A DNA stretch of 55,048 nt from positions 1 to 55,048 of the forward strand of contig CADCTB010000145.1 of assembly GCA_902805665.1 (NCBI GenBank), read 5' to 3'. Made by a program: the position numbers and the translations under genes. This DNA is from an uncultured Acidimicrobiales bacterium. Its GTDB lineage: Bacteria > Actinomycetota > Acidimicrobiia > Acidimicrobiales > AC-14. The notes under the pieces were generated by a model, which worked only from the letters and a program-made list of their open reading frames with translations, ran no database searches and had not been told where the DNA came from. This document shows, piece by piece, positions 1 through 55,048 of the stretch (position 1 is the first letter of the stretch; each line of letters starts with the position of its first letter).

Positions 1-180
1 GGGGGTGTGGGCGGTCACGGGGACTGCATGGCACGGTTTGGGCCGTGGACACCGGATGCTCCCCAGCCCATCCACGCGGACCTGACGTTCCGGCACGTGT
101 ATGCCAACCCTGGGACCTACACCGTGCGCCTCCCCTTCGCCTCGCTCGGAGACTGCACCTACGGGCCGAGCGAGGGGTAG
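1..180 (+). CDS. C-terminal end of a secreted protein with a PKD-like domain (partial)
   Basis: Frame 1 is open from the window edge to a TAG at 178-180, giving 59 residues. The stretch around FRHVYANPGTYTVRL resembles the last two strands of a PKD/Ig-like domain (a Y-x-x-x-G-x-Y-x-V pattern), and two cysteines (DCM, DCTY) could form a disulfide outside the cell. The start lies before the window, so the protein's main function cannot be seen. It is convergent with cofE, with 32 nt between the stops. The family call rests on one short motif. Confidence 0.5.
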   Translation, partial: GGVGGHGDCMARFGPWTPDAPQPIHADLTFRHVYANPGTYTVRLPFASLGDCTYGPSEG

Positions 181-212
181 CGACGACCGCCGTCACCGTG
201 AGCTCCTGAGCC

Positions 213-911
213 TTATCGGAACAGGTCCTCGGCGGGGGGGCGGACGATCTCGGCCCGCACCGAGGCGTCCCGGAACCACGACGGGTCGACGCCCCGGATG
301 ACGGCGGCAGCCACGCCGGTGGCCTTGCCCATGACGAGCTCGGCGGCCGAGGCCAGCTCGTCGGCGACCGCGACCTCGGTCACCTCCAGCGGCCGGCCCA
401 GGGCGTCGGAGGTGCCGCGGAGGTCGAGGATCGCAGCGATGCCCGCGCAGCCGATGGCCACGTCGGTCACCCCTTGGCGCCACGTCCGGCCGAAGGTGTC
501 GGAGACGATGACCCCGACCTCGACCCCCGGCGCAGCCCGCAGCCCGTCCCGGATGCGCCGGGCGGAGCGGTCGGCATCCACCGGGAGCAGGGTGACGTAT
601 CCGTCGGGCACGTTGGAGCGGTCGATCCCGGCGTTGGCGCAGACGAAACCCGAGGCCGTCTCGGAGATGACCAGGTCGCCCCGGCGGCGGAGCACCCGCA
701 CGGACTCGGCTGCGACGACAGCGGCGTAGGCGGCCGGGTCGTCGGGGTCCACCGCCACCATGCGGCCCTCGGCTTTCGACACGACCTTCTGGGTGACCAC
801 GACCACGTCGCCGTCGACCAGGGCGGCGCACGCCGCGACCATCGGGGCCAGCCGGTCGCCGGGCCGGACCTCGGGCAGGCCTTCGACGGCGATGATCTCC
901 AGGCGCCTCAC
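213..911 (-). CDS. cofE: Coenzyme F420-0:L-glutamate ligase (CofE domain only)
   Basis: The 232-residue protein adds gamma-linked glutamate to F420-0 using GTP, the last step of F420 synthesis in the cytoplasm. CofE-family features include an N-terminal IIAVEGLPEVRPGD, the VTQKVVSKAEGR segment, and the conserved VSDTFGRTWRQG and VAIGCAG segments. The length fits a stand-alone CofE of about 250 residues. The roughly 200-residue C-terminal nitroreductase-like domain of mycobacterial FbiB is absent. The GTG start overlaps the cofD stop by 4 nt (GTGA), so the two are translationally coupled. It is the last gene of a PPOX-cofD-cofE operon. Confidence 0.93.
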   Translation of the reverse strand: MRRLEIIAVEGLPEVRPGDRLAPMVAACAALVDGDVVVVTQKVVSKAEGRMVAVDPDDPAAYAAVVAAESVRVLRRRGDLVISETASGFVCANAGIDRSNVPDGYVTLLPVDADRSARRIRDGLRAAPGVEVGVIVSDTFGRTWRQGVTDVAIGCAGIAAILDLRGTSDALGRPLEVTEVAVADELASAAELVMGKATGVAAAVIRGVDPSWFRDASVRAEIVRPPAEDLFR

Positions 912-1855
912 GCCGCGTCCATGACCGCCCGGGCCAGTTCGGCGGCCTCGTCCGGTCCCCGCATCACCGTCGGCGTGACCAGGCAGCGCATGCCGGCGGC
1001 TTCGACCGCTGGGGCGAGGGCGGCGTCGGCCTCGTCCACGACCAGGGTGGCGGCCAGGGGGGCATAGAGGCGGGCCACGCCCACCACCGACACCTCGTGG
1101 CCCAGTTCGGCAAGCAGGCGGCCCGCAGGGCCCTTGAGGGCTGCGCCGGCCACGATGGGCGACACGGCCACGACCCGGTCGCGGGAGGCGGTCACCGCGT
1201 CCCGTACGCCCGGCACAGCCAGGAGCGGCCCGATGGACACGATGGGGTTCGACGGGCAGATGACCACGACGCCGGGGGTGGCCAGGGCGTCGAGCACGCC
1301 GGGCGCCGGACGAGAGGCGTCCGCCCCCCGGAACCGGACGCTGCGCACCGCCACGTCGTGGGCGCGGCGCACGAAGTAGTCCTGGAAGCTGATCTCGCCT
1401 TCGTCCTCGACGTCCATCATCGTCTCCACCCGGTCGTCGGTGACCGGGACGACCGCCACCTCGACCTCCCAGGCCGCGGCGATCTCTGCTGTCACCGTCG
1501 ACAGCGGCGCCCCGTCGGCCAGTCGCTGGGTGCGGAACAGGTGGGTGGCCAGGTCACGGTCGCCGAGACTGAACCACGAGAAGCGGGAAGGGTAGCGGGC
1601 CAGCGCCTCCATGGTGGTCCAGGTCTCGCCCTCGAGCCCCCAGCCCCGTTCCCGGCTGATCGCCCCGGCCAGGGTGTAGGTGACCGTGTCGAGGTCGGGG
1701 CTCACGTGGAGGCCGTGGAGGTTGGCGTCGTCGCCGGTGTTCACCACGGCCACGATCCGCCGGGGGTCGACCACGTCCACCAGACCGCTGAGGAACCGCG
1801 CCGCCCCCACTCCACCGCAGAGAGCGGTGACGAGCGGACCCTCGCCTGCGGTCAG
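908..1855 (-). CDS. cofD: 2-phospho-L-lactate / phosphoenolpyruvate transferase, F420 biosynthesis
   Basis: CofD/FbiA joins the activated 3-carbon unit to the deazaflavin Fo to give (dehydro-)F420-0. Signatures are GGVGAARFLSGL near the N-terminus, VVNTGDDANLHGLHVSPDLD, the WFSLGDRDLATH segment and CPSNPIVSIGPLL. The start is a problem because no ATG or TTG precedes the GGVGA motif. A CTG at 1853-1855 overlaps the stop of the upstream gene (CTGA) and has GGGAG 5 nt before it, giving 315 residues. A GTG at 1892-1894 would give 328 residues but has no Shine-Dalgarno sequence. I prefer the CTG. The function is secure, the exact start is not. Confidence 0.92.
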   Translation of the reverse strand: MTAGEGPLVTALCGGVGAARFLSGLVDVVDPRRIVAVVNTGDDANLHGLHVSPDLDTVTYTLAGAISRERGWGLEGETWTTMEALARYPSRFSWFSLGDRDLATHLFRTQRLADGAPLSTVTAEIAAAWEVEVAVVPVTDDRVETMMDVEDEGEISFQDYFVRRAHDVAVRSVRFRGADASRPAPGVLDALATPGVVVICPSNPIVSIGPLLAVPGVRDAVTASRDRVVAVSPIVAGAALKGPAGRLLAELGHEVSVVGVARLYAPLAATLVVDEADAALAPAVEAAGMRCLVTPTVMRGPDEAAELARAVMDAA

Positions 1856-2304
1856 CGCCGCTCCCGGGTCTCGATGCCCCGGCCGGGGTGCCACGACCGG
1901 ATGACCAGGTGGTCGCCGCCGACGGTGGTCAACACCACTTCGTTCACGTCGATACGGAAACGGTGGGAGCCGTCGGGCGGGGCCGGATCGGTGACCTCGA
2001 CGCCCGCGCCGCTGATCTTGGCGTCGCCCAACCACGACGCAGGATCCGCCTCGGGCGCGTCCTCGGTGGGGCAGTGCAGGGCGAGGCGTGGGTCCCGGCG
2101 GAGGTCGAGGGCCTTGAGGGAGGCCGGCATCATGCCGAGGTAGATCTCGCCGTCGTCGGCGAATTCCACCTCGGTACCGCTGATTCGCGGCGACCCGTCC
2201 TTCCGCAGCGTGGCCAGGGTGGCGTGCTTGCGGATGGCGAAGCACCTGCGCACGTGGGCCGCGAAGTCGGGGTCGGCTGCCACGACGTCCTGCCATCCGG
2301 CCAC
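1852..2304 (-). CDS. Pyridoxamine 5'-phosphate oxidase-fold protein, probable F420-dependent reductase
   Basis: A 150-residue single-domain split-barrel protein. The N-terminal HATLATLRKDGSPRISGTEV and the following EIYLGMMPASLKALDLRRDPR are the usual PPOX/FDOR pattern (first strands plus the K..DL.RDPR helix that lines the cofactor site). Family members bind FMN, F420 or haem. F420 is favoured because the gene is the first of an operon with cofD and cofE, but cofactor and substrate are inferred. The start is GTG at 2304. Only 2 nt separate it from the longest form of the divergent dehydrogenase, so one of the two starts, more likely the latter, is probably annotated too far upstream. Confidence 0.8.
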   Translation of the reverse strand: MAGWQDVVAADPDFAAHVRRCFAIRKHATLATLRKDGSPRISGTEVEFADDGEIYLGMMPASLKALDLRRDPRLALHCPTEDAPEADPASWLGDAKISGAGVEVTDPAPPDGSHRFRIDVNEVVLTTVGGDHLVIRSWHPGRGIETRERR

Positions 2305-2306
2305 CC

Positions 2307-3569
2307 GTGCATCATGCCCCGTCTGCGGCCGGTCAGGATCACCGGAGGCCTCCTGAGGGCCGGGTATCGTTCGGCATCCAGGACTTCAGCCGAGACGTCG
2401 TCGTGATCGGGGGGTGCGGGCGGGTCGGGCTTCCACTGGGGCTGGCCTTCGCCGACCGCGGCCTCCGAGTCACCCTGTTCGACATCAATCCGGCCGCGGT
2501 CGCTGACGTGGCGGCGGGGCGGCTGCCCTTCGACGAGCCGGGCGCCGCCGAGGTCATGGCCCGGGTCGTCGGCCACACGCTCGACGCCACCACCGACCCG
2601 GCATGCGTGGCCCTGGCCGAGCACGTGGTCATCGTGGTCGGCACGCCGGTCGACGAACACCTCAACCCCGAGCCTCAAGCCGTTCCCGAGGCGGTCGCCG
2701 CCCTGGCCGGCCAGCTGCGCGACGGACAGCTCCTCGTGCTGCGCAGCACCCTGTACCCCGGCGTCACCGCCATGGTCGAGCGCCTGGTGGCCGGCATGGG
2801 GAAGGACGTCGACGTGGCCTTCTGCCCGGAGCGCATCGCCGAGGGCAAGGCCATGACGGAGCTGTTCGAGCTCCCGCAGCTCGTCGCCGCCCGCACCGAC
2901 CGGGCCATGGAGCGCTCGGCCAAGCTGTTCCGCACCCTCACCGCCCAGGTCGTGCCCCTGGCGCCGGAGGAGGCCGAGCTGGCCAAGCTGTTCACGAACA
3001 CGTGGCGCTACATCCGCTTCGCCATCGCCAACCAGCTCTACATGATCGCCAACGACTACGGCCTGGACTTCGAGCGCATCCGTGGCGCCATGGCTCACGA
3101 CTATCCGCGGGCGGCCGACCTGCCGGGAGCCGGCTTCGCGGCCGGGCCGTGCCTGCTGAAGGACACCATGCAGCTGGCCGCGTTCAACAACAACAACTTC
3201 ACCCTGGGCCATGCGGCGATGATGGTGAACGAGGGCCTGCCCCTCTATGTCGTCCACCGTCTCGAGCAGCGCTTCGACCTGCCGGCGATGACCGTCGGCA
3301 TCCTGGGCATGGGCTTCAAGGCGGAGTCCGACGACGCACGCGACAGCCTCAGCTACAAGCTCAAGCGCATCCTCCGGTTCAAGGCGGCCGGCGTGCTCAC
3401 GACCGACCCACACGTCAGGTCCGACCCCGATCTGCTCGCCCTCGACGAGGTCCTGGAGCGAGCCGACGTGCTGGTGATCGGCGCCCCGCACCAGGCGTAT
3501 GCGGGGCTGAAGCCGCGCCAGCCCGTGATCGACATCTGGGACCTCTACGGCAACGGGGTGGTCGTGTGA
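2307..3569 (+). CDS. Nucleotide-sugar dehydrogenase (UDP-glucose / UDP-ManNAc dehydrogenase family)
   Basis: About 420 residues. It oxidises C6 of a UDP-hexose to the uronic acid with 2 NAD+. The order is an N-terminal Rossmann domain (GGCGRVGLPLG), VVGTPVDEHL, LRSTLYPGVT and CPERIAEGKA, a central helical dimer domain (KLFTNTWRYIRFAIANQ), the catalytic cysteine in GPCLLKDT, and a C-terminal UDP-binding domain with GILGMGFKAESDD. WecC-like and Ugd-like enzymes cannot be separated by eye. The start is uncertain: GTG 2307 abuts the divergent gene, while GTG 2403 would cut the first beta strand. It heads an operon with a GT2 and an epimerase. Confidence 0.88.
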   Translation: MHHAPSAAGQDHRRPPEGRVSFGIQDFSRDVVVIGGCGRVGLPLGLAFADRGLRVTLFDINPAAVADVAAGRLPFDEPGAAEVMARVVGHTLDATTDPACVALAEHVVIVVGTPVDEHLNPEPQAVPEAVAALAGQLRDGQLLVLRSTLYPGVTAMVERLVAGMGKDVDVAFCPERIAEGKAMTELFELPQLVAARTDRAMERSAKLFRTLTAQVVPLAPEEAELAKLFTNTWRYIRFAIANQLYMIANDYGLDFERIRGAMAHDYPRAADLPGAGFAAGPCLLKDTMQLAAFNNNNFTLGHAAMMVNEGLPLYVVHRLEQRFDLPAMTVGILGMGFKAESDDARDSLSYKLKRILRFKAAGVLTTDPHVRSDPDLLALDEVLERADVLVIGAPHQAYAGLKPRQPVIDIWDLYGNGVVV

Positions 3570-3639
3570 GCGGACCGGCCGGCTGCGTGCCCGAACGCAC
3601 TGGAGGCCGGACCATGAGCAGCCACCGGCCGGAAGCCCG

Positions 3640-4386
3640 GTGAGCGCCCCGCGCGTCTCCGTGGTCATCCCCGCCCACAACGAGGGCGACGCCATCGTGG
3701 CGTGCCTCGACCGGATGTTCGAGGCGGTGACCCTGCCCTGCGAGATCCTCGTGGTGGTCGACACGCCCGACGACACGACGGTGCCCTGGCTGGAGAAGTA
3801 CGCCAAGGAAGAGCCCCGCCTGGTGCCCACCTTGAACACCTACGGTCGCGGCCCGGCCGACGCCATGCGCTTCGGCGTCGACCAGGCCCAGGCCCCGGTG
3901 GTGGTCGTCACCATGGCCGACGGGTGCGACGACCCCCAGCAGATCGACGCCCTGGCCCGGCTGGTCGAGCGGGGCGTGGTGATCGCCGCCGCCTCCCGGT
4001 ACTCCCGGGGCGGCCAGCAGGTCGGCGTACCGACGATGAAGCGGGCGATGTCGAAGGCCGCCGGCCTCACCCTGTGCTGGTTCGCCCGGGTGGGCACCCA
4101 TGACGCCACCAACTCGTTCAAGGCGTACTCCAAGGCGTTCATCCAGGAGGTCGGCATCCAGGCCGACGCCGGCTTCGAGATGGGCATCGAGCTGGTCGCC
4201 AAGGCGCGGCGTCTGCGCCGGCCGGTCGCCGAGCTGCCCACCATCTGGCTCGACCGCACGGCAGGCGTCTCCAACTTCAAGGTCGCGGCCTGGCTGTCGC
4301 GCTACCTCCGCTGGTACTTCCTGGCCTTCGGGCCGAGACTGGACCTGCAGGAGCTCAACCGGCGTACAGGAAGGGTGTCTTCGTGA
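3640..4386 (+). CDS. Family 2 glycosyltransferase (DPM1-like, cytoplasmic)
   Basis: 248 residues with a GT-A fold. VSVVIPAHNEGDAIVACLD forms the nucleotide-binding start, ILVVVDTPDDTT follows, and VVTMADGCDD takes the DXD position. The later DATNSFKAYSKAF and ADAGFEMGIELVAKA segments match dolichol/polyprenyl-phosphate hexose synthases. There is no clear membrane segment apart from a hydrophobic C-terminal helix (YLRWYFLAFG). The GTG start lies 70 nt after the dehydrogenase, and the stop overlaps the next gene by 4 nt. Sugar and acceptor are unknown. The context suggests use of a uronic-acid or epimerised sugar. Confidence 0.82.
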   Translation: MSAPRVSVVIPAHNEGDAIVACLDRMFEAVTLPCEILVVVDTPDDTTVPWLEKYAKEEPRLVPTLNTYGRGPADAMRFGVDQAQAPVVVVTMADGCDDPQQIDALARLVERGVVIAAASRYSRGGQQVGVPTMKRAMSKAAGLTLCWFARVGTHDATNSFKAYSKAFIQEVGIQADAGFEMGIELVAKARRLRRPVAELPTIWLDRTAGVSNFKVAAWLSRYLRWYFLAFGPRLDLQELNRRTGRVSS

Positions 4387-5408
4387 GTCGCGTTCTGGTG
4401 AGTGGGGCGTCGGGGTTCATCGGCGGGTACGTCGTCGAGGAGCTGCTGGCTCGGGGGCACTCGGTCGTCGGCGTCGACAACTTCTCCAAGTACGGCAAGG
4501 TGGCCAAGTCCTTCGACGGGCACTGCAACTACCAGCTGGTGGAGGGCGACTGCCGCGACGTGGCCCTGATGACCGGCCTGCTCTCGGGTTGCGACCACTT
4601 CGTCGCCGGGGCCGCCCTTATCGGAGGCATCTCCTACTTCCACGCCTACGCCTACGACCTGCTGGCCGCCAACGAGCGCATCACCGCCGCCAGTTGTGAC
4701 GCGGCTATCGCCGCCCACCGCGCCGGGCGCCTCCAGAAGGTCACCTACATGTCGTCGTCGATGGTGTTCGAGTCGGCCGACTCGTGGCCGTCGTACGAGG
4801 GGCAGCAGCGCGAGGTGCCGCCGCCCAAGTCGTCCTACGGCTTCCAGAAGCTGGCGGTGGAGTACTTCGCCCAGGCGGCCTGGGACCAGTACCAACTGCC
4901 GTTCACCATCGTCCGGCCCTTCAACTGCGTGGGGATCGGCGAGGGCCGGGCCCTCGGCGACGTGGAGGTGCTCTCCGGCAACGTGAAGCTGGCCATGAGC
5001 CACGTGGTGCCCGATCTGGTCCAGAAGGTGCTGAAGGGCCAGGACCCGCTGCACATCCTGGGCGACGGTTCGCAGATCCGTCACTACACATACGGCGGCG
5101 ACCTGGCCAAGGGCATCGTGACCGCCATGGAGCACCCTGACGCCCGCAACGAGGACTTCAACCTCTCCACCGCGGCGTCGACCACGGTGCTCGAGCTGGC
5201 CGAGCTGATCTGGCGCAAGATCAGGGGCACCGACGTGCCGTTCCGTTACGTCTCCGAGGACCCCTTCGAGCACGACGTGCAGCGGCGGGTGCCGGCCACC
5301 GACAAGGCCAAGCGGGTCCTCGGCTTCGAGGCCACCACGCCCCTCGACGAGATCCTCGACGAGGTCATCCCCTGGATCGAGGCCGCCGTCGCCGACGGCA
5401 CGATCTAG
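4383..5408 (+). CDS. NAD-dependent sugar-nucleotide epimerase/dehydratase
   Basis: A 341-residue extended short-chain dehydrogenase. VLVSGASGFIGGYVVEELL is the Gly-rich NAD site, YMSSSMVFE carries the active-site Ser region, and SSYGFQKLAVEYF holds the catalytic YxxxK. VRPFNCVGIGEG and DGSQIRHYTYGGDLAKG are typical of UDP-glucose 4-epimerase-like enzymes. The TGD/AAL positions are replaced by GAALIGGISYF. The start overlaps the GT2 stop (GTGA), and it is the last gene of the three-gene operon. It probably supplies an epimerised nucleotide sugar. The exact substrate cannot be read. Confidence 0.86.
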   Translation: MSRVLVSGASGFIGGYVVEELLARGHSVVGVDNFSKYGKVAKSFDGHCNYQLVEGDCRDVALMTGLLSGCDHFVAGAALIGGISYFHAYAYDLLAANERITAASCDAAIAAHRAGRLQKVTYMSSSMVFESADSWPSYEGQQREVPPPKSSYGFQKLAVEYFAQAAWDQYQLPFTIVRPFNCVGIGEGRALGDVEVLSGNVKLAMSHVVPDLVQKVLKGQDPLHILGDGSQIRHYTYGGDLAKGIVTAMEHPDARNEDFNLSTAASTTVLELAELIWRKIRGTDVPFRYVSEDPFEHDVQRRVPATDKAKRVLGFEATTPLDEILDEVIPWIEAAVADGTI

Positions 5409-5417
5409 GTGCGGTGA

Positions 5418-6092
5418 TCAGGTTCCGACGGGGATGAAGCGGGCCAGGCCGATGACCTGGCGGACATAGTCGTCGGAGTGGTTGTAGTTCCACAAAGCGG
5501 AGTGGAGCTGGTGCGGATCGGCCCCGCCGTTGGCGCACAGCAGGCGGGCGGCGCCGTGGACGGCGTCGATCGGGTTCATGATGTCGCTGACCCCGTCGCC
5601 GTCGCCGTCGGCCCCGTACGCCTCCCACGTCGACGGAAGGAACTGCATCGGCCCCACCGCGCCGGCTGACGAGGTGCCCGTCTGCAGGCCCAGACTGCTC
5701 TCCACCGAGCCGATGGCCACCAGGACCGCTGAGGACAGACCTGGGCACGTGGCTGCGGCCTGCCGGGCGAGCGGCAGCCAGGTGGCGCGGTCCCCGGGGA
5801 TCGGGGCCGGCACGGATCCGTCAGACCCATCCTCCGTCCGGACGTCGGCTGCCGGTTGGGCGTCGATCGAGCCGGCCTGGACGACGACGGCGGGCGCCAC
5901 GACCGTGGCCAGGAAGGCGAGGGCCAATCGGCCCGGCCGCTGCAGGAGCTCGGTGTTCAGCCGGGCGAGGAACGCGCCGGTGTCGGGCGATGCGGGACGC
6001 GCCGGAGGAGGCTCGACGTCAGCCGGGACCGCCGTGAACACGTTCGAGACAGCCTGGCAGGCCGCCGTCAGGTGCCGGCGCGGGGACCTCAA
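5418..6092 (-). CDS. Secreted/membrane-anchored lytic transglycosylase (SLT fold)
   Basis: 224 residues. A positively charged N-terminal part is followed by one hydrophobic segment (residues 54-72, LALAFLATVVAPAVVVQAG), which acts as signal peptide or anchor. A Pro/Asp-rich linker comes next, then a catalytic domain with the Glu in AIGSVESSLG, GAVGPMQFLPSTW, and the closing ALWNYNHSDDYVRQV. It cleaves peptidoglycan glycan strands with anhydro-muramic acid formation. The start is TTG 6092, which overlaps the stop of a 31-codon leader ORF (TTGA), implying translational coupling. It is convergent with the epimerase (9 nt). Confidence 0.85.
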   Translation of the reverse strand: MRSPRRHLTAACQAVSNVFTAVPADVEPPPARPASPDTGAFLARLNTELLQRPGRLALAFLATVVAPAVVVQAGSIDAQPAADVRTEDGSDGSVPAPIPGDRATWLPLARQAAATCPGLSSAVLVAIGSVESSLGLQTGTSSAGAVGPMQFLPSTWEAYGADGDGDGVSDIMNPIDAVHGAARLLCANGGADPHQLHSALWNYNHSDDYVRQVIGLARFIPVGT

Positions 6093-6184
6093 GCCCTCTG
6101 GTCCGGGTGGGCCGCCACGAGCACGCTTGGAGGGAGGCCCGCAGCCCGAAGGGCGCGTCCGCGGACGTCCGGATCGTCGGTCAT
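6089..6184 (-). CDS. 31-residue leader ORF coupled to the lytic transglycosylase
   Basis: An ATG at 6184 has AAGGAG 9 nt upstream and opens a 31-codon frame (begins MTDDPDVRGRALRAAGLPP). Its TGA overlaps the TTG start of the transglycosylase by 4 nt. The good ribosome site sits here, while the TTG itself has only weak SD, so ribosomes probably reach the enzyme gene through this ORF. The peptide has no recognised family. It could be a coupling leader, a small protein, or the real N-terminus if a frameshift exists. Confidence 0.5.
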   Translation of the reverse strand: MTDDPDVRGRALRAAGLPPSVLVAAHPDQRA

Positions 6185-6292
6185 TCGGTGCTGGCTCCTT
6201 CTGCTAGGGCCGCCCAGAGGCTCCGCCAAACCGCAGGCCCCGGCCTCGGATCGTGCTGAGGCCGGTCGTGCTCGATTGGGATGACTGGCACC

Positions 6293-6322
6293 ACCCTAGG
6301 CAGGAGCGGCCCTCCCGCTCAA
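6293..6322 (-). promoter_or_regulatory. Candidate SigA-type promoter of the transglycosylase transcript
   Basis: On the minus strand TTGAGC (6317-6322) and TAGGGT (6293-6298) are separated by 18 nt. Transcription would start near 6286 and leave a leader of about 100 nt before the small ORF and about 195 nt before the enzyme. That is long enough for RNA-based control, but I could not match it to a known riboswitch. Confidence 0.35.
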
Positions 6323-6375
6323 ACGGAAGCGCCCGGAGAAGGGTCGGGGACCGCAGTTGCGGGAAGGCACAGCCC

Positions 6376-7764
6376 ATGCCTGAGCTGCTCGTCACCGACC
6401 CTTCCACCGGCCAGCCGGTGGGCCGTCTGCCCGAGTCCGACGCCGAGGAGCTCGTCGCCGCCGCCCGGGCGGCCCATGCCGGTTGGTCTCGTACAAGCCC
6501 CGGTGAGCGCGCCGCATCCCTCAAGGGCGGCGCCCGTCGCCTCCGGGCCGCGACCGACGATCTCGCCCTGCTGCAGACCCGGGAGGGGGGCAAGCCTCTG
6601 GGCGACTCACGGGGCGGGGTCGAGGCGGGCATCGGTGCGGTGGAGCAGTACGCGGAGCTCGGCCCCCTCCATCGCGGCCGGGCGCTGCAGGGCTCCTGGG
6701 GCGCCACCGACTCGATGATCCGGGTCAGTCGGGGAGTCGCGGCCCTGTGCCTGCCGTGGAACGACCCGGTGGCCATCGCCTGCGCCCAGATCGCCGCCAA
6801 CCTCGTCGTCGGCAACACCGTGATCTGCAAGCCCAGCGAGAAGACGCCGCTGGCCACGGGCGAGGTCATCCGGCTGCTGAACGAGGAGCTGCCGGCCGGC
6901 GTGCTCCAGCTGGCGGTGGGCGAGGGGGCCCTGGGGGCGACGCTGGCCGCCCACCCGGGCGTCGACGTGGTGGTGCACGTGGGCTCGGTGTCGACCGGGC
7001 GCTCGGTGGCCGCCGCATGTGCCGCCCGGGGCGCCAAGGCGGTGCTCGAGCTGGGCGGGAAGGACCCGATGATCGTCGACGCCGGAGTCGACCCCGGGTG
7101 GGCGGCGGAGCAGGCCGCCGCCGGTTGCTTCGCCAACGCGGGCCAGATCTGCACGTCGGTCGAGCGCATCTACGTCCACACCGAGGTCGCCGACGCCTTC
7201 CTCGACGAGTTGGTGGCCCGGGCCAAGGCGTTGCGCGTCGGCCCGGGCACGGATGCGACGACCGAGATGGGCCCCATGATCGACGACCACCAGCGAGCCA
7301 CCGTGGCCGGCCACGTCGATGACGCCGTCGACGCCGGCGCCGAGCTGCTCTGCGGTGGCTCGCCCGTGGAGGGCGCCGGCTCGTACTACCCGCCGACCGT
7401 GCTGTCGGGGGTCCGCCCCGGGATGGCGGTGGTGGAGGAGGAGACGTTCGGGCCGGTCGCGGCCGTGCAGGTCGTCGACTCCTTCGACGAGGCCCTGTCA
7501 CTGGCCGACGGCACGGGCTACGGCCTGGCGGCCGTCGTCCTCACGCCGGACATGGACCATGCCCAACGGGCGGTCCGCGAGCTCTCCGTCGGGACGGTGA
7601 AGGTGAACGCCGCGTTCGGTGGGGCGCCCGGAGGGGCGGCCACCCCCCACGGGGCGTCGGGTGACGGCTTCGGCTACGGCCCGGAGCTGCTCGACGAGCT
7701 CACCCGGGTGCGGGTGGTCCACGTCGAACCGCCTCCGTCAGCGCACGCCGCAGACCTCGGTTGA
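6376..7764 (+). CDS. NAD(P)-dependent aldehyde dehydrogenase (succinate-semialdehyde dehydrogenase-like)
   Basis: A 462-residue member of the ALDH superfamily. It oxidises an aldehyde to the acid through a thioester on Cys. CLPWNDPVAIA and VICKPSEKTPLA form the NAD-binding part, the general base Glu is in VLELGGKDP, and the nucleophile Cys is in NAGQICTSVERIYV. EEETFGPVAAV follows near the C-terminus. ATG 6376 is used rather than the longer in-frame ORF because family homology begins at MPELLVTDPSTG and GGGAAGG lies about 8 nt upstream. It is monocistronic, and its 3' end overlaps the convergent GT-C gene by 27 nt. The physiological aldehyde is unknown. Confidence 0.88.
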   Translation: MPELLVTDPSTGQPVGRLPESDAEELVAAARAAHAGWSRTSPGERAASLKGGARRLRAATDDLALLQTREGGKPLGDSRGGVEAGIGAVEQYAELGPLHRGRALQGSWGATDSMIRVSRGVAALCLPWNDPVAIACAQIAANLVVGNTVICKPSEKTPLATGEVIRLLNEELPAGVLQLAVGEGALGATLAAHPGVDVVVHVGSVSTGRSVAAACAARGAKAVLELGGKDPMIVDAGVDPGWAAEQAAAGCFANAGQICTSVERIYVHTEVADAFLDELVARAKALRVGPGTDATTEMGPMIDDHQRATVAGHVDDAVDAGAELLCGGSPVEGAGSYYPPTVLSGVRPGMAVVEEETFGPVAAVQVVDSFDEALSLADGTGYGLAAVVLTPDMDHAQRAVRELSVGTVKVNAAFGGAPGGAATPHGASGDGFGYGPELLDELTRVRVVHVEPPPSAHAADLG

Positions 7765-9612
7765 CCCGACAGGCGGGATACGGAGCACCACCTGGTCGAC
7801 GGTGGCCGTCACGTTGACGTAGACGGGCGCCCCGGCGACGACCTTGTCGACGTGAGCAGGGCCGGTGCGGACGGTTGGAGTGAAGACGCGCAGGTAGCCG
7901 GTCAGGTCCCCCGACACCAGTGTGGTCACCCGCACAGACATCGGACTTCCACCGACGAGGTGCAGCTCGGCCACCGGCGCGTTCGGGAACAGGAGAATGC
8001 AGCCTGCGCCGCCGGGCTGATCGGTCGCGCCGACGACGCCGTCGACCAGCGGAGCGGTGAACGGCGTGGCCAGCTCCTGAGGAGCGGTCGCATACTGGAG
8101 CACAGTGGCCACCGCCAGGCGGTCGTCGGGGGTGATGCGCGTCGGCGCCGGCAGCTTGCCCTCCCGCTGCATCCTCCGGAGGTCGCGCACCTCTATGTCC
8201 GGGCTGAACAGGGGCTCCGGGTGGCCGCCCAGGATGACGGCCGGCGACAACAGGAGCTGGTTCGCGGCGAGGATCCGGGCTTTCAGGGTCTGCTCGAGCC
8301 GCTTCTCCACCCGCGACTGCTCCCGGAGGATGCCTCCGTTGTGCACCGCTATCAGGAGCAGTACCACGCAGACGACGGCCCGCCGTCCGGCTGTCGCCGA
8401 CCTACCGCGAACGCCGCCGCTCGGCCCCGAGTGGTCCTCGGAGGGTACGGCTCGGCTCTGCGACCCGACCGACGGGCCGCTCGCGCCCGGGTTCCCGCCG
8501 AGGGCGCCGGTCAGGCTCCGCTCTGCGCTCGCAGAGCCGCTCCACATCGGGCTCCGGGTCCAGTGCTGCGTCCCGGTCGGATGGCCGCCCGCGTTCTCCC
8601 TGCCGACCAGCTCGCTCAGAGCCAGACCGATCGCCGGCAGAGCGAGGGCCATGACGATGTAGGTGTACCGCGAGGCTGCGGGCTGATCGAAGCCGAGCCC
8701 GGCGCGGCCGGCGGCGATGACGACGACTTGCAGAAGGGCGCCCAAGGCGCAGGCAAAGACCGGCGCCGCGGGGCCGGAGGCACGATCGGCCTGGCGCAGC
8801 AGAAAGGCGGCCAGGCCCAGCACGATGATCGTCCCTGCGCCCGGGAACCCGACTGTCTGCTCCACCGCGGAGCGCAGGCCGGACCAGATGAACTGCGGAT
8901 ACTTGAAGACGTCGTCGATCCTGCGCTCGTGGGCCCCGATGTTCTTGTCGCCGATCAGGAAGAACCACACGAGGTAGATGGCACCGGGCAGCGCCACGGT
9001 GGCCACGGCCTGGCGCAGCCCGCGGCGCATGAGCACCGTCAGCCCGGCCGCGGCCACCATCGTGACCGTCACGCCCGAGAACATCAGACCGGCAAGGGAG
9101 ACGAACCACCCAGCCACGTCCCGCCGGCCCCATGCGCCGCCGTGGTTGACCAGGAGGAGAGTGGCCAAGCCAAAGGCGACCGAGCCGATGAACCCGATCT
9201 GGAACGCCCAGAGGAGGTTCTCATAGCCGGCGCCGAGCAGCACGAACACCGCCGACAACGCAGTGGCCACTGGGATGTCGACGCCTGCCCGGGCCATGAG
9301 CCGCCACAGCAGATGGGCGACCGCCACGTGCAGAACGAGCAGCACGACCACGTACGGCATGTAGCTGAGGAGCCCGTACCGGGCGTAGAGCGCTCGATAG
9401 ATGAGGATCGGTACGGTCGACCAGTGCTCGTTGTGTGGCGACCAGAGGCTGCGCTCGGCCCCCACCACCCCGCGGTGGCCGAGGAAGTCCCACTCGTCAC
9501 CGAAGAACCACTGGTCCCGGTTGCAGTAGAGCAGGACCAGGAAGCCGCCGACGAGCGCGACGACATGGAGGGCCAGGGCCAGCCGGCTGCGCTGCCTCTG
9601 GCCGGTCGTCAC
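7738..9612 (-). CDS. Polytopic membrane protein, GT-C glycosyltransferase-like
   Basis: About 624 residues with roughly ten hydrophobic helices in the first 350 residues and a soluble extracytoplasmic C-terminal part. After the first helix comes FFGDEWDF and then SPHNEHWSTVP. Such an acidic pair in the first outer loop is the usual active-site position of GT-C enzymes, which use polyprenyl-phosphate sugars. The start is taken as GTG 9612 because TATCGT lies 7 nt upstream (leaderless pattern) and because the longer form from 9690 would begin inside the terminator of the upstream gene. Sugar and acceptor are unknown. Confidence 0.7.
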   Translation of the reverse strand: MTTGQRQRSRLALALHVVALVGGFLVLLYCNRDQWFFGDEWDFLGHRGVVGAERSLWSPHNEHWSTVPILIYRALYARYGLLSYMPYVVVLLVLHVAVAHLLWRLMARAGVDIPVATALSAVFVLLGAGYENLLWAFQIGFIGSVAFGLATLLLVNHGGAWGRRDVAGWFVSLAGLMFSGVTVTMVAAAGLTVLMRRGLRQAVATVALPGAIYLVWFFLIGDKNIGAHERRIDDVFKYPQFIWSGLRSAVEQTVGFPGAGTIIVLGLAAFLLRQADRASGPAAPVFACALGALLQVVVIAAGRAGLGFDQPAASRYTYIVMALALPAIGLALSELVGRENAGGHPTGTQHWTRSPMWSGSASAERSLTGALGGNPGASGPSVGSQSRAVPSEDHSGPSGGVRGRSATAGRRAVVCVVLLLIAVHNGGILREQSRVEKRLEQTLKARILAANQLLLSPAVILGGHPEPLFSPDIEVRDLRRMQREGKLPAPTRITPDDRLAVATVLQYATAPQELATPFTAPLVDGVVGATDQPGGAGCILLFPNAPVAELHLVGGSPMSVRVTTLVSGDLTGYLRVFTPTVRTGPAHVDKVVAGAPVYVNVTATVDQVVLRIPPVGSTEVCGVR

Positions 9613-9619
9613 CGCCGGG

Positions 9620-9625
9620 ACGATA
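9620..9625 (-). promoter_or_regulatory. -10 box TATCGT, leaderless start of the GT-C gene
   Basis: TATCGT on the minus strand is followed by 7 nt and then the GTG at 9612, so transcription should begin at or next to the start codon. There is no recognisable -35. This is one of several such sites in the window. Confidence 0.45.
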
Positions 9626-9650
9626 CTGCCGGCTCGGGGACCGGCGGGGT

Positions 9651-9686
9651 CATCCGGCAGCGGGCCACGAAGCCCGCTGCCGGATG
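9651..9686 (-). terminator. 15-bp perfect hairpin after the LDTR-module protein gene
   Basis: Positions 9651-9665 are the exact reverse complement of 9672-9686, with a 6-nt loop (CACGAA). The hairpin begins 9 nt after the stop of the minus-strand gene 9695-11266. No U-tract follows, which is common for actinobacterial terminators. Since the stem is symmetrical it could also block plus-strand read-through. Confidence 0.75.
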
Positions 9687-9694
9687 TCATGACC

Positions 9695-11266
9695 TCAGGC
9701 CGTGAACCATCCCTGCACGTCGCCGATCACGAAGGTGGACCCCAGGTTGTTGTAGATCGTCACCTTGCCACCGCTGCCGATCCTGGCGATGACCAGGTTC
9801 GGCACCGTCTGCTCGGCCACGAAGTTCAGGTTCGACGCCAAGGGGCGCTCGGTGCCCGTCGGGTAGACGGTGAGGTAGCTGGGAGGGCCGGGGGAGCCGG
9901 TCACGGTCACGTTCAGGACGACCGCAGTGGCGTTGTCCGGCACGCCCCCCGCGCCGCGGACCTGCAGGTCGAGGGTGCTCGCCGTGCCCAGCTGGCCCGT
10001 GGCGCCGCCGGGGACCCCGGTTCCGTCTCGGGTGTCGAGGATCCGGGCCGGGGTGGTCGGGAAGTACTGGGAGCCGGGAGGCACCGTCCCCGCCGCCACC
10101 GGGGCGGCGAAGTATCCCTGGGTGTCAGCGACGACGTCGACGTTGCCGAGGTTGTTGTAGATCGACACCTTCCCGCCCTCGCCCACCCGGGCGATGACCA
10201 GGTTGGGCACCGTCTGGTCCTTGATGAAGTTGAGGTTCGACGCCAGGGGACGGGAGGAGCCGGAGGGCCAGACCGTCAGGTAGCTCTCGGCGCCGCTCAC
10301 GTTGGTGGCGGTGACGTTGAGGGCGACCGCCGTGCCGCCGGCGGCCGGGACGCCACCCGCGTCGGTGACCTTCAGCTCGATCGTGCCGCCCGGGCCGACG
10401 GGGCCCGACGTGCCGCCGGTGCCGTTGCGGGTATCCAGGACACGGGCGGGGGCGAGGGGCACGTACGTGGAGCCGGTGGCGTCGCCGAGGAAGTAGCCCT
10501 GGACGTCGGCGGCCACGTTGACGGTGCCGGTGTTGTTGTACATCGAGACCTTGCCACCGGTGCCGACCCGGGCGATGACCAGATTGGGGACGGAGACGCC
10601 GGGGGCGAAGTTGAGGTTCGATGCCAGCGGCCGCTCCTGGCCGGTGGGCCAGACGGTGAGGTAGCTGGGGGGGCCGGTGGCGTTGGTGGCGACCACGTTG
10701 AGGGCGACGGCGGTGACGCCCTCGGCCGGGACGCCGAGCAGGCCGGTGACCGTGACGTCGAGGGAGTCGGCGGCGCCGAGCGCCTCGATGACACCACCCG
10801 TGCCCGTGCCGTCACGTGTGTCCAGCACCCGGCCGGGGCTGAGGGGGAAGTAGGTCGAGCCCTGGATCACCGGCACATTGACCGTGAACGGACTTCCCGG
10901 ACCGCCCTTCTTGGTTTTCGTGCAGACGACGAAGGTCGTGTACTGGCCGGGTGCCAACCCGGTGGTGTCGACCTCGGCGGCGAACGTGTGCTGTTCGTCG
11001 GCGTTCGAAACGAAGGTGGCCGGGTTGATCTCGTTGTCGTTGCCCTGGGTCAGGAAGGCGAGGCCGTCGAAGGTCTGCGCGGCGTCGTGCGGGCAACCCT
11101 TGCCCGTGAACTGGATCTTCGTCCCCGCAGGACCCGAGGTAGGCGTGAAGCTGAACTCAACCTCGGGCGTCGTCGTCTGGGCCATTGACGGCCCGGCGGT
11201 GACGACCGCCACCTGCAGCACAAGTGCCGCCGCTGCCAACGCGGTAAGCACGTTGCGTTTCCTCAT
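9695..11266 (-). CDS. Secreted cell-surface protein with IPT/TIG-like domain and three LDTR modules
   Basis: 523 residues. The signal peptide is residues 1-30 (basic MRKR, hydrophobic core, cleavage after SMAQ). A beta-domain with FTPTSGPAGTKIQFTGKGC (about 37-134) looks like an IPT/TIG or Ig-like fold with a Cys pair. Three repeats follow at 138-261, 266-387 and 399-523, each with VLDTRDGTG, ALNV, SYLTVWP.G, RPLASNLNF, VPNLVIARVG..GKV..YNN and a closing DVQGYF. The start is ATG 11266 with AAAAGGAG 5 nt upstream. It is exported. The modules may bind the wall or glycans, but no enzymatic residues are seen. Confidence 0.8.
   Translation of the reverse strand: MRKRNVLTALAAAALVLQVAVVTAGPSMAQTTTPEVEFSFTPTSGPAGTKIQFTGKGCPHDAAQTFDGLAFLTQGNDNEINPATFVSNADEQHTFAAEVDTTGLAPGQYTTFVVCTKTKKGGPGSPFTVNVPVIQGSTYFPLSPGRVLDTRDGTGTGGVIEALGAADSLDVTVTGLLGVPAEGVTAVALNVVATNATGPPSYLTVWPTGQERPLASNLNFAPGVSVPNLVIARVGTGGKVSMYNNTGTVNVAADVQGYFLGDATGSTYVPLAPARVLDTRNGTGGTSGPVGPGGTIELKVTDAGGVPAAGGTAVALNVTATNVSGAESYLTVWPSGSSRPLASNLNFIKDQTVPNLVIARVGEGGKVSIYNNLGNVDVVADTQGYFAAPVAAGTVPPGSQYFPTTPARILDTRDGTGVPGGATGQLGTASTLDLQVRGAGGVPDNATAVVLNVTVTGSPGPPSYLTVYPTGTERPLASNLNFVAEQTVPNLVIARIGSGGKVTIYNNLGSTFVIGDVQGWFTA
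9698..10855 (-). repeat. Three tandem coding copies of the LDTR module (about 120-125 codons each)
   Basis: Copies at about 10484-10855, 10106-10471 and 9698-10072 encode the same pattern: LDTR, ALNV, LTVWP, SNLNF, PNLVIAR and GYF/GWF. Copies differ most in the linkers. The same module occurs three times at the end of the FG-GAP protein at 50855-54331. Confidence 0.85.
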
Positions 11267-11372
11267 CCCGTCTCCTTTTGCTTGAGCCATGGCCCCGTCG
11301 AAGGCGATCAGTGACCGCAGAGTCGGGACGAGGCGTTGCCAGCCGCCTTGGGGCGCCGTCACCATAGCCGCC

Positions 11373-13772
11373 CTATCCGTCGAAACGCCTGGCGAGGTCG
11401 TTCGGTTGACGGCGGCTCCGAGAAATCCCCGGCCAAGGGACAAGCAGCGCGGCAAGGCCGAGCAGGGCGATGCCGCCCACCAGGCGCCCGCTCATCTCCT
11501 CGGGATTGCGGTAGGAGAATCGGACCTCATGGCGCCCGGGCGGGACGACGACGCCCCGGAACACGCCGTCGGCCCGAAGCACCCGTGCGTCCCTCCCGTC
11601 GACAGTGGCGGACCAACCAGGGTCCCACCGGGCCCCGATCCGGAGGAAGCCGCCGGCCGGGGCATCGACGTCCCACAGCTCCCGGTCCGCCGGCGCCGGT
11701 CGGCCGACCACGGTTCCGCCCTCGCCTGCGACCGTCCCTTGGAGGCCCAGCACCGCGGCGGTCGACAAGGGCTGCCACCCGGGTGCAGCCACCTGCGCCC
11801 ACATCTCCTCCTCCGTGGCCGGGGCTGCCGCGCCCACCACCATCGCCCCACCGGGCGACGGTCGCTCGTACACCCAGGGCTCGGTGCCGGGCGGCACGAG
11901 CAGTCGATAGCGCCCCGGAATGGGGATGTCCCGCTCGGCGACGACGGTGCGGACGTCGAGCACGTCGAGCAGGGGCGACTCCAGCAGGTCGCCGTCGGCC
12001 ACGGCCGGGGCGAGATTGAACACCTCGGCGTAGACGCCGTAGTCGTCGATGAGGCGCAGGAACCGGTCGTAGTCCTTGGGGAACAGCACGGAGAGGCCGT
12101 GGGCGTCGCCCACCCGGTAGACCGTTGACAGGTCGGGGGCGAACGGCGGGAACGGGCCCCGCAGCCCCACCCTCACGAACCGGCCGCCTCGGTGGCCGGC
12201 GATGTCGCTGACGGGCGTATCCGGGTACGCCGTCGACTGCTCGACGCTCGGATACCAGCGTGGTGTGTGGAAGGCGATCTCGCCCAGGGCGACGAGCACC
12301 ACCGCCGCCACCGCGATCCGGGGCCGGGTCCGGGCTACCCAGCTGGCGACGACGATCGCGCCCAGCACTGCCAGCGCAAGGACCGCTCGGTTGCGGAAGT
12401 AGGAGACCGGTGCACCGGGCTGGCCCCGTTCGTACGCGAACCAGCCGGCGACGCCCACGCCTCCCGCGACCGCGGTCACGGTCAGGGCGATACGGGCCCG
12501 CCGGCTGCCGGAGAGCAGGTCCTGGAGGCCGAGGGCGGCGAGTGGAAGGGCGAAGGTGGGAAGGAGGAACAGCCAGCGGGGGCTGGAACGGAAGCGGTCG
12601 TACCCGGGCACCACCTCGAAGAGCAGACGGTGGGGCAGGCCGGTGAATGCGAGCGCGACGGCGGCCACCGTCCCCGTGACCAGCAGGAGTCGGCGCCACC
12701 GGTGGCGGCCGACGCCCCCGAATGCGGCGCCGACCAGGAGCAATCCGGTCACGCCGAGAAACGGTGAGTCCATGCGCAGCTCGTCGTTGGAGCCATAGAA
12801 GACGGTGTCGGCGGCGTTCCCGGTGGCGGCCGGCACCAGCGCCCGGACTGCGTCGTCAGCCGGCACGTGGCCGGTCTGCGGCTCAGTCTCCCGGGCCCGG
12901 ACGACCCGGCCGGCCGTGGCCAAGGTGGGAAGGAGGACCGGCGCGGCGAGCAGGGCGCCGAGGACCATGGCCAGGGCGAGGGAGACGGCGGGCCGGAGGA
13001 GGGGAGCCGGGCCCCGGAGCCGACGCCCGATCAGGACAGCCCCGGCCCAGCCCATCAGGGCCAGGGCCCCGTAGTACACGTACTGCGGGCTGCCGCCGAG
13101 GAGCCAGACGGCGGCGACGCCGGCCAGCGCCGCCGTTCGTCGCCGTGAGGGGGCTGCGAGGAGCCACCAGGCCGCGGCCAGCACCCAGGGCGTCCACACC
13201 ATGCCGGCGATGTGGACGAGGTGGGTCGACCAGTTGACCCAGAACGCGGCGGTGAACGCCAGCAGGCCTCCCACCCACGAGGCCAACGGGCGGATGCCGA
13301 GCGCCCGACCCAGCACGTACACACCCAGGGCGCCGATGACCAGGTGCAGGAGGACGAAGAGGTCGTAGGCGTCGTAGGGTGACATGACCCCGCCCAGCCA
13401 GGTGAGGGGGTAGTACGGGCTGACGTTCCCGTTGGGGCTCACTGGCATCCCGGCGAGCAGGGTGGGGTTCCACTGGCGGATCTCGCCGTCGCGCATGCCC
13501 TCGGCCAGGTAGTGGAACCACGGGAAGAACTGGAATGTGGTGTCCGAGAGCTGCAGGTTGTTCGGCTCGTGCGCCGTCGGCAGGGCGGAGTACGGCGTGA
13601 CGATGATCAGGGCATCGGACGGCACGAGCGTGCGGCCCGGCCGGATCGAGGGCCACAGCGCCATGGTCCCCACCAGCAGGTAGGTGAGGGCGGCCCACAC
13701 CACCGGACGCCGTCTGAGCCGGCTGGCGGCGCCCCGCCGGGCGCGGGCCGGCAACTGCAGGCCGGGGCGCAC
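11373..13772 (-). CDS. YfhO-family large membrane protein (GT-C-like glycosyltransferase)
   Basis: About 799 residues. N-terminal helix AALTYLLVGTMALW, then SDALIIVTPYSAL and a DTTFQFFPWFHYLAEGM motif, QWNPTLLAGMP, and about twelve membrane helices. The C-terminal extracytoplasmic domain contains PGWSATVDGRDARV and VVVPPGRHEVRFSY, as in YfhO proteins. Known YfhO members act in glycosylation of wall or lipoteichoic acids with a lipid-linked sugar. The start is set at GTG 13772 because the upstream extension is low-complexity and TAACCT lies 7 nt before it. It is head-to-head with a paralogue at 13812. Confidence 0.78.
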   Translation of the reverse strand: MRPGLQLPARARRGAASRLRRRPVVWAALTYLLVGTMALWPSIRPGRTLVPSDALIIVTPYSALPTAHEPNNLQLSDTTFQFFPWFHYLAEGMRDGEIRQWNPTLLAGMPVSPNGNVSPYYPLTWLGGVMSPYDAYDLFVLLHLVIGALGVYVLGRALGIRPLASWVGGLLAFTAAFWVNWSTHLVHIAGMVWTPWVLAAAWWLLAAPSRRRTAALAGVAAVWLLGGSPQYVYYGALALMGWAGAVLIGRRLRGPAPLLRPAVSLALAMVLGALLAAPVLLPTLATAGRVVRARETEPQTGHVPADDAVRALVPAATGNAADTVFYGSNDELRMDSPFLGVTGLLLVGAAFGGVGRHRWRRLLLVTGTVAAVALAFTGLPHRLLFEVVPGYDRFRSSPRWLFLLPTFALPLAALGLQDLLSGSRRARIALTVTAVAGGVGVAGWFAYERGQPGAPVSYFRNRAVLALAVLGAIVVASWVARTRPRIAVAAVVLVALGEIAFHTPRWYPSVEQSTAYPDTPVSDIAGHRGGRFVRVGLRGPFPPFAPDLSTVYRVGDAHGLSVLFPKDYDRFLRLIDDYGVYAEVFNLAPAVADGDLLESPLLDVLDVRTVVAERDIPIPGRYRLLVPPGTEPWVYERPSPGGAMVVGAAAPATEEEMWAQVAAPGWQPLSTAAVLGLQGTVAGEGGTVVGRPAPADRELWDVDAPAGGFLRIGARWDPGWSATVDGRDARVLRADGVFRGVVVPPGRHEVRFSYRNPEEMSGRLVGGIALLGLAALLVPWPGISRSRRQPNDLARRFDG

Positions 13773-13779
13773 GCGCCGG

Positions 13780-13785
13780 AGGTTA
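13780..13785 (-). promoter_or_regulatory. -10 box TAACCT, leaderless start of the YfhO-like gene
   Basis: TAACCT on the minus strand is 7 nt before GTG 13772. The opposite-strand YfhO gene begins only 39 nt away, so both promoters must share this short interval. A -35 is not evident. Confidence 0.4.
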
Positions 13786-13811
13786 CCGTCCGGGCTTGGA
13801 ACCCATGAGGC

Positions 13812-16583
13812 ATGCGGAGCGGCAAGAATCCGGCTGATATGACCCGCGAAGCCCTCCGGCGGGCCATCCTGCCCGCCGTGGTGTTCGTGGCCTGCGCGGG
13901 GCTGCTGATGCCGCTGGCGCTCGCCGGACAACGGACCTACGCGGCAGTCGACCTCATGGAGCCCAAGGCGCCGTATCGCGACGCGTTGGGGCGCCCGCCC
14001 CACGTGGTCTCCATCATCCAATCGGACCAGGCCGAGTCGATCGCCGGGCGCGTTGCCTTCTTCCGGTCCCTTCGGCAGGGAATCTTCCAGCGATGGGATC
14101 CGAACGTGGCCGCAGGTCACCCCACGGGGATCATGCCGCTCGGCGGCCTGCTCTCGCCGTTCAGCGTGGGGTTCCTGCTGTTCCCCGGCTGGTACGCCAT
14201 CGGGTTGAAGGCGTTCCTGGCCCTGCTCTTCTCCCAGGCCTCCACCTACCTGCTGGTACGGCGCCTAGGGGTAGGTGTCTATCCGGCGTTCCTCGCTGGA
14301 GTCGCCTACACCTTCAGCGGCACCAACCTGGTGTTCATCCACCGTGTCGACGCCGTCTTCCTCCTCCCGGCGCTCTTCTGGGCCGTGCACCGCCTCATGG
14401 GGGCGCCCGACCTCCGCCGGCTCGCCATCCTCGCCGGCCTCGTGGCCTGGACCTGGTTCGAGGGCTTCCCGTCGGGGTGGGTGTATTGCGTCTACGCCAG
14501 TGCGGCATGGGCGGCGTGGTTGGCAGTCCGAGGGGCCCCCGGCCTGCTGTCCGCGGTCCGGCGGGTGGCGCTGCCCGCCGTGGCCATCGGGTGGGGTGTC
14601 GCCTTGTCGGCGGTCAACATGGTCCCGTTCGTCTCCGAGGTGCTCGACCGAGGCACCCTCGACGTACGGGCCACGTCGGTCGGCTCGCATCTGCCCGGGA
14701 TCCAGGTCTTCGGGCTCTTCGACCTGAGCGCCACGGGCTCACCGACGCGCGGGCCCTGGTGGAGCGGGTTGAACCCCGTGGAGGGAACGTCCCACGTGGG
14801 CATGATCGTCGCGCTGGGCGTCGCCACCGGGCTGGTTGCGGGCGCGCTCGGGCGAATCCGGCTCACCCGCGAGGGGGCTGCGGTGTGGCCGTTCTTCTGC
14901 GGCATGGCCGTGGTCGCGGTCGTGGTCAACTACCTGGGCACACCTTTGCTCTCACTCGTCGAGCAGGTTCCGGGCATCGCCCGGAACCCCATCGGCCGGT
15001 CCCGGTTCCTCATCAGCCTCGCGTTCGCCGTCCTCGGCGCTCTGGCCCTCGATGCCTGGTGGTCCCGCCGAGGCGAGGCCGGGGTGAAGGCGTCACGCGT
15101 CGCGTCGGCCGCGTGCCTCGTCCTGTTCGGAGGCGCCGTCGCGTCCCAGGCCGGACCGTTCTTGCGGGCGGCGTCCGCCGCAAACCAGCTCCGAAACGTG
15201 ACGACCGGATTCGCCGTCGCCCTAGTGCTCGCGGGGGCGGCCGCAGCCATCGCCGTCGTAGCCGTCCGGCGCTCCTCGCCTCGGGCCCGGGTCGGCGCCA
15301 CGCTGGCGCTCGCCGCCCTCCTCTTCGCTCAGCTCGGATGGCCGGTGCGCGACTTCACGCCGCAGGCGCCAGTCGGCGACTTCTACTTCGCCCAGGACGG
15401 GCACCGCGCCCTGCGGGGCCTCCTCGACGACCGCTACCGCTTTGCAGCCAGCGAGTTCCAGTTCTATCCGAACTCCGGCCAGGCGCTGCGCCTCGCCGAT
15501 CTGCGGGGCCTGGCCCTGCACTCGCAGGAGTTCAAGGCCCTGGTGCAGGCCTTCAACGCCCAGGCCTTCAGCCGTGATGCGCTCAAGATCGACCTCCGGC
15601 GGGAGGAATGGAACCTCTCGTCACCGTTGCTCGATCACCTCGGCGTGCGCTACTTCGCGGTCGGTACCGGGGAGCTGCCGTTCGGCCGGGTGGCCGACGA
15701 CGCCGATCTGGTCTGGGACAGGTGGGCGTCGGTCGCGGGCCTTCCTGACGAGGCGTTGACCGGCACTGCACCGGGGCCGCTGAACGGAATGTACGTTCCG
15801 ATGCGCGCTGTCGGGGAGGAAGCGTGTGACGGGGCTCGCGTCCATTTGAGCCTGGAGAGCGGAGGTCGCACATTGGCGACGTCCAGTCGTTCCGGCTTCG
15901 ACGTGGGGGGCGGCTGGACCGGCTTCGCCCTTCTCGGGCGGGGACTTGCCGCCGGTGACCAGTACCGGATATCCGCCACCTCGAGCGAGCCGGGGTGTGG
16001 TGTCGCGGTCGGGATGGTCGGTCCTCGGGTTGCCCGGCAGCCACTGATCGAGGATCCGGACCAGGCGGTTCGGCTCGTGTCGACTGAGCAGGCATGGATC
16101 TACGAACGGCCCTCGGCGTGGGAGCTCGTCAGCGCCCACCAGCGCTGGCGAGCGTTCCCCGACCAGGCCGACCTGCTGGCCTGGGCCGTCAACCGACCCC
16201 CGGAGGACGCCGACGTCGCCGCGTATGTCGGCGCCCCCGTTCCAGGCCCCGCGCCAGTGACCGGTCAGGCGCCGGTGGTCACGTCGTCCCGCATCTCCGA
16301 CAACTCAGTTCGGGCTGAGGTCAGTGGGGGCTCGGGTGCTCTGGTGGTGGTGTCGCAGAACCTGGCCGACGGGTGGACCGCTCGGGTCGACGGTCGGGCC
16401 GCGCCCGTCGTCGCCGTCGACGGAGCCCTCATGGGCGTCTTCGTCCCGCCCGGGCGCCACACTGTCGTCCTGAACTACCTGCCACGCTCGTTCGTGCTCG
16501 GAACGGCCGTCAGCGGCGTGGCTCTCGCCCTCGCGCTGGTCGCAGTCGCGGTCCCGAGGACCCGCGGCCCGAAAAACGGCTGA
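13812..16583 (+). CDS. YfhO-family large membrane protein, paralogue of the divergent gene
   Basis: 923 residues. First helix at about 18-36, an outer loop with IIQSDQAESIAGRVAFFRSLRQG and QRWDPNVAAGHP, then about a dozen membrane helices to residue ~510. A long extracytoplasmic region ends in a beta-domain with DGWTARVDGRAAPV and VFVPPGRHTVVLNY, followed by a last helix. The layout and the VDGR/VPPGRH domain match the 11373-13772 protein, so the two are paralogues. Probable role: transfer of a lipid-linked sugar to a surface glycan. ATG 13812 is the longest start, and ATG 13839 (MTREALRR) is equally possible. Neither has a good SD. Confidence 0.75.
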   Translation: MRSGKNPADMTREALRRAILPAVVFVACAGLLMPLALAGQRTYAAVDLMEPKAPYRDALGRPPHVVSIIQSDQAESIAGRVAFFRSLRQGIFQRWDPNVAAGHPTGIMPLGGLLSPFSVGFLLFPGWYAIGLKAFLALLFSQASTYLLVRRLGVGVYPAFLAGVAYTFSGTNLVFIHRVDAVFLLPALFWAVHRLMGAPDLRRLAILAGLVAWTWFEGFPSGWVYCVYASAAWAAWLAVRGAPGLLSAVRRVALPAVAIGWGVALSAVNMVPFVSEVLDRGTLDVRATSVGSHLPGIQVFGLFDLSATGSPTRGPWWSGLNPVEGTSHVGMIVALGVATGLVAGALGRIRLTREGAAVWPFFCGMAVVAVVVNYLGTPLLSLVEQVPGIARNPIGRSRFLISLAFAVLGALALDAWWSRRGEAGVKASRVASAACLVLFGGAVASQAGPFLRAASAANQLRNVTTGFAVALVLAGAAAAIAVVAVRRSSPRARVGATLALAALLFAQLGWPVRDFTPQAPVGDFYFAQDGHRALRGLLDDRYRFAASEFQFYPNSGQALRLADLRGLALHSQEFKALVQAFNAQAFSRDALKIDLRREEWNLSSPLLDHLGVRYFAVGTGELPFGRVADDADLVWDRWASVAGLPDEALTGTAPGPLNGMYVPMRAVGEEACDGARVHLSLESGGRTLATSSRSGFDVGGGWTGFALLGRGLAAGDQYRISATSSEPGCGVAVGMVGPRVARQPLIEDPDQAVRLVSTEQAWIYERPSAWELVSAHQRWRAFPDQADLLAWAVNRPPEDADVAAYVGAPVPGPAPVTGQAPVVTSSRISDNSVRAEVSGGSGALVVVSQNLADGWTARVDGRAAPVVAVDGALMGVFVPPGRHTVVLNYLPRSFVLGTAVSGVALALALVAVAVPRTRGPKNG

Positions 16584-16592
16584 CCCGGAGGG

Positions 16593-17567
16593 CTAATCGA
16601 GAGCGGTCTCCAGTGGCTCCATCCGCACCCGTGGCTCGCGACCGGGAGGCAGCAGCCCGCCGTTGTCGGCCTGCTTGTCCTGCAGTGCCGGCAGGTCCGC
16701 GGCGTTCACCGTGGGGATGGCCGGGCGCGCCCCCTCCTCCGGGACCTCCAGGGGCGGCTTCCTCATCCACCAACCGCCGGGGCTGGGGCGGAGGTCCGAT
16801 CCCAGCTTCTCGCAGTCGGACTGGGTGAAGAAGTGGGTGACCAGGCTCTTCCGGGTCAGGCCTGGCCGGCAGATCTCGCTCCCACCGTGAAGCAGCAGCG
16901 CGTGCCAGATGAACAGGTCGCCGCGCTTGGCCAGGAACCGCTGCTCCTCGAGTCCTTTGCGGTCCAGCTGGTCGGCCATGTAGTCGGCCCACCGCTCCAT
17001 CTCCGGCAGGTTGACGTGGTAGCTGCCTGTGGAGAACCGGTACGGCGTGATGTGGTTGCTCCCCGGGAAGTACCGAAGCGGCCCCGCGTCCGCGAGCGTG
17101 TCCTCCAGCGCCATCCAGGTGGCCACCAGGGCGGTGTCGGTGAGCGGGGTCATGTACAGCGTGTCGAGGTGGTCGGCCTGCTGGCTGCCATAGTCGAAGT
17201 TGAGGGTGTTGCAGGCCACAGGCTCGTCGCCGAGCAACTCCTCCAACACCATCCCGAGTCGCTCGGACAAGGTCACGCTTCGAAGCCGCTCGTCGGACAG
17301 GTACAGGTCGTTGATCTTGAACCGGTGGTTGCGAGCGTCGTCCTCGGAGACATCGGTGATGCGGCGCCGTGAGTTGGTCACCAGGTCGTCGACGACGACG
17401 TCTGCGGGCCGGGCCTCCCACACCCTGTCCGATGCCGAGGCCACGGCCTGGCATTCGTCTTCGTCGAAGAACCCGGGCAGGACAAGGAACCCGTTGTCCG
17501 CCCAAAAGGCCTTGCGCTTACTGCCGATGACCGAGGTCAAGTCAGTCCTCCGTTGAATCGGTGACAT
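16593..17567 (-). CDS. Phytanoyl-CoA dioxygenase (PhyH) family oxygenase
   Basis: A 324-residue Fe(II)/2-oxoglutarate oxygenase. The N-terminal NGFLVLPGFFDEDECQAV is the standard PhyH opening. The metal-binding HxD is HLD in QADHLDTLYM. The distal His is in LLLHGGSEICRPGLTRKSL, where the Arg nearby would bind 2-oxoglutarate. WMALEDTLADAGPLRYFPGSN is the usual loop before it. Substrates of this family range from fatty acids to sugars and antibiotics. Next to the polysaccharide genes it may hydroxylate a glycan precursor, but that is a guess. Its stop is 10 nt from the convergent YfhO stop. Confidence 0.85.
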   Translation of the reverse strand: MSPIQRRTDLTSVIGSKRKAFWADNGFLVLPGFFDEDECQAVASASDRVWEARPADVVVDDLVTNSRRRITDVSEDDARNHRFKINDLYLSDERLRSVTLSERLGMVLEELLGDEPVACNTLNFDYGSQQADHLDTLYMTPLTDTALVATWMALEDTLADAGPLRYFPGSNHITPYRFSTGSYHVNLPEMERWADYMADQLDRKGLEEQRFLAKRGDLFIWHALLLHGGSEICRPGLTRKSLVTHFFTQSDCEKLGSDLRPSPGGWWMRKPPLEVPEEGARPAIPTVNAADLPALQDKQADNGGLLPPGREPRVRMEPLETALD

Positions 17568-17660
17568 GGAGCGCTACGATCCGTGAAGGCAATGCTATAG
17601 CGCCGGCCGGCGAGCGCGGCATGTCGCCGGTCGATCTGCGGAGACGAGGAACATGGAGCC

Positions 17661-17999
17661 ATGGGCGTCGAGGAAGCCTCCGACGATCTACGGGTGACGG
17701 CAGAGGCGCGCGAGGAGCGTCTGGCGCGCCGGGTTGCCGCCCTCGAACGCCAGGTCGAGGCCAGGATCGCGCAGGTCGAGGACTACCAACGGCGCCTGGC
17801 TCATGCCGAGAACGCAGCGAGAACGGCCGAGGACGCGCTCCGGACGGCCGAGCGCCGCGGGGAGGACATTTCGCAGATGCTCGAGAAGGCCAAGGAGTAC
17901 GACGCGCTGATGGGCACGATCACGATGAAAGTGCTCCGGTTGCCGCGATCATGGTACGGACGGGCGCGTCGGACGGCCCTGCGGATGAGGGGCGGTTGA
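17661..17999 (+). CDS. Small coiled-coil protein with basic C-terminal tail
   Basis: 112 residues. Residues 8-85 are a nearly continuous charged coiled coil (RLARRVAALERQVEARIAQVE with heptad Leu/Val/Ala). The tail TMKVLRLPRSWYGRARR is basic and aromatic. The tail resembles the ends of the two coiled-coil methyltransferases in this cluster (for example RIMRYSRQARSVYSRL). No enzyme motif is seen. It lies 49 nt before the first methyltransferase. It may be a separate scaffold or membrane-binding part of the same machinery. Real-gene status is supported by strict heptads and good codon use. Confidence 0.6.
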   Translation: MGVEEASDDLRVTAEAREERLARRVAALERQVEARIAQVEDYQRRLAHAENAARTAEDALRTAERRGEDISQMLEKAKEYDALMGTITMKVLRLPRSWYGRARRTALRMRGG

Positions 18000-18031
18000 G
18001 CACCTGCTGAAGGGCCGCTCGAGCCCCCGAG

Positions 18032-18037
18032 TAGAGT
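18032..18037 (+). promoter_or_regulatory. Candidate -10 box TAGAGT before the methyltransferase/exporter operon
   Basis: TAGAGT ends 11 nt before ATG 18049, so any 5' leader would be only a few bases. The AAGGA just before ATG is too close to act as a normal SD. There is no clear -35. Confidence 0.3.
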
Positions 18038-18048
18038 CGGGCGAAGGA

Positions 18049-19035
18049 ATGGACGGCCCCCGGTACGACACCGACGTCGACCTCTCGAACGCCAACAACA
18101 GCCACACGCTGATGGTCGAGCTGGTCGGTGGCAACAAGCGGGTGCTCGACGTGGGCTGTGCCACCGGTTATCTGGCCGAGGCGCTCGGCGAGCGGGGCTG
18201 CACCGTGGTGGGCGTCGAGTTCGACGTCGAGGCGGCGGAGCAGGCCCGTCCGCACCTGGAGCGGCTCGTGATCGGCGACATCGAGAACATGGATCTGGCC
18301 GAGGTGTTCGGCGAGGACCGCTTCGACGTGATCATCTTCGGTGACGTCCTCGAGCACCTGCGCGACCCCTTGCCCGCGCTGCGCAAGGCCAAGGCCCTGC
18401 TGGCCGAGCGGGGCAGCGTGGTGACCTCGATTCCCAACATCGCCCACGGCAGCGTGCGGCTGGCCCTGCTGGCCGGGCGCTTCGACTACCAGGAGCTCGG
18501 CCTCCTCGACAGCACCCACGTACGGTTCTTCACCCGCTCGTCGATCGAGGCTATGTTCCGGAACGCGGGCATGGTCCCCATCGACGTGCGAAGGACGACA
18601 GCCGGGTTCTTCGACACGCCCGTCCCGGTGAGCGAGTCCGAGTTCGCCCCGGAGGTGGTCGACGCGGTTCGCGCCGACCCGGAGTCCGCGACCTACCAGT
18701 TCGTCCTCCGCGCCGTGGTCGACGACGCCGACGCCGCAGTCGCCCGGCTCCGCTCCGACGCCGAGGCCCAGAGGGCCCGGATCGCCATCCTCGAGGCCGA
18801 CCTGGCGGCGGCCCGGCAGACGGTGCAGGAGCTGCTGACCCGGGCCGAGGAAGGCGAGAAGCGGGCGGACGACCTGGAGACGAGGCTGGCCGGCACCAGC
18901 GAGGAGCTCGACCGCGCCCGGACCGAGCTCGACGGCGTCCGGGACCACCTCGAGGAGGTGCTCACCACCCGGATCATGCGGTATTCGAGGCAGGCCCGGT
19001 CGGTGTACTCCCGTCTGCGCGCCCTGCGTGGGTGA
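18049..19035 (+). CDS. SAM-dependent methyltransferase with C-terminal coiled coil
   Basis: 328 residues. Class I methyltransferase domain at about 20-200: motif I VLDVGCATGYLAEAL, an acidic end of strand 2 (GVEFD), FDVIIFGDVLEHLRDP as motif II/III, and LLAERGSVVTSIPN. From about residue 222 to 305 it is a long charged coiled coil, ending in a basic tail (RIMRYSRQARSVYSRLRALRG shortened here). It overlaps the Wzt gene start by 4 nt. Methyltransferase plus coiled coil beside a Wzt is the arrangement of the O9a chain terminator WbdD, although no kinase domain is present. The role is inferred. Confidence 0.82.
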   Translation: MDGPRYDTDVDLSNANNSHTLMVELVGGNKRVLDVGCATGYLAEALGERGCTVVGVEFDVEAAEQARPHLERLVIGDIENMDLAEVFGEDRFDVIIFGDVLEHLRDPLPALRKAKALLAERGSVVTSIPNIAHGSVRLALLAGRFDYQELGLLDSTHVRFFTRSSIEAMFRNAGMVPIDVRRTTAGFFDTPVPVSESEFAPEVVDAVRADPESATYQFVLRAVVDDADAAVARLRSDAEAQRARIAILEADLAAARQTVQELLTRAEEGEKRADDLETRLAGTSEELDRARTELDGVRDHLEEVLTTRIMRYSRQARSVYSRLRALRG

Positions 19036-20252
19036 CGGCCGCCATGGCTGACCCGGCGATCGTCGTCGAGGGTGTCAGCAAGCGATTCCGGCTCTACCAC
19101 GAGCGCAACCGGTCGCTGAAGGCCACCATCATGCGAGGGGGGCGGGCCAGGTACGAGGAGTTCTGGGCGCTGCGCGACGTCTCGTTGGAGATCCCCGAGG
19201 GGATCACCTTCGGGCTGGTCGGCGAGAACGGCTCGGGCAAGTCGACGCTCCTCAAGTGCATCGCCAGGATCCTCCGCCCCGATGACGGCAAGATCCGCAC
19301 CCGCGGCAAGATGGCGGCCCTGCTCGAGCTCGGCTCGGGCTTCCACCCCGAGCTGTCCGGGCGGGAGAACGTCTTCCTGAACGGGTCGATCCTCGGTCTC
19401 TCCAAGCGCGAGCTCACCGCCCGCTTCGACGAGATCGTCGGCTTCGCCGGGCTCGAGCGGTTCATCGACCAGCCGGTGAAGAACTACTCCTCCGGCATGT
19501 ACGTGCGCCTCGGCTTCTCGGTGGCCATCAACATCGATCCCGACGTGCTGCTCGTGGACGAGGTCCTGGCCGTCGGCGACGCGGTGTTTCAGCGCCGCTG
19601 CAACGAGAAGTTCGCCGACTTCCGCCGGGCGGGCAAGACCGTGGTCATCGTCAGCCACGCGGCCGAGGCCATGCGGACGATGTGCGATCAGGTGGCATGG
19701 CTGAAGGATGGCCAGGTGGTGGCCCAGGGCCGCTCCGAGGATGTGGTCGACGACTACGTCGACGAGGGCCACGAGGACAGGGTCGCGGTGGCCGCCGACG
19801 AGGCGCAGAGCAGGTGGGGGTCGGGCGAGGTGCGGCTGCAGTCCGTCCGCCTCGTCGACCGGACCGGTCGGCAGATCACCCACCCCTCCACCGGCGACGC
19901 AGTCACCTTCCGCCTCCGGTACCGGGCGGAGAAGGCGGTGCCCAAGCCGGTGTTCGGCCTGGCTCTGGAGACGCTCGACGGCACCTGGCTGTGGGCCCAT
20001 CACACCCGCGACGCCGGATTCGTACCGGATGAGATCTACGGCGAGGGCACGGTCGACCTGCACGTGCCGCACCTCATGCTCCAAACGGGCACGTACGACC
20101 TCTCCGCCTCGGTGGTCGACTACACCGCCACCCACCAGTACGACTACCTGCGCCGCTGCCTCCGCTTCGACGTCGAGCACGGAACGCCGAGGGAGTCGGG
20201 CGGATTCGTGGCCCTCGGTGGCCAGTGGTCGTCAGCGGACTTCGACGCATGA
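19032..20252 (+). CDS. ABC transporter ATP-binding protein with Wzt-type C-terminal carbohydrate-binding domain
   Basis: 406 residues. The nucleotide-binding domain (1-240) has Walker A GENGSGKSTLLK, the TagH/Wzt-type signature YSSGMYVRLGF, Walker B DVLLVDEVLAVGD and a switch His (IVSHAAEAM). The C-terminal domain (about 255-400) has the Wzt_C pattern: GEVRLQSVRLVD, VTFRLRYRAE, VFGLALETLDG and GTYDLSASVVD. In O-antigen systems this domain binds the capped end of the glycan before export. It pairs with the permease at 22799. GTG 19032 overlaps the methyltransferase stop (GTGA), and ATG 19044 is an alternative start. Confidence 0.92.
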   Translation: MTAAMADPAIVVEGVSKRFRLYHERNRSLKATIMRGGRARYEEFWALRDVSLEIPEGITFGLVGENGSGKSTLLKCIARILRPDDGKIRTRGKMAALLELGSGFHPELSGRENVFLNGSILGLSKRELTARFDEIVGFAGLERFIDQPVKNYSSGMYVRLGFSVAINIDPDVLLVDEVLAVGDAVFQRRCNEKFADFRRAGKTVVIVSHAAEAMRTMCDQVAWLKDGQVVAQGRSEDVVDDYVDEGHEDRVAVAADEAQSRWGSGEVRLQSVRLVDRTGRQITHPSTGDAVTFRLRYRAEKAVPKPVFGLALETLDGTWLWAHHTRDAGFVPDEIYGEGTVDLHVPHLMLQTGTYDLSASVVDYTATHQYDYLRRCLRFDVEHGTPRESGGFVALGGQWSSADFDA

Positions 20253-20262
20253 GGAGGGGCGC

Positions 20263-22776
20263 ATGAACAAGCCTCCGGCCACCCGCGCCGGCATCGTTTC
20301 CGTCATCCTGGTGAATTACCGGGGCGCCGAGGACACCATCACGTGCCTCCGGTCCTTCGCCGGCGTCGATTGGCCCGCCGACCGGCTGGAGCTGCTGGTC
20401 GTCGACAACGCCTCGGCCGACGGCAGCGCCGAGCGGATCCGGGCAGAGGTGCCCGGGGCCCGGGTCATCGAGTCCGACGTCAATCGGGGCTTCGCCGGCG
20501 GTTGCAACCTGGGCGCCGCCGAAGCCAGCGGCGAGTACCTGGCGTTCATCAACAACGACGCCCGGCCCGGTGCCGACTGGATCACCGCCGCGGTCGAGAT
20601 CCTCGACGCCCAGGCCGACGTGGCCGCCGTTGCCAGCAAGGTGCTCGACTGGGACGGCGAGCGCATCGACTTCGTCGACGGCTCCCTGACCTGGTACGGC
20701 ATGGGCTACAAGCGCGAATGCGAGCAGCTCGACACCGGCGAGTGGGACAAGCCCAGGGACGTCCTCTTCGCGACCGGCGCAGCCATGTTCGTGCGGGCCG
20801 GGGTGTACCGGGCGGTCGAGGGCTTCGACGACCGCTACTTCATGTTCTACGAGGACGTCGACCTGGGCTGGCGCCTGAACCTGCTGGGTTGGCGGGTGCG
20901 CTACGTGCCGACGTCGGTGGCCTTCCACCGCCACCACGCCTCCATGAAGAGCTATGGGCCCTGGCGGGAGCACTACCTGCTCGAGCGCAACGCCTTGTTC
21001 AGCATGTACAAGAACCTTGGCGACGACCTCCTGGCCAAGGCTCTGCCCGCCGCCCTCCTCCTGGCCGTCCGCCGCGGGCTCTCCCGGGGCGACGCCGACA
21101 ACACCATCCTCGACCTGTCCGCCTCACCTCCGTCCGGGCCCGAGGAGGAGACGGTGGCGGTCTCCCGCGAGGCCCTGGCGCCGGTCTTCGCCATCGACGC
21201 GCTCGTCGACCAGCTGTCCTCGCTCGACGTGGACCGCGGGCGTCTGCAGTCCGAGCGTCGCCGCAGCGACACCGAGCTGCTGCCGCTCTTCCGCCAGGCG
21301 CTCGAGCCCGCCTACGCCCACCCCCGTTATGAGGCCGCCCACCGGATCCTCGTCGACGCATTCGGCATCGAGAGGGCGTTCAGCACCCGGCGCAAGATCG
21401 TCGTCGCCACCGGCGAGACGCTCTCGGCCCGCATGGCGGGGCCGGCCATCCGGGCCTGGGCCATGGCCGACGCCCTGGCCGCCGAGCACGACGTCGAACT
21501 GGTCACCACCGGGACCTGCACGATCACGAACCCGCGCTTCAGCATCCGCTCGGTGGCTCTGGCCGACATGCGGGGCCTCGAGCGCTGGTGCGACATCTTC
21601 ATCTTCCAGGGCCTGATCCTGTCCACGTTCCGCTGGCTCATAGACAGCGACAAGATCCTGATCGCCGACATCTACAACCCGTTCCACCTGGAGCAGCTCG
21701 AGCAGGCCAAGGACCAGGGGGCCGAGGGCCGGGCCCGCACCGTGAGCGACTGCACGACCGCGCTCAACGACCAGCTCACCAGGGGCGACTTCTTCCTGTG
21801 CGCCTCGGACAAGCAGCGCGACTTCTGGCTGGGCCAGCTGTCGGCCGTCGGCCGGATCAATCCCAAGAACTACGACGCCGACGAGACCATGGGATCGCTC
21901 ATCGCCGTCGCCCCATTCGGCGTGCCGGACGCGCCGCCCGTGCACACCCGTCAGGCTCTCAAGGGTGTGGTCCCCGGCATCGGCGTCGACGACAAGGTCA
22001 TCCTCTGGGGCGGTGGCATCTACAACTGGTTCGACCCGATCACCCTGCTGCACGCCATCGACCGGCTGCGCCATCGGCGCCCCGATGTGCGCCTGTTCTT
22101 CCTCGGCCTCAAGCATCCCAACCCCGACGTGCCCGAGATGCGCATGGCGGTTGCGGCGCGGGCCCTCTCCGACTCTCTGGGCCTCACCGACAAGCACGTG
22201 TTCTTCAACGAGGGCTGGGTGGACTACGACGACCGCCAGAACTACCTCCTCGAGGCCGACATCGGCGTGAGCACCCACCTCGACCACGTGGAGACCGCGT
22301 TCTCGTTCCGCACCCGCATCCTCGACTACCTCTGGACGTGCCTGCCGATCGTGGCCACGGGGGGCGACACCTTCGCCGACCTCATCGAGAGCAACGGCCT
22401 CGGCATCACCGTGCCGCCAGGCGACGTCGACGCCCTCGAAGACGCGCTGTTCCGCCTGCTCGACGACCAGGTGGCCAGCGACGCGTGCCGGGCCCGGCTG
22501 GCCGAGGTCATGCCGAACCACACCTGGAGCCGCGTGCTGGCGCCGGTGGTCGAGTTCTGCCGAGCGCCGAGGCGGGCCGCCGACCTGGCCGCCCCTGTCG
22601 GGTACGAGAACATGAGCGAGCTGGCGGTGGCGATCAGCCGGCGGCCGCGGCTGCGCGCCGACGTGGCGCTGGCCCGGGAGTACTTCCGGGCCGGGGGCCC
22701 GGTCGAGGTGGCCCGGCGGGCTTCCCAGCGGCTGGTTCGTTACGGCGTGGCAGTCGGCCGGCGGCTCGCCGAATGA
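20263..22776 (+). CDS. Bifunctional glycosyltransferase: N-terminal GT2 fused to C-terminal GT4-like domain
   Basis: 837 residues; ATG 20263 has GAGGAGG about 5 nt upstream. Residues 10-260 are GT2 (SVILVNYRGAEDT, LAFINNDARPG as DXD-like site, FYEDVDLGWRLNLLGW). A linker of about 110 residues follows. From residue 377 there is a GT-B domain: VVATGETLSARMAGPAIRAW, VVPGIGVDDKVILWGGG, HPNPDVPEMRMAVAARAL, GVSTHLDHVETAFSFRTR. The C-terminal half is closely similar along its whole length to the stand-alone protein at 25578-26966. It probably adds two sugars in succession. Both specificities are unknown. Confidence 0.88.
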   Translation: MNKPPATRAGIVSVILVNYRGAEDTITCLRSFAGVDWPADRLELLVVDNASADGSAERIRAEVPGARVIESDVNRGFAGGCNLGAAEASGEYLAFINNDARPGADWITAAVEILDAQADVAAVASKVLDWDGERIDFVDGSLTWYGMGYKRECEQLDTGEWDKPRDVLFATGAAMFVRAGVYRAVEGFDDRYFMFYEDVDLGWRLNLLGWRVRYVPTSVAFHRHHASMKSYGPWREHYLLERNALFSMYKNLGDDLLAKALPAALLLAVRRGLSRGDADNTILDLSASPPSGPEEETVAVSREALAPVFAIDALVDQLSSLDVDRGRLQSERRRSDTELLPLFRQALEPAYAHPRYEAAHRILVDAFGIERAFSTRRKIVVATGETLSARMAGPAIRAWAMADALAAEHDVELVTTGTCTITNPRFSIRSVALADMRGLERWCDIFIFQGLILSTFRWLIDSDKILIADIYNPFHLEQLEQAKDQGAEGRARTVSDCTTALNDQLTRGDFFLCASDKQRDFWLGQLSAVGRINPKNYDADETMGSLIAVAPFGVPDAPPVHTRQALKGVVPGIGVDDKVILWGGGIYNWFDPITLLHAIDRLRHRRPDVRLFFLGLKHPNPDVPEMRMAVAARALSDSLGLTDKHVFFNEGWVDYDDRQNYLLEADIGVSTHLDHVETAFSFRTRILDYLWTCLPIVATGGDTFADLIESNGLGITVPPGDVDALEDALFRLLDDQVASDACRARLAEVMPNHTWSRVLAPVVEFCRAPRRAADLAAPVGYENMSELAVAISRRPRLRADVALAREYFRAGGPVEVARRASQRLVRYGVAVGRRLAE

Positions 22777-22798
22777 TGGCGTCCGTGAGCCTCACCCT

Positions 22799-23614
22799 GT
22801 GAGCAGCGTCGCCGAGCTGGCGAAGTCCCGCGAGCTCTTCGTCAACCTCACCCTGCGGGAGCTGCGGGGGAAGTACAAGCGCTCGCTGCTGGGCTGGACG
22901 TGGTCGCTCCTGAACCCGTTGGCCACCATGGTCATCTTCACCGTCGTGTTCCGGTTCTTCCTGAAGGTGGAGCCCGACCCCGGGAACCCGAGCGGGCTCC
23001 ACGTCTTCGCCATCTTCCTGTTGTGCGGCCTCCTACCCTTTAACTTCTTGTCCAACGGCATCACGGGGTCGATGGGCGCGCTGATCGGCAACTCGAACCT
23101 CATCCAGAAGGTGTTCTTCCCGCGGGAGATCCTCGTCGCCGCCAGCATCGCCTCATGGCTCGTGTCGTTCTGGATCGAGCTCGGCGTCCTGGCGCTGATC
23201 CTCGTCCTGGCCGGCAACTTCGTCCTGCCCTGGCTGCTGCCGGCGCTCGGCCTGGTGCTCATCCAGACGATGTTCGTCATCGGCCTCGGCCTGCTTCTCA
23301 GCGTGCTCAACGTCTACTTCCGCGACGTCCAGCACTTCGTCGGCATCATCCTCCAGATCTGGTTCTACGCCACGCCGATCGTCTATCCGATCAGGGTGGT
23401 CGCCGCCGCCCTCGAGAAGTACCCCGCCATCTTCACCCTCTACAAGCTGAACCCCATGGTGCGGTTCGTCGAGGCGTATCGGGACTGCCTCTACGACCTG
23501 CGTTTTCCGCCTCTGCTCGACACGTCGTACCTCTTCGGCGTGTCGGCTGCCACCCTGGCGCTCGGCGTGTTGGTCTTCACCCGTCTCGAGCCGAAGCTCG
23601 CCGAGGAGCTGTGA
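22799..23614 (+). CDS. ABC-2 type polysaccharide export permease (Wzm/TagG family)
   Basis: 271 residues with about six membrane helices. The N-terminal ELFVNLTLRELRGKYKRS and LLGWTWSLLNPLATMVIF are the classical Wzm/TagG interface sequence, followed by FPREILVAASIASWLVSF and VYFRDVQHFVGIILQIWFYATP. It forms the channel with the Wzt ATPase at 19032, with which it is co-transcribed across the intervening glycosyltransferase. GTG 22799 lies 22 nt after that gene. The stop overlaps the GTG of the next methyltransferase. Confidence 0.9.
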   Translation: MSSVAELAKSRELFVNLTLRELRGKYKRSLLGWTWSLLNPLATMVIFTVVFRFFLKVEPDPGNPSGLHVFAIFLLCGLLPFNFLSNGITGSMGALIGNSNLIQKVFFPREILVAASIASWLVSFWIELGVLALILVLAGNFVLPWLLPALGLVLIQTMFVIGLGLLLSVLNVYFRDVQHFVGIILQIWFYATPIVYPIRVVAAALEKYPAIFTLYKLNPMVRFVEAYRDCLYDLRFPPLLDTSYLFGVSAATLALGVLVFTRLEPKLAEEL

Positions 23615-24918
23615 ACGGTGACCTCTCCACCGGTGGTCCACGCATGACGAAGCCGTTCGAGTACGAGCGCGGGTCGGAGACGGCACGCCGGCAGCTCTCG
23701 CGCCATCTGGTCGGGCAGGGGATCGAGTTGGGGCCGGGCCCCAAGCCCTTCCCGGCCCTCATGCCATCCACGTCCGTGCGTTATCTCGACGCCTGGGCGC
23801 CGAACGACAACGCAGACCGGTTCCCGGAGATCGAGCAGTCCGAGTTCGAGCCTCCGGACATCATCTGCGACTTCAACGTCGAGGGCCTCGCCCCGATCGA
23901 GGACGGCAGCCAGGACTTCGCCGTCGCCAGTCACGTCCTGGAGCACGTGGCCAACCCCCTGCACATGCTGTGCGAGCTCCACCGGGTCCTCCGGCCCGGC
24001 GGGACGGCGTTGATCATCCTCCCCGACCGCCACAACACCTTCGACAGGCACCGCCCACCCACGCCGCTCGCCCACCTCGTGGAGGAGTTCGAGGCGGGCG
24101 TCACCGAGGTCGACGACGCCCACATCGAGGAGTTCATCAGCTTCACCGCCGTGCACCCGGGCGGCGGCCCACCCGGGACGAGCTCGGTCCCAGACGAGAA
24201 TCTGGACCTCGAGAGCATGTCGGTGTACGAGCGGAGCCTGGCGCTGCTCTGGCTTCGCTGGGATGACGTGAAGGTTCCCGCTCAGCGGCGGGAGCTGATC
24301 GAGCTGCACCGGAAGCGGTCGATCCACGCCCACGTCTGGGACGTCGACGAGTTCCTTCCCATGGTGCGCCATGGAGTGCTCCAGCTGGGCCACGCCTGGC
24401 AGTTCGTCGACGGGCTGCTTCCCGGGGATCCGGGCGGCCGGCCGGACGAGTTCGCGCTCGTGCTTCGGCGCGACGTGTCGCCCCGGGGTTGCGAGCAGCA
24501 GGCCGAGCGACTGCAAGCGGCGTGGGACATCTGGCGTGGCTACAGGGACGACCTACGCGCCGAGATGGAGCACCTCCGGGAGGCGCTTGCCGGCTCCGAG
24601 GACGACAACGCCGCACTGAGGGCGGAGGTCGCGGAGCTCGAGCAGTCGGCGCAGGAGCTCGAGCGGTCCAGGGAGGAGCTCCGACGGGCGGTCGGCGAGG
24701 CGGTCGGAGTGCTTCACCGGCTGGGCCAGGGGCGGGGCCTGGCGCCGGAGGAGATCCTGACGGTCCGCCGCCAGCCCGGGGGCGAGGCGGTCCCCGACCT
24801 GATCGAGCTGCTCCTCCGCTATCGGAATCACCCGTTCCAGGAGGGCACCAGGCGCTCGTTGGGAAAAGTGAAGCGGACGGCGCTGCAGGTGCTTCGCTCC
24901 GGTCGACCACTGCGGTGA
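23611..24918 (+). CDS. Methyltransferase-like protein with C-terminal coiled coil
   Basis: 435 residues from GTG 23611 (overlaps the permease stop, GAGGAG just upstream) or 424 from ATG 23644, which has no SD. The N-terminal IELGPGPKPFP is a motif I variant. FAVASHVLEHVANPLHMLCELHRVLRPGGTALIILPDR is the clear methyltransferase core (quoted in parts: ASHVLEH, VLRPGG). An insert rich in acidic residues follows. Residues about 300-385 form a coiled coil (AEMEHLREAL, AEVAELEQSAQELERSREEL), then a basic tail. It is last in the operon and followed by a strong hairpin. The domain plan resembles the first methyltransferase, suggesting a shared capping or scaffold role. Confidence 0.8.
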   Translation: MNGDLSTGGPRMTKPFEYERGSETARRQLSRHLVGQGIELGPGPKPFPALMPSTSVRYLDAWAPNDNADRFPEIEQSEFEPPDIICDFNVEGLAPIEDGSQDFAVASHVLEHVANPLHMLCELHRVLRPGGTALIILPDRHNTFDRHRPPTPLAHLVEEFEAGVTEVDDAHIEEFISFTAVHPGGGPPGTSSVPDENLDLESMSVYERSLALLWLRWDDVKVPAQRRELIELHRKRSIHAHVWDVDEFLPMVRHGVLQLGHAWQFVDGLLPGDPGGRPDEFALVLRRDVSPRGCEQQAERLQAAWDIWRGYRDDLRAEMEHLREALAGSEDDNAALRAEVAELEQSAQELERSREELRRAVGEAVGVLHRLGQGRGLAPEEILTVRRQPGGEAVPDLIELLLRYRNHPFQEGTRRSLGKVKRTALQVLRSGRPLR

Positions 24919-24921
24919 CGC

Positions 24922-24951
24922 CGGCGGTGGACGTATCACCGTCCACCGCCG
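24922..24951 (+). terminator. 12-bp perfect hairpin ending the exporter operon
   Basis: Positions 24922-24933 pair perfectly with 24940-24951, leaving a 6-nt loop (TATCAC). The stem begins 3 nt after the methyltransferase stop. A weak pyrimidine run (ACTCTCTT) follows. This fits the end of the operon that began near 18049. Confidence 0.75.
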
Positions 24952-24967
24952 CGACTCTCTTGAGCGA

Positions 24968-24985
24968 CCGGGGGTTCGACCCCGG
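24968..24985 (+). other. Short GC hairpin in the leader of the small secreted protein
   Basis: CCGGGG (24968-24973) pairs with CCCCGG (24980-24985) around GTTCGA, followed by CTTTCTC and then AAGGAG. It lies 16 bp after the first hairpin and 19 bp before ATG 25005. It could be a second terminator or a 5'-leader stem that stabilises or controls the downstream message. Confidence 0.4.
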
Positions 24986-25004
24986 CTTTCTCAAGGAGCC
25001 ACAT

Positions 25005-25508
25005 ATGCGGCTACGTACGCTCACCTTCGGTGTCGCAGTGTCGACACTGGCCTTGGCAGTTCTCACTGCAGTGCCGTCCCCTGCGCAGGCAGCCACCTCG
25101 GGTGCCTGTTACGAATCGGCGACGGTTTCGGCTGGTGTGCCCGACCTGTTCGCCGGCACTCCGCTCACCAACCCATTGGCGCTCAATGCCCCGCTCGTCG
25201 GCACACCGGATCTGTTCACCGGCCCGAGCTGCACCATGTCGGTCGACAGTTCCAACGCCATGGAGGCAAGGCTGTCGGTGCACGCCACCGCCGGACTGGT
25301 CTCGGGCCAGATGGTCATCACGACGGCCTCGGCTCTCGGCTACCACCAGCAGACCATCACGTGCGGACCGGCGTCGGGCTCGTGCGAGGCGACACGGCAA
25401 CTACAGGGCACGGGTCCCAACGGCTACCCGGTGAGGGTGCGGTGCTCGGTCAGCGGTGTCGTCGGCGCCCTGACCTCGGTTGGCTGCAGCATCCGGTCCC
25501 TCTACTAG
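25005..25508 (+). CDS. Small secreted cysteine-containing protein, unknown function
   Basis: 167 residues from ATG 25005 with CAAGGAG 7 nt upstream. The signal peptide is about residues 1-29 (MRLR, hydrophobic core, cleavage after AQA-A). The mature part is small and polar, with six cysteines (ACYE, SCTM, TCGP, SCEA, RCSV, GCSI) that could form three disulfides. The motif PDLFxG occurs twice (VPDLFAGTPL and TPDLFTG), about 22 residues apart. I do not recognise the family. It stands alone between two hairpins inside the glycan cluster, as a separately transcribed unit. Confidence 0.75.
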   Translation: MRLRTLTFGVAVSTLALAVLTAVPSPAQAATSGACYESATVSAGVPDLFAGTPLTNPLALNAPLVGTPDLFTGPSCTMSVDSSNAMEARLSVHATAGLVSGQMVITTASALGYHQQTITCGPASGSCEATRQLQGTGPNGYPVRVRCSVSGVVGALTSVGCSIRSLY

Positions 25509-25520
25509 CGCCCGCCGAGT

Positions 25521-25553
25521 ACCCCCGACCGGCGGCGAGAGCCGGTCGGGGGT
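25521..25553 (+). terminator. 13-bp perfect hairpin after the secreted-protein gene
   Basis: Positions 25521-25533 pair with 25541-25553 without mismatch, with a 7-nt loop (GGCGAGA). The hairpin starts 12 nt after the stop codon. It is the strongest intrinsic-terminator candidate on the plus strand here, though no U-tract follows. Confidence 0.75.
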
Positions 25554-25563
25554 CCCCCGGCCG

Positions 25564-25569
25564 TAGTGT
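25564..25569 (+). promoter_or_regulatory. -10 box TAGTGT, leaderless start of the GT4 gene
   Basis: TAGTGT is followed by 8 nt and then ATG 25578. It lies directly after the terminator, so the gene must have its own promoter, and the spacing predicts a leaderless mRNA. There is no SD before ATG. Confidence 0.5.
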
Positions 25570-25577
25570 CACGCCGG

Positions 25578-26966
25578 ATGAAGATCGCCGTCGCCACTCC
25601 CGACACGCTGACCGCCCGCATGGCCGGGCCGGGCATACGGGCGTGGCAGATCGCCTCGGCACTGGCGCGCCACCACGACGTGCAGCTGGTCACCACCACC
25701 CTCGCCGACCTGCCCGACTCTCCGTTCCCGGTCCGGGCCGTCGACGACGCAGGCTTGGCCGAGGTCGAGCAGTGGTGCGACGTCCTTGTCTTCCAGGGCT
25801 GGCTCGTCCACAAGCGGCCGTTCCTGTTGCAGTCCGAGAAGGTGCTGGTCGCCGACGTCTACGACCCCCTGCACCTCGAGCAGCTCGAGCAGGGCCGCGA
25901 CGACGGCTGGCGGGGCCGGATACTCGCGGTCCAGTCGGCGACGGCGGTGCTCAACGAGCAGCTGCTGCGGGGCGACTACTTCCTGTGCGCGTCGGAGAAG
26001 CAGCGCGACTTCTGGCTGGGCCAGCTGTCGGCGCTCGGCCGGGTGAACCCGGTGACATATGACGCGGACGAGACTCTCCGCTCGTTGATCAGCGTGGTGC
26101 CGTTCGGCGTGCCCGAGGCGCCCCCGGTTCGGACCCGCCCTGCGATCAAAGGCGTCGTCCCGGGCATCGGCCCCGACGACAAGGTCCTGCTGTGGGGCGG
26201 TGGGATCTACAACTGGTTCGACCCGCTGACCCTCCTGCATGCACTCGACCGCCTCCGGCGGCACCGGCCCGACGTCCGCCTGTTCTTCATGGGACTGAAG
26301 CACCCGAACCCCGACATCCCGGAGATGCGGATGGCGGTGGCGGCCCGAGCGCTGTCCGATCGCCTCGGCCTCACCGGCACCCACGCCTTCTTCAACGAGG
26401 GATGGGTGGAGTACGACGACCGGCAGAATTACCTGCTCGACGCCGACATCGGGGTGAGCACCCATCTCGACCACGTAGAGACGGCGTTCTCCTTCCGGAC
26501 CCGGGTGCTGGACTACTTGTGGGCGTCGCTGCCCACGGTGGCCACGGGTGGCGATGCGCTGGCCGACCTGATCGAAGCCCGGCAGATCGGCCTGACCGTG
26601 CCGGCAGGCGATGTCGAGGCATTGGAGGCGGCTCTCGCCCGGATCCTCGACGACGACGAGCTGCGGGCCGCCATGGCCGTCGGCGCAGGGGCGCTGGCCA
26701 CCGAGCTGACGTGGCCGAAGGTTCTCGCTCCACTGGTGGACTTCTGCCGGGACCCGCGGCGGGCCCCGGATCTGCTGGAGCCGGCGCTCGCGGCCGGCTT
26801 CCGTCACGACCTGACGGAGGTCAAGGAGCGGTGGCGGGGGCTGGCCTACGACGTGCAGACGGCCGTCGACCACCTGCGCGAGGGGGGCCCGCTGCTGGCG
26901 GCCCGCAAGGCCGCCGGCCGCGTCCGGCGAACCGCGGTCACGTGGCGCGACCGCGGCCCCGCCTAA
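25578..26966 (+). CDS. GT4-like (GT-B fold) glycosyltransferase, paralogue of the fusion protein's C-terminal half
   Basis: 462 residues. It starts KIAVATPDTLTARMAGPGIRAW, then VVPGIGPDDKVLLWGGGIYNW, the donor-site region RMAVAARALSDRLGL, and GVSTHLDHVETAFSFRTR, DYLWASLPTVATGG. Most of the sequence matches residues 377-800 of the 20263-22776 protein, including long identical stretches such as CASxKQRDFWLGQLSA. So the single-domain and fused versions derive from one another by duplication. A third GT-B copy is not present. Substrate unknown. ATG 25578 is favoured over GTG 25566 because it is where homology begins and follows a TAGTGT box. Confidence 0.87.
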   Translation: MKIAVATPDTLTARMAGPGIRAWQIASALARHHDVQLVTTTLADLPDSPFPVRAVDDAGLAEVEQWCDVLVFQGWLVHKRPFLLQSEKVLVADVYDPLHLEQLEQGRDDGWRGRILAVQSATAVLNEQLLRGDYFLCASEKQRDFWLGQLSALGRVNPVTYDADETLRSLISVVPFGVPEAPPVRTRPAIKGVVPGIGPDDKVLLWGGGIYNWFDPLTLLHALDRLRRHRPDVRLFFMGLKHPNPDIPEMRMAVAARALSDRLGLTGTHAFFNEGWVEYDDRQNYLLDADIGVSTHLDHVETAFSFRTRVLDYLWASLPTVATGGDALADLIEARQIGLTVPAGDVEALEAALARILDDDELRAAMAVGAGALATELTWPKVLAPLVDFCRDPRRAPDLLEPALAAGFRHDLTEVKERWRGLAYDVQTAVDHLREGGPLLAARKAAGRVRRTAVTWRDRGPA

Positions 26967-26969
26967 ACT
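26964..26969 (+). promoter_or_regulatory. -10 box TAAACT overlapping the upstream stop codon
   Basis: TAAACT includes the TAA stop of the GT4 gene and ends 9 nt before ATG 26979. No SD precedes that ATG, so a separate leaderless transcript is possible besides read-through from upstream. Confidence 0.4.
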
Positions 26970-26978
26970 GACGCTCCG

Positions 26979-28166
26979 ATGAGTGCCACCGGAGCGGTCG
27001 ACCTGAGCGCCCGCGAGCCCTCCTCGGCGGCCCCCGACATCTCCGTCGTCATGCCGTGCCTGAACGAGGCCGGATCCGTCGGCACGTGCATCGAAAAGGC
27101 ATGGGAGGGGATCCGCCGGACCGGGCTCACCGGTGAGGTGGTGGTCAGCGACAACGGTTCCACTGATGACTCGGTGGCGGTGGCCGGCCGGGCCGGGGCC
27201 CGGGTGGTGCGCCAGCCGGCGCGGGGCTACGGCAACGCCTACCTGAAGGGCTTCGCCGAGGCCCGTGGCCGTTTCATCATCATGGGCGACTCCGACGGGA
27301 GCTACGACTTCACCCAGCTCGACCGCCTGATCCAACCGCTGCGCGACGGCTCCTACGACTACGTCCTCGGGTCCCGCTTCGCCGGCAGGATCCTGCCCGG
27401 CGCCATGCCGTGGACCCACCGCTACATAGGTAACCCGGTGCTGACCGGCGTGCTTAACCGGCTGTTCAAGGTGGACAGCTCCGACGCCCACAGCGGGATG
27501 CGCGCCTTCACCAGCGACGCCTACCGCCGGATGGCCCTGCAGTCGGAGGGCATGGAGCTGGCATCGGAGATCGTGATCAACGCGGCCAAGGTGGGCCTGC
27601 GGGGCACCGAGGTGCCGATCACCTACCACCCCCGCGAGGGCGAATCGAAGCTGCACTCCATGCGCGACGGCTGGCGCCACCTGCGCTTCATGCTGCTGCG
27701 CAGCCCGAACTGGCTGTTCACCGGGCCCGGCATGGTCATGTTCGTTCTCGGCCTGGTGGGCCAGGGTGTGCTGCTGCCTGGTCCGTTGAACCTCGGCTTC
27801 CACGCCTTCGACGTGCACTTCAGCGCCCTTTTCGCCCTCCTGGCCATCTTCGGCTACCAGACGCTCCTCTTCGGCGTCTTCGCTCGGACGTGCGTGCCGG
27901 TGGAGGAGGGTCGGACCGCCGACCGCCTGCAGCGCTGGTTCGAGCGGAACTACACCTTGGAGAAGGGCCTCATCGGCGGCGGCCTCATGTTCCTGGTGGG
28001 CTTCGGCATCGACGCGGGCGTCCTCGTCCACTGGTTGCGTGAGGGGCTCGGGCCCATCAACTCGCTGCGGCCGGCCCTGCTGGCCATGACACTGATGATG
28101 GTCGGGGCCCAGACCGCGTTCGCCGCATTCTTCCTCAGCTTCTTCCGGATCGACCGGTCCCGGTGA
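26979..28166 (+). CDS. Family 2 glycosyltransferase with C-terminal membrane helices (polyprenyl-phosphate sugar synthase-like)
   Basis: 395 residues. GT2 domain at about 20-245: ISVVMPCLNEAGSVGTCI, VVSDNGSTDDS, IIMGDSDGSYDFTQL (DXD DSD), YVLGSRFAG, SSDAHSGMRAFTSDAYRRM and ITYHPREGESKL. Then four hydrophobic helices (VMFVLGLVGQGVLL, FSALFALLAIFGYQTLLFG, GLMFLVGFGIDAGVLV, ALLAMTLMMVGAQTAFAAFFL). This is the DPM1/GtrB layout, where an activated sugar is moved onto a polyprenyl phosphate at the membrane. Such a product is what GT-C/YfhO proteins use outside. Sugar unknown. Confidence 0.85.
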   Translation: MSATGAVDLSAREPSSAAPDISVVMPCLNEAGSVGTCIEKAWEGIRRTGLTGEVVVSDNGSTDDSVAVAGRAGARVVRQPARGYGNAYLKGFAEARGRFIIMGDSDGSYDFTQLDRLIQPLRDGSYDYVLGSRFAGRILPGAMPWTHRYIGNPVLTGVLNRLFKVDSSDAHSGMRAFTSDAYRRMALQSEGMELASEIVINAAKVGLRGTEVPITYHPREGESKLHSMRDGWRHLRFMLLRSPNWLFTGPGMVMFVLGLVGQGVLLPGPLNLGFHAFDVHFSALFALLAIFGYQTLLFGVFARTCVPVEEGRTADRLQRWFERNYTLEKGLIGGGLMFLVGFGIDAGVLVHWLREGLGPINSLRPALLAMTLMMVGAQTAFAAFFLSFFRIDRSR

Positions 28167-28185
28167 GCCGGCGGCGGAACTGACG

Positions 28186-29010
28186 GTGGGCCCGCCGGAC
28201 GCTCTGGTACGGGAGGAGGCGGGCCCCCTACCCGCCTCCGTTTTCGGCCCGGCCCGGCCGCCCCCGGCGCGCGCGGCGCGCACGCTCGTGATCCTCCCGG
28301 CGCTCAACGAGGAGGCCTGCCTCCGCGCCGTGCTCCGGGAGCTGGCGCTGTCGTGCCCGCAGCTCGACGTGCTGGTGGTCGACGACGGCTCCACCGACGG
28401 CACGGCCGACGTGGCCCGCGCCGAAGGCGTGCCGGTTGCCGTCCTGCCGTTCAACCTCGGCGTGGGCGGGGCGCTGCAGACCGGGTTCCGCTACGCGGTT
28501 GCCCACGGCTACGGCCGGGCCATCCAGTTCGACGCCGACGGTCAGCACGACCCGACCCAGGTGCCGGCGCTCCTGGCCGCCCTCGACGAGGGCGCCGACC
28601 TGGTGATCGGAAGCCGGTTCGCGGCGCCGGACACCGGCTCCCAGTACGACGTCGGGCGGCTACGCGGTGGGGCCATGGGCGTGCTCCGCCTGACGGTGCG
28701 CTTCCTGTCGGGCCGGAGCTTCTCGGACACCTCGTCGGGCTTCCGGGCCTTTTCGGCGCCGCTCCTGGCGTTCTACGCGGCCGACTACCCGAACGAGTAC
28801 CTGGGTGACACCGTCGAAGCGCTGCTGCTGGCCTGCCAGGCCGGCTTCCGGGTCGTCGAGGTGCCGGTGAGCATGCGGGTGCGGGCCGCGGGCACACCGT
28901 CGACCCAGAACCTGCGGCTGATCTACCACTACCTGCGCGCCCTGCTCTCCCTTCTCAGCCGGGCGCCGATCCGGCGCCGGGAGCGCGCCCTCAGGAACAC
29001 GACCCGATGA
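28186..29010 (+). CDS. Family 2 glycosyltransferase (DPM1-like)
   Basis: 274 residues from GTG 28186, with a 30-residue Pro/Ala-rich N-terminus. The core is LVILPALNEEACLRAVL, VLVVDDGSTDGTADV, FNLGVGGALQTGFRYA, IQFDADGQHDP as the DXD site, LVIGSRFAAPD and DTSSGFRAFSAPLL. There are no C-terminal membrane helices. The next gene encodes a small DUF2304 membrane protein and overlaps by 4 nt, a common pairing with this GT2 type, suggesting the partner provides the membrane anchor. Probably makes a polyprenyl-phosphate sugar. Confidence 0.85.
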   Translation: MGPPDALVREEAGPLPASVFGPARPPPARAARTLVILPALNEEACLRAVLRELALSCPQLDVLVVDDGSTDGTADVARAEGVPVAVLPFNLGVGGALQTGFRYAVAHGYGRAIQFDADGQHDPTQVPALLAALDEGADLVIGSRFAAPDTGSQYDVGRLRGGAMGVLRLTVRFLSGRSFSDTSSGFRAFSAPLLAFYAADYPNEYLGDTVEALLLACQAGFRVVEVPVSMRVRAAGTPSTQNLRLIYHYLRALLSLLSRAPIRRRERALRNTTR

Positions 29011-29393
29011 GCACGGGCGGGCACGTTTTGATCTTCTCGCTGACGCTGTTCAGCCTGCTGTTCATCGTGCGCATGGTCCGGCGCAACCAGCTGCCGTCCC
29101 GCTACGCCCTGCTGTGGTTGTCGATCGGAGTGGTGATCGGCTTCCTGGCCATCTTCCCGAGGGTGCTCGACCGGGTGTCGAACTGGCTGGGCATCGCCTA
29201 CGCCCCGGGCACGTTCTTCCTCGGCGCCATCACCATGCTGTTCCTGATCGTCGTCCACTTCTCCTGGGAGCTGGCCAGGCTCGACGCCCGCACCCGCCTC
29301 CTCGCCGAGGAGCTCGCCATACTCCGCGCCGATCCGCCACGCGACGCCCCCGGCGTCGCGCCAGCCGAGGAGGACCAGCCTGTCGACCACTGA
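29007..29393 (+). CDS. DUF2304 small membrane protein
   Basis: 128 residues, three membrane helices (VLIFSLTLFSLLFIVRMV, YALLWLSIGVVIGFLAIF, FFLGAITMLFLIVVHFSWEL) and a short charged helix after the third. The RNQLPSRYALLWL segment and FPRVLDRVSNWLGI are the usual DUF2304 pattern. The ATGA overlap with the preceding GT2 and the 14-nt overlap with the following GT2 show tight coupling. It is likely an accessory or anchor for the neighbouring glycosyltransferases, as its family is usually found beside them. No catalytic residues. Confidence 0.82.
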   Translation: MSTGGHVLIFSLTLFSLLFIVRMVRRNQLPSRYALLWLSIGVVIGFLAIFPRVLDRVSNWLGIAYAPGTFFLGAITMLFLIVVHFSWELARLDARTRLLAEELAILRADPPRDAPGVAPAEEDQPVDH

Positions 29394-30741
29394 CGAGGCC
29401 GCGCCCGCGCCACCACGGCCGCGGGTACGGGTCGTCGTCGTCAACCACAACGGTGGCGAGCTCACCGTTTCGTGCCTCCGCAGCCTCCAGAGGTCCGACT
29501 GGCCGGCCGACGCGCTCGACATCGTGATGGTCGAGAACGGGTCCACCGACGGAGTGGCGGCCCGGGTGGGCGACGAGCTGCCCGGCGTCCGAGTGATCGA
29601 CGCGGGAGGAAACCTGGGCTTCGGCGGCGGGTGCAACCTGGCCCTGGCCGACCTCGACGGAGTTGACTACGTGGCCCTGGTCAACAACGACGCCCAGGTC
29701 GACCCCGGCTGGCTGGCGCCCCTCGTCGAGGTGCTGGAGGCCGACCCGACCGTCGGCGCGGCCAACCCGAAGATCCTGTTCGCCGACAGCTTCGTCGACG
29801 TCCGCCTGTCGTCGGAGACGGGAACGCGCGGGCTGGGCGACCGGCGCCCGCTGGGGGTGCGCCTGTCGGGAGCGAGGGTCGACGGGCGGGACGCCTGGGA
29901 CCGCCTGCAGCTCGTTTCGGGGTTCTGGGGCCTGGAGCACGGCTCCGACGGCGAGGCGACGTTCGAGTGGACCAACGGCGACGCCCACCTCCGCGTCCCG
30001 GCCGGTGCGGTGTGCGAGCTGCGGCTGGCATCCGACGACGACCGGACCGTGGTCGTGCAGTCGGGGCCGCACAGCACCGCGCTGCACGTGACTCCGGAAC
30101 CGTCCTGGTACCAGGTGGCGGTCGACGGCGACCCGTTCGACGTGGTCAACAACGTGGGGTCGGTGGTGCTGGCCGACGGCCACGGGGCCGATCGGGGCTT
30201 CCTCGAGCGCGACGAGGGTCAGTTCGAAGAGGTCGAGGAGATCTTCGCCTGGTGCGGCGCCGCCGTCCTCCTGTCCCGCCGGTACCTCGAGCAGGTCGGG
30301 CTCTTCGAGGCCCGCTACTTCCTCTACTACGAGGACTTCGACCTGTCCTGGCGGGGCCGAGCCCAGGGTTGGCGCTACCTGTACGTGCCAGGGTCGGTCG
30401 TCCGCCACGTGCACTCGGCATCGTCGGTCGAGGGCTCCCGGCTGTTCCAGCACTACGACCAGCGCAACCGCCTGCTGACCCTGACGCGCAACGCGCCGTC
30501 GGGACTGGCGGTCCGCGAGGCCGGCCGCCACCTGCTCATCACCGGCTCCTACGCCCGGCGCGACATCTTCGTCCCCCTGGCCCACCGCCGGTCGCCCTCG
30601 GTCGAGACCGTCCGCCGTCGTATGCGGGCGTACGGTGCGTACGTGCGCATGCTGCCTGAGGCGATTGCCGGTCGCCGGGAGCTCACGGCACGAGGCCGGC
30701 TGGCCGACGAGGAGCTGTCCAGGTGGATGCATCAGCGGTGA
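29380..30741 (+). CDS. Family 2 glycosyltransferase with inserted beta-rich domain, probable CTG start
   Basis: 453 residues from CTG 29380. The GT2 N-terminus VRVVVVNHNGGELTVSCL must be translated, yet the first ATG/GTG/TTG in frame is GTG 29524, inside the fold. The CTG has GAGGAGGA 5 nt upstream and gives a normal N-terminus (STTDEAAPAPP). LVNNDAQVDPGW is the DXD-like site and YYEDFDLSWRGRAQGW the later motif. Between them lies an extra stretch of about 115 residues (FEWTNGDAHLRV, VCELRLASDD, WYQVAVDG) that looks like a beta-sandwich. It may bind substrate or polymer. Likely a rhamnosyltransferase-like chain-building enzyme. Confidence 0.85.
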   Translation: MSTTDEAAPAPPRPRVRVVVVNHNGGELTVSCLRSLQRSDWPADALDIVMVENGSTDGVAARVGDELPGVRVIDAGGNLGFGGGCNLALADLDGVDYVALVNNDAQVDPGWLAPLVEVLEADPTVGAANPKILFADSFVDVRLSSETGTRGLGDRRPLGVRLSGARVDGRDAWDRLQLVSGFWGLEHGSDGEATFEWTNGDAHLRVPAGAVCELRLASDDDRTVVVQSGPHSTALHVTPEPSWYQVAVDGDPFDVVNNVGSVVLADGHGADRGFLERDEGQFEEVEEIFAWCGAAVLLSRRYLEQVGLFEARYFLYYEDFDLSWRGRAQGWRYLYVPGSVVRHVHSASSVEGSRLFQHYDQRNRLLTLTRNAPSGLAVREAGRHLLITGSYARRDIFVPLAHRRSPSVETVRRRMRAYGAYVRMLPEAIAGRRELTARGRLADEELSRWMHQR

Positions 30742-30759
30742 GCGGCTAGACCGGCGAGC

Positions 30760-31848
30760 ATGAAAGCGCTCATCCTGGCCGGCGGTGCAGGCACCCGACT
30801 ACGGCCGATCACCCACACCAGCGCCAAGCAGTTGGTCCCCGTGGCCAACAAGCCGATCCTGTTCTACGGGCTCGAGCAGATGGCGGAGGCCGGCATCGTC
30901 GAGGTCGGCATGGTGGTGGGCGACACGGCCGAGGAGATCCGGGAGGCGGTCGGAGACGGCTCGGAATGGGGATTGAAGGTCACCTACCTTCCCCAGGAGG
31001 CCCCACTGGGGCTGGCCCACTGCGTGCTGATCGCCCGGGAGTTCCTGGGCGAGGACGACTTCGTCATGTACCTCGGCGACAACCTGCTCCGGCAGGGGGT
31101 GAAGGGGTTCGTCGAGCAGTTCGAGGCCGACGGACGGATCGGCACCGGCTCGAAGCCGGCGGTCGCCCAGATCCTGCTGGCGCGCGTCCCCGACCCGCAG
31201 CGGTTCGGCGTGGCCGAGATCGGACCTGATGGCGAGGTCCTGCGCCTTGTCGAGAAGCCGGTCGAGCCGCCGTCCGACCTGGCCCTGGTGGGCGTCTACC
31301 TCTTCGACCCCACCATTCACGAAGCGGTGCGCGCCATCGAGCCCTCGGCCCGGGGCGAGCTGGAGATCACCGACGCCATCCAGTGGCTCCTCGACTCCGG
31401 CCACCGCGTGCACCACCAGATCGTCGACGGTTGGTGGATCGACACCGGAAAGCTCGACGCCCTCCTCGAGGGCAACCGGCTCATCCTGGAGACGCTCGAC
31501 CAGCGCATCGACGGTTCGGTCGACGCCGAATCCAAGATCGAGGGTCGGGTCGTGGTCTGCGAAGGGGCCGAAGTGGTGGCCTCCACCATCCGGGGCCCGG
31601 TCATCATCGGCGCCGGCACCAGGATCGAGCACAGCTTCGTCGGCCCCTTCACCTCCATCGCCGAGCGGTGCCAGGTGGTGCGCTCCGAGATCGAGCACTC
31701 GGTCATCCTCGGCGACAGTCGCATCGTCGACATCCCCCGGGTCGAGGACTCGCTGATCGGCAAGCAGGTGGTGGTCACCCGGTCGGCCCGCCGTCCCCGC
31801 GCCAACCGCTTCATGCTCGGCGACCACTCCCAGGTCGACCTGACCTAG
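30760..31848 (+). CDS. Glucose-1-phosphate thymidylyltransferase, long (StrD/RmlA-like) form
   Basis: 362 residues. The N-terminal nucleotidyltransferase domain has LILAGGAGTRLRPIT, KQLVPVANKPILFYGLEQM, VMYLGDNLL, ARVPDPQRFGVAEI, LVEKPVEPPSDLALVGVY and WWIDTGKLDALLEGN. From about residue 245 a left-handed beta-helix region follows (hexapeptide-like repeats IEGRVVVCEGAEVV, GPVIIGAGTRIEHS). That tail separates StrD-type enzymes from the 290-residue RmlA. It makes dTDP-glucose (or a similar NDP-sugar) for deoxysugar supply. It ends the cluster. The spacing to the previous gene is 18 nt, and TAGACC precedes ATG. Confidence 0.87.
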   Translation: MKALILAGGAGTRLRPITHTSAKQLVPVANKPILFYGLEQMAEAGIVEVGMVVGDTAEEIREAVGDGSEWGLKVTYLPQEAPLGLAHCVLIAREFLGEDDFVMYLGDNLLRQGVKGFVEQFEADGRIGTGSKPAVAQILLARVPDPQRFGVAEIGPDGEVLRLVEKPVEPPSDLALVGVYLFDPTIHEAVRAIEPSARGELEITDAIQWLLDSGHRVHHQIVDGWWIDTGKLDALLEGNRLILETLDQRIDGSVDAESKIEGRVVVCEGAEVVASTIRGPVIIGAGTRIEHSFVGPFTSIAERCQVVRSEIEHSVILGDSRIVDIPRVEDSLIGKQVVVTRSARRPRANRFMLGDHSQVDLT

Positions 31849-31858
31849 CCAGACGGCG

Positions 31859-32398
31859 ATGGGGAGCGACTACCACTTCGTCACCGAATGGCGGGTCGCA
31901 GGAACTCTCGACGAGGTCAAGGCGGTTCTCGGCGACGGGCTCTCCCTCACCCGGTGGTGGCCGTCGGTCTACCTGAGCGTGACCGAGGTCGAGCGCGGCG
32001 GCGAAGACGGTGTGGGGCGGGCGCTCGACCTCCATACCAAGGGCTGGTTGCCCTACACGCTGCGGTGGACGCTGCGGATCACCGAGCCGATGACCGATGC
32101 CGGCTTCGCCCTCGAGGCCACCGGAGATCTGGCCGGGACGGGCCGCTGGACCTTCCGGCCGGACGGGCCGGAGGTGGTGATCACCTACGACTGGCGGGTC
32201 CACGCCACCAAGCCGCTCCTCCGCCGGCTCAGCTGGCTGCTCCGGCCCGCCTTCTCCGCCAACCACCTCTGGGCCATGCGCCGGGGCGAGGAGAGCCTCC
32301 GGCTCGAGCTGCGCCGGCGCCGGGCGACCGAGGGCTCCGCCGGCGACATACCGCCACCGCCGCCGGCCACCTTCGCCCAGTGGCGCCGCCGGACCTAG
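31859..32398 (+). CDS. SRPBCC-fold (START/polyketide cyclase-like) protein
   Basis: 179 residues. YHFVTEWRVAGTLDEVKAVL opens a helix-grip fold, followed by LTRWWPSVYLSVTEVERGGE, TLRWTLRITEP and GRWTFRPDGPEVVITYDWRVHA, a pattern of the START-like superfamily. The C-terminal helix (FSANHLWAMRRGEESLRLELRRR) covers the cavity. It lies 10 nt after the nucleotidyltransferase gene and overlaps the convergent Ddn-like gene by 4 nt. It could bind a lipid or small hydrophobic ligand. No reaction can be assigned. Confidence 0.75.
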   Translation: MGSDYHFVTEWRVAGTLDEVKAVLGDGLSLTRWWPSVYLSVTEVERGGEDGVGRALDLHTKGWLPYTLRWTLRITEPMTDAGFALEATGDLAGTGRWTFRPDGPEVVITYDWRVHATKPLLRRLSWLLRPAFSANHLWAMRRGEESLRLELRRRRATEGSAGDIPPPPPATFAQWRRRT

Positions 32399-32841
32399 CT
32401 CCGGCGACTGGCCACGAGGACCGGGATCACCCGCTCCGTCTTCTTCTGGTAGTCGGCGTACGGCGGGTAGGCGGCGACGGCCCGCTCCCACCACTCGTCG
32501 CGTTCCTCTCCGGTCAGCTCGCGCACGCGTGCGTCGAACGGCTCCGGCCCGTCCTGAATGGTCACCGCCTCGGGATCGGCCTTGAGGTTGTGGTACCAGA
32601 CGGGATGGGCCGGAGCGCCGCCCAGTGACGCGACCAACGCGTACTCGCCGTTGTGCTCGACCCGCATCAGCGGCGTCTTGCGCAGCTTGCCGGAGCGATT
32701 GCCGCGGGTGGTGACGATGATCACGGGCAGCCCGGTGTCGCGGAGGGTGTCGGCCCGCTCGCCTCCCGAGGCCTCGTACTCCTCGACCTGGTCGCGCACC
32801 CACTGCCGAGGGCTCGGCTCGTACTCGCCTTCCAGGACCAC
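32395..32841 (-). CDS. Deazaflavin (F420)-dependent nitroreductase family protein (Ddn-like)
   Basis: 148 residues from GTG 32841 (8 nt after the dodecin stop). The Ddn-family core is present: VIIVTTRGNRSGKLRKTPLMRV, then YALVASLGGAPAHPVWYHNLKADPEA and VQ-type strand VTIQDG, with FDARVRELTGEERDEWWERA near the end. These proteins use reduced F420 to reduce quinones or nitro compounds at the membrane. The presence of cofD/cofE in the same window supports F420 use. Downstream of dodecin in the same direction, so probably co-transcribed. Confidence 0.85.
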   Translation of the reverse strand: MVLEGEYEPSPRQWVRDQVEEYEASGGERADTLRDTGLPVIIVTTRGNRSGKLRKTPLMRVEHNGEYALVASLGGAPAHPVWYHNLKADPEAVTIQDGPEPFDARVRELTGEERDEWWERAVAAYPPYADYQKKTERVIPVLVASRRS

Positions 32842-32849
32842 TGCCGGGA

Positions 32850-33056
32850 TCAGTCGTCGAGGACGAAGGTCACCATCAGGTTGACCTGGTAGCTCACGAT
32901 GGCCCCTTCGCTGATGTCGACCCGCTGCTCCTTGACCCATGCCGAGGTGATGTTGCGCAGGGTCTGGTTGGCCCGCTCGACACCGACCTTGATGGCGTCG
33001 TCGAAACTGTTCGGCGACATGGCGCTGATCTCGGTCACCCGTGCGACGGTTCCCAT
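32850..33056 (-). CDS. Dodecin, flavin-storage protein
   Basis: 68 residues from ATG 33056 with GAGAGGAG 8 nt upstream (an in-frame extension to 33098 lacks support). SPNSFDDAIKVGVERANQTLRNITSAWV and VKEQRVDISEGAIVSYQVNLMVTF (quoted in parts) are the dodecin helix and strands, with the Trp that stacks on flavin. It forms a hollow dodecamer that binds riboflavin, FMN or CoA. Its position next to an F420-dependent enzyme fits a flavin/deazaflavin neighbourhood. Confidence 0.9.
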   Translation of the reverse strand: MGTVARVTEISAMSPNSFDDAIKVGVERANQTLRNITSAWVKEQRVDISEGAIVSYQVNLMVTFVLDD

Positions 33057-33096
33057 GGAAACGATTCTCCTCTCGCGGCCCGCTGGTACGGGGGGC

Positions 33097-33123
33097 ACCC
33101 TACCGGCGCCCGCCGGTGGTCAA
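33097..33123 (-). promoter_or_regulatory. Candidate promoter of the dodecin/Ddn-like pair
   Basis: TTGACC (33118-33123) and TAGGGT (33097-33102) on the minus strand are 15 nt apart, a little short of the ideal 17. Transcription would start near 33090, giving a leader of about 35 nt that contains the strong SD. Confidence 0.35.
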
Positions 33124-33533
33124 GCGCCGGCGGCGAGGGTGGCGGCCAGCCCGTCCACGTCGGCCACGGTCACCGTCAGTCCGGGGTGGCGCAGCCGCCC
33201 GGTGGGCTCGATGCCGGGCACCGGCTCCTTGAAGCGGATGCACAGGCCCTTACGAGCGTTGCTCGAGAAGGTGAGCCCCTTGTCGGCCAGGGACAGGTGG
33301 GCCGGCCCGATGGTGGTCAGCGTGCGGTACGGACCGCTGACCTCGGTGCCCTCCACGTTGTCCAGGTCGGTCGAGAGCCGCCAGGGCCCGTAGCGGGCCA
33401 CGAGACGGCCGCCTCCGACATCGACTCCTGTCCGGCCCGGCGTGACACCGAAGGGGAGGGCGAGGGCGCGGTAGAGCGGATCGAAGGCGAAGTGGAACGT
33501 CCGGCCGGTGGGCGGCTCCGCGGGAGAGGTCAC
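33120..33533 (-). CDS. Conserved hypothetical protein
   Basis: 137 residues from GTG 33533. It begins with FHFAFDPLYRALALPFGVTP and contains VDVGGGRLVARYGPWRLSTDLDN, YRTLTTIGPAHLSLADKGLTF and VPGIEPTGRLRHPGLTVTV. It looks like an all-beta or mixed domain with no membrane helix and no signal peptide. I cannot assign a function. Steady codon use and the tidy end before the dodecin promoter indicate a real gene. It is divergent from the coiled-coil gene at 33601. Confidence 0.7.
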   Translation of the reverse strand: MTSPAEPPTGRTFHFAFDPLYRALALPFGVTPGRTGVDVGGGRLVARYGPWRLSTDLDNVEGTEVSGPYRTLTTIGPAHLSLADKGLTFSSNARKGLCIRFKEPVPGIEPTGRLRHPGLTVTVADVDGLAATLAAGA

Positions 33534-33600
33534 CGGGCGGTACTACCCCGCATCTTCGATGGCCAACGGTTCGTGCACCGTCGGAGTAGAACTGCGCCGG

Positions 33601-34473
33601 ATGTCTGACGGGGCCGCGGGCATGGACGAGGTGACGGCCGAGCTCTACGGGCTCGATCCGAAGGACTTCGTCCCCGCCCGCAACGAGCTGGCCAAGCGGC
33701 TGCGGAAGGCGGGGGACCGGGACCTTGCCGCAGAGGTGGCCAAGCTCCGGCGCCCGTCTCCGGCGGCGTGGGCGGTGAACCAACTGGCCCGCCGGCACCG
33801 CTCCGAGCTGGAGGAGCTCGTTCGGCTGGGCGAAGCGCTGCGGGCCGCCCAGGACGGCGCGCTCGCCGGCGCCGAGCCGGGAGATCTGCGCCAGGCGGGG
33901 CGGGCCCGGCGGGATGCCGTATCCCGGCTTGCGGGCCTGGCCGAGGCGCTCCTCGACGAGCGAGGCGGCGGAGCGGCCGCTCACTCGAGGGACGTGGCGG
34001 CCACGTTGGAAGCCGCCTCGCTCGACGCGGACGCCGCGGCCGCCGTGCTGGACGGGCGGCTGTCGGAGGAGCTCCAGCCGCCGTCGGGCTTCGGCGTCTT
34101 CGACCTGCCGGAAGCTGGGCCGAGAGCCGCGCCCAAGCGGGTGACCGAGCCGGAGCTCGAAGTGCCGGGGCGGGAGCTCCAGGAGGCAGAGGATGCGGCG
34201 GCGGAGGCCAAGCGACAGTGGGAGGAGCGGACGGCGCAGGCCCGGGCCGCGCTGGACCGGGTGGCGGACGCCAGGCGGGCGGTCGAGTCTGAGGAGGCCG
34301 AGATCGCCCGGCTGGAGAGCCTGCTGGCCGACGCAAAACGCCGGCTGCGGGGCGCGGCCCATGAGGCCGAGCGAGCCGAGGACGCGGCGACGCGGGCCGA
34401 CGATGCCGTGGCCAAGGCGGCCGCCCGTCTACGCGAGGCCGACCAGCGGGTCGCCGAGCTCGGCGGGAGCTGA
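33601..34473 (+). CDS. Conserved actinobacterial coiled-coil protein, unknown function
   Basis: 290 residues from ATG 33601 (ATG 33622 also possible). The N-terminal third has AELYGLDPKDFVPARNELAKRL and KLRRPSPAAWAVNQLARR, a helical motif seen in actinobacterial hypothetical proteins. Residues about 185-285 are a long Ala/Glu/Arg coiled coil (LQEAEDAAAEAKRQWEER, EAEIARLESLLADAKRRL). No signal peptide or membrane helix, so cytoplasmic. TAGAAC lies 8 nt before the ATG, suggesting a leaderless transcript. Possibly structural or nucleic-acid associated; unproven. Confidence 0.75.
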   Translation: MSDGAAGMDEVTAELYGLDPKDFVPARNELAKRLRKAGDRDLAAEVAKLRRPSPAAWAVNQLARRHRSELEELVRLGEALRAAQDGALAGAEPGDLRQAGRARRDAVSRLAGLAEALLDERGGGAAAHSRDVAATLEAASLDADAAAAVLDGRLSEELQPPSGFGVFDLPEAGPRAAPKRVTEPELEVPGRELQEAEDAAAEAKRQWEERTAQARAALDRVADARRAVESEEAEIARLESLLADAKRRLRGAAHEAERAEDAATRADDAVAKAAARLREADQRVAELGGS

Positions 34474-34537
34474 CATGAGACCGGGTTGCGATCCGATGAG
34501 GGTGGGTACGCGCGCCGCCGTGACGCGGCGGCCCCGA

Positions 34538-34750
34538 CTACTCGTGCTTCTCGACCGAGTCGCCGATCATCCAGAACATCGGCGGCCACAGCCCGACGAA
34601 AAGAGCGCGCCGCTCGGCGTTGCCCCGAGCGTCCTGGTCGACCGTCTTGGCCCGGATCCACAGGACGATGCAGAGGCCGATCGAGGCCAAGGAAAGCGAA
34701 TGGCAGTGCCAGCCCCGCACCCCTCTGTCGTGCATCACCCGGCCTAGCAT
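34538..34750 (-). CDS. Small single-span membrane protein
   Basis: 70 residues at most; starts at 34750 or at the internal Met of VMHDRG. Central hydrophobic LASIGLCIVLWI followed by ERRALFVGLWPPMFWMIGDSVEKHE at the C-terminus (quoted in parts: ALFVGLWPPMF, MIGDSV). The R-R-x-x-F-V-G-L-W-x-P pattern near the end is common in small actinobacterial membrane proteins of unknown role. The N-terminal part is less convincing. No partner is evident. Confidence 0.55.
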   Translation of the reverse strand: MLGRVMHDRGVRGWHCHSLSLASIGLCIVLWIRAKTVDQDARGNAERRALFVGLWPPMFWMIGDSVEKHE

Positions 34751-34777
34751 CGACTCAAGCTACACACCCCACGCCCC

Positions 34778-36208
34778 GTGCCCCGCAGACTCTCCCGCTC
34801 CCAGCGCCTGGCCACCGCCGCCTTCTGGCCACTCGGGATCGCCCTGACGTCGTGGGACTACATGTGGCGGATCACCCCACTGCACCGGCGGGAGCTCGCC
34901 GGCACCATGGACCGTGACGCCCCTCCTCCGCCGCCCCCCGCTGCGTCGCTCGAGGACGCCCAGCTGTCCGACGCCGGCGTGGGGCCGCTCTTCCACCGGC
35001 GGTACCAGGCCCGGATCGCCAGTCCGAAGCTGACGGCCGAGCAGCTCATGGAGCGGATCTTTGCCGAGCCCGACGACCTCGCCCCGAAGGAGTTCGCCCG
35101 CTTCAAGAAGGTGCACGGGGAGAAAGGGCGGATGGTCGAGGGCGACGAGTACGTCGTCCGGATGCCCGGCCCGTGGGACGGTCCGGTGCGGGTGATCGAC
35201 CTGTCGCCCACCTCCTTCCGCTTCGCCACCCTCCGCGGCCACCTGGAGGCGGGGCAGATCGAGTTCGGGGTGGCCGCGGACGAGGAGGGCGAGGAGGGTG
35301 GGCTGGTGTTCACCATCGAGTCCTGGGCCCGGAGTGGCGACGAGCTGTCGCGGATCATGTACCAGCGCCTCCACATGGCCAAGGAGGTGCAGCTCCACAT
35401 GTGGGCCTCATTCCTCGAACGGGCGGTGACGCTCGCCGGCGGCCGGCTGGCCGGGGGCATCGACATCGAGACCAGGATCGTGGACGACGAGGGCGAAGCG
35501 AGCGAGCGTGGCCAGTCGCTCCACGACTCAGGCACCCGCCGGGTCCTCGACGAGCTTCACGACAAGGGACTGAACTTCGACGCCGAGAGCGGTGACCGGT
35601 TCCCGGCGGAGGACGGCTGGCTGTCCGACGACTACTGCCAGCCCCTGCCGTCCGAGGCCCCGGGGCCGCCGGTTCCCGGCGGCAGTTGGGAGGTCGCCCA
35701 GCGCCTGATGCGGGACTACGAGTTCGCCGATCCCTCGATCGTCCGAGCCGTCTACCACCCTGACCGGCCGCTGGAGGACCGCGACATGCTCCTCGAGGTC
35801 CGGTTCTACGGGCTGCGGTTCCGCTTCGGCGTCCGGGTGGGCGGCGTGGTCGACGAGACCCGCACGGTCGACGGGCGCCAGGTGCGGGTGTGGGGCTGGA
35901 ACTACCGGACCCTGCAGGGCCACCTCGAGATGGGGCAGATGGATTACGAGGTCTGGAAGTGGCTGGACACGGGAGAGGTCGAGTTCCACACCTGCCGGTT
36001 CTCCCGCCGGGCGCCCGCCGGCAACCCGATCGTTCGCCTGGGTGTGCGCATGTTCGGTCGTCGCCAGCAGGTGAAGTTCGCCCTCCGTGCCTGCCAGCGC
36101 ATCGCCCGCCTGACCGCAGCGGCTCTCGAGCAGTCAGCTGTCGCAGAAGGAGTTCCCCGGGTGGCCGACGAGGTCGCCGTGCGGTCGTCGGCGACCCTCG
36201 ACGCCTAG
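34778..36208 (+). CDS. Tandem DUF1990-like protein
   Basis: 476 residues from GTG 34778. The first half (about 70-225) has FRFATLRGHLEAGQIEFGV, FTIESWARSGDEL and a helix ending VQLHMWASF. The second half (about 300-455) has WGWNYRTLQGHLEMGQMDYEV, GEVEFHTCRFSRRAP and a helix FGRRQQVKFALRACQRI. Both share the TLxGHLExGQ and final-helix pattern of DUF1990, so this is a duplicated domain in one chain. A short hydrophobic N-terminal stretch (AAFWPLGIALTSWDYMW) might be membrane-associated. Function unknown; a lipid-like ligand has been suggested for related folds, which I cannot support here. Confidence 0.65.
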   Translation: MPRRLSRSQRLATAAFWPLGIALTSWDYMWRITPLHRRELAGTMDRDAPPPPPPAASLEDAQLSDAGVGPLFHRRYQARIASPKLTAEQLMERIFAEPDDLAPKEFARFKKVHGEKGRMVEGDEYVVRMPGPWDGPVRVIDLSPTSFRFATLRGHLEAGQIEFGVAADEEGEEGGLVFTIESWARSGDELSRIMYQRLHMAKEVQLHMWASFLERAVTLAGGRLAGGIDIETRIVDDEGEASERGQSLHDSGTRRVLDELHDKGLNFDAESGDRFPAEDGWLSDDYCQPLPSEAPGPPVPGGSWEVAQRLMRDYEFADPSIVRAVYHPDRPLEDRDMLLEVRFYGLRFRFGVRVGGVVDETRTVDGRQVRVWGWNYRTLQGHLEMGQMDYEVWKWLDTGEVEFHTCRFSRRAPAGNPIVRLGVRMFGRRQQVKFALRACQRIARLTAAALEQSAVAEGVPRVADEVAVRSSATLDA

Positions 36209-36219
36209 AACGGCCACCG

Positions 36220-36711
36220 GTGCGCTTCCGCCTCGAGCAACGGTTCTCCGCCGCCATCGACGACGTCGAGGGCGCGTTCGTCGACCCGGCGCTCCTGGTC
36301 GAGCTGGCGACGTTGCCCGAGCTCGGCCGTCCGGAGCTTGTCGAGCACGTGGACACCGGACACTCGGTGTCTCAGCAGGTCCGCTACACCTTCACCGGCC
36401 AGCTGTCGCCGGCGGTGACGTCGGTGGTCGACCCCAAGCGGCTCACCTGGGTGGAGCACTCCGAGCTCGACCGGGGCACGCACCGGAGCGTGTTCCGGAT
36501 CGCGCCGGACCACTATCCCGACCGCCTCAGCTGTTCGGGAACTGTCGTCCTGGAGTCCGTCGACGGCGGGACGCGCCGGACGATCGAGGGCGACCTCCGG
36601 GTGCGCTTCCCCCTGGTCGGATCCAAGGTGGAGCGGGCGATCGTGTCAGGCCTGCGCGACCACGCCTCCGCCGAGGCGCGGGTCGTGCAGGCCTGGTTGG
36701 ACCGCCGCTAA
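36220..36711 (+). CDS. DUF2505 family protein (START-like fold)
   Basis: 163 residues from GTG 36220, 11 nt after the preceding gene. MRFRLEQRFSAAIDDVEGAFVD begins the helix-grip fold. Later strands VSQQVRYTFTGQLSPAV, LTWVEHSELD and the last helix IVSGLRDHASAEARVVQAWL match DUF2505. Members are common in actinobacteria and have no assigned reaction. It probably shares a transcript with the DUF1990-like gene. It overlaps the convergent DUF3618 gene by 4 nt. Confidence 0.75.
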   Translation: MRFRLEQRFSAAIDDVEGAFVDPALLVELATLPELGRPELVEHVDTGHSVSQQVRYTFTGQLSPAVTSVVDPKRLTWVEHSELDRGTHRSVFRIAPDHYPDRLSCSGTVVLESVDGGTRRTIEGDLRVRFPLVGSKVERAIVSGLRDHASAEARVVQAWLDRR

Positions 36712-37421
36712 CTCTGCTGCTCGCGCACCGCCTGGGCGGAGGACGAGGCCTGGTCGGTCACCTGCTGGGTGGCCTGCTGGGCCTGATCCTTGACCTGCTG
36801 GGTGGCCTGCTGGCCGGTCTCGACCGTCTGCTGGGTGGCCTGCTGGGCCTGGTCCTTGACTTCCTGGGTGGCCTGCACCGCGGTCTCCTTGACCTGCTCG
36901 ACCGCCTGCTGGCCCTGGTCCTTCAGGCCCGTGGCCAGCTGCTGGCCGACGTCGGTGGCGACGTCCTTGATGGGCTGGGCGGCGTCGAGGGCCGCCTGGG
37001 CCACCCGGCCCTCGGCCTCGGTGCCCTTGAACAGGGCCGCGGCCAGGACGCCCGCGCCGAAGGCCACGAGCCCGGCGGCCAGGGGTGCGCCCTGGGCCTT
37101 GCTGGTGGCGGCGCTCATGATGGCCTGGGGCGCCTCCTTCACCTTGTCGGTGGCCTGCCCCGCCGTGCCGGCCACGCCACTGGCTGCCCCTGACACCGAA
37201 GAGGCGACGCCCGATGCCCGGTCGCCGACTGCGCCGGCCGTGTCTGATGCCGTGCCCATGACCGTCTCCTTCACCGACCTGATGCCTTCCTTGGCCCGGT
37301 TGGTCTTGCGCTCCACGATCCGTCCGGGGCTGACGCGGTCACCGATGGCGTCAACCGTGTCGGTGAGGTTGCCGCGCGTCTGCTCGATGTCACGCCTCAG
37401 CTCTTCTGCGCTTTGACCCAT
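36708..37421 (-). CDS. DUF3618 membrane protein with LEA-like Gln/Ala repeats
   Basis: 237 residues. Residues 1-35 are the DUF3618 motif (ELRRDIEQTRGNLTDTVDAI). A Ser/Gly/Ala-rich stretch follows, then one hydrophobic segment (APLAAGLVAFGAGVLAAALF, ~115-135). The last 90 residues are imperfect 11-residue repeats such as QQATQQVKDQA, which would make an amphipathic helix like LEA proteins. It overlaps the holin gene by 25 nt and is third in a three-gene operon. The family is linked to envelope or stress roles in actinobacteria; mechanism unknown. Confidence 0.85.
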   Translation of the reverse strand: MGQSAEELRRDIEQTRGNLTDTVDAIGDRVSPGRIVERKTNRAKEGIRSVKETVMGTASDTAGAVGDRASGVASSVSGAASGVAGTAGQATDKVKEAPQAIMSAATSKAQGAPLAAGLVAFGAGVLAAALFKGTEAEGRVAQAALDAAQPIKDVATDVGQQLATGLKDQGQQAVEQVKETAVQATQEVKDQAQQATQQTVETGQQATQQVKDQAQQATQQVTDQASSSAQAVREQQS

Positions 37422-37828
37422 TCCGCGTCCTCCTTGAGAGTTTCGACTGTCTGCCTGGGGACGGGATCGACGTGCTTCATCTGCTCGCGACCCCGGGTGA
37501 TGAGGACCGCTGCGGCGATCCCGTAGAGCAGGCCGACGATGAAGAAGGCCAGTGCGGTGTTCAGTGCCTGGTCGAGCAACCAGGCAAGAGCCAGGGAGAC
37601 GAACAGCAGGGCGAAGTAGCCGGCGCCTGCACCGGCGCCCAGCATCCCTCCGGCCTTGCCCGCCCGGCCGACCTCCTCCTTGATCTCAACCTTGGCCAGC
37701 TCGACTTCCTTGCGCATGAGGTTGGAAACCTCACTGGTCATCTCGCCGAACAACTCGCCCAAGGACCGGTCGGCCTGCTTTGGTTCGGTCTGCAGGCGCG
37801 AGCCGTCGCCCTGCCCTGTCGCCATCAC
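37397..37828 (-). CDS. Putative actinobacterial holin-X / phage-holin-family membrane protein
   Basis: 143 residues. RSLGELFGEMTSEVSNLMRKEVELAKVEI (quoted in parts: LGELFGEMT, LMRKEVELAK) is the family N-terminal helix. Two membrane helices follow (YFALLFVSLALAWLLDQAL and LAFFIVGLLYGIAAAVLI). Despite the family name this is a chromosomal actinobacterial protein found with DUF3618 genes; no phage genes are near. GTG 37828 overlaps the stop of the first operon gene. Confidence 0.85.
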   Translation of the reverse strand: MMATGQGDGSRLQTEPKQADRSLGELFGEMTSEVSNLMRKEVELAKVEIKEEVGRAGKAGGMLGAGAGAGYFALLFVSLALAWLLDQALNTALAFFIVGLLYGIAAAVLITRGREQMKHVDPVPRQTVETLKEDAEWVKAQKS

Positions 37829-38553
37829 TGACCTCCGTCGAACTCAGCAAAGGTGGTCGGGGACAGGTACGGCTCCGACGCGGGGATCATCGGCGCCTCC
37901 GGCACGAGCGGCGGCTGCGGCGCGCTCAGGCCGTACACAGGCGGGGCCGCGGGCGGGGGCGTCGAGGCCTGTGTCTCCTTGGCGACCTGGGCGCCTCGAC
38001 CGAGACGTCCGACCACGAAGCCGGTTGCGGCCGCGCTCAGGAGGAACACGCCCGGGCGGCGGCGGGCGAAGTTGGTGAGGTCCTCGACCGCGCCGTCGAA
38101 GCCCCGCTGCTCCATGCGATTGGCGATCTCCTCGACCTTCTCGGCGAGTTGCTTGGCCGCGTCGGCGGCGAAGCCGGCCTGATCGGGCTGGCCGTCGCTG
38201 AGCGCCCTGATCTGCTTGCCGACGTCGGCCAGCCCGCTGGCGGCCCGCTGCGTCTGCGTGGTCGCCTGCTCCCGCAGCTGGCCCTGGGCCTGCCCCACGA
38301 GCTCACGGGCCTGGTCGGTGGCCTGGCGGGTGACCTCGGTCGCCTGCTGCTTGGCCTCGGCCGCGACCTGCTTGGCGCCCTCGGCGGCCGTAGAGGCGGT
38401 CTGGCCGGCCGCGTCGGCCGCTGCGGTGGCCGTCTGCTTGCCCTGGTCGACGGTGGTGGACGCCACCTGGGTGGCCTCCTCCTTCACCGCCGCGCCGGTT
38501 CCGGGGGTGGTCTCACTGGCGGGTCCACCGTCGTACTGGTGTAGGTCTGTCAT
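37825..38553 (-). CDS. Ala/Gln-rich amphipathic-helix membrane protein, first gene of the holin-X/DUF3618 operon
   Basis: 242 residues from ATG 38553 with GAGGAG 6 nt upstream. Residues 25-110 are an Ala/Gln/Thr-rich amphipathic helix (KQVAAEAKQQATEVTRQATD) like LEA or apolipoprotein-type repeats. A coiled region (AKQLAEKVEEIANRMEQRG), one hydrophobic segment (GVFLLSAAATGFVVGRL) and a Pro-rich tail follow. This is the usual companion of holin-X and DUF3618 genes. It probably coats or stabilises the membrane under stress. A SigF-like promoter lies about 120 nt upstream. Confidence 0.8.
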   Translation of the reverse strand: MTDLHQYDGGPASETTPGTGAAVKEEATQVASTTVDQGKQTATAAADAAGQTASTAAEGAKQVAAEAKQQATEVTRQATDQARELVGQAQGQLREQATTQTQRAASGLADVGKQIRALSDGQPDQAGFAADAAKQLAEKVEEIANRMEQRGFDGAVEDLTNFARRRPGVFLLSAAATGFVVGRLGRGAQVAKETQASTPPPAAPPVYGLSAPQPPLVPEAPMIPASEPYLSPTTFAEFDGGQ

Positions 38554-38672
38554 TGGTCTCCTCACGCCGCTTGTCAGTGTCCGTCCACGCCGCGCTGCCT
38601 CGGCCGGACGACGCGCGAACGGCGCTTCCGTACCGATGCACCAAGGCGGCTGTGGCTCAACCGAGTGGTGCC

Positions 38673-38697
38673 CTACCCACCGAGGGCGCGACGAAAC
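38673..38697 (-). promoter_or_regulatory. Candidate SigF/SigB-type stress promoter of the holin-X operon
   Basis: On the minus strand GTTT (38694-38697), 15 nt, GGGTAG (38673-38678). The known actinobacterial SigF pattern is GTTT-N15-17-GGGTA. Transcription would start near 38665 with a leader of about 110 nt. The downstream genes are of the type expected in a stress regulon. Confidence 0.45.
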
Positions 38698-38709
38698 GAG
38701 TGACGGGAG

Positions 38710-40161
38710 CTACGGCCTCTGAAAGCTCATCACCGCTTCGACCAGGGTCCGGACACCGAAGCCGGTGCCGCCCTTCTGGAGGTACCCCTCGTCGTCGTCA
38801 CTGCGGGCCGGCCCGGCGATGTCGAGGTGGGCCCAGGGGGTGTCGCCCACGAACTCCCGCAGGAAGAGGCCGGCGGTGAGGGCCCCGGCGTAGCGGCCCG
38901 AGCTGATGTTCTTGATGTCGGCCACGTCGGAGTCGATCAGCTTGCGGTAGTCCTCGTGCAGGGGCAGGGGCCAGACGTCCTCTCCGGCCCGGGCCGCGGC
39001 CTGGCCGACCTGGTCGATCCAGCCGGCGTGGTTGCCCATGAGGCCGGCGACCTTGCGGCCGAGGGCGATCACGCAGGCGCCGGTGAGGGTGGCTACGTCG
39101 ATGATGGCGTCGACCTCGGCCTCCACGGCCAGCGACAGCCCGTCGGCCAGCACCAGGCGGCCCTCGGCATCGGTGTTCAGCACCTCGACGGTCTTGCCGT
39201 TGCGGATGGTGAGGACGTCGCCCGGCTTGAGAGCGGCCCCGCCGGGCATGTTCTCGGTCACCGGCATGATGGCCACCACCTTGACCGGAGGCGCCAGGGC
39301 GGCGATCACCGACATGGCGGCCAGCACGGCGGCCGCGCCCGACTTGTCGGTCTTCATGGTCTCCATGCCCTCGGCGTTCTTGATCGACAGGCCGCCCGAG
39401 TCGAAGGTGATGCCTTTGCCGACCAGCGCGATCGAGGCGTCGGCGCCCGATGGCGGGTCGTAGACCAGCTGGATCATCCGGGCCGGCTCGTCGGACCCCT
39501 GGGCCACACCCGCCAAGCCGCCCAGCCCCTCGGCGACGATGGCGACCTCGTCGAGCACCGTCAGGGTCAACCCCTCCGCCTCGGCGACCTCGGCCGCCAG
39601 GTCGGCCAGCCGGCGGGGGGTCAGGGCCTTGGCCGGCTCGTTGACCAGGTCCCGGGCCATGGCGACGGCCTCGGCCACCCTGGCGCCCCGATCGAGGCCG
39701 CGCTGGGTCTCGTCGCCCGATCCGACCACGACCAGCGACTCCAGCTTCGAGAGCTTCGGGTCGGCCTTGTACCGGCTGAAGCGGTACGCGGCGAGCGACG
39801 CACCCTCGGCGATGGCCTGCGCGGCCAGTGCCGGATCGAGACCCTCCGGAGCGGCGGCCAGAAGGGTGGTGGCGCCGGAGCCGTCCCGCCACGCGGTGCG
39901 CACGAACGCGGCGGCCGCCCGCCGCAGCGTCTCGGCCGTCACCTCGCCGGGCTCGCCGACACCGAGAGCGATCCAGGTGCCGCGGCCGGAGGGGACGGCC
40001 AGCGCCTCGCCGGGCCGACCCTCGAAGCCCCGGTCGGCGAGGAACCCGATGTCGAGGTCGGCTGCCGCGCCGGTGGGCATGACCCGGCCGGCGAAGACCG
40101 GGGCGCCGACGGCATCGACGTGGGCGGGCACCTCGTCGGCCAGGGTGAAGGTGATGGGCAT
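38710..40161 (-). CDS. pepA: Leucyl aminopeptidase (M17 family)
   Basis: A 483-residue cytoplasmic metallopeptidase that removes N-terminal residues. The C-terminal catalytic domain has ALVGKGITFDSGGLSIK (metal-binding Lys/Asp), MKTDKSGAAAVLAAM, and the family signature NTDAEGRLVLADGLSLA. It ends with WAHLDIAGPA. The N-terminal domain is the usual variable one. ATG 40161 has CAGGAGT 6 nt upstream and follows the adenosyltransferase stop by 4 nt, so murF, the adenosyltransferase gene and pepA form one operon. Confidence 0.93.
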   Translation of the reverse strand: MPITFTLADEVPAHVDAVGAPVFAGRVMPTGAAADLDIGFLADRGFEGRPGEALAVPSGRGTWIALGVGEPGEVTAETLRRAAAAFVRTAWRDGSGATTLLAAAPEGLDPALAAQAIAEGASLAAYRFSRYKADPKLSKLESLVVVGSGDETQRGLDRGARVAEAVAMARDLVNEPAKALTPRRLADLAAEVAEAEGLTLTVLDEVAIVAEGLGGLAGVAQGSDEPARMIQLVYDPPSGADASIALVGKGITFDSGGLSIKNAEGMETMKTDKSGAAAVLAAMSVIAALAPPVKVVAIMPVTENMPGGAALKPGDVLTIRNGKTVEVLNTDAEGRLVLADGLSLAVEAEVDAIIDVATLTGACVIALGRKVAGLMGNHAGWIDQVGQAAARAGEDVWPLPLHEDYRKLIDSDVADIKNISSGRYAGALTAGLFLREFVGDTPWAHLDIAGPARSDDDEGYLQKGGTGFGVRTLVEAVMSFQRP

Positions 40162-40165
40162 TCGG

Positions 40166-40711
40166 CTACTCCTGATCTTGGGGGCGGGCGGGGAGGGCGT
40201 CGCCCTCCTGCCAGCGGGCCATGGTCCACAGCAGGTCGGAAAGGCGGTTGAGGTAGGGGACGACGGACGAGCCCGGAGCGGCCACGGCCAGGGCGCTGCG
40301 CTCGGCCCGGCGCACCACCGTGCGGGCCAGGTCGAGGGCGGCGGCGGTGGGCGCCTGCCCGGGCAGGACGAACTCGGTGGGGGCGTCGAAACGTCGGGTG
40401 AGCTCGTCGATCATCGGTTCGAGCGCGCCGACCATCTCGGGCGTGACCAGGGTGCTGCCGGCCACGAGCCGGTCCCGGTGCTCGGGCGCGGTGGCCACCT
40501 CGGCCATGAGAACCCAGAGGTCCCGCTCCAGGCCGACCAACAGGTCGTCGAGCTCCGAGCCGCGTGCGGTGGTGGCCCGGGCGATGCCCAGGGCGGCCTG
40601 GGCCTCGTCGACGTCGCCGCACGCTGCGGGCGCCGGCGCGTCCTTGCGCACCCGCCCGCCGTAGAGCAGGCCGGTGGTGCCGTCGTCGCCTTTGCGTGTG
40701 TAGATCTTCAT
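40166..40711 (-). CDS. Cob(I)alamin adenosyltransferase (PduO type)
   Basis: 181 residues from ATG 40711. It starts KIYTRKGDDGTTGLLYGGRV, the ATP-binding motif of PduO-type ATP:corrinoid adenosyltransferases, followed by ACGDVDEAQAALGIAR and the five-helix bundle with VVRRAERSALAV and VPYLNRLSDLLWTMAR (the FVLPGQ.. segment lies between). It makes adenosylcobalamin from cob(I)alamin. It lies 13 nt after the murF stop. Its presence implies B12-dependent enzymes elsewhere in the genome. Confidence 0.92.
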   Translation of the reverse strand: MKIYTRKGDDGTTGLLYGGRVRKDAPAPAACGDVDEAQAALGIARATTARGSELDDLLVGLERDLWVLMAEVATAPEHRDRLVAGSTLVTPEMVGALEPMIDELTRRFDAPTEFVLPGQAPTAAALDLARTVVRRAERSALAVAAPGSSVVPYLNRLSDLLWTMARWQEGDALPARPQDQE

Positions 40712-40724
40712 GTGGCTGCGATCT

Positions 40725-42029
40725 TCAAGAGGAGGCGAGCGTACCGGCGACGCTCTCCAGCCCCGCCGCCCGGCTGCCTTTGACCAGCACTGCGTCGCCC
40801 GGCCCGATCGGGCCGAGCCGGGCCAGGGCGTCGTCGGGATCGGCAGCCGGCTCGCCGCCGTACGCAGGTGCAGCCACGGCAATGACCCGTATGCCGAGCT
40901 CTTCGGCGAGAGCCCCCACGCGGGCGTGCTCGGCCGGGCCGACCTCGCCCAACTCGGCCATGACCCCGAGCAGGGCGGTCCGCCGCTCGGCCGGCAGCGC
41001 GGCCAGGCCGCGTAGGGCGGCCTCCATGGACAGGGGGTTGGCGTTGTAGGTGTCGTTGAGGACGAGCGCGCCCGACGGCGCCCGCTCCAGCTGCATGCGC
41101 CAGGGGGAGAGGTGGGCGTCGCCCAGTCCGGCGGCGACATCCTCCATCGGCGTCTCGCAGGCCAGGGCCGCGGCGGCGGCGGCCAGGGCATTGGCAACCT
41201 GGTGGTGACCCCGGACGGCCAGCGACACGGGCGCGTCCCCCCATGGCGACCGGAGCAGGAAGCTCGGTCGGAGGTCCTCGTCGAGGGTGACCCTCTCGGC
41301 CCGCACGTCTCCCGTGGCGAGGCCGAACGTCACCACCCGGGCGGCGGCCCGCATCGCCATGGCGGCCACGAGCGGGACGTCTGCGTTCAACACGGCCGTG
41401 CCCTCCTCGGGCAGCGCCTCGACCAGCTCGCCCTTGGCCCGGGCGATGTCCTCCACCGTCCCGAAGAACTCGGCGTGCGAGACACCGACCGTTGTCACCA
41501 CGCCGACCAGCGGACGGGCCACCGCGCACAGGGCGGCCACATGACCCTTCCCCCGGGCGCCCATCTCCACGACGACGACCTCGGTGTCGTCCGGGGTCTC
41601 GAGCACGGTCAGGGGCACGCCCAGTTCGTTGTTGAACGACTTGGGGCTGGCGCTCACCCGCCAGCGGCGGGCCAGCGCAGCCGCCAGCAGGTCCTTGGTC
41701 GACGTCTTCCCCACCGAGCCGGTGATGCCGACGACCGGCGCCGGCAGCCGGTCCCGGGCTGCGGTGGCCAGGCGGGTGAGGGCTGCAAACGTGTCCGGGA
41801 CGACGACGCAGGCGCCGGACGGTGGCCGGTGCTGGACCAGGCATGCCGCGGCTCCTCCGGCCAGGGCGGTGTCGACGAAGTCGTGGCCGTCCCGCGCCCC
41901 CCGTAGGGCGACGAACAGCTGGCCGGGCCGGATCAGGCGGGAGTCGATGCACGCGCCGTCGACCGTGACATCCGGGCCCCATGCCTCTCCGCCGGTCGCC
42001 GAAGCCACGTACCTCACCGGAAGTCGCAT
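40725..42029 (-). CDS. murF: UDP-N-acetylmuramoyl-tripeptide--D-alanyl-D-alanine ligase
   Basis: 434 residues. VVGITGSVGKTSTKDLLAAAL is the ATP loop, SFNNELGVPLTVLE and VVVEMGARGKGHV are central-domain motifs, and NDTYNANPLSMEAAL is the MurF signature. It adds D-Ala-D-Ala to the UDP-MurNAc tripeptide in the cytoplasm. It is divergent from ddl, whose product makes the D-Ala-D-Ala substrate, with only 45 bp between, so both are likely controlled together. It is outside a dcw cluster. ATG 42029 has no clear SD. Confidence 0.94.
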   Translation of the reverse strand: MRLPVRYVASATGGEAWGPDVTVDGACIDSRLIRPGQLFVALRGARDGHDFVDTALAGGAAACLVQHRPPSGACVVVPDTFAALTRLATAARDRLPAPVVGITGSVGKTSTKDLLAAALARRWRVSASPKSFNNELGVPLTVLETPDDTEVVVVEMGARGKGHVAALCAVARPLVGVVTTVGVSHAEFFGTVEDIARAKGELVEALPEEGTAVLNADVPLVAAMAMRAAARVVTFGLATGDVRAERVTLDEDLRPSFLLRSPWGDAPVSLAVRGHHQVANALAAAAAALACETPMEDVAAGLGDAHLSPWRMQLERAPSGALVLNDTYNANPLSMEAALRGLAALPAERRTALLGVMAELGEVGPAEHARVGALAEELGIRVIAVAAPAYGGEPAADPDDALARLGPIGPGDAVLVKGSRAAGLESVAGTLASS

Positions 42030-42060
42030 GCCTCTAACACTGCCACCGGCCCGCCCGCCC

Positions 42061-42066
42061 TAGACT
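42061..42066 (+). promoter_or_regulatory. -10 box TAGACT, leaderless start of ddl
   Basis: TAGACT is followed by 8 nt and GTG 42075, with no SD. The whole murF-ddl intergenic region is 45 bp, so the two promoters must overlap or lie back to back. Confidence 0.5.
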
Positions 42067-42074
42067 CGGCTTCC

Positions 42075-43103
42075 GTGCGCCTGGTCATCCTTTTCGGCGG
42101 GCGTTCGGCTGAGCACGAGGTTTCGTGCGTCACCGCCGCCCATGTGATCGCTGCGGTCGACCCCGACCGCTACGAGGTGGTCCCCGTGGGGATCGCCGAA
42201 GACGGCCAGTGGGTGATGGCGGACTACCAGCCGGGCGCCACCACCCTTGTGGCGGAGGGCCCGGGGGTGGACCCGTCGGTGCTCACGCCGGAGTCGCTGG
42301 CCTTCCCGCTCGTGCACGGACCGCTGGGCGAGGACGGCACCATCCAGGGCCTCCTCGAGCTGGCCGGCATCCCCTACATCGGCTCGGGCGTCCTGTCCTC
42401 CGCCTTGTGCATGGACAAGGCGATGGCCAAGGACGTGCTCGCCGGGGCGGGCATGGACCAGGTCCGCTACCTGGCTCTGCGCGACATCGAGGTCGACGAC
42501 GGCACGCTCGACGAGGCGGCCGCCGAGCTCGGCTTCCCGCTTTTCGTCAAGCCGGCCAACCTGGGCTCTTCGGTGGCGATCACCAAGGCCCACGATGTCG
42601 AGGAGCTGGCCACGGCGGTCAAGCTGGCCCTTGCCTACGACGAGTGGATCGTGCTCGAGGAGGCGGTCACCGCCCGCGAGATCGAGTGCGGGCTGCTGGG
42701 CTTCGGCCGCCTGCGGGCGTCGCTGCCGGGTGAGGTCCGCCCGAGCCACGAGTTCTACGACTACGAGGACAAGTACACCGACGGCGCCGCCGAGCTGCTG
42801 GTGCCGGCGCCCCTGCCCCGGGAGGTGGTCGAGGAGGTGCAGGGCATGGCCCTGGCCGCCGGCCACGCCCTCCGGGTCGACGGGATGGCCCGGGTCGACT
42901 TCTTCTACGAGGAGCACGGCCGCGGCCTGCTGGTGAACGAGGTCAACACCATCCCCGGCTTCACCCCCATCTCGATGTACCCCAAGATGTGGGAGGCCTC
43001 GGGGATCGGCTACTCGGACCTCATCGAGCACCTGGTCGACGCCGCCCTCGAGCGTCACCACAGCCGGTTGGACCGCATCGGCAGGACGGGTCGCGCTGGC
43101 TGA
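42075..43103 (+). CDS. ddl: D-alanine--D-alanine ligase
   Basis: A 342-residue ATP-grasp enzyme. LVILFGGRSAEHEVSCVTA is the N-terminal signature, HGPLGEDGTIQGLLELAGIPYIGSG the substrate loop, and LFVKPANLGSSVAITKA the ATP-binding motif. ALRVDGMARVDFFYE and LLVNEVNTIPGFTPISMYP carry the metal-binding and signature residues. It makes D-Ala-D-Ala for MurF, encoded divergently. A GTG start follows a TAGACT box. The stop TGA lies inside the start of the next gene. Confidence 0.95.
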   Translation: MRLVILFGGRSAEHEVSCVTAAHVIAAVDPDRYEVVPVGIAEDGQWVMADYQPGATTLVAEGPGVDPSVLTPESLAFPLVHGPLGEDGTIQGLLELAGIPYIGSGVLSSALCMDKAMAKDVLAGAGMDQVRYLALRDIEVDDGTLDEAAAELGFPLFVKPANLGSSVAITKAHDVEELATAVKLALAYDEWIVLEEAVTAREIECGLLGFGRLRASLPGEVRPSHEFYDYEDKYTDGAAELLVPAPLPREVVEEVQGMALAAGHALRVDGMARVDFFYEEHGRGLLVNEVNTIPGFTPISMYPKMWEASGIGYSDLIEHLVDAALERHHSRLDRIGRTGRAG

Positions 43104-44226
43104 CCGCCGGCGCACCAGCACGCTGGCCGTCGTCCTGGCCGGCGGGGCCGGTAGCCGGATGGGCCCGCTTACGGAGAATCGGGCCAAGCCGGCCCTGCCG
43201 TTCGCGGGCCTCTACCGGCTGATCGACTTCCCGCTCAGCAACTGCACCAACAGCCGGATCAGCGACGTCTGGGTCCTGCAGCAGTACCAGCCGTTCTCCA
43301 TCGAGGACCATCTGGCCAACGGCCGACCCTGGGACCTCGACCGCACCTCGGGGGGGCTCCTGATCCTGCAACCCTTCACCGGCGGGGAGGAGGAGGGCTT
43401 CGCCGAGGGCAATGCGGATGCGCTCTGGCGCCACCGCCGGCTCATCCGCGAGTTCGACGCAGATGTTGTGTTGGTCCTCAGCGCCGACGCCATCTACACG
43501 CTCGACTACCGGGACGTCGTCGACGCGCATATGGAGTCCGACGCCGACGTGACCATGGTCACTTCGAAGGTCGACGAGGATCCTGGCCGGTTCGGGGTGG
43601 TGTCGGTGGGCGCCGGACGGCGGGTCACTGACTTCGCCTACAAGCCGGACGACCCCAAGTCGGACCTGGTCACGACGGAGGTCTTCGCCTACCGACCCCA
43701 GGCCCTGCTCGACACGCTGGACGACCTGGGGGAGTCCGACGAGCCGCTCGACGACTTCGGCGACGCCCTGCTGCCACGCCTCGTCGCCGCCGGCTCGGCC
43801 TACGAGTTCCGGCTCGAGGGCTACTGGCGCGACGTGGGGACACCGGAGAGCTACTGGCAGGCCCATCAAGATCTGGTCGACGGGAAGGGCCCCGACCTCG
43901 ACGACCTGAACTGGCGCATCCGGACCACCGCCGGTCACCGCCCCCCGGCCCTGATCGAAGCCGGCGCATCGGTGGAGCGGTCGCTCGTGTCCCCCGCGTG
44001 CCAGGTGGCCGGGCGGGTGTCACGGTCGGTGCTGTCGCCCGGCGTGGTGGTGGAGGCGGGCGCGGTGGTGGAGGACTCCGTGATCCTGCATGGAGCCGTG
44101 ATTCGGGCCGGTGCTCGGGTCGATCGAGCCATTGTCGACTCCCGCACCGAGGTACCGGCAGGCGCTCACGTCCACAGCACCGAGCAGGACAAGCCCGTCG
44201 CGATCTTCGCCCGGACCGGCCAGTAG
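43096..44226 (+). CDS. Glucose-1-phosphate adenylyltransferase family protein (GlgC-like), probable CTG start
   Basis: 376 residues from CTG 43096. The motif LAVVLAGGAGSRMGPLTENRAKPALPFAG lies before the first ATG (43159) in frame, and no ATG/GTG/TTG exists between the preceding in-frame stop at 42934-42936 and 43159. CTG 43096 overlaps the ddl stop region and has AGGA 8 nt upstream. Then YRLIDFPLSNCTNSRISDVWVLQQYQ, VLSADAIYTLDY, GYWRDVGTPESYWQAH and a left-handed beta-helix with SVERSLVSPACQVAG. It activates glucose-1-P to ADP-glucose for glycogen or related glucans. CTG 43123 is an alternative start. Confidence 0.85.
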   Translation: MADRRRTSTLAVVLAGGAGSRMGPLTENRAKPALPFAGLYRLIDFPLSNCTNSRISDVWVLQQYQPFSIEDHLANGRPWDLDRTSGGLLILQPFTGGEEEGFAEGNADALWRHRRLIREFDADVVLVLSADAIYTLDYRDVVDAHMESDADVTMVTSKVDEDPGRFGVVSVGAGRRVTDFAYKPDDPKSDLVTTEVFAYRPQALLDTLDDLGESDEPLDDFGDALLPRLVAAGSAYEFRLEGYWRDVGTPESYWQAHQDLVDGKGPDLDDLNWRIRTTAGHRPPALIEAGASVERSLVSPACQVAGRVSRSVLSPGVVVEAGAVVEDSVILHGAVIRAGARVDRAIVDSRTEVPAGAHVHSTEQDKPVAIFARTGQ

Positions 44227-44328
44227 GTCGGCGCACGGCGAAGAATCCGGAGAAGTGGTTCACACTCTCCGAACTACGAGCGGCCCGCATCGCCATCGAT
44301 CGACACGGCGCCTGGCACTCGAGATCGC

Positions 44329-45201
44329 TCAGGAGCGGGAGAGCACTTCGCGCAGACCGACCGGACGTTGCCCGGTGATGCGCTCGACATCGTCGCTGAG
44401 GCCGGCCTGCTCCCCGGCGGCTATCGCCAGATAACTGGTGACCCACCCCTGGAGCTCCCAATCGGCCGCGCCATACGACGCGCGCGATGCAAAGGCCTCT
44501 TCCGGGGTCTCCTCCACGTAGTGAGTCGGCTGCCCGGTCACCTCGGTGACGATGGCGGCGGCCTCCGCCATGCTCAGCTCCTCCGGGCCGGTGAGGTCGT
44601 AGGTGTGACCGGCGTGCTCCTCCGGGGAGAGGAGAACAGCCCGGGCCACCCGGGCGACGTCGTCGAGCGCGACCCCGGAAAATCGGCCGTCGCCCGCCGG
44701 TCCCCGGATGACTCCGTCGGCACCGCCGATCATGGCGACGAGGTCCAGGTACAGGGAGTCTCGTAGGAATGTCCAGCGAAGCCCACTGGCCCGGATGTGT
44801 TCCTCCGTCGCCCAGTGGTCTCGGGCGAAGCTGAACACCGCGTCGGCGGCGGCCCGGTGCACCGAGGTGTAGATCACATGACGGACCCCCGCCGCGACGG
44901 CGGCGTCCACGAACGCCACGTGCTCGTCGACCCGATGGGCCGACTCCCGGGCGGACACCATGAACAGCGTTTCGACGCCCTGGAGCGCGTCGCAGCATGC
45001 CGGGCCGTCGGCGTAGCCAGGTATCCCCACAACTTCGGTACCGGGTACGTCGGGTGCCGCCGCCGGGCTCCGGACGAGCAGCCGCTGCGGACACCCGTCG
45101 GCGGCGAGCAGCCGCGTCACCCTGCCCCCCAATCGCCCGGTTGCCCCGGTGATGCCGATGGGTCTGGTGCGGTTGCCACCCACTGGAAAGCTCAAGGCCA
45201 C
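44329..45201 (-). CDS. NmrA-like NAD(P)-binding protein
   Basis: 290 residues from GTG 45201. ITGATGRLGGRVTRLLAADG is the Rossmann Gly-rich motif, LVRSPAAAPDVPGTEVV follows, and RHVIYTSVHRA is the NmrA-type segment. The Tyr/Lys pair of catalytic short-chain dehydrogenases is not clear. Related proteins are quinone oxidoreductase type 2 or redox sensors. The start overlaps the small ORF at 45192-45356, so it may be the last gene of a three-gene unit starting at 45703. Confidence 0.82.
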   Translation of the reverse strand: MALSFPVGGNRTRPIGITGATGRLGGRVTRLLAADGCPQRLLVRSPAAAPDVPGTEVVGIPGYADGPACCDALQGVETLFMVSARESAHRVDEHVAFVDAAVAAGVRHVIYTSVHRAAADAVFSFARDHWATEEHIRASGLRWTFLRDSLYLDLVAMIGGADGVIRGPAGDGRFSGVALDDVARVARAVLLSPEEHAGHTYDLTGPEELSMAEAAAIVTEVTGQPTHYVEETPEEAFASRASYGAADWELQGWVTSYLAIAAGEQAGLSDDVERITGQRPVGLREVLSRS

Positions 45202-45356
45202 CGACGCACCCTAGGTCGGTAGTCGGCGTAGACGGAGCCGTAGCGCCCGCCGAGGTAGGACTCCCCGTAGTAGAGCGGCGGAGAGATGGGGAACACCCTG
45301 GCACCCTTCTCCCTGACCGCCCGGCTCGCTTCGGTTTTCTTGACTGCGTTCGTCAT
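45192..45356 (-). CDS. 54-residue small protein between the ABM-like and NmrA-like genes
   Basis: ATG 45356 with AAGGGA 5 nt upstream gives a 54-codon frame: a basic N-terminus (TNAVKKTEASRAVREKGARV), then FPISPPLYYGESYLGGRYGSV (quoted in parts: PPLYYGESYLGG, YGSVYADYRP). It ends in TGA overlapping the next gene's start by 10 nt. It is Tyr/Gly rich with no membrane helix. No family recognised. A good SD, spacing and overlap make it a plausible real small gene. Confidence 0.5.
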   Translation of the reverse strand: MTNAVKKTEASRAVREKGARVFPISPPLYYGESYLGGRYGSVYADYRPRVRRWP

Positions 45357-45409
45357 GGTGTCCCTTCCCACGGTTGCACCATGTCTCTCGGACTAGGCCA
45401 GAGTCAGCA

Positions 45410-45703
45410 TCACTGCTGCCAGACGTGGATGACCGGGAGCGGAACCCGCTCCGGTTCCGGAGGGAAGTCGTCGCCGAAGCGGCTGCTGAGGAGCGGGTGG
45501 ACCACGGGGTGCAGCCGCTCCTCGGCGAAGCGATCCCAGTCCTCCTCGGATTCCCAGACGTCGAAGTAGCGCAGGCCGCCCTCGGGCCGCTCCACCGCAA
45601 GATGGACGACGAGCCCCTTGGGCGCTTGATCACCGAGACCCTCGAGGACCCGGCTGTACACGGCAGCATCGATGGGGACGTCCTGGGTGAACGCGTACGT
45701 CAT
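45410..45703 (-). CDS. Small dimeric alpha/beta-barrel (ABM-like) protein
   Basis: 97 residues from ATG 45703 with GGGAGGA 4 nt upstream. MTYAFTQDVPIDAAVYSRVLEGLG, GLVVHLAVERPEGGLRYFDVWESEEDWDRFAEERL (quoted in parts: VVHLAV, YFDVWESEEDWDRF) and PVIHVWQQ give the beta-alpha-beta-beta-alpha-beta order of ferredoxin-like antibiotic-monooxygenase proteins. No catalytic residues identified. A likely TetR operator sits immediately upstream, so it was probably the target of the TetR gene at 45746. Confidence 0.7.
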   Translation of the reverse strand: MTYAFTQDVPIDAAVYSRVLEGLGDQAPKGLVVHLAVERPEGGLRYFDVWESEEDWDRFAEERLHPVVHPLLSSRFGDDFPPEPERVPLPVIHVWQQ

Positions 45704-45721
45704 GATTCCTCCCGGTACTTG

Positions 45722-45740
45722 ATCCGAAGCTTACTCGGAT
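45722..45740. promoter_or_regulatory. Inverted repeat, probable TetR operator
   Basis: ATCCGA (45722-45727) and TCGGAT (45735-45740) form a perfect inverted repeat with a 7-nt centre, lying between the divergent ABM-like gene and the TetR gene fragment. On the minus strand TAAGCT inside the centre can act as -10 for the ABM-like gene. The size and position fit TetR-family autoregulation. Confidence 0.5.
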
Positions 45741-45745
45741 GGACT

Positions 45746-45948
45746 ATGGTCGCCGTGACGAGGAAAGTCAAGAGCCGCCGCTACGACAACGCAGGCCGCG
45801 AGGCGCATTCCGACGAGACGAGGCAGCGGATCCTCGACGCTGCCCGCGACCTCATGGTGGAGCGGAGGGGATACCGGCCGACGACGGTGTCCGCCATCGC
45901 CACGAGGGCTGGCGTCCACGTCGACACGTTCTACGAGCTGGTATGGGT
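45746..45948 (+). pseudogene. Truncated TetR-family regulator (DNA-binding domain only)
   Basis: From ATG 45746: RREAHSDETRQRILDAARDLM-type helix 1 (REAHSDETRQRILDAARDL), then a clear HTH TTVSAIATRAGVHVDTFYELV. Right after YELV the TetR similarity stops. The frame runs on to 46225 only as antisense of the next gene, producing Arg/Gly/Pro-rich nonsense. The whole ligand-binding domain is missing. The break lies at about 45942-45957, exactly where the stop of the convergent DHFR-like gene begins. I read it as a gene cut by arrival of the 45957-47428 cassette. Confidence 0.65.
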
Positions 45949-45956
45949 CGAGACAG

Positions 45957-46577
45957 TTACCGCTCCCGGACGGTGTAGGTCAGGTGCGTCACCCTTGGGG
46001 AGGGCTCCGCGTGGACCGGCTCCAGGGCGACTCGGCCCGCGTCCACGCCCTCGAACAGGCGGATCCCGGAGCCGAACAGCACGGGCGACAGCGCGATCGA
46101 GAACTCGTCGATCAGGCCCGCGTTCACGTACTCCAGGATCGTCTCGCCGCCGCCCGCGATGCGGACGTCCCGGTCGCCGGCGGCCTGCCGGGCCCGGTCG
46201 AGCGCGGGCTCGATGCCGTCGTTGACGAAGTGGAAGGTGGTCCCACCCGGCCGCTCCCAGGGGTCACGCTTGGTGTGGGTCACGACGAACACCGGCGTGT
46301 GGAACGGCGCCTCCTCCGGCCACGCGTGCTCGCCGGCGTCGAACATGCGCTTGCCCATCACGCTTGCGCCGGTGCGCTCGAAGGTCTCCCGCACGATGTC
46401 GTTGTCGCGGCCTTCCTCGCCACCCTCGCCGAGCTTCAGGTTCTCCCGGAGGAACCGCTGCGGGAACAACCACTGCTGCAGCTCCATCCACTGCTGCCCC
46501 ATCAAGTCCCCGAGGGACTCGGGCGCGATGAACCCGTCCAGCGACATCGTCACGCTGAAGAACACCTTCCCGGCCAT
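45957..46577 (-). CDS. Dihydrofolate reductase/RibD C-terminal family protein
   Basis: 206 residues. KVFFSVTMSLDGFIAPES is the family N-terminus, TGASVMGKRMFDAGEHAW the helix and loop, PVFVVTHTKRDPW follows, and RIAGGGETILEYVNAGLIDEFSIALSPVLFGSG the C-terminal NADPH-binding part. The enzymatic substrate is unknown; family members reduce pterin-like or other small molecules. It is third in an ArsR-SRPBCC-DHFR operon, overlapping the SRPBCC gene by one base. Confidence 0.85.
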   Translation of the reverse strand: MAGKVFFSVTMSLDGFIAPESLGDLMGQQWMELQQWLFPQRFLRENLKLGEGGEEGRDNDIVRETFERTGASVMGKRMFDAGEHAWPEEAPFHTPVFVVTHTKRDPWERPGGTTFHFVNDGIEPALDRARQAAGDRDVRIAGGGETILEYVNAGLIDEFSIALSPVLFGSGIRLFEGVDAGRVALEPVHAEPSPRVTHLTYTVRER

Positions 46578-47083
46578 CAGCCCTCAGCTCCCTTCCGAAC
46601 GGTCTCGGTGACGTAGGCCGCCAAGTTGCTCAGGGTCTGCTGGGCGCCCTCGGTCGCGTGGTACTTCTCGACCGCCTCGTCGCGCAGCTCCTTGGTGGGG
46701 AACACCGTGCGCATCTCGATCCGGGTCGCCGCGCCGTCGGGCGTCAACGTGAGGATCGACGTGAAGGCGTCCGGGTCGCCGCGGGACTCACCGTGCAGCA
46801 GCGCGATCCGCTCCGGCGGGGTGATCTCGGTCCAGGAGATCCACTCCTGGTAGTCCGTCCCGTCCGGTCCGTGCATCACGAAGTCCCACTCCCCGCCGAC
46901 GCGGAACTCGAACGCCCTCGTGGTGGTGGTGAACCCCTCCGGTCCCCACCACCTTGACAGGTGCCGCACCTCGGTGAACGCCTCGAACACCAGCTCCCGT
47001 GGGGCACTGATGACCCGGGAGATCACGATCTCGCGGTCGGCCGTCGCAGATTGCGCCGGCGCTCCTCGTCCCGTCGCGCTCAT
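46577..47083 (-). CDS. SRPBCC (AHSA1-like) domain protein
   Basis: 168 residues. IVISRVISAPRELVFEAFTEVRHLSRWWGPEGFTT (quoted in parts: SAPRELVFEAFTE, HLSRWWGPEGF) is the AHSA1-type opening, then RVGGEWDFVMHGPDGTDY and TRIEMRTVFPT. A hydrophobic cavity is expected. It usually pairs with an ArsR regulator, as here, with 3 nt between the genes. No specific ligand known. Confidence 0.85.
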   Translation of the reverse strand: MSATGRGAPAQSATADREIVISRVISAPRELVFEAFTEVRHLSRWWGPEGFTTTTRAFEFRVGGEWDFVMHGPDGTDYQEWISWTEITPPERIALLHGESRGDPDAFTSILTLTPDGAATRIEMRTVFPTKELRDEAVEKYHATEGAQQTLSNLAAYVTETVRKGAEG

Positions 47084-47086
47084 CAG

Positions 47087-47428
47087 CTACTCCTCCTGCC
47101 TTCCCTGCTTGAGGTCCTGCACGTACTCGTCCAGCCGGTCGAAGCTCTCGTTCCAGAACCGCTCGAACCCGCCGGTCCACTCGTGAACCGGTCGCAGCCC
47201 GCGGGCGTCAAGGCCGTACAGGCGCTGCTTGCCGGCCTTGCGGTCCCGCACCAGTCCGACCTCCCGGAGCACCCGCAGGTGTTTGGACGCCCCCGGCTGG
47301 GTCATCCCCAGCTCTTGGGCCAACTCGGTCACCGGCCCCTCACCCGCCCGCAGCAGCAGCAGTATCTCCCGGCGCTGCTGTTCGGCGATCGCGTTGAAGA
47401 CGTCCGACGTCGTCGCTGCTCGGGCCAC
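47087..47428 (-). CDS. ArsR-family HTH regulator
   Basis: 113 residues from GTG 47428. Winged helix-turn-helix: FNAIAEQQRREILLLLRAGEG, VTELAQELGMTQPGASKHLRVL (recognition helix, quoted in parts: ELGMTQPGASKHL), VRDRKAGKQRLYGLD wing. No Cys-rich metal site, so this is the non-metal subgroup usually found with SRPBCC proteins. It sits first in the cassette; its promoter contains a near-centre palindrome, so it represses itself and the two genes after it. The start codon is at the expected transcription start. Confidence 0.88.
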   Translation of the reverse strand: MARAATTSDVFNAIAEQQRREILLLLRAGEGPVTELAQELGMTQPGASKHLRVLREVGLVRDRKAGKQRLYGLDARGLRPVHEWTGGFERFWNESFDRLDEYVQDLKQGRQEE

Positions 47429-47434
47429 GGCGCA

Positions 47435-47462
47435 ATGATATTCCGATATGGGAATACGTCAA
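47435..47462 (-). promoter_or_regulatory. Promoter and operator of the ArsR cassette
   Basis: On the minus strand TTGACG (47457-47462), 16 nt, TATCAT (47435-47440), then 6 nt and GTG 47428: a leaderless promoter with both boxes visible. The spacer carries an inverted repeat TATTCC-N6-GGAATA (47439-47456), so bound repressor would cover the promoter. This A+T-rich patch stands out in the G+C-rich window. Confidence 0.65.
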
Positions 47463-47543
47463 GCCGGGAAGGAACACGATCGGGTCGGTGGTGCGGCAGG
47501 TGGATCAAAGACTGCTGCATCGGTGCCCTGCAACACTGCAGCG

Positions 47544-48233
47544 GTGCGGATCAGGGCGGTGGTCTTCGACCTCTTCATAACGCTGACGGACTGGGAAGCG
47601 GAACGATGCCGGCCGCGGTTCATGGACGACCTGGCCGCGGCGCTCGGCGCGGATCCGCTGGCGTTCTCCTCCTTGATGCGGGCGACGTTCACCGAGCGCG
47701 TCACCGGCGCTCTCGGTGACGCCCGTTCGACCTTCTCCACGCTCGCGACTCGGCTCGGTTGCGATCTGAGCCCGGAGGACCTCGATCGGGTCATCGCGCT
47801 GCGCCTCGAGCAGCAGCGTCGGACTCTCACGCCTCGTGCGGGCGTCCTCAACGCGTTGAGCGACCTTCGCAGCGCTGGATATGCGATCGGCGTCCTGACT
47901 GACTGCACCGCGGAGACGCCTGAGCTCTGGCCATCCCTTCCGTACGCCGCCGTAGTCGACGCCGTCGCCTTCTCATGTGAGATCGGCCAAAGGAAGCCGC
48001 ATCCAGCCGGCTACGACGACATCGCCCGGAAGCTCGGCGCCGCAGCCGAGGAGTGCCTCTACGTGGGCGACGGGAGCAGCGCCGAGTTGACCGGTGCGAC
48101 GTCGGTCGGGATGACCGCCGTCCTCGTCGAGACGCCCTTCGGTACCGACTTCCGCTACGACGCGGAGGACCACTGGACGGGTCGCTCCGTCTCCGAGCTT
48201 CACCAGGTGGCACGCGTCCTTCGAGACCTGTAG
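47544..48233 (+). CDS. HAD-superfamily hydrolase
   Basis: 229 residues from GTG 47544, where similarity begins (VRIRAVVFDLFITLTD). The Asp nucleophile is in FDLFITLT, motif II Thr in VLTDCTAET, motif III Lys in GQRKPHP, and motif IV in YVGDGSSAELTGATSVGM. A helical cap lies between motifs I and II (about 15-85). It is probably a phosphatase or dehalogenase of unknown substrate. The longer form from 47448 would overlap the ArsR promoter. Divergent from the ArsR cassette. Confidence 0.82.
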   Translation: MRIRAVVFDLFITLTDWEAERCRPRFMDDLAAALGADPLAFSSLMRATFTERVTGALGDARSTFSTLATRLGCDLSPEDLDRVIALRLEQQRRTLTPRAGVLNALSDLRSAGYAIGVLTDCTAETPELWPSLPYAAVVDAVAFSCEIGQRKPHPAGYDDIARKLGAAAEECLYVGDGSSAELTGATSVGMTAVLVETPFGTDFRYDAEDHWTGRSVSELHQVARVLRDL

Positions 48234-48392
48234 CAGGCGGAAGCGCGACACGGCCGGGGATAGTGGAGACCTCAATTCGCCTCGAACCCGCTGCGGTCAC
48301 GGGACACGCCGTGAGGGGAAGCCGACGCCTGGGCAGAGTCTCATCTGAAGCCGGACACCGCTTCCAACACGGCGAGGTGGCAGGCTGCGGCA

Positions 48393-49250
48393 ATGGCGCG
48401 TCCCGACGTGCTTCGGGTGGCGGTGGCCCAGACCGAAGTCAGCGATGAGGTGCCCAACGCTGGTGTGCTCGCTGCTGCTGGCGCCCGGGTTCGATCTCAG
48501 ATGGCCGAGGCCGCCGCCGTCGGGGCCCGGGTCGTGCAGTTCCCGGAGGGAACTCTCACGTATCCGTCCAAGCGCCTCATCAGCCGCCGCTGGCCCGAGA
48601 TCGGCGAGGCCGATTGGGCGAAGGTCGACTGGGACGCGCTTCAGGAGGAGCTCCAGTGCGTCGCCATGGCCGCCGCCGACCTGGGCATCTGGACCGTCGT
48701 CGGCGCCCCCCACCTGCTGTCCAACGGGCGACGGCCGCACAACAGCCTGTATGTCTTCTCCGACCGTGGTGAGTTGGTCACCCGTTACGACAAGCGGCGT
48801 CTTTCCATCACCGAGGTCACCTACATGTATACGGCCGGGACCGAGGCGGTCGTGTTCGTCGTCGACGACTTCCGGCTCGGCACGGTGCTCTGCCTGGAGA
48901 TCCTGTTCCCGGAGCTGTTCATCGACTACGCCGCCATGGGCGTGGACGCCGTGCTTGTCTCCTCCGCACCCAGTCCCACGTTCGGCCTCCTCGCGCAGGC
49001 GCACGCGATCATGAACGCCGTGCCGGTCGCGCTGGCCTTCGCCGCGTCAGGAGGCAGCGAAGTCGCCCGATCAGGGATATGCGCGGCTGAGGGTTGGCTC
49101 TCCCGCTGTGACGACGGTCTACCTGGCTTGGCGATCGCCGACATCGCACGACAGACGCAGGTCACGTTCCACCGCAAAGCCCGCGCCGGTCTCTACGACG
49201 CCCACCTTGCTCCGAGCGACCCACGCAGCCTCGATCGTCGATCCCTATGA
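48393..49250 (+). CDS. Carbon-nitrogen hydrolase (nitrilase superfamily)
   Basis: 285 residues. The Glu-Lys-Cys triad is visible: Glu in VVQFPEGTLTYPSK, Lys in TRYDKRRLSI, Cys in GTVLCLEILFPELF. VVGAPHLLSNGRRPHNSLYVFS is the strand region between. It hydrolyses a non-peptide C-N bond (amide or nitrile), cytoplasmic. The start is ATG 48393; the 159 bp before it hold no recognisable gene. Substrate cannot be predicted. Confidence 0.85.
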   Translation: MARPDVLRVAVAQTEVSDEVPNAGVLAAAGARVRSQMAEAAAVGARVVQFPEGTLTYPSKRLISRRWPEIGEADWAKVDWDALQEELQCVAMAAADLGIWTVVGAPHLLSNGRRPHNSLYVFSDRGELVTRYDKRRLSITEVTYMYTAGTEAVVFVVDDFRLGTVLCLEILFPELFIDYAAMGVDAVLVSSAPSPTFGLLAQAHAIMNAVPVALAFAASGGSEVARSGICAAEGWLSRCDDGLPGLAIADIARQTQVTFHRKARAGLYDAHLAPSDPRSLDRRSL

Positions 49251-49359
49251 CCCCGCGCCGGCGACAGGCGACGCTGTCGCGAGTATGTGGAATCCTCTGG
49301 GGACGCCCTGGACTCTCGCGCTGTGTGCTCGACTCCCGTCAGGGGCACATGATGTGGTG

Positions 49360-49929
49360 ATGACGACCGCTCGGCGATCGGATCGGCACGAGGAGCCGTC
49401 AGCTCCCGACCCGTCGTTCACGATCCGACCTATCGCTCCCTTCGATTCCCTGTCGGACATCACCGATCTTCTTCATCGTGCCTACGCGCCGTTGCGCCAG
49501 CAGGGCCTCCACTACGTTGCGAGCAACCAGGACGAGGCGACGACCCGACGGCGTATCGCCCGAGGCGAGTGCTATGTCGTCGAGTGCGATCGCCGGGTCG
49601 TCGGCACAGTCACGTTCAGGACGGCGAGGGAGACCCGCGGCTGCGAGTGGTACGACAGAGCCGGCGTGGCGAGCTTCGAGCAGCTAGCCGTAGAGCCCCC
49701 CCTGCAAGGACGGGGGATCGGCGGCGCCCTCGTGGACATCGTCGAGCAAAAGGCGCGCGCCACCGGAGCCGTCGAGATAAGCCTGGACACCTCGGAGAAG
49801 GCCGAAAGCCTGATCGCCTGGTATTTCCGTCGTGGTTACCGGTTCGTCCAATGGGTGAGATGGGAGGTCGTGAACTACCGCAGCGTCGTGTTGAGCAAGG
49901 ACGTTCGTGGGGACTCGGGGGTCGTGTGA
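49360..49929 (+). CDS. GNAT-family N-acetyltransferase
   Basis: 189 residues from ATG 49360. FTIRPIAPFDSLSDITDLLHRAY is the N-terminal strand and helix, ECYVVECDRRVVGTVTFR the middle strands, and FEQLAVEPPLQGRGIGGALVDIVEQKA the acetyl-CoA loop (Q-x-x-G-x-G). AESLIAWYFRRGYRFVQWVRW finishes the fold. The acceptor is unknown. The region 49251-49359 contains no gene. Earlier in-frame starts lie inside the preceding gene and lack similarity. Confidence 0.82.
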   Translation: MTTARRSDRHEEPSAPDPSFTIRPIAPFDSLSDITDLLHRAYAPLRQQGLHYVASNQDEATTRRRIARGECYVVECDRRVVGTVTFRTARETRGCEWYDRAGVASFEQLAVEPPLQGRGIGGALVDIVEQKARATGAVEISLDTSEKAESLIAWYFRRGYRFVQWVRWEVVNYRSVVLSKDVRGDSGVV

Positions 49930-50039
49930 CGACGTCGGCTCTTTCGTCAGAGACTGAGGCCCCGCCGCCCGTCCACCTTCGTACCGCCGTGGTAGCACGG
50001 AGGAGCCGCTACCTGAGATTCAAGGAGGAGGACACGACC

Positions 50040-50645
50040 ATGCGAGAGCTCCTCGTCGACTTCATCACCTCCCTCGACGGCTACGCGTCGGCGGAGGGCT
50101 GGCCAGGATGGTGGGGCCTGGAAGGGCCCGAGTACCTCGCCTGGCTCGGCGAGCAACCCGAGGTCACGTACCTGATGGGATCGAATACGTACCGTCTGAT
50201 GTCGGGCTTCGCCGCCGGAGAGACCCCAGCGGGAACTGACGGGTTCACTACCGACGAGGAGGCCTCCGTCGACGGACTCACGCAAGCGTCGAAGGTGGTG
50301 TTCTCCTCGTCTCTCGAGGAGCCGCTCACCTGGGCCAACACCACGCTCGTGCGCGACCCGGCGGTCGAGGTCGTCCGGGCGATGAAGGAGGACGGCTCGG
50401 GCCTCCTGAGCACGATCGGCAGCATCAGCCTGTGCCGATCGCTGCTGCGAGCCGGGCTCGTCGATCGCTTTCGCGTCGTCATGTTCCCGGTGATCACCGG
50501 CGCCACGGGCGCAGAACGCATCTATGACGGCTACCCGGACGTCGCCCTCGAGATGACCGACAGCCGCACCTTCGACGGCCGCAGCCAGCTCGTCGAGTAC
50601 CGGCCGAGCGTGCTCGAGCACCCACCGCTCCATCCCAGCGCATGA
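50040..50645 (+). CDS. Dihydrofolate reductase/RibD C-terminal family protein
   Basis: 201 residues from ATG 50040 with AAGGAGGAG 10 nt upstream. MRELLVDFITSLDGYASAEGWP, TYLMGSNTYRLMSGFA, KVVFSSSLEEPLTW, LLSTIGSISLCRSLLRAGLVDRFRVVMFPVITG (in parts: GSISLCRSLL, VVMFPVITGATG). It is a distant relative of the DHFR-like protein in the ArsR cassette at 45957, not a copy. Substrate unknown. Monocistronic; a palindrome lies 70 bp downstream. Confidence 0.85.
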   Translation: MRELLVDFITSLDGYASAEGWPGWWGLEGPEYLAWLGEQPEVTYLMGSNTYRLMSGFAAGETPAGTDGFTTDEEASVDGLTQASKVVFSSSLEEPLTWANTTLVRDPAVEVVRAMKEDGSGLLSTIGSISLCRSLLRAGLVDRFRVVMFPVITGATGAERIYDGYPDVALEMTDSRTFDGRSQLVEYRPSVLEHPPLHPSA

Positions 50646-50714
50646 TTCGAGAAGACAGCCGGGAGTCGCCGAGCCGTGTGCTCCGACACGGCCCGGTAGC
50701 CGGTAGCGGAAGCG

Positions 50715-50734
50715 CGGACGTCGGCCGACGTCCG
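50715..50734. promoter_or_regulatory. 20-bp perfect palindrome between the DHFR-like and FG-GAP genes
   Basis: The 20 bases at 50715-50734 equal their own reverse complement (CGGACGTCGG then its complement). It lies 70 nt after one stop and 120 nt before the next start. It could be an operator for a dimeric regulator of the large surface protein or a hairpin terminator; the lack of a loop favours an operator. Confidence 0.4.
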
Positions 50735-50854
50735 AACGAGCAGCATCGCCGGCGTCCGCGACCGTGCAGACCGAGTTCCGCTCAAACGGTCCGGCCTCAA
50801 GCTTCGGCCCTCACCGGCCGATAACTCCTGGGACGAGCGGAGGGGGCCAGTCGG

Positions 50855-53800
50855 ATGGCGAAGACCAAGGCTGGGACAGGCCTTGCCGACTCCCGCGCCC
50901 TGCGGCGCCGACTGTGCGCCGTCACGATCCTCGGCCTCCTCGCCGGCGCCACGGCGGCGACCGGGCCGGCGCAGGCGCTTGCTCCGACGCCCGTCTTCTC
51001 GCCGTACCTGAGCTACGACGCCGGCAAGGCCAGGGGTGTGGTCACCGGCGACTTCACCGGTGACGGCCGCAACGACGTGCTCGTCAGCCTTACCGACGCC
51101 CCGGACGCGGCAAGGCCCGACCGTCTCTACCTCTTCGGGCAGGGCCCAGGCGGCGCGCTCACCCGCGTCGACGTGATCGAGACCAGCTCCGGGTGGATCC
51201 CCGACTCGGGGATCGCGGCCGGCGACTTCGACGGCGACGGGAAGACCGATGCCGCCGTCCCCACCGGCGAGACGATCGACCTTCTCCTCCAGCGCGGCGG
51301 GGGCCTCATCGACGGCCAGGCCATACCCAATCCGGAGTTCCGGTGGATGGAGGCAGCGGACGTCACCGGGGACGGCCGCGTCGACATCATCGGCGCCGGA
51401 TGGGGCGGGCTGAGCGTCCTTCGCAACCTCGGCAACGCCAGGTTCGCAGCGCCCGAGCAGCTCACCTCTCACCCGCAGAAGGACCTCCAGGTGGGCGACG
51501 TCACCGGTGACGGGCGAGCGGACATCGTCTCGTGCCCGGCGGCGAGGGGCGTGATGGTGTTCACCCAGCTGGCCGGCGGAGGTCTCGGCGGGCCCAACGA
51601 GCAACCCGGCATCGACGGGTGCAGCAACCTGGCCCTGGCCGACGTGAACGGCGATGGGCGGACGGACATCTCCTTCGTCGGTCGGGGCAACGCGCCCGAG
51701 CGGCTCTACCTCCTGCTCCAGCGGCCCGATGGCGCCTTCGGCGCCCCGGAGTCCTATTCGACGTTCGGCTCGGCGAGTGTCGTCAGAGCCGGTGACATGA
51801 ACGCTGACGGCCGGCGCGACCTCGTCTTGCTTCACACCCCCTCGTCCCATCGGCGGATCGGTGTCCATGCCCAGGCGCCCGACCACACGCTCGACCCCGA
51901 GCGGCTCTACGAGCTCCCCGACGCCCGGGGCCCGCTGCCCCCGGCCCTGACCATCGGCGACGTCAACGGTGACGGCCGACCGGACATCGCCGTGGCCGAC
52001 AACGAGCAGGGGCTCCTCGTGCTCCTGGGCCGCCAGGCCGGGCCGTCGACGACCACGTCGACCTCGATGCTGCCTTCCCCCACCCCGTACGGCCTGCCGA
52101 CTGCGTCGAAACCGGACATCTTCGGTTCCGCCCAGACCTACGGCCTGGGCGCCGGCGCCGAGTCGGTCGCAACCGGTGACTTCAACGGTGACGGGCGCAC
52201 CGATGTGGCCGCGGTCACCCGGGCCGTTACTGACCCGGCCGCCAGCATGAAGCTCTTCGTCCTCTACCAGGGGTCGGACGGGTCGCTCCAGCGAGCGGTC
52301 AAGTACGACACCGACGCGGCCATCGGGAACGCCAGTGGCAACCCGTTCACCCTCGCCCTGGCCGCCGGAGACCTCGACGGGGACGGGCGCGACGACCTGG
52401 TCCTGAGGATGTGGGACGGGATCGACATCTTCCTCCAGCGCGACGGCCGGTTCGCCGACCGGATCTATCGGGAGATCCTGCCGGGGTTCCGAGCGGACAT
52501 CGCCGACCTCGACGGAGACGGCAAGGGCGACCTTGTCATCTCGGGCGCGGGGATACGCCTGTACCGCAGCCTGGGTGCGGGGGCATTCGCCCCGCCCGTC
52601 ACCGTCGACGAGCGGGAGGTATCCCAGGCCATCGCCCTCGGCGACGTGAGCGGTGACGGCCGTCCGGACATCGTGGCGTACGCCGACCATATCGATGGCT
52701 CCGAGATCAAAGGCACCGTCGCCGTCTACCGGCTGCGGGCCGACCACGGCTTCGACCCGGCGGTGCGCACGGACGCCGGCGGGCGGTACGGGTCCGTCGC
52801 TCTCGGTGACTTCAACGGCGACGGCCGCCGCGACGTGGCCGTCTCCCACTCCGTCGACGGCGGCGGCACCCCCGAGAAGATCCGCATCCTCGCCCAGAGC
52901 CCGGGCGGCACGCTCACCCCTGTCGACGACCTCGATCACGCCCATAGGGCGGGGTCGCTGCGCGCCGGCGACCTGAATGGCGACGGTCTCACGGACCTGG
53001 TTGCGCTTGCCGACGGTGGCAAAGCCCACACGTGGACCCAGAAGGACGGGCACCTCGAGATCTACATGAGCAGCTTCTTGGCCTACGCGACATGGTTTAC
53101 GCCGACGGCACTCGCCCTCGCCGACTTCTCCGGAGACGGCCGGCTCGATGTAGCCACGGCCAATCCCAACACCGGCGTCGAGGTCCTGCGCAACGTCACG
53201 ACAGAGGGCGCCTTCCACCCCCTGGCGCCGGCCCGCATCCTCGACACCCGTGCCGGGGTCGGCGCGCCTGCGGCCCGACTCGGCCCGGGCGGGACGATCA
53301 ACCTGCAGGTGTCCGGTGCCGGCGGAGTGCCGCGTGGGGCCACGTCCGTCGTGATGAACGTCACCGTCACCGAGCCGACCGCCGGCAGCTACTTGACTGC
53401 GTGGCCGGCCAGCGAGCGTCGACCGCTGGCATCGAACCTGAACTACGTCGCCGGCCAGACGGTGCCCAACCTGGTCACCGTCAGGATCGGCCTCGAGGGC
53501 AAGGTCTCCCTGTACAACCTCGCCGGCTCGACTCACATCATCGCCGACGTCGCCGGGTGGTACGGGGTCGACTACGGCGATGCCGGATCCAGGTACACCC
53601 CCGTGACGCCGGCCCGCGTCCTGGACACCCGGACAGGCGTGGGGGCGCTTGCCGGCAAGCTCGGCCCGTCGGGCACGCTCGGTCTGCAGGTGACGGGGCG
53701 GGGCGGCGTGCCCGCCTCCGGCGTGTCGGCGGTGGTCCTGAACGTCACGGTGACCGAGCCCACCGCGGGCAGCTACATGACCGCGTGGCCCGCCGGTCAG

Positions 53801-54331
53801 GCCCGACCGTTGGCGTCGAACCTGAACTACCTCGCCGGCCAGACGGTGCCCAATCTGGTAGTCGTCAAGGTGGGTGCCGGCGGGGTGGTCAACCTCTACA
53901 ACCTCGCCGGTGCCACCCATGTCATCGCCGACGTCGCCGGGTGGTTCGGCGCCGGGCCCCGGGCGCCGACCGGCTCCTTCTCGTCGGGCGGACCCGTCCG
54001 CGTCTTGGACACGCGTCAAGGGCTAGGGGGGATGGTCGGCCCGGGCGGCACGCTGACGATTCGGGTCACCGGTACGGAGCCAATTCCGCCGTCGGGTCTG
54101 ATTGCCGCCGTGCTGAACGTGACGGTGACGCAGCCGACGGCCGGCAGCTTCCTGACCGTCTGGCCTCACGGCGAAGCCCGGCCGCTGGCGTCCAACCTCA
54201 ATTACGTGGTCGGCCAGACTGTGCCGAACCAGGTGGTCGTCAAGGTCGGACCGCGTGGTGAGGTCGACCTGTACAACCATGCCGGAGCGACCCACGTCGT
54301 CGTCGACCTCGCCGGCTGGTACCGGGCGTGA
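50855..54331 (+). CDS. Giant secreted protein: 14 FG-GAP/VCBS-like repeats plus three LDTR modules
   Basis: 1158 residues; GGAGGGGG lies 8 nt before ATG. The signal peptide is about 1-42 (RRRLCAVTILGLLAGATAATG). Residues about 60-785 hold 14 copies of a calcium-binding GDFxGDGRxD motif: seven (GDFTGDGRND to GDVNGDGRPD), a Thr/Ser/Pro-rich linker near 395-420 (PSTTTSTSMLPSP), then seven more (GDFNGDGRTD to ADFSGDGRLD). This suggests two seven-bladed beta-propellers. The last 370 residues are three LDTR modules. No enzyme residues. Probably a surface adhesin or glycan-binding protein. Confidence 0.88.
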   Translation: MAKTKAGTGLADSRALRRRLCAVTILGLLAGATAATGPAQALAPTPVFSPYLSYDAGKARGVVTGDFTGDGRNDVLVSLTDAPDAARPDRLYLFGQGPGGALTRVDVIETSSGWIPDSGIAAGDFDGDGKTDAAVPTGETIDLLLQRGGGLIDGQAIPNPEFRWMEAADVTGDGRVDIIGAGWGGLSVLRNLGNARFAAPEQLTSHPQKDLQVGDVTGDGRADIVSCPAARGVMVFTQLAGGGLGGPNEQPGIDGCSNLALADVNGDGRTDISFVGRGNAPERLYLLLQRPDGAFGAPESYSTFGSASVVRAGDMNADGRRDLVLLHTPSSHRRIGVHAQAPDHTLDPERLYELPDARGPLPPALTIGDVNGDGRPDIAVADNEQGLLVLLGRQAGPSTTTSTSMLPSPTPYGLPTASKPDIFGSAQTYGLGAGAESVATGDFNGDGRTDVAAVTRAVTDPAASMKLFVLYQGSDGSLQRAVKYDTDAAIGNASGNPFTLALAAGDLDGDGRDDLVLRMWDGIDIFLQRDGRFADRIYREILPGFRADIADLDGDGKGDLVISGAGIRLYRSLGAGAFAPPVTVDEREVSQAIALGDVSGDGRPDIVAYADHIDGSEIKGTVAVYRLRADHGFDPAVRTDAGGRYGSVALGDFNGDGRRDVAVSHSVDGGGTPEKIRILAQSPGGTLTPVDDLDHAHRAGSLRAGDLNGDGLTDLVALADGGKAHTWTQKDGHLEIYMSSFLAYATWFTPTALALADFSGDGRLDVATANPNTGVEVLRNVTTEGAFHPLAPARILDTRAGVGAPAARLGPGGTINLQVSGAGGVPRGATSVVMNVTVTEPTAGSYLTAWPASERRPLASNLNYVAGQTVPNLVTVRIGLEGKVSLYNLAGSTHIIADVAGWYGVDYGDAGSRYTPVTPARVLDTRTGVGALAGKLGPSGTLGLQVTGRGGVPASGVSAVVLNVTVTEPTAGSYMTAWPAGQARPLASNLNYLAGQTVPNLVVVKVGAGGVVNLYNLAGATHVIADVAGWFGAGPRAPTGSFSSGGPVRVLDTRQGLGGMVGPGGTLTIRVTGTEPIPPSGLIAAVLNVTVTQPTAGSFLTVWPHGEARPLASNLNYVVGQTVPNQVVVKVGPRGEVDLYNHAGATHVVVDLAGWYRA
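53211..54328 (+). repeat. Three tandem coding copies of the LDTR module
   Basis: Copies at about 53211-53573, 53587-53952 and 53971-54328 encode LDTR, NVTVTEPTAGSYLTAWP, RPLASNLNYVAGQTVPN, VKVG and a closing DVAGWYG or DLAGWYR. They match the three copies in the 9695-11266 protein in pattern but are more like each other in detail. Confidence 0.85.
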
Positions 54332-54400
54332 CCCTGTACGGCAGCCACAGCGCCTTGCAGGACACTGCGGAGCCAGGCCGATCTCGAGCACCATCTGCCC

Positions 54401-54661
54401 GACACTGCGACCGACACAATCACGTACTCGAACGCTGGTCCTCGGCCGCCGCTGGTTGTGGGTGCCGACGGCGCCGGTCGCCTGCTCGACGCCGGAGCAT
54501 CGGTGTTCGTAGGTGCAGCTTCGCCGCGCGCCGACCGTAGCGAGAGCCTCTGCGCTGGGGACGATGGGAGCCGGGAACTACCCGCGCGCTCGGGGAGAAA
54601 GGAAGCGACGAACAAGTCCCGCACGGCGCCTGACCGCCGGTTGATACCGGTGCCGGCCTGA
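54401..54661 (+). pseudogene. Remnant of a PP2C-type (SpoIIE/RsbU) phosphatase C-terminus
   Basis: In this frame the text reads DTITYSNAGPRPPLVVGADGAGRLLDAGASVFVG (quoted in parts: TITYSNAG, PPLVVGADG, LLDAGASV). SpoIIE-like phosphatases have YSNAGHPPPLLV..DG..RLLD at this point. The matching part is about 45 codons; before it (54332-54400) and after it (to 54764) I see no gene, and the frame then drifts into Arg-rich sequence to the stop at 54661. A degraded fragment is the best reading. No start codon belongs to it. Confidence 0.45.
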
Positions 54662-54764
54662 CTCGACGGGCCTCACAACACGCGCCCGTTCCAGCATCCG
54701 AGGGTGTCCACATCGCCGGGAAACCGGAGTCTGTCCGGAGCCGTCGCCCCGAACGGAGGAAGAC

Positions 54765-55048
54765 TCACGGAAGCAGCGCGGCGGCCAAGGCATCTGCGAC
54801 CCACCGGCCGTAGCGCTGAGGGGTCCACTCCCGCCCTATGACGAGCAGCTCGTACACCTCTGCCGAGTTGTAGGTCCACAGCACGTCGCGGGCCTCGTCG
54901 ACCGACACTCCCGTCCGCAGGTGGCCCGCCTCGTCGAGGTCGCGGGCGAAGAAGGCCATCCCCGTGAGCCTCTCTGCCTCCAGTTCGCCCAACACCCCGG
55001 CCGCCCCTGCGTCGCTGGCCGCCGCGGCGCGCACGAGGAGTTCCCCCC
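54765..55048 (-). CDS. C-terminal part of a TetR-family regulator (partial, runs off the window)
   Basis: The minus-strand frame is open from 55048 to the TGA at 54765, about 93 residues. GMAFFARDLDEAGHLRTGVSVDEARDVLWTYNSAEVYELLVI (in parts: FFARDLDEAGHLR, VDEARDVLWTYNSAEVYELLV) and REWTPQRYGRWVADALAAALL are a typical ligand-binding domain end of TetR/AcrR proteins, with the Y/W-rich turn. The HTH lies outside the window. It is not the missing half of the TetR fragment at 45746, given the distance and lack of matching context. Confidence 0.75.
   Translation of the reverse strand, partial: GELLVRAAAASDAGAAGVLGELEAERLTGMAFFARDLDEAGHLRTGVSVDEARDVLWTYNSAEVYELLVIGREWTPQRYGRWVADALAAALLP

Follow-up and report, generated by a model that had tools for sequence, protein, structure and literature searches.

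A glycosyltransferase gene of an uncultured Acidimicrobiales bacterium probably translated from a CTG codon conserved in three species of its genus

The window analysed here is a stretch of 55,048 nucleotides, contig CADCTB010000145.1 (C145) of a 3.5-Mb bin (GCA_902805665.1, here G000) from an uncultured Acidimicrobiales bacterium. By its sequence the region around the gene of interest looks like a surface-polysaccharide cluster, with glycosyltransferases of the GT1 and GT2 types, an ABC transporter with a Wzt_C domain, an ABC2 membrane protein, a DUF2304 protein and RmlA. Its relevant part comprises, in order, a first GT2 gene, the DUF2304 gene, a second GT2 gene for which CTG is the predicted start codon, and rmlA (Table 1); GT2 below denotes this second gene unless stated otherwise. 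For the comparison within the genus we used three genomes, namely G000 itself and the metagenome bins G001 and G002. DNA identity among the three species is 79-81% over an aligned 1.8 kb, the GT2 proteins of the two relatives are 81 and 83% identical to the G000 version, and the 14-nt overlap between DUF2304 and GT2 is present in both. Elsewhere in the window lie two GT1 regions (21394-22595 and 25560-26774) that cross-match: in G001 and G002 the counterpart of either one is also hit by the other, with DNA identities of about 74-76%. A duplication of the GT1 domain is suggested by this, one copy sharing its frame with a GT2 domain (19705-22776).

Table 1. Features of the GT2 locus and of two further genes discussed in the text (positions refer to the window unless a contig is given)
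Feature	Position	Strand	Remarks
Upstream GT2 gene	28186..29010	+	ATGA overlap with DUF2304
DUF2304 gene	29007..29393	+	PF10066, 75 bits; last 14 nt overlap the GT2 start
Shine-Dalgarno GGAGG, 6-nt spacer to CTG	29369..29373	+	inside GAGGAGGA (29367-29374); identical in three species
CTG start codon (predicted)	29380..29382	+	CTG in 3/3 genus genomes
Predicted GT2-fold glycosyltransferase gene	29380..30741	+	453 aa if the start is CTG 29380; PF00535, AlphaFold2, 29-sequence alignment, codon pattern
Predicted strand 1 of the GT2 fold	29425..29445	+	residues 16-22 from CTG (AlphaFold2)
GTG, first ordinary in-frame start codon	29524..29526	+	residue 49, within strand 2; rejected
rmlA-type glucose-1-phosphate thymidylyltransferase gene, downstream	30760..31848	+	TIGR01208, 463 bits (cut-off 320)
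UDP-glucose/GDP-mannose dehydrogenase gene, probable start ATC 2376	2376..3569	+	PF03721, 105 bits; ATC in 3/3 genus genomes
RlpA-like gene, probable CTG start	G000:C222 (L233), CTG 3475-3473	-	DPBB_1, 43 bits; CTG kept in 3/3 species

The GT2 frame is open from stop to stop over 29248-30741, and the first ATG, GTG or TTG in it is codon 93, the GTG at 29524. Within this frame the Pfam profile Glycos_transf_2 (PF00535) is matched with 57 bits, against a cut-off of 23.3, from nucleotide 29431 and profile position 2 onwards. An AlphaFold2 model built on 29 sequences (mean pLDDT 90.5) places helix 1 at residues 26-37 and strand 2 at residues 46-52, numbered from the CTG, behind the predicted strand 1. 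The claim of the earlier note that the N-terminal strand of the fold lies upstream of the first ordinary start codon was thus borne out, and a start placed at GTG 29524 would give an enzyme without strand 1 and helix 1. Among the 29 aligned sequences V20 of strand 1 is invariant, as are G25 and P42, all three upstream of this GTG, while V16, V19 and N22 of the same strand are nearly invariant. Likewise invariant are N102 and D104, in a region which we take to be the acidic metal-binding site. Foldseek matched the model to ppGalNAc-transferases, a Leptospira glycosyltransferase and Nocardia GlfT2 (the nearest among the structures listed), all of which are presumably GT-A folds; across the 50 structures listed, identity is 11-24% and the TM-score by query length does not exceed 0.51. 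By sequence domain and modelled fold GT2 is hence a predicted GT-A-fold glycosyltransferase. Between its two Pfam-matched halves the model has a long, mostly beta stretch (residues 125-271; 29752-30192) that aligns across the 29 homologues.

The earlier note had pointed to an excellent sequence 5 nt ahead of the CTG, and the DNA indeed reads GAGGAGGA, then CCAGC, then CTG. The 16S rRNA of G002 ends in GGATCACCTCCTTTCT, which carries CCTCC; the bins of G000 and G001 yielded no 16S gene. The combination of GGAGG, 4-9 nt and CTG occurs 29 times in the window as against 27.1 expected, with 32 of 100 shuffles reaching 29. Given that this count matches the chance expectation, the motif by itself proves nothing in such a GC-rich window; what counts as evidence is where it stands, that it is conserved and that alternatives are missing. 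We also considered, and rejected, a conserved RNA structure around the GT2 start: of the two sequences folded, that of G000 is predicted to be paired in the CTG region (z -2.4), and this is not repeated in G002 (z 0.8).

The earlier note had proposed that an alignment of close relatives might reveal an ATG or GTG at the same codon. In all three genomes the homologous codon is CTG, preceded by the same GGAGG and spacer, and no other near-cognate codon common to the three species occurs from the Shine-Dalgarno sequence to strand 1. It lies in a 20-nt block, GGAGGACCAGC-CTG-TCGACC, that is invariant in the three-way DNA alignment, with length differences shortly before and soon after it; the same alignment holds three other invariant runs of 20 nt. 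The DUF2304 codon ahead of GAG GAC CAG is GAG, TCG and CCG in the three species, its third base, a G that completes GGAGG, being kept. Third bases are invariant in 52 of the 91 DUF2304 codons whose amino acid is conserved, and a row of eight invariant third bases such as this one has a chance of about 0.01, a rough figure for a stretch picked after it had been seen. The CTG also falls within DUF2304 codons (Pro-Val), and part of its conservation may be due to DUF2304.

The distribution of substitutions over codon positions shows where one coding frame gives way to the other. In DUF2304 the variable sites at first, second and third positions number 27/16/55 over 129 codons. When the 80 codons before the CTG are read in the GT2 frame, the figures are 10/35/15, which is the DUF2304 pattern seen in another frame. 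From the CTG to 29524 they become 7/8/21 over 42 codons, and from 29524 on 70/57/211 over 413 codons, the last few of which lie past the stop. Substitutions thus follow the GT2 frame downstream of the CTG and the DUF2304 frame upstream of it. This pattern indicates selection on the GT2 protein, visible already before 29524. No stop codon interrupts the GT2 frame in any of the three species of the genus.

Other codons do exist in the frame, and translation might begin at one of them: GTG 29524, an ATG at -42 found only in G001, or the shared codons AGG at -9, AGG at about -75 and ACG at about -96. We regard this as very improbable. The GTG lies within strand 2 and the codons preceding it show GT2-frame constraint, the AGG at -9 is part of the Shine-Dalgarno sequence, and the two more distant codons fall in a zone that shows constraint of the DUF2304 type only. 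The ATG of G001 deserves closer attention, given that the earlier note had held CTG to be the only possible start and would have counted as a refutation any relative whose frame continues to an ATG further upstream. Judged from sequence, the first statement stands for G000 and G002, in which no ATG, GTG or TTG occurs between the upstream stop and strand 1. Taken literally, such a relative does exist in G001; however, its ATG, 14 codons upstream of the CTG, has no GGAG, AGGA or GAGG in the preceding 20 nt, coincides with a variable His/Arg codon of DUF2304 and has no equivalent in G000 or G002.

At the level of the order, 397 genomes were searched with the protein; 58 gave a match at E <=1e-60, and the start regions of 50 of these homologues were read. 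Left out were those of G157, G048, G220, G241, G372, G146, G120 and G222, among which three matches are confined to the C-terminal part. In 45 of the 50 strand 1 is preceded by an in-frame ATG, GTG or TTG, counted as codons present and not as demonstrated starts. The other five comprise the genus itself (three genomes, the ATG of G001 being doubtful), G365 with CTG only and G006 with GCG. In G365, which belongs to another family, strand 1 is preceded by no NTG but the CTG at 1459 of locus L025; GAGGG stands 7 nt ahead of this CTG, and the GT2 frame is the same as that of the upstream gene, with one TGA between them. We rejected it as a further CTG case: it is a single genome in which an indel or error is possible, and the only other genome of its genus in the comparison (65% identity) has GTG and a different arrangement. 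In G006, also a single genome, L011 has GCG at 1513 where the related G004 has a GTG start, and no ordinary start is left before strand 1. Single in-frame TGA codons were seen inside the matched stretch of two GT2 homologues, L017 (G038) and G300:C42:20954-22285, and of one homologue of the dehydrogenase considered below, L210 (G354).

The arrangement of the two frames raises a further alternative, namely that DUF2304 and GT2 are made as one fusion protein by a +1 ribosomal frameshift within the 14-nt overlap, with no need of a separate start. GT2 is in the +1 frame of DUF2304, the short overlap is conserved in three species, and a Shine-Dalgarno-like sequence can stimulate frameshifting, as it does in prfB. 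Against this, GGAGG is 6 nt from the CTG, a spacing suited to initiation, whereas its distance from the last DUF2304 codon ahead of the stop is 14 nt, too far for prfB-like shifting. Moreover, that last codon varies (CAC, CGC, CAC), no slippery run was seen at the overlap, and elsewhere in the order 45 of the 50 homologues read carry their own ordinary start codon ahead of strand 1. Hence we consider frameshifting very unlikely. Least credible is a gene decaying after loss of its start, or an assembly error at the start: the two relatives are metagenome bins of one series, but the same codon in three species this divergent, the predominance of third-position variation and the uninterrupted frames leave this reading with hardly any probability.

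We therefore think it very probable that GT2 is a real and functional gene translated from CTG 29380, a weak CUG start to which the strong Shine-Dalgarno sequence, together with ribosomes that have just completed DUF2304, would lend help. Directly observed are where the codon lies, that alternatives are missing, that three species conserve it and that the substitutions switch frame; initiation at the CTG itself, coupling to DUF2304 and a low output are inferred from them. In the scheme that we propose the ordinary initiator tRNA (CAU) would read the CTG as formyl-methionine, and GGAGG, lying near the end of DUF2304, would position the ribosome on it. Given that the DUF2304 stop, TGA 29391, begins 11 nt past the first base of the CTG, ribosomes finishing DUF2304 probably re-initiate there. 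Such re-initiation would make a poor start codon usable, and the output of GT2 would stay low relative to that of DUF2304.

The initiator-type tRNA of G000, encoded on C4, is ordinary, with a CAU anticodon and GGG/CCC in the anticodon stem. A 75-nt tRNA with a CAG anticodon on C86 was considered as an unusual initiator and rejected, as its stem lacks GGG/CCC, it lies within a tRNA array and the ordinary CAU tRNA exists. According to ARAGORN the tRNA arrays of G000 hold 11 genes at C86:600-3700 (L176) and four at C142:50-2250 (L177). The 75-nt tRNA with the CAG anticodon in these arrays has no long variable arm. Such an arm, usual in tRNA-Leu, is also missing from the 75-nt tRNA at C81:5346-5419 (L189), the only one with a TAG anticodon among the tRNA loci that were scanned.

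Starts at CTG are rare but known, and at least one has been proven; judged from sequence, the GT2 start is a new and well-supported candidate. Ribosomes have been toeprinted at a CUG upstream of dnaA, reportedly in Caulobacter. That CUG, as excerpts of the source have it, is not used in vivo (PMC8443254), and work on M. tuberculosis used CUG as a non-start control (PMC11260477, in excerpt). For mycobacteria, which are likewise actinobacteria, an excerpted account reports no enrichment of CTG among starts (0.03%), not even behind a Shine-Dalgarno sequence (PMC4633059), and the reporters described there count against efficient CTG use. Annotated CTG starts number 20 among nearly 85,000 genes (0.024%), and CTG gives roughly tenfold lower expression than TTG (Hecht et al. 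as quoted in excerpts of PMC11983097). In the available text of a cryo-EM study with a tRNA-fMet variant, the first codon-anticodon pair at CTG is described as too distant for strong pairing (PMC11497404). The excerpted part of PMC5622118 records that ancestral AUG starts turned into CUG in 2 of 61,358 cases, and that the Shine-Dalgarno sequences of GUG and UUG starts tend to be stronger or better conserved, with some phyla as exceptions.

The FIB rep gene of F-like plasmids of E. coli resembles GT2 in that it combines, in pO157, a CTG start with GGAGG; changing this CTG to CTC abolishes replication (PMC11983097, in excerpt). Its start is mostly recorded at a GTG 14 codons downstream, to which GTG 29524, 48 codons downstream, would be the counterpart in GT2 (PMC11983097, in excerpt). 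The two differ in that the rep start is proven by N-terminal analysis and mutation and belongs to a plasmid replication gene, whereas that of GT2 is predicted from sequence; furthermore, GT2 overlaps DUF2304, whereas the excerpted text of PMC11983097 describes no overlap of rep with an upstream gene. The AUU/AUA starts of Staphylococcus aureus cvfC1/ccpN, according to the portion of PMC13009471 at hand, are likewise non-standard, conserved across species and preceded by a strong Shine-Dalgarno sequence, and they lower output; however, they concern other codons and genes that are not glycosyltransferases, and were established by ribosome profiling and reporters. Among the open-licence full texts searched, no report of a CTG start codon was found under Acidimicrobi-.

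Two other genes of the genus also seem to lack an ordinary start. They emerged from a survey by eye of 33 conserved frames of the window and 82 on three other G000 contigs, some of which are probably not genes. In three of these 115 frames (GT2, a dehydrogenase and an RlpA-like gene) no usable ordinary start was seen. The same survey in a control genus of the order (G061 with G247 and G333; GC 57-62%) found none in 42 frames, numbers too few to call a difference, the more so as the control has lower GC and more divergence. Frames 4104, 22616 and 41907 were discarded as candidates on account of ordinary starts or overlapping neighbours, as were two suspects on C213 and C221, which proved on alignment to have ordinary starts.

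The UDP-glucose/GDP-mannose dehydrogenase has no usable ordinary start in its stop-to-stop frame (2184-3569): GTG 2307 lies in a stretch missing from G002, and GTG 2403 lies in the first Rossmann strand and is GTC in G002. ATC 2376 is the only near-cognate start common to the three species, and in all three the distance from it to the GGCGRVG motif is 33 nt, while TATCGT ends 5 nt ahead of the ATC. Its position directly behind a TANNNT box possibly points to a leaderless mRNA. Homologues were matched at E <=1e-100 in 38 genomes of the order, and 30 loci were examined, three from the genus and 27 from outside it. Among the latter, 23 have an ATG, GTG or TTG within 24-42 nt of the motif on its upstream side, the commonest position being -30 (L214 and L215 have theirs at -27, L212 and L218 at -42); the homologues thus mostly carry an NTG one codon downstream of the position of the genus ATC. 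The other four are L220 without the motif, L225 cut at a contig end, L210 with a broken frame and L223 with distant TTGs only. L223 (G219, a single genome) has GGAGG and no NTG closer than 63 nt to the motif, and is a possible further start-less case outside the genus.

The RlpA-like gene was compared in the three species of the genus, in all of which no ATG, GTG or TTG occurs from the upstream stop to the CTG. The CTG lies in a conserved stretch and is in each the sole shared NTG before the signal-peptide core. The next ordinary codons (TTG +30, ATG +54, TTG +45) are not shared and stand at or inside the hydrophobic segment; the Shine-Dalgarno sequence is weak (GGGGAA). The CTG codons of GT2 and the RlpA-like gene and the ATC of the dehydrogenase raise the tentative idea, which we hold to be less probable than not, that this genus tolerates and keeps non-standard starts in several genes.

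To our knowledge, common gene finders do not consider CTG starts. The conservation of the GT2 CTG in three species, together with an overlap that could supply ribosomes, offers a concrete test of whether coupling can rescue a CUG start in actinobacteria, and the two further start-less genes of the genus make a wider search worthwhile. If the genus is indeed relaxed in this respect, its start selection would be looser than that of mycobacteria, and starts of this kind would be systematically misplaced in gene-finder annotations.
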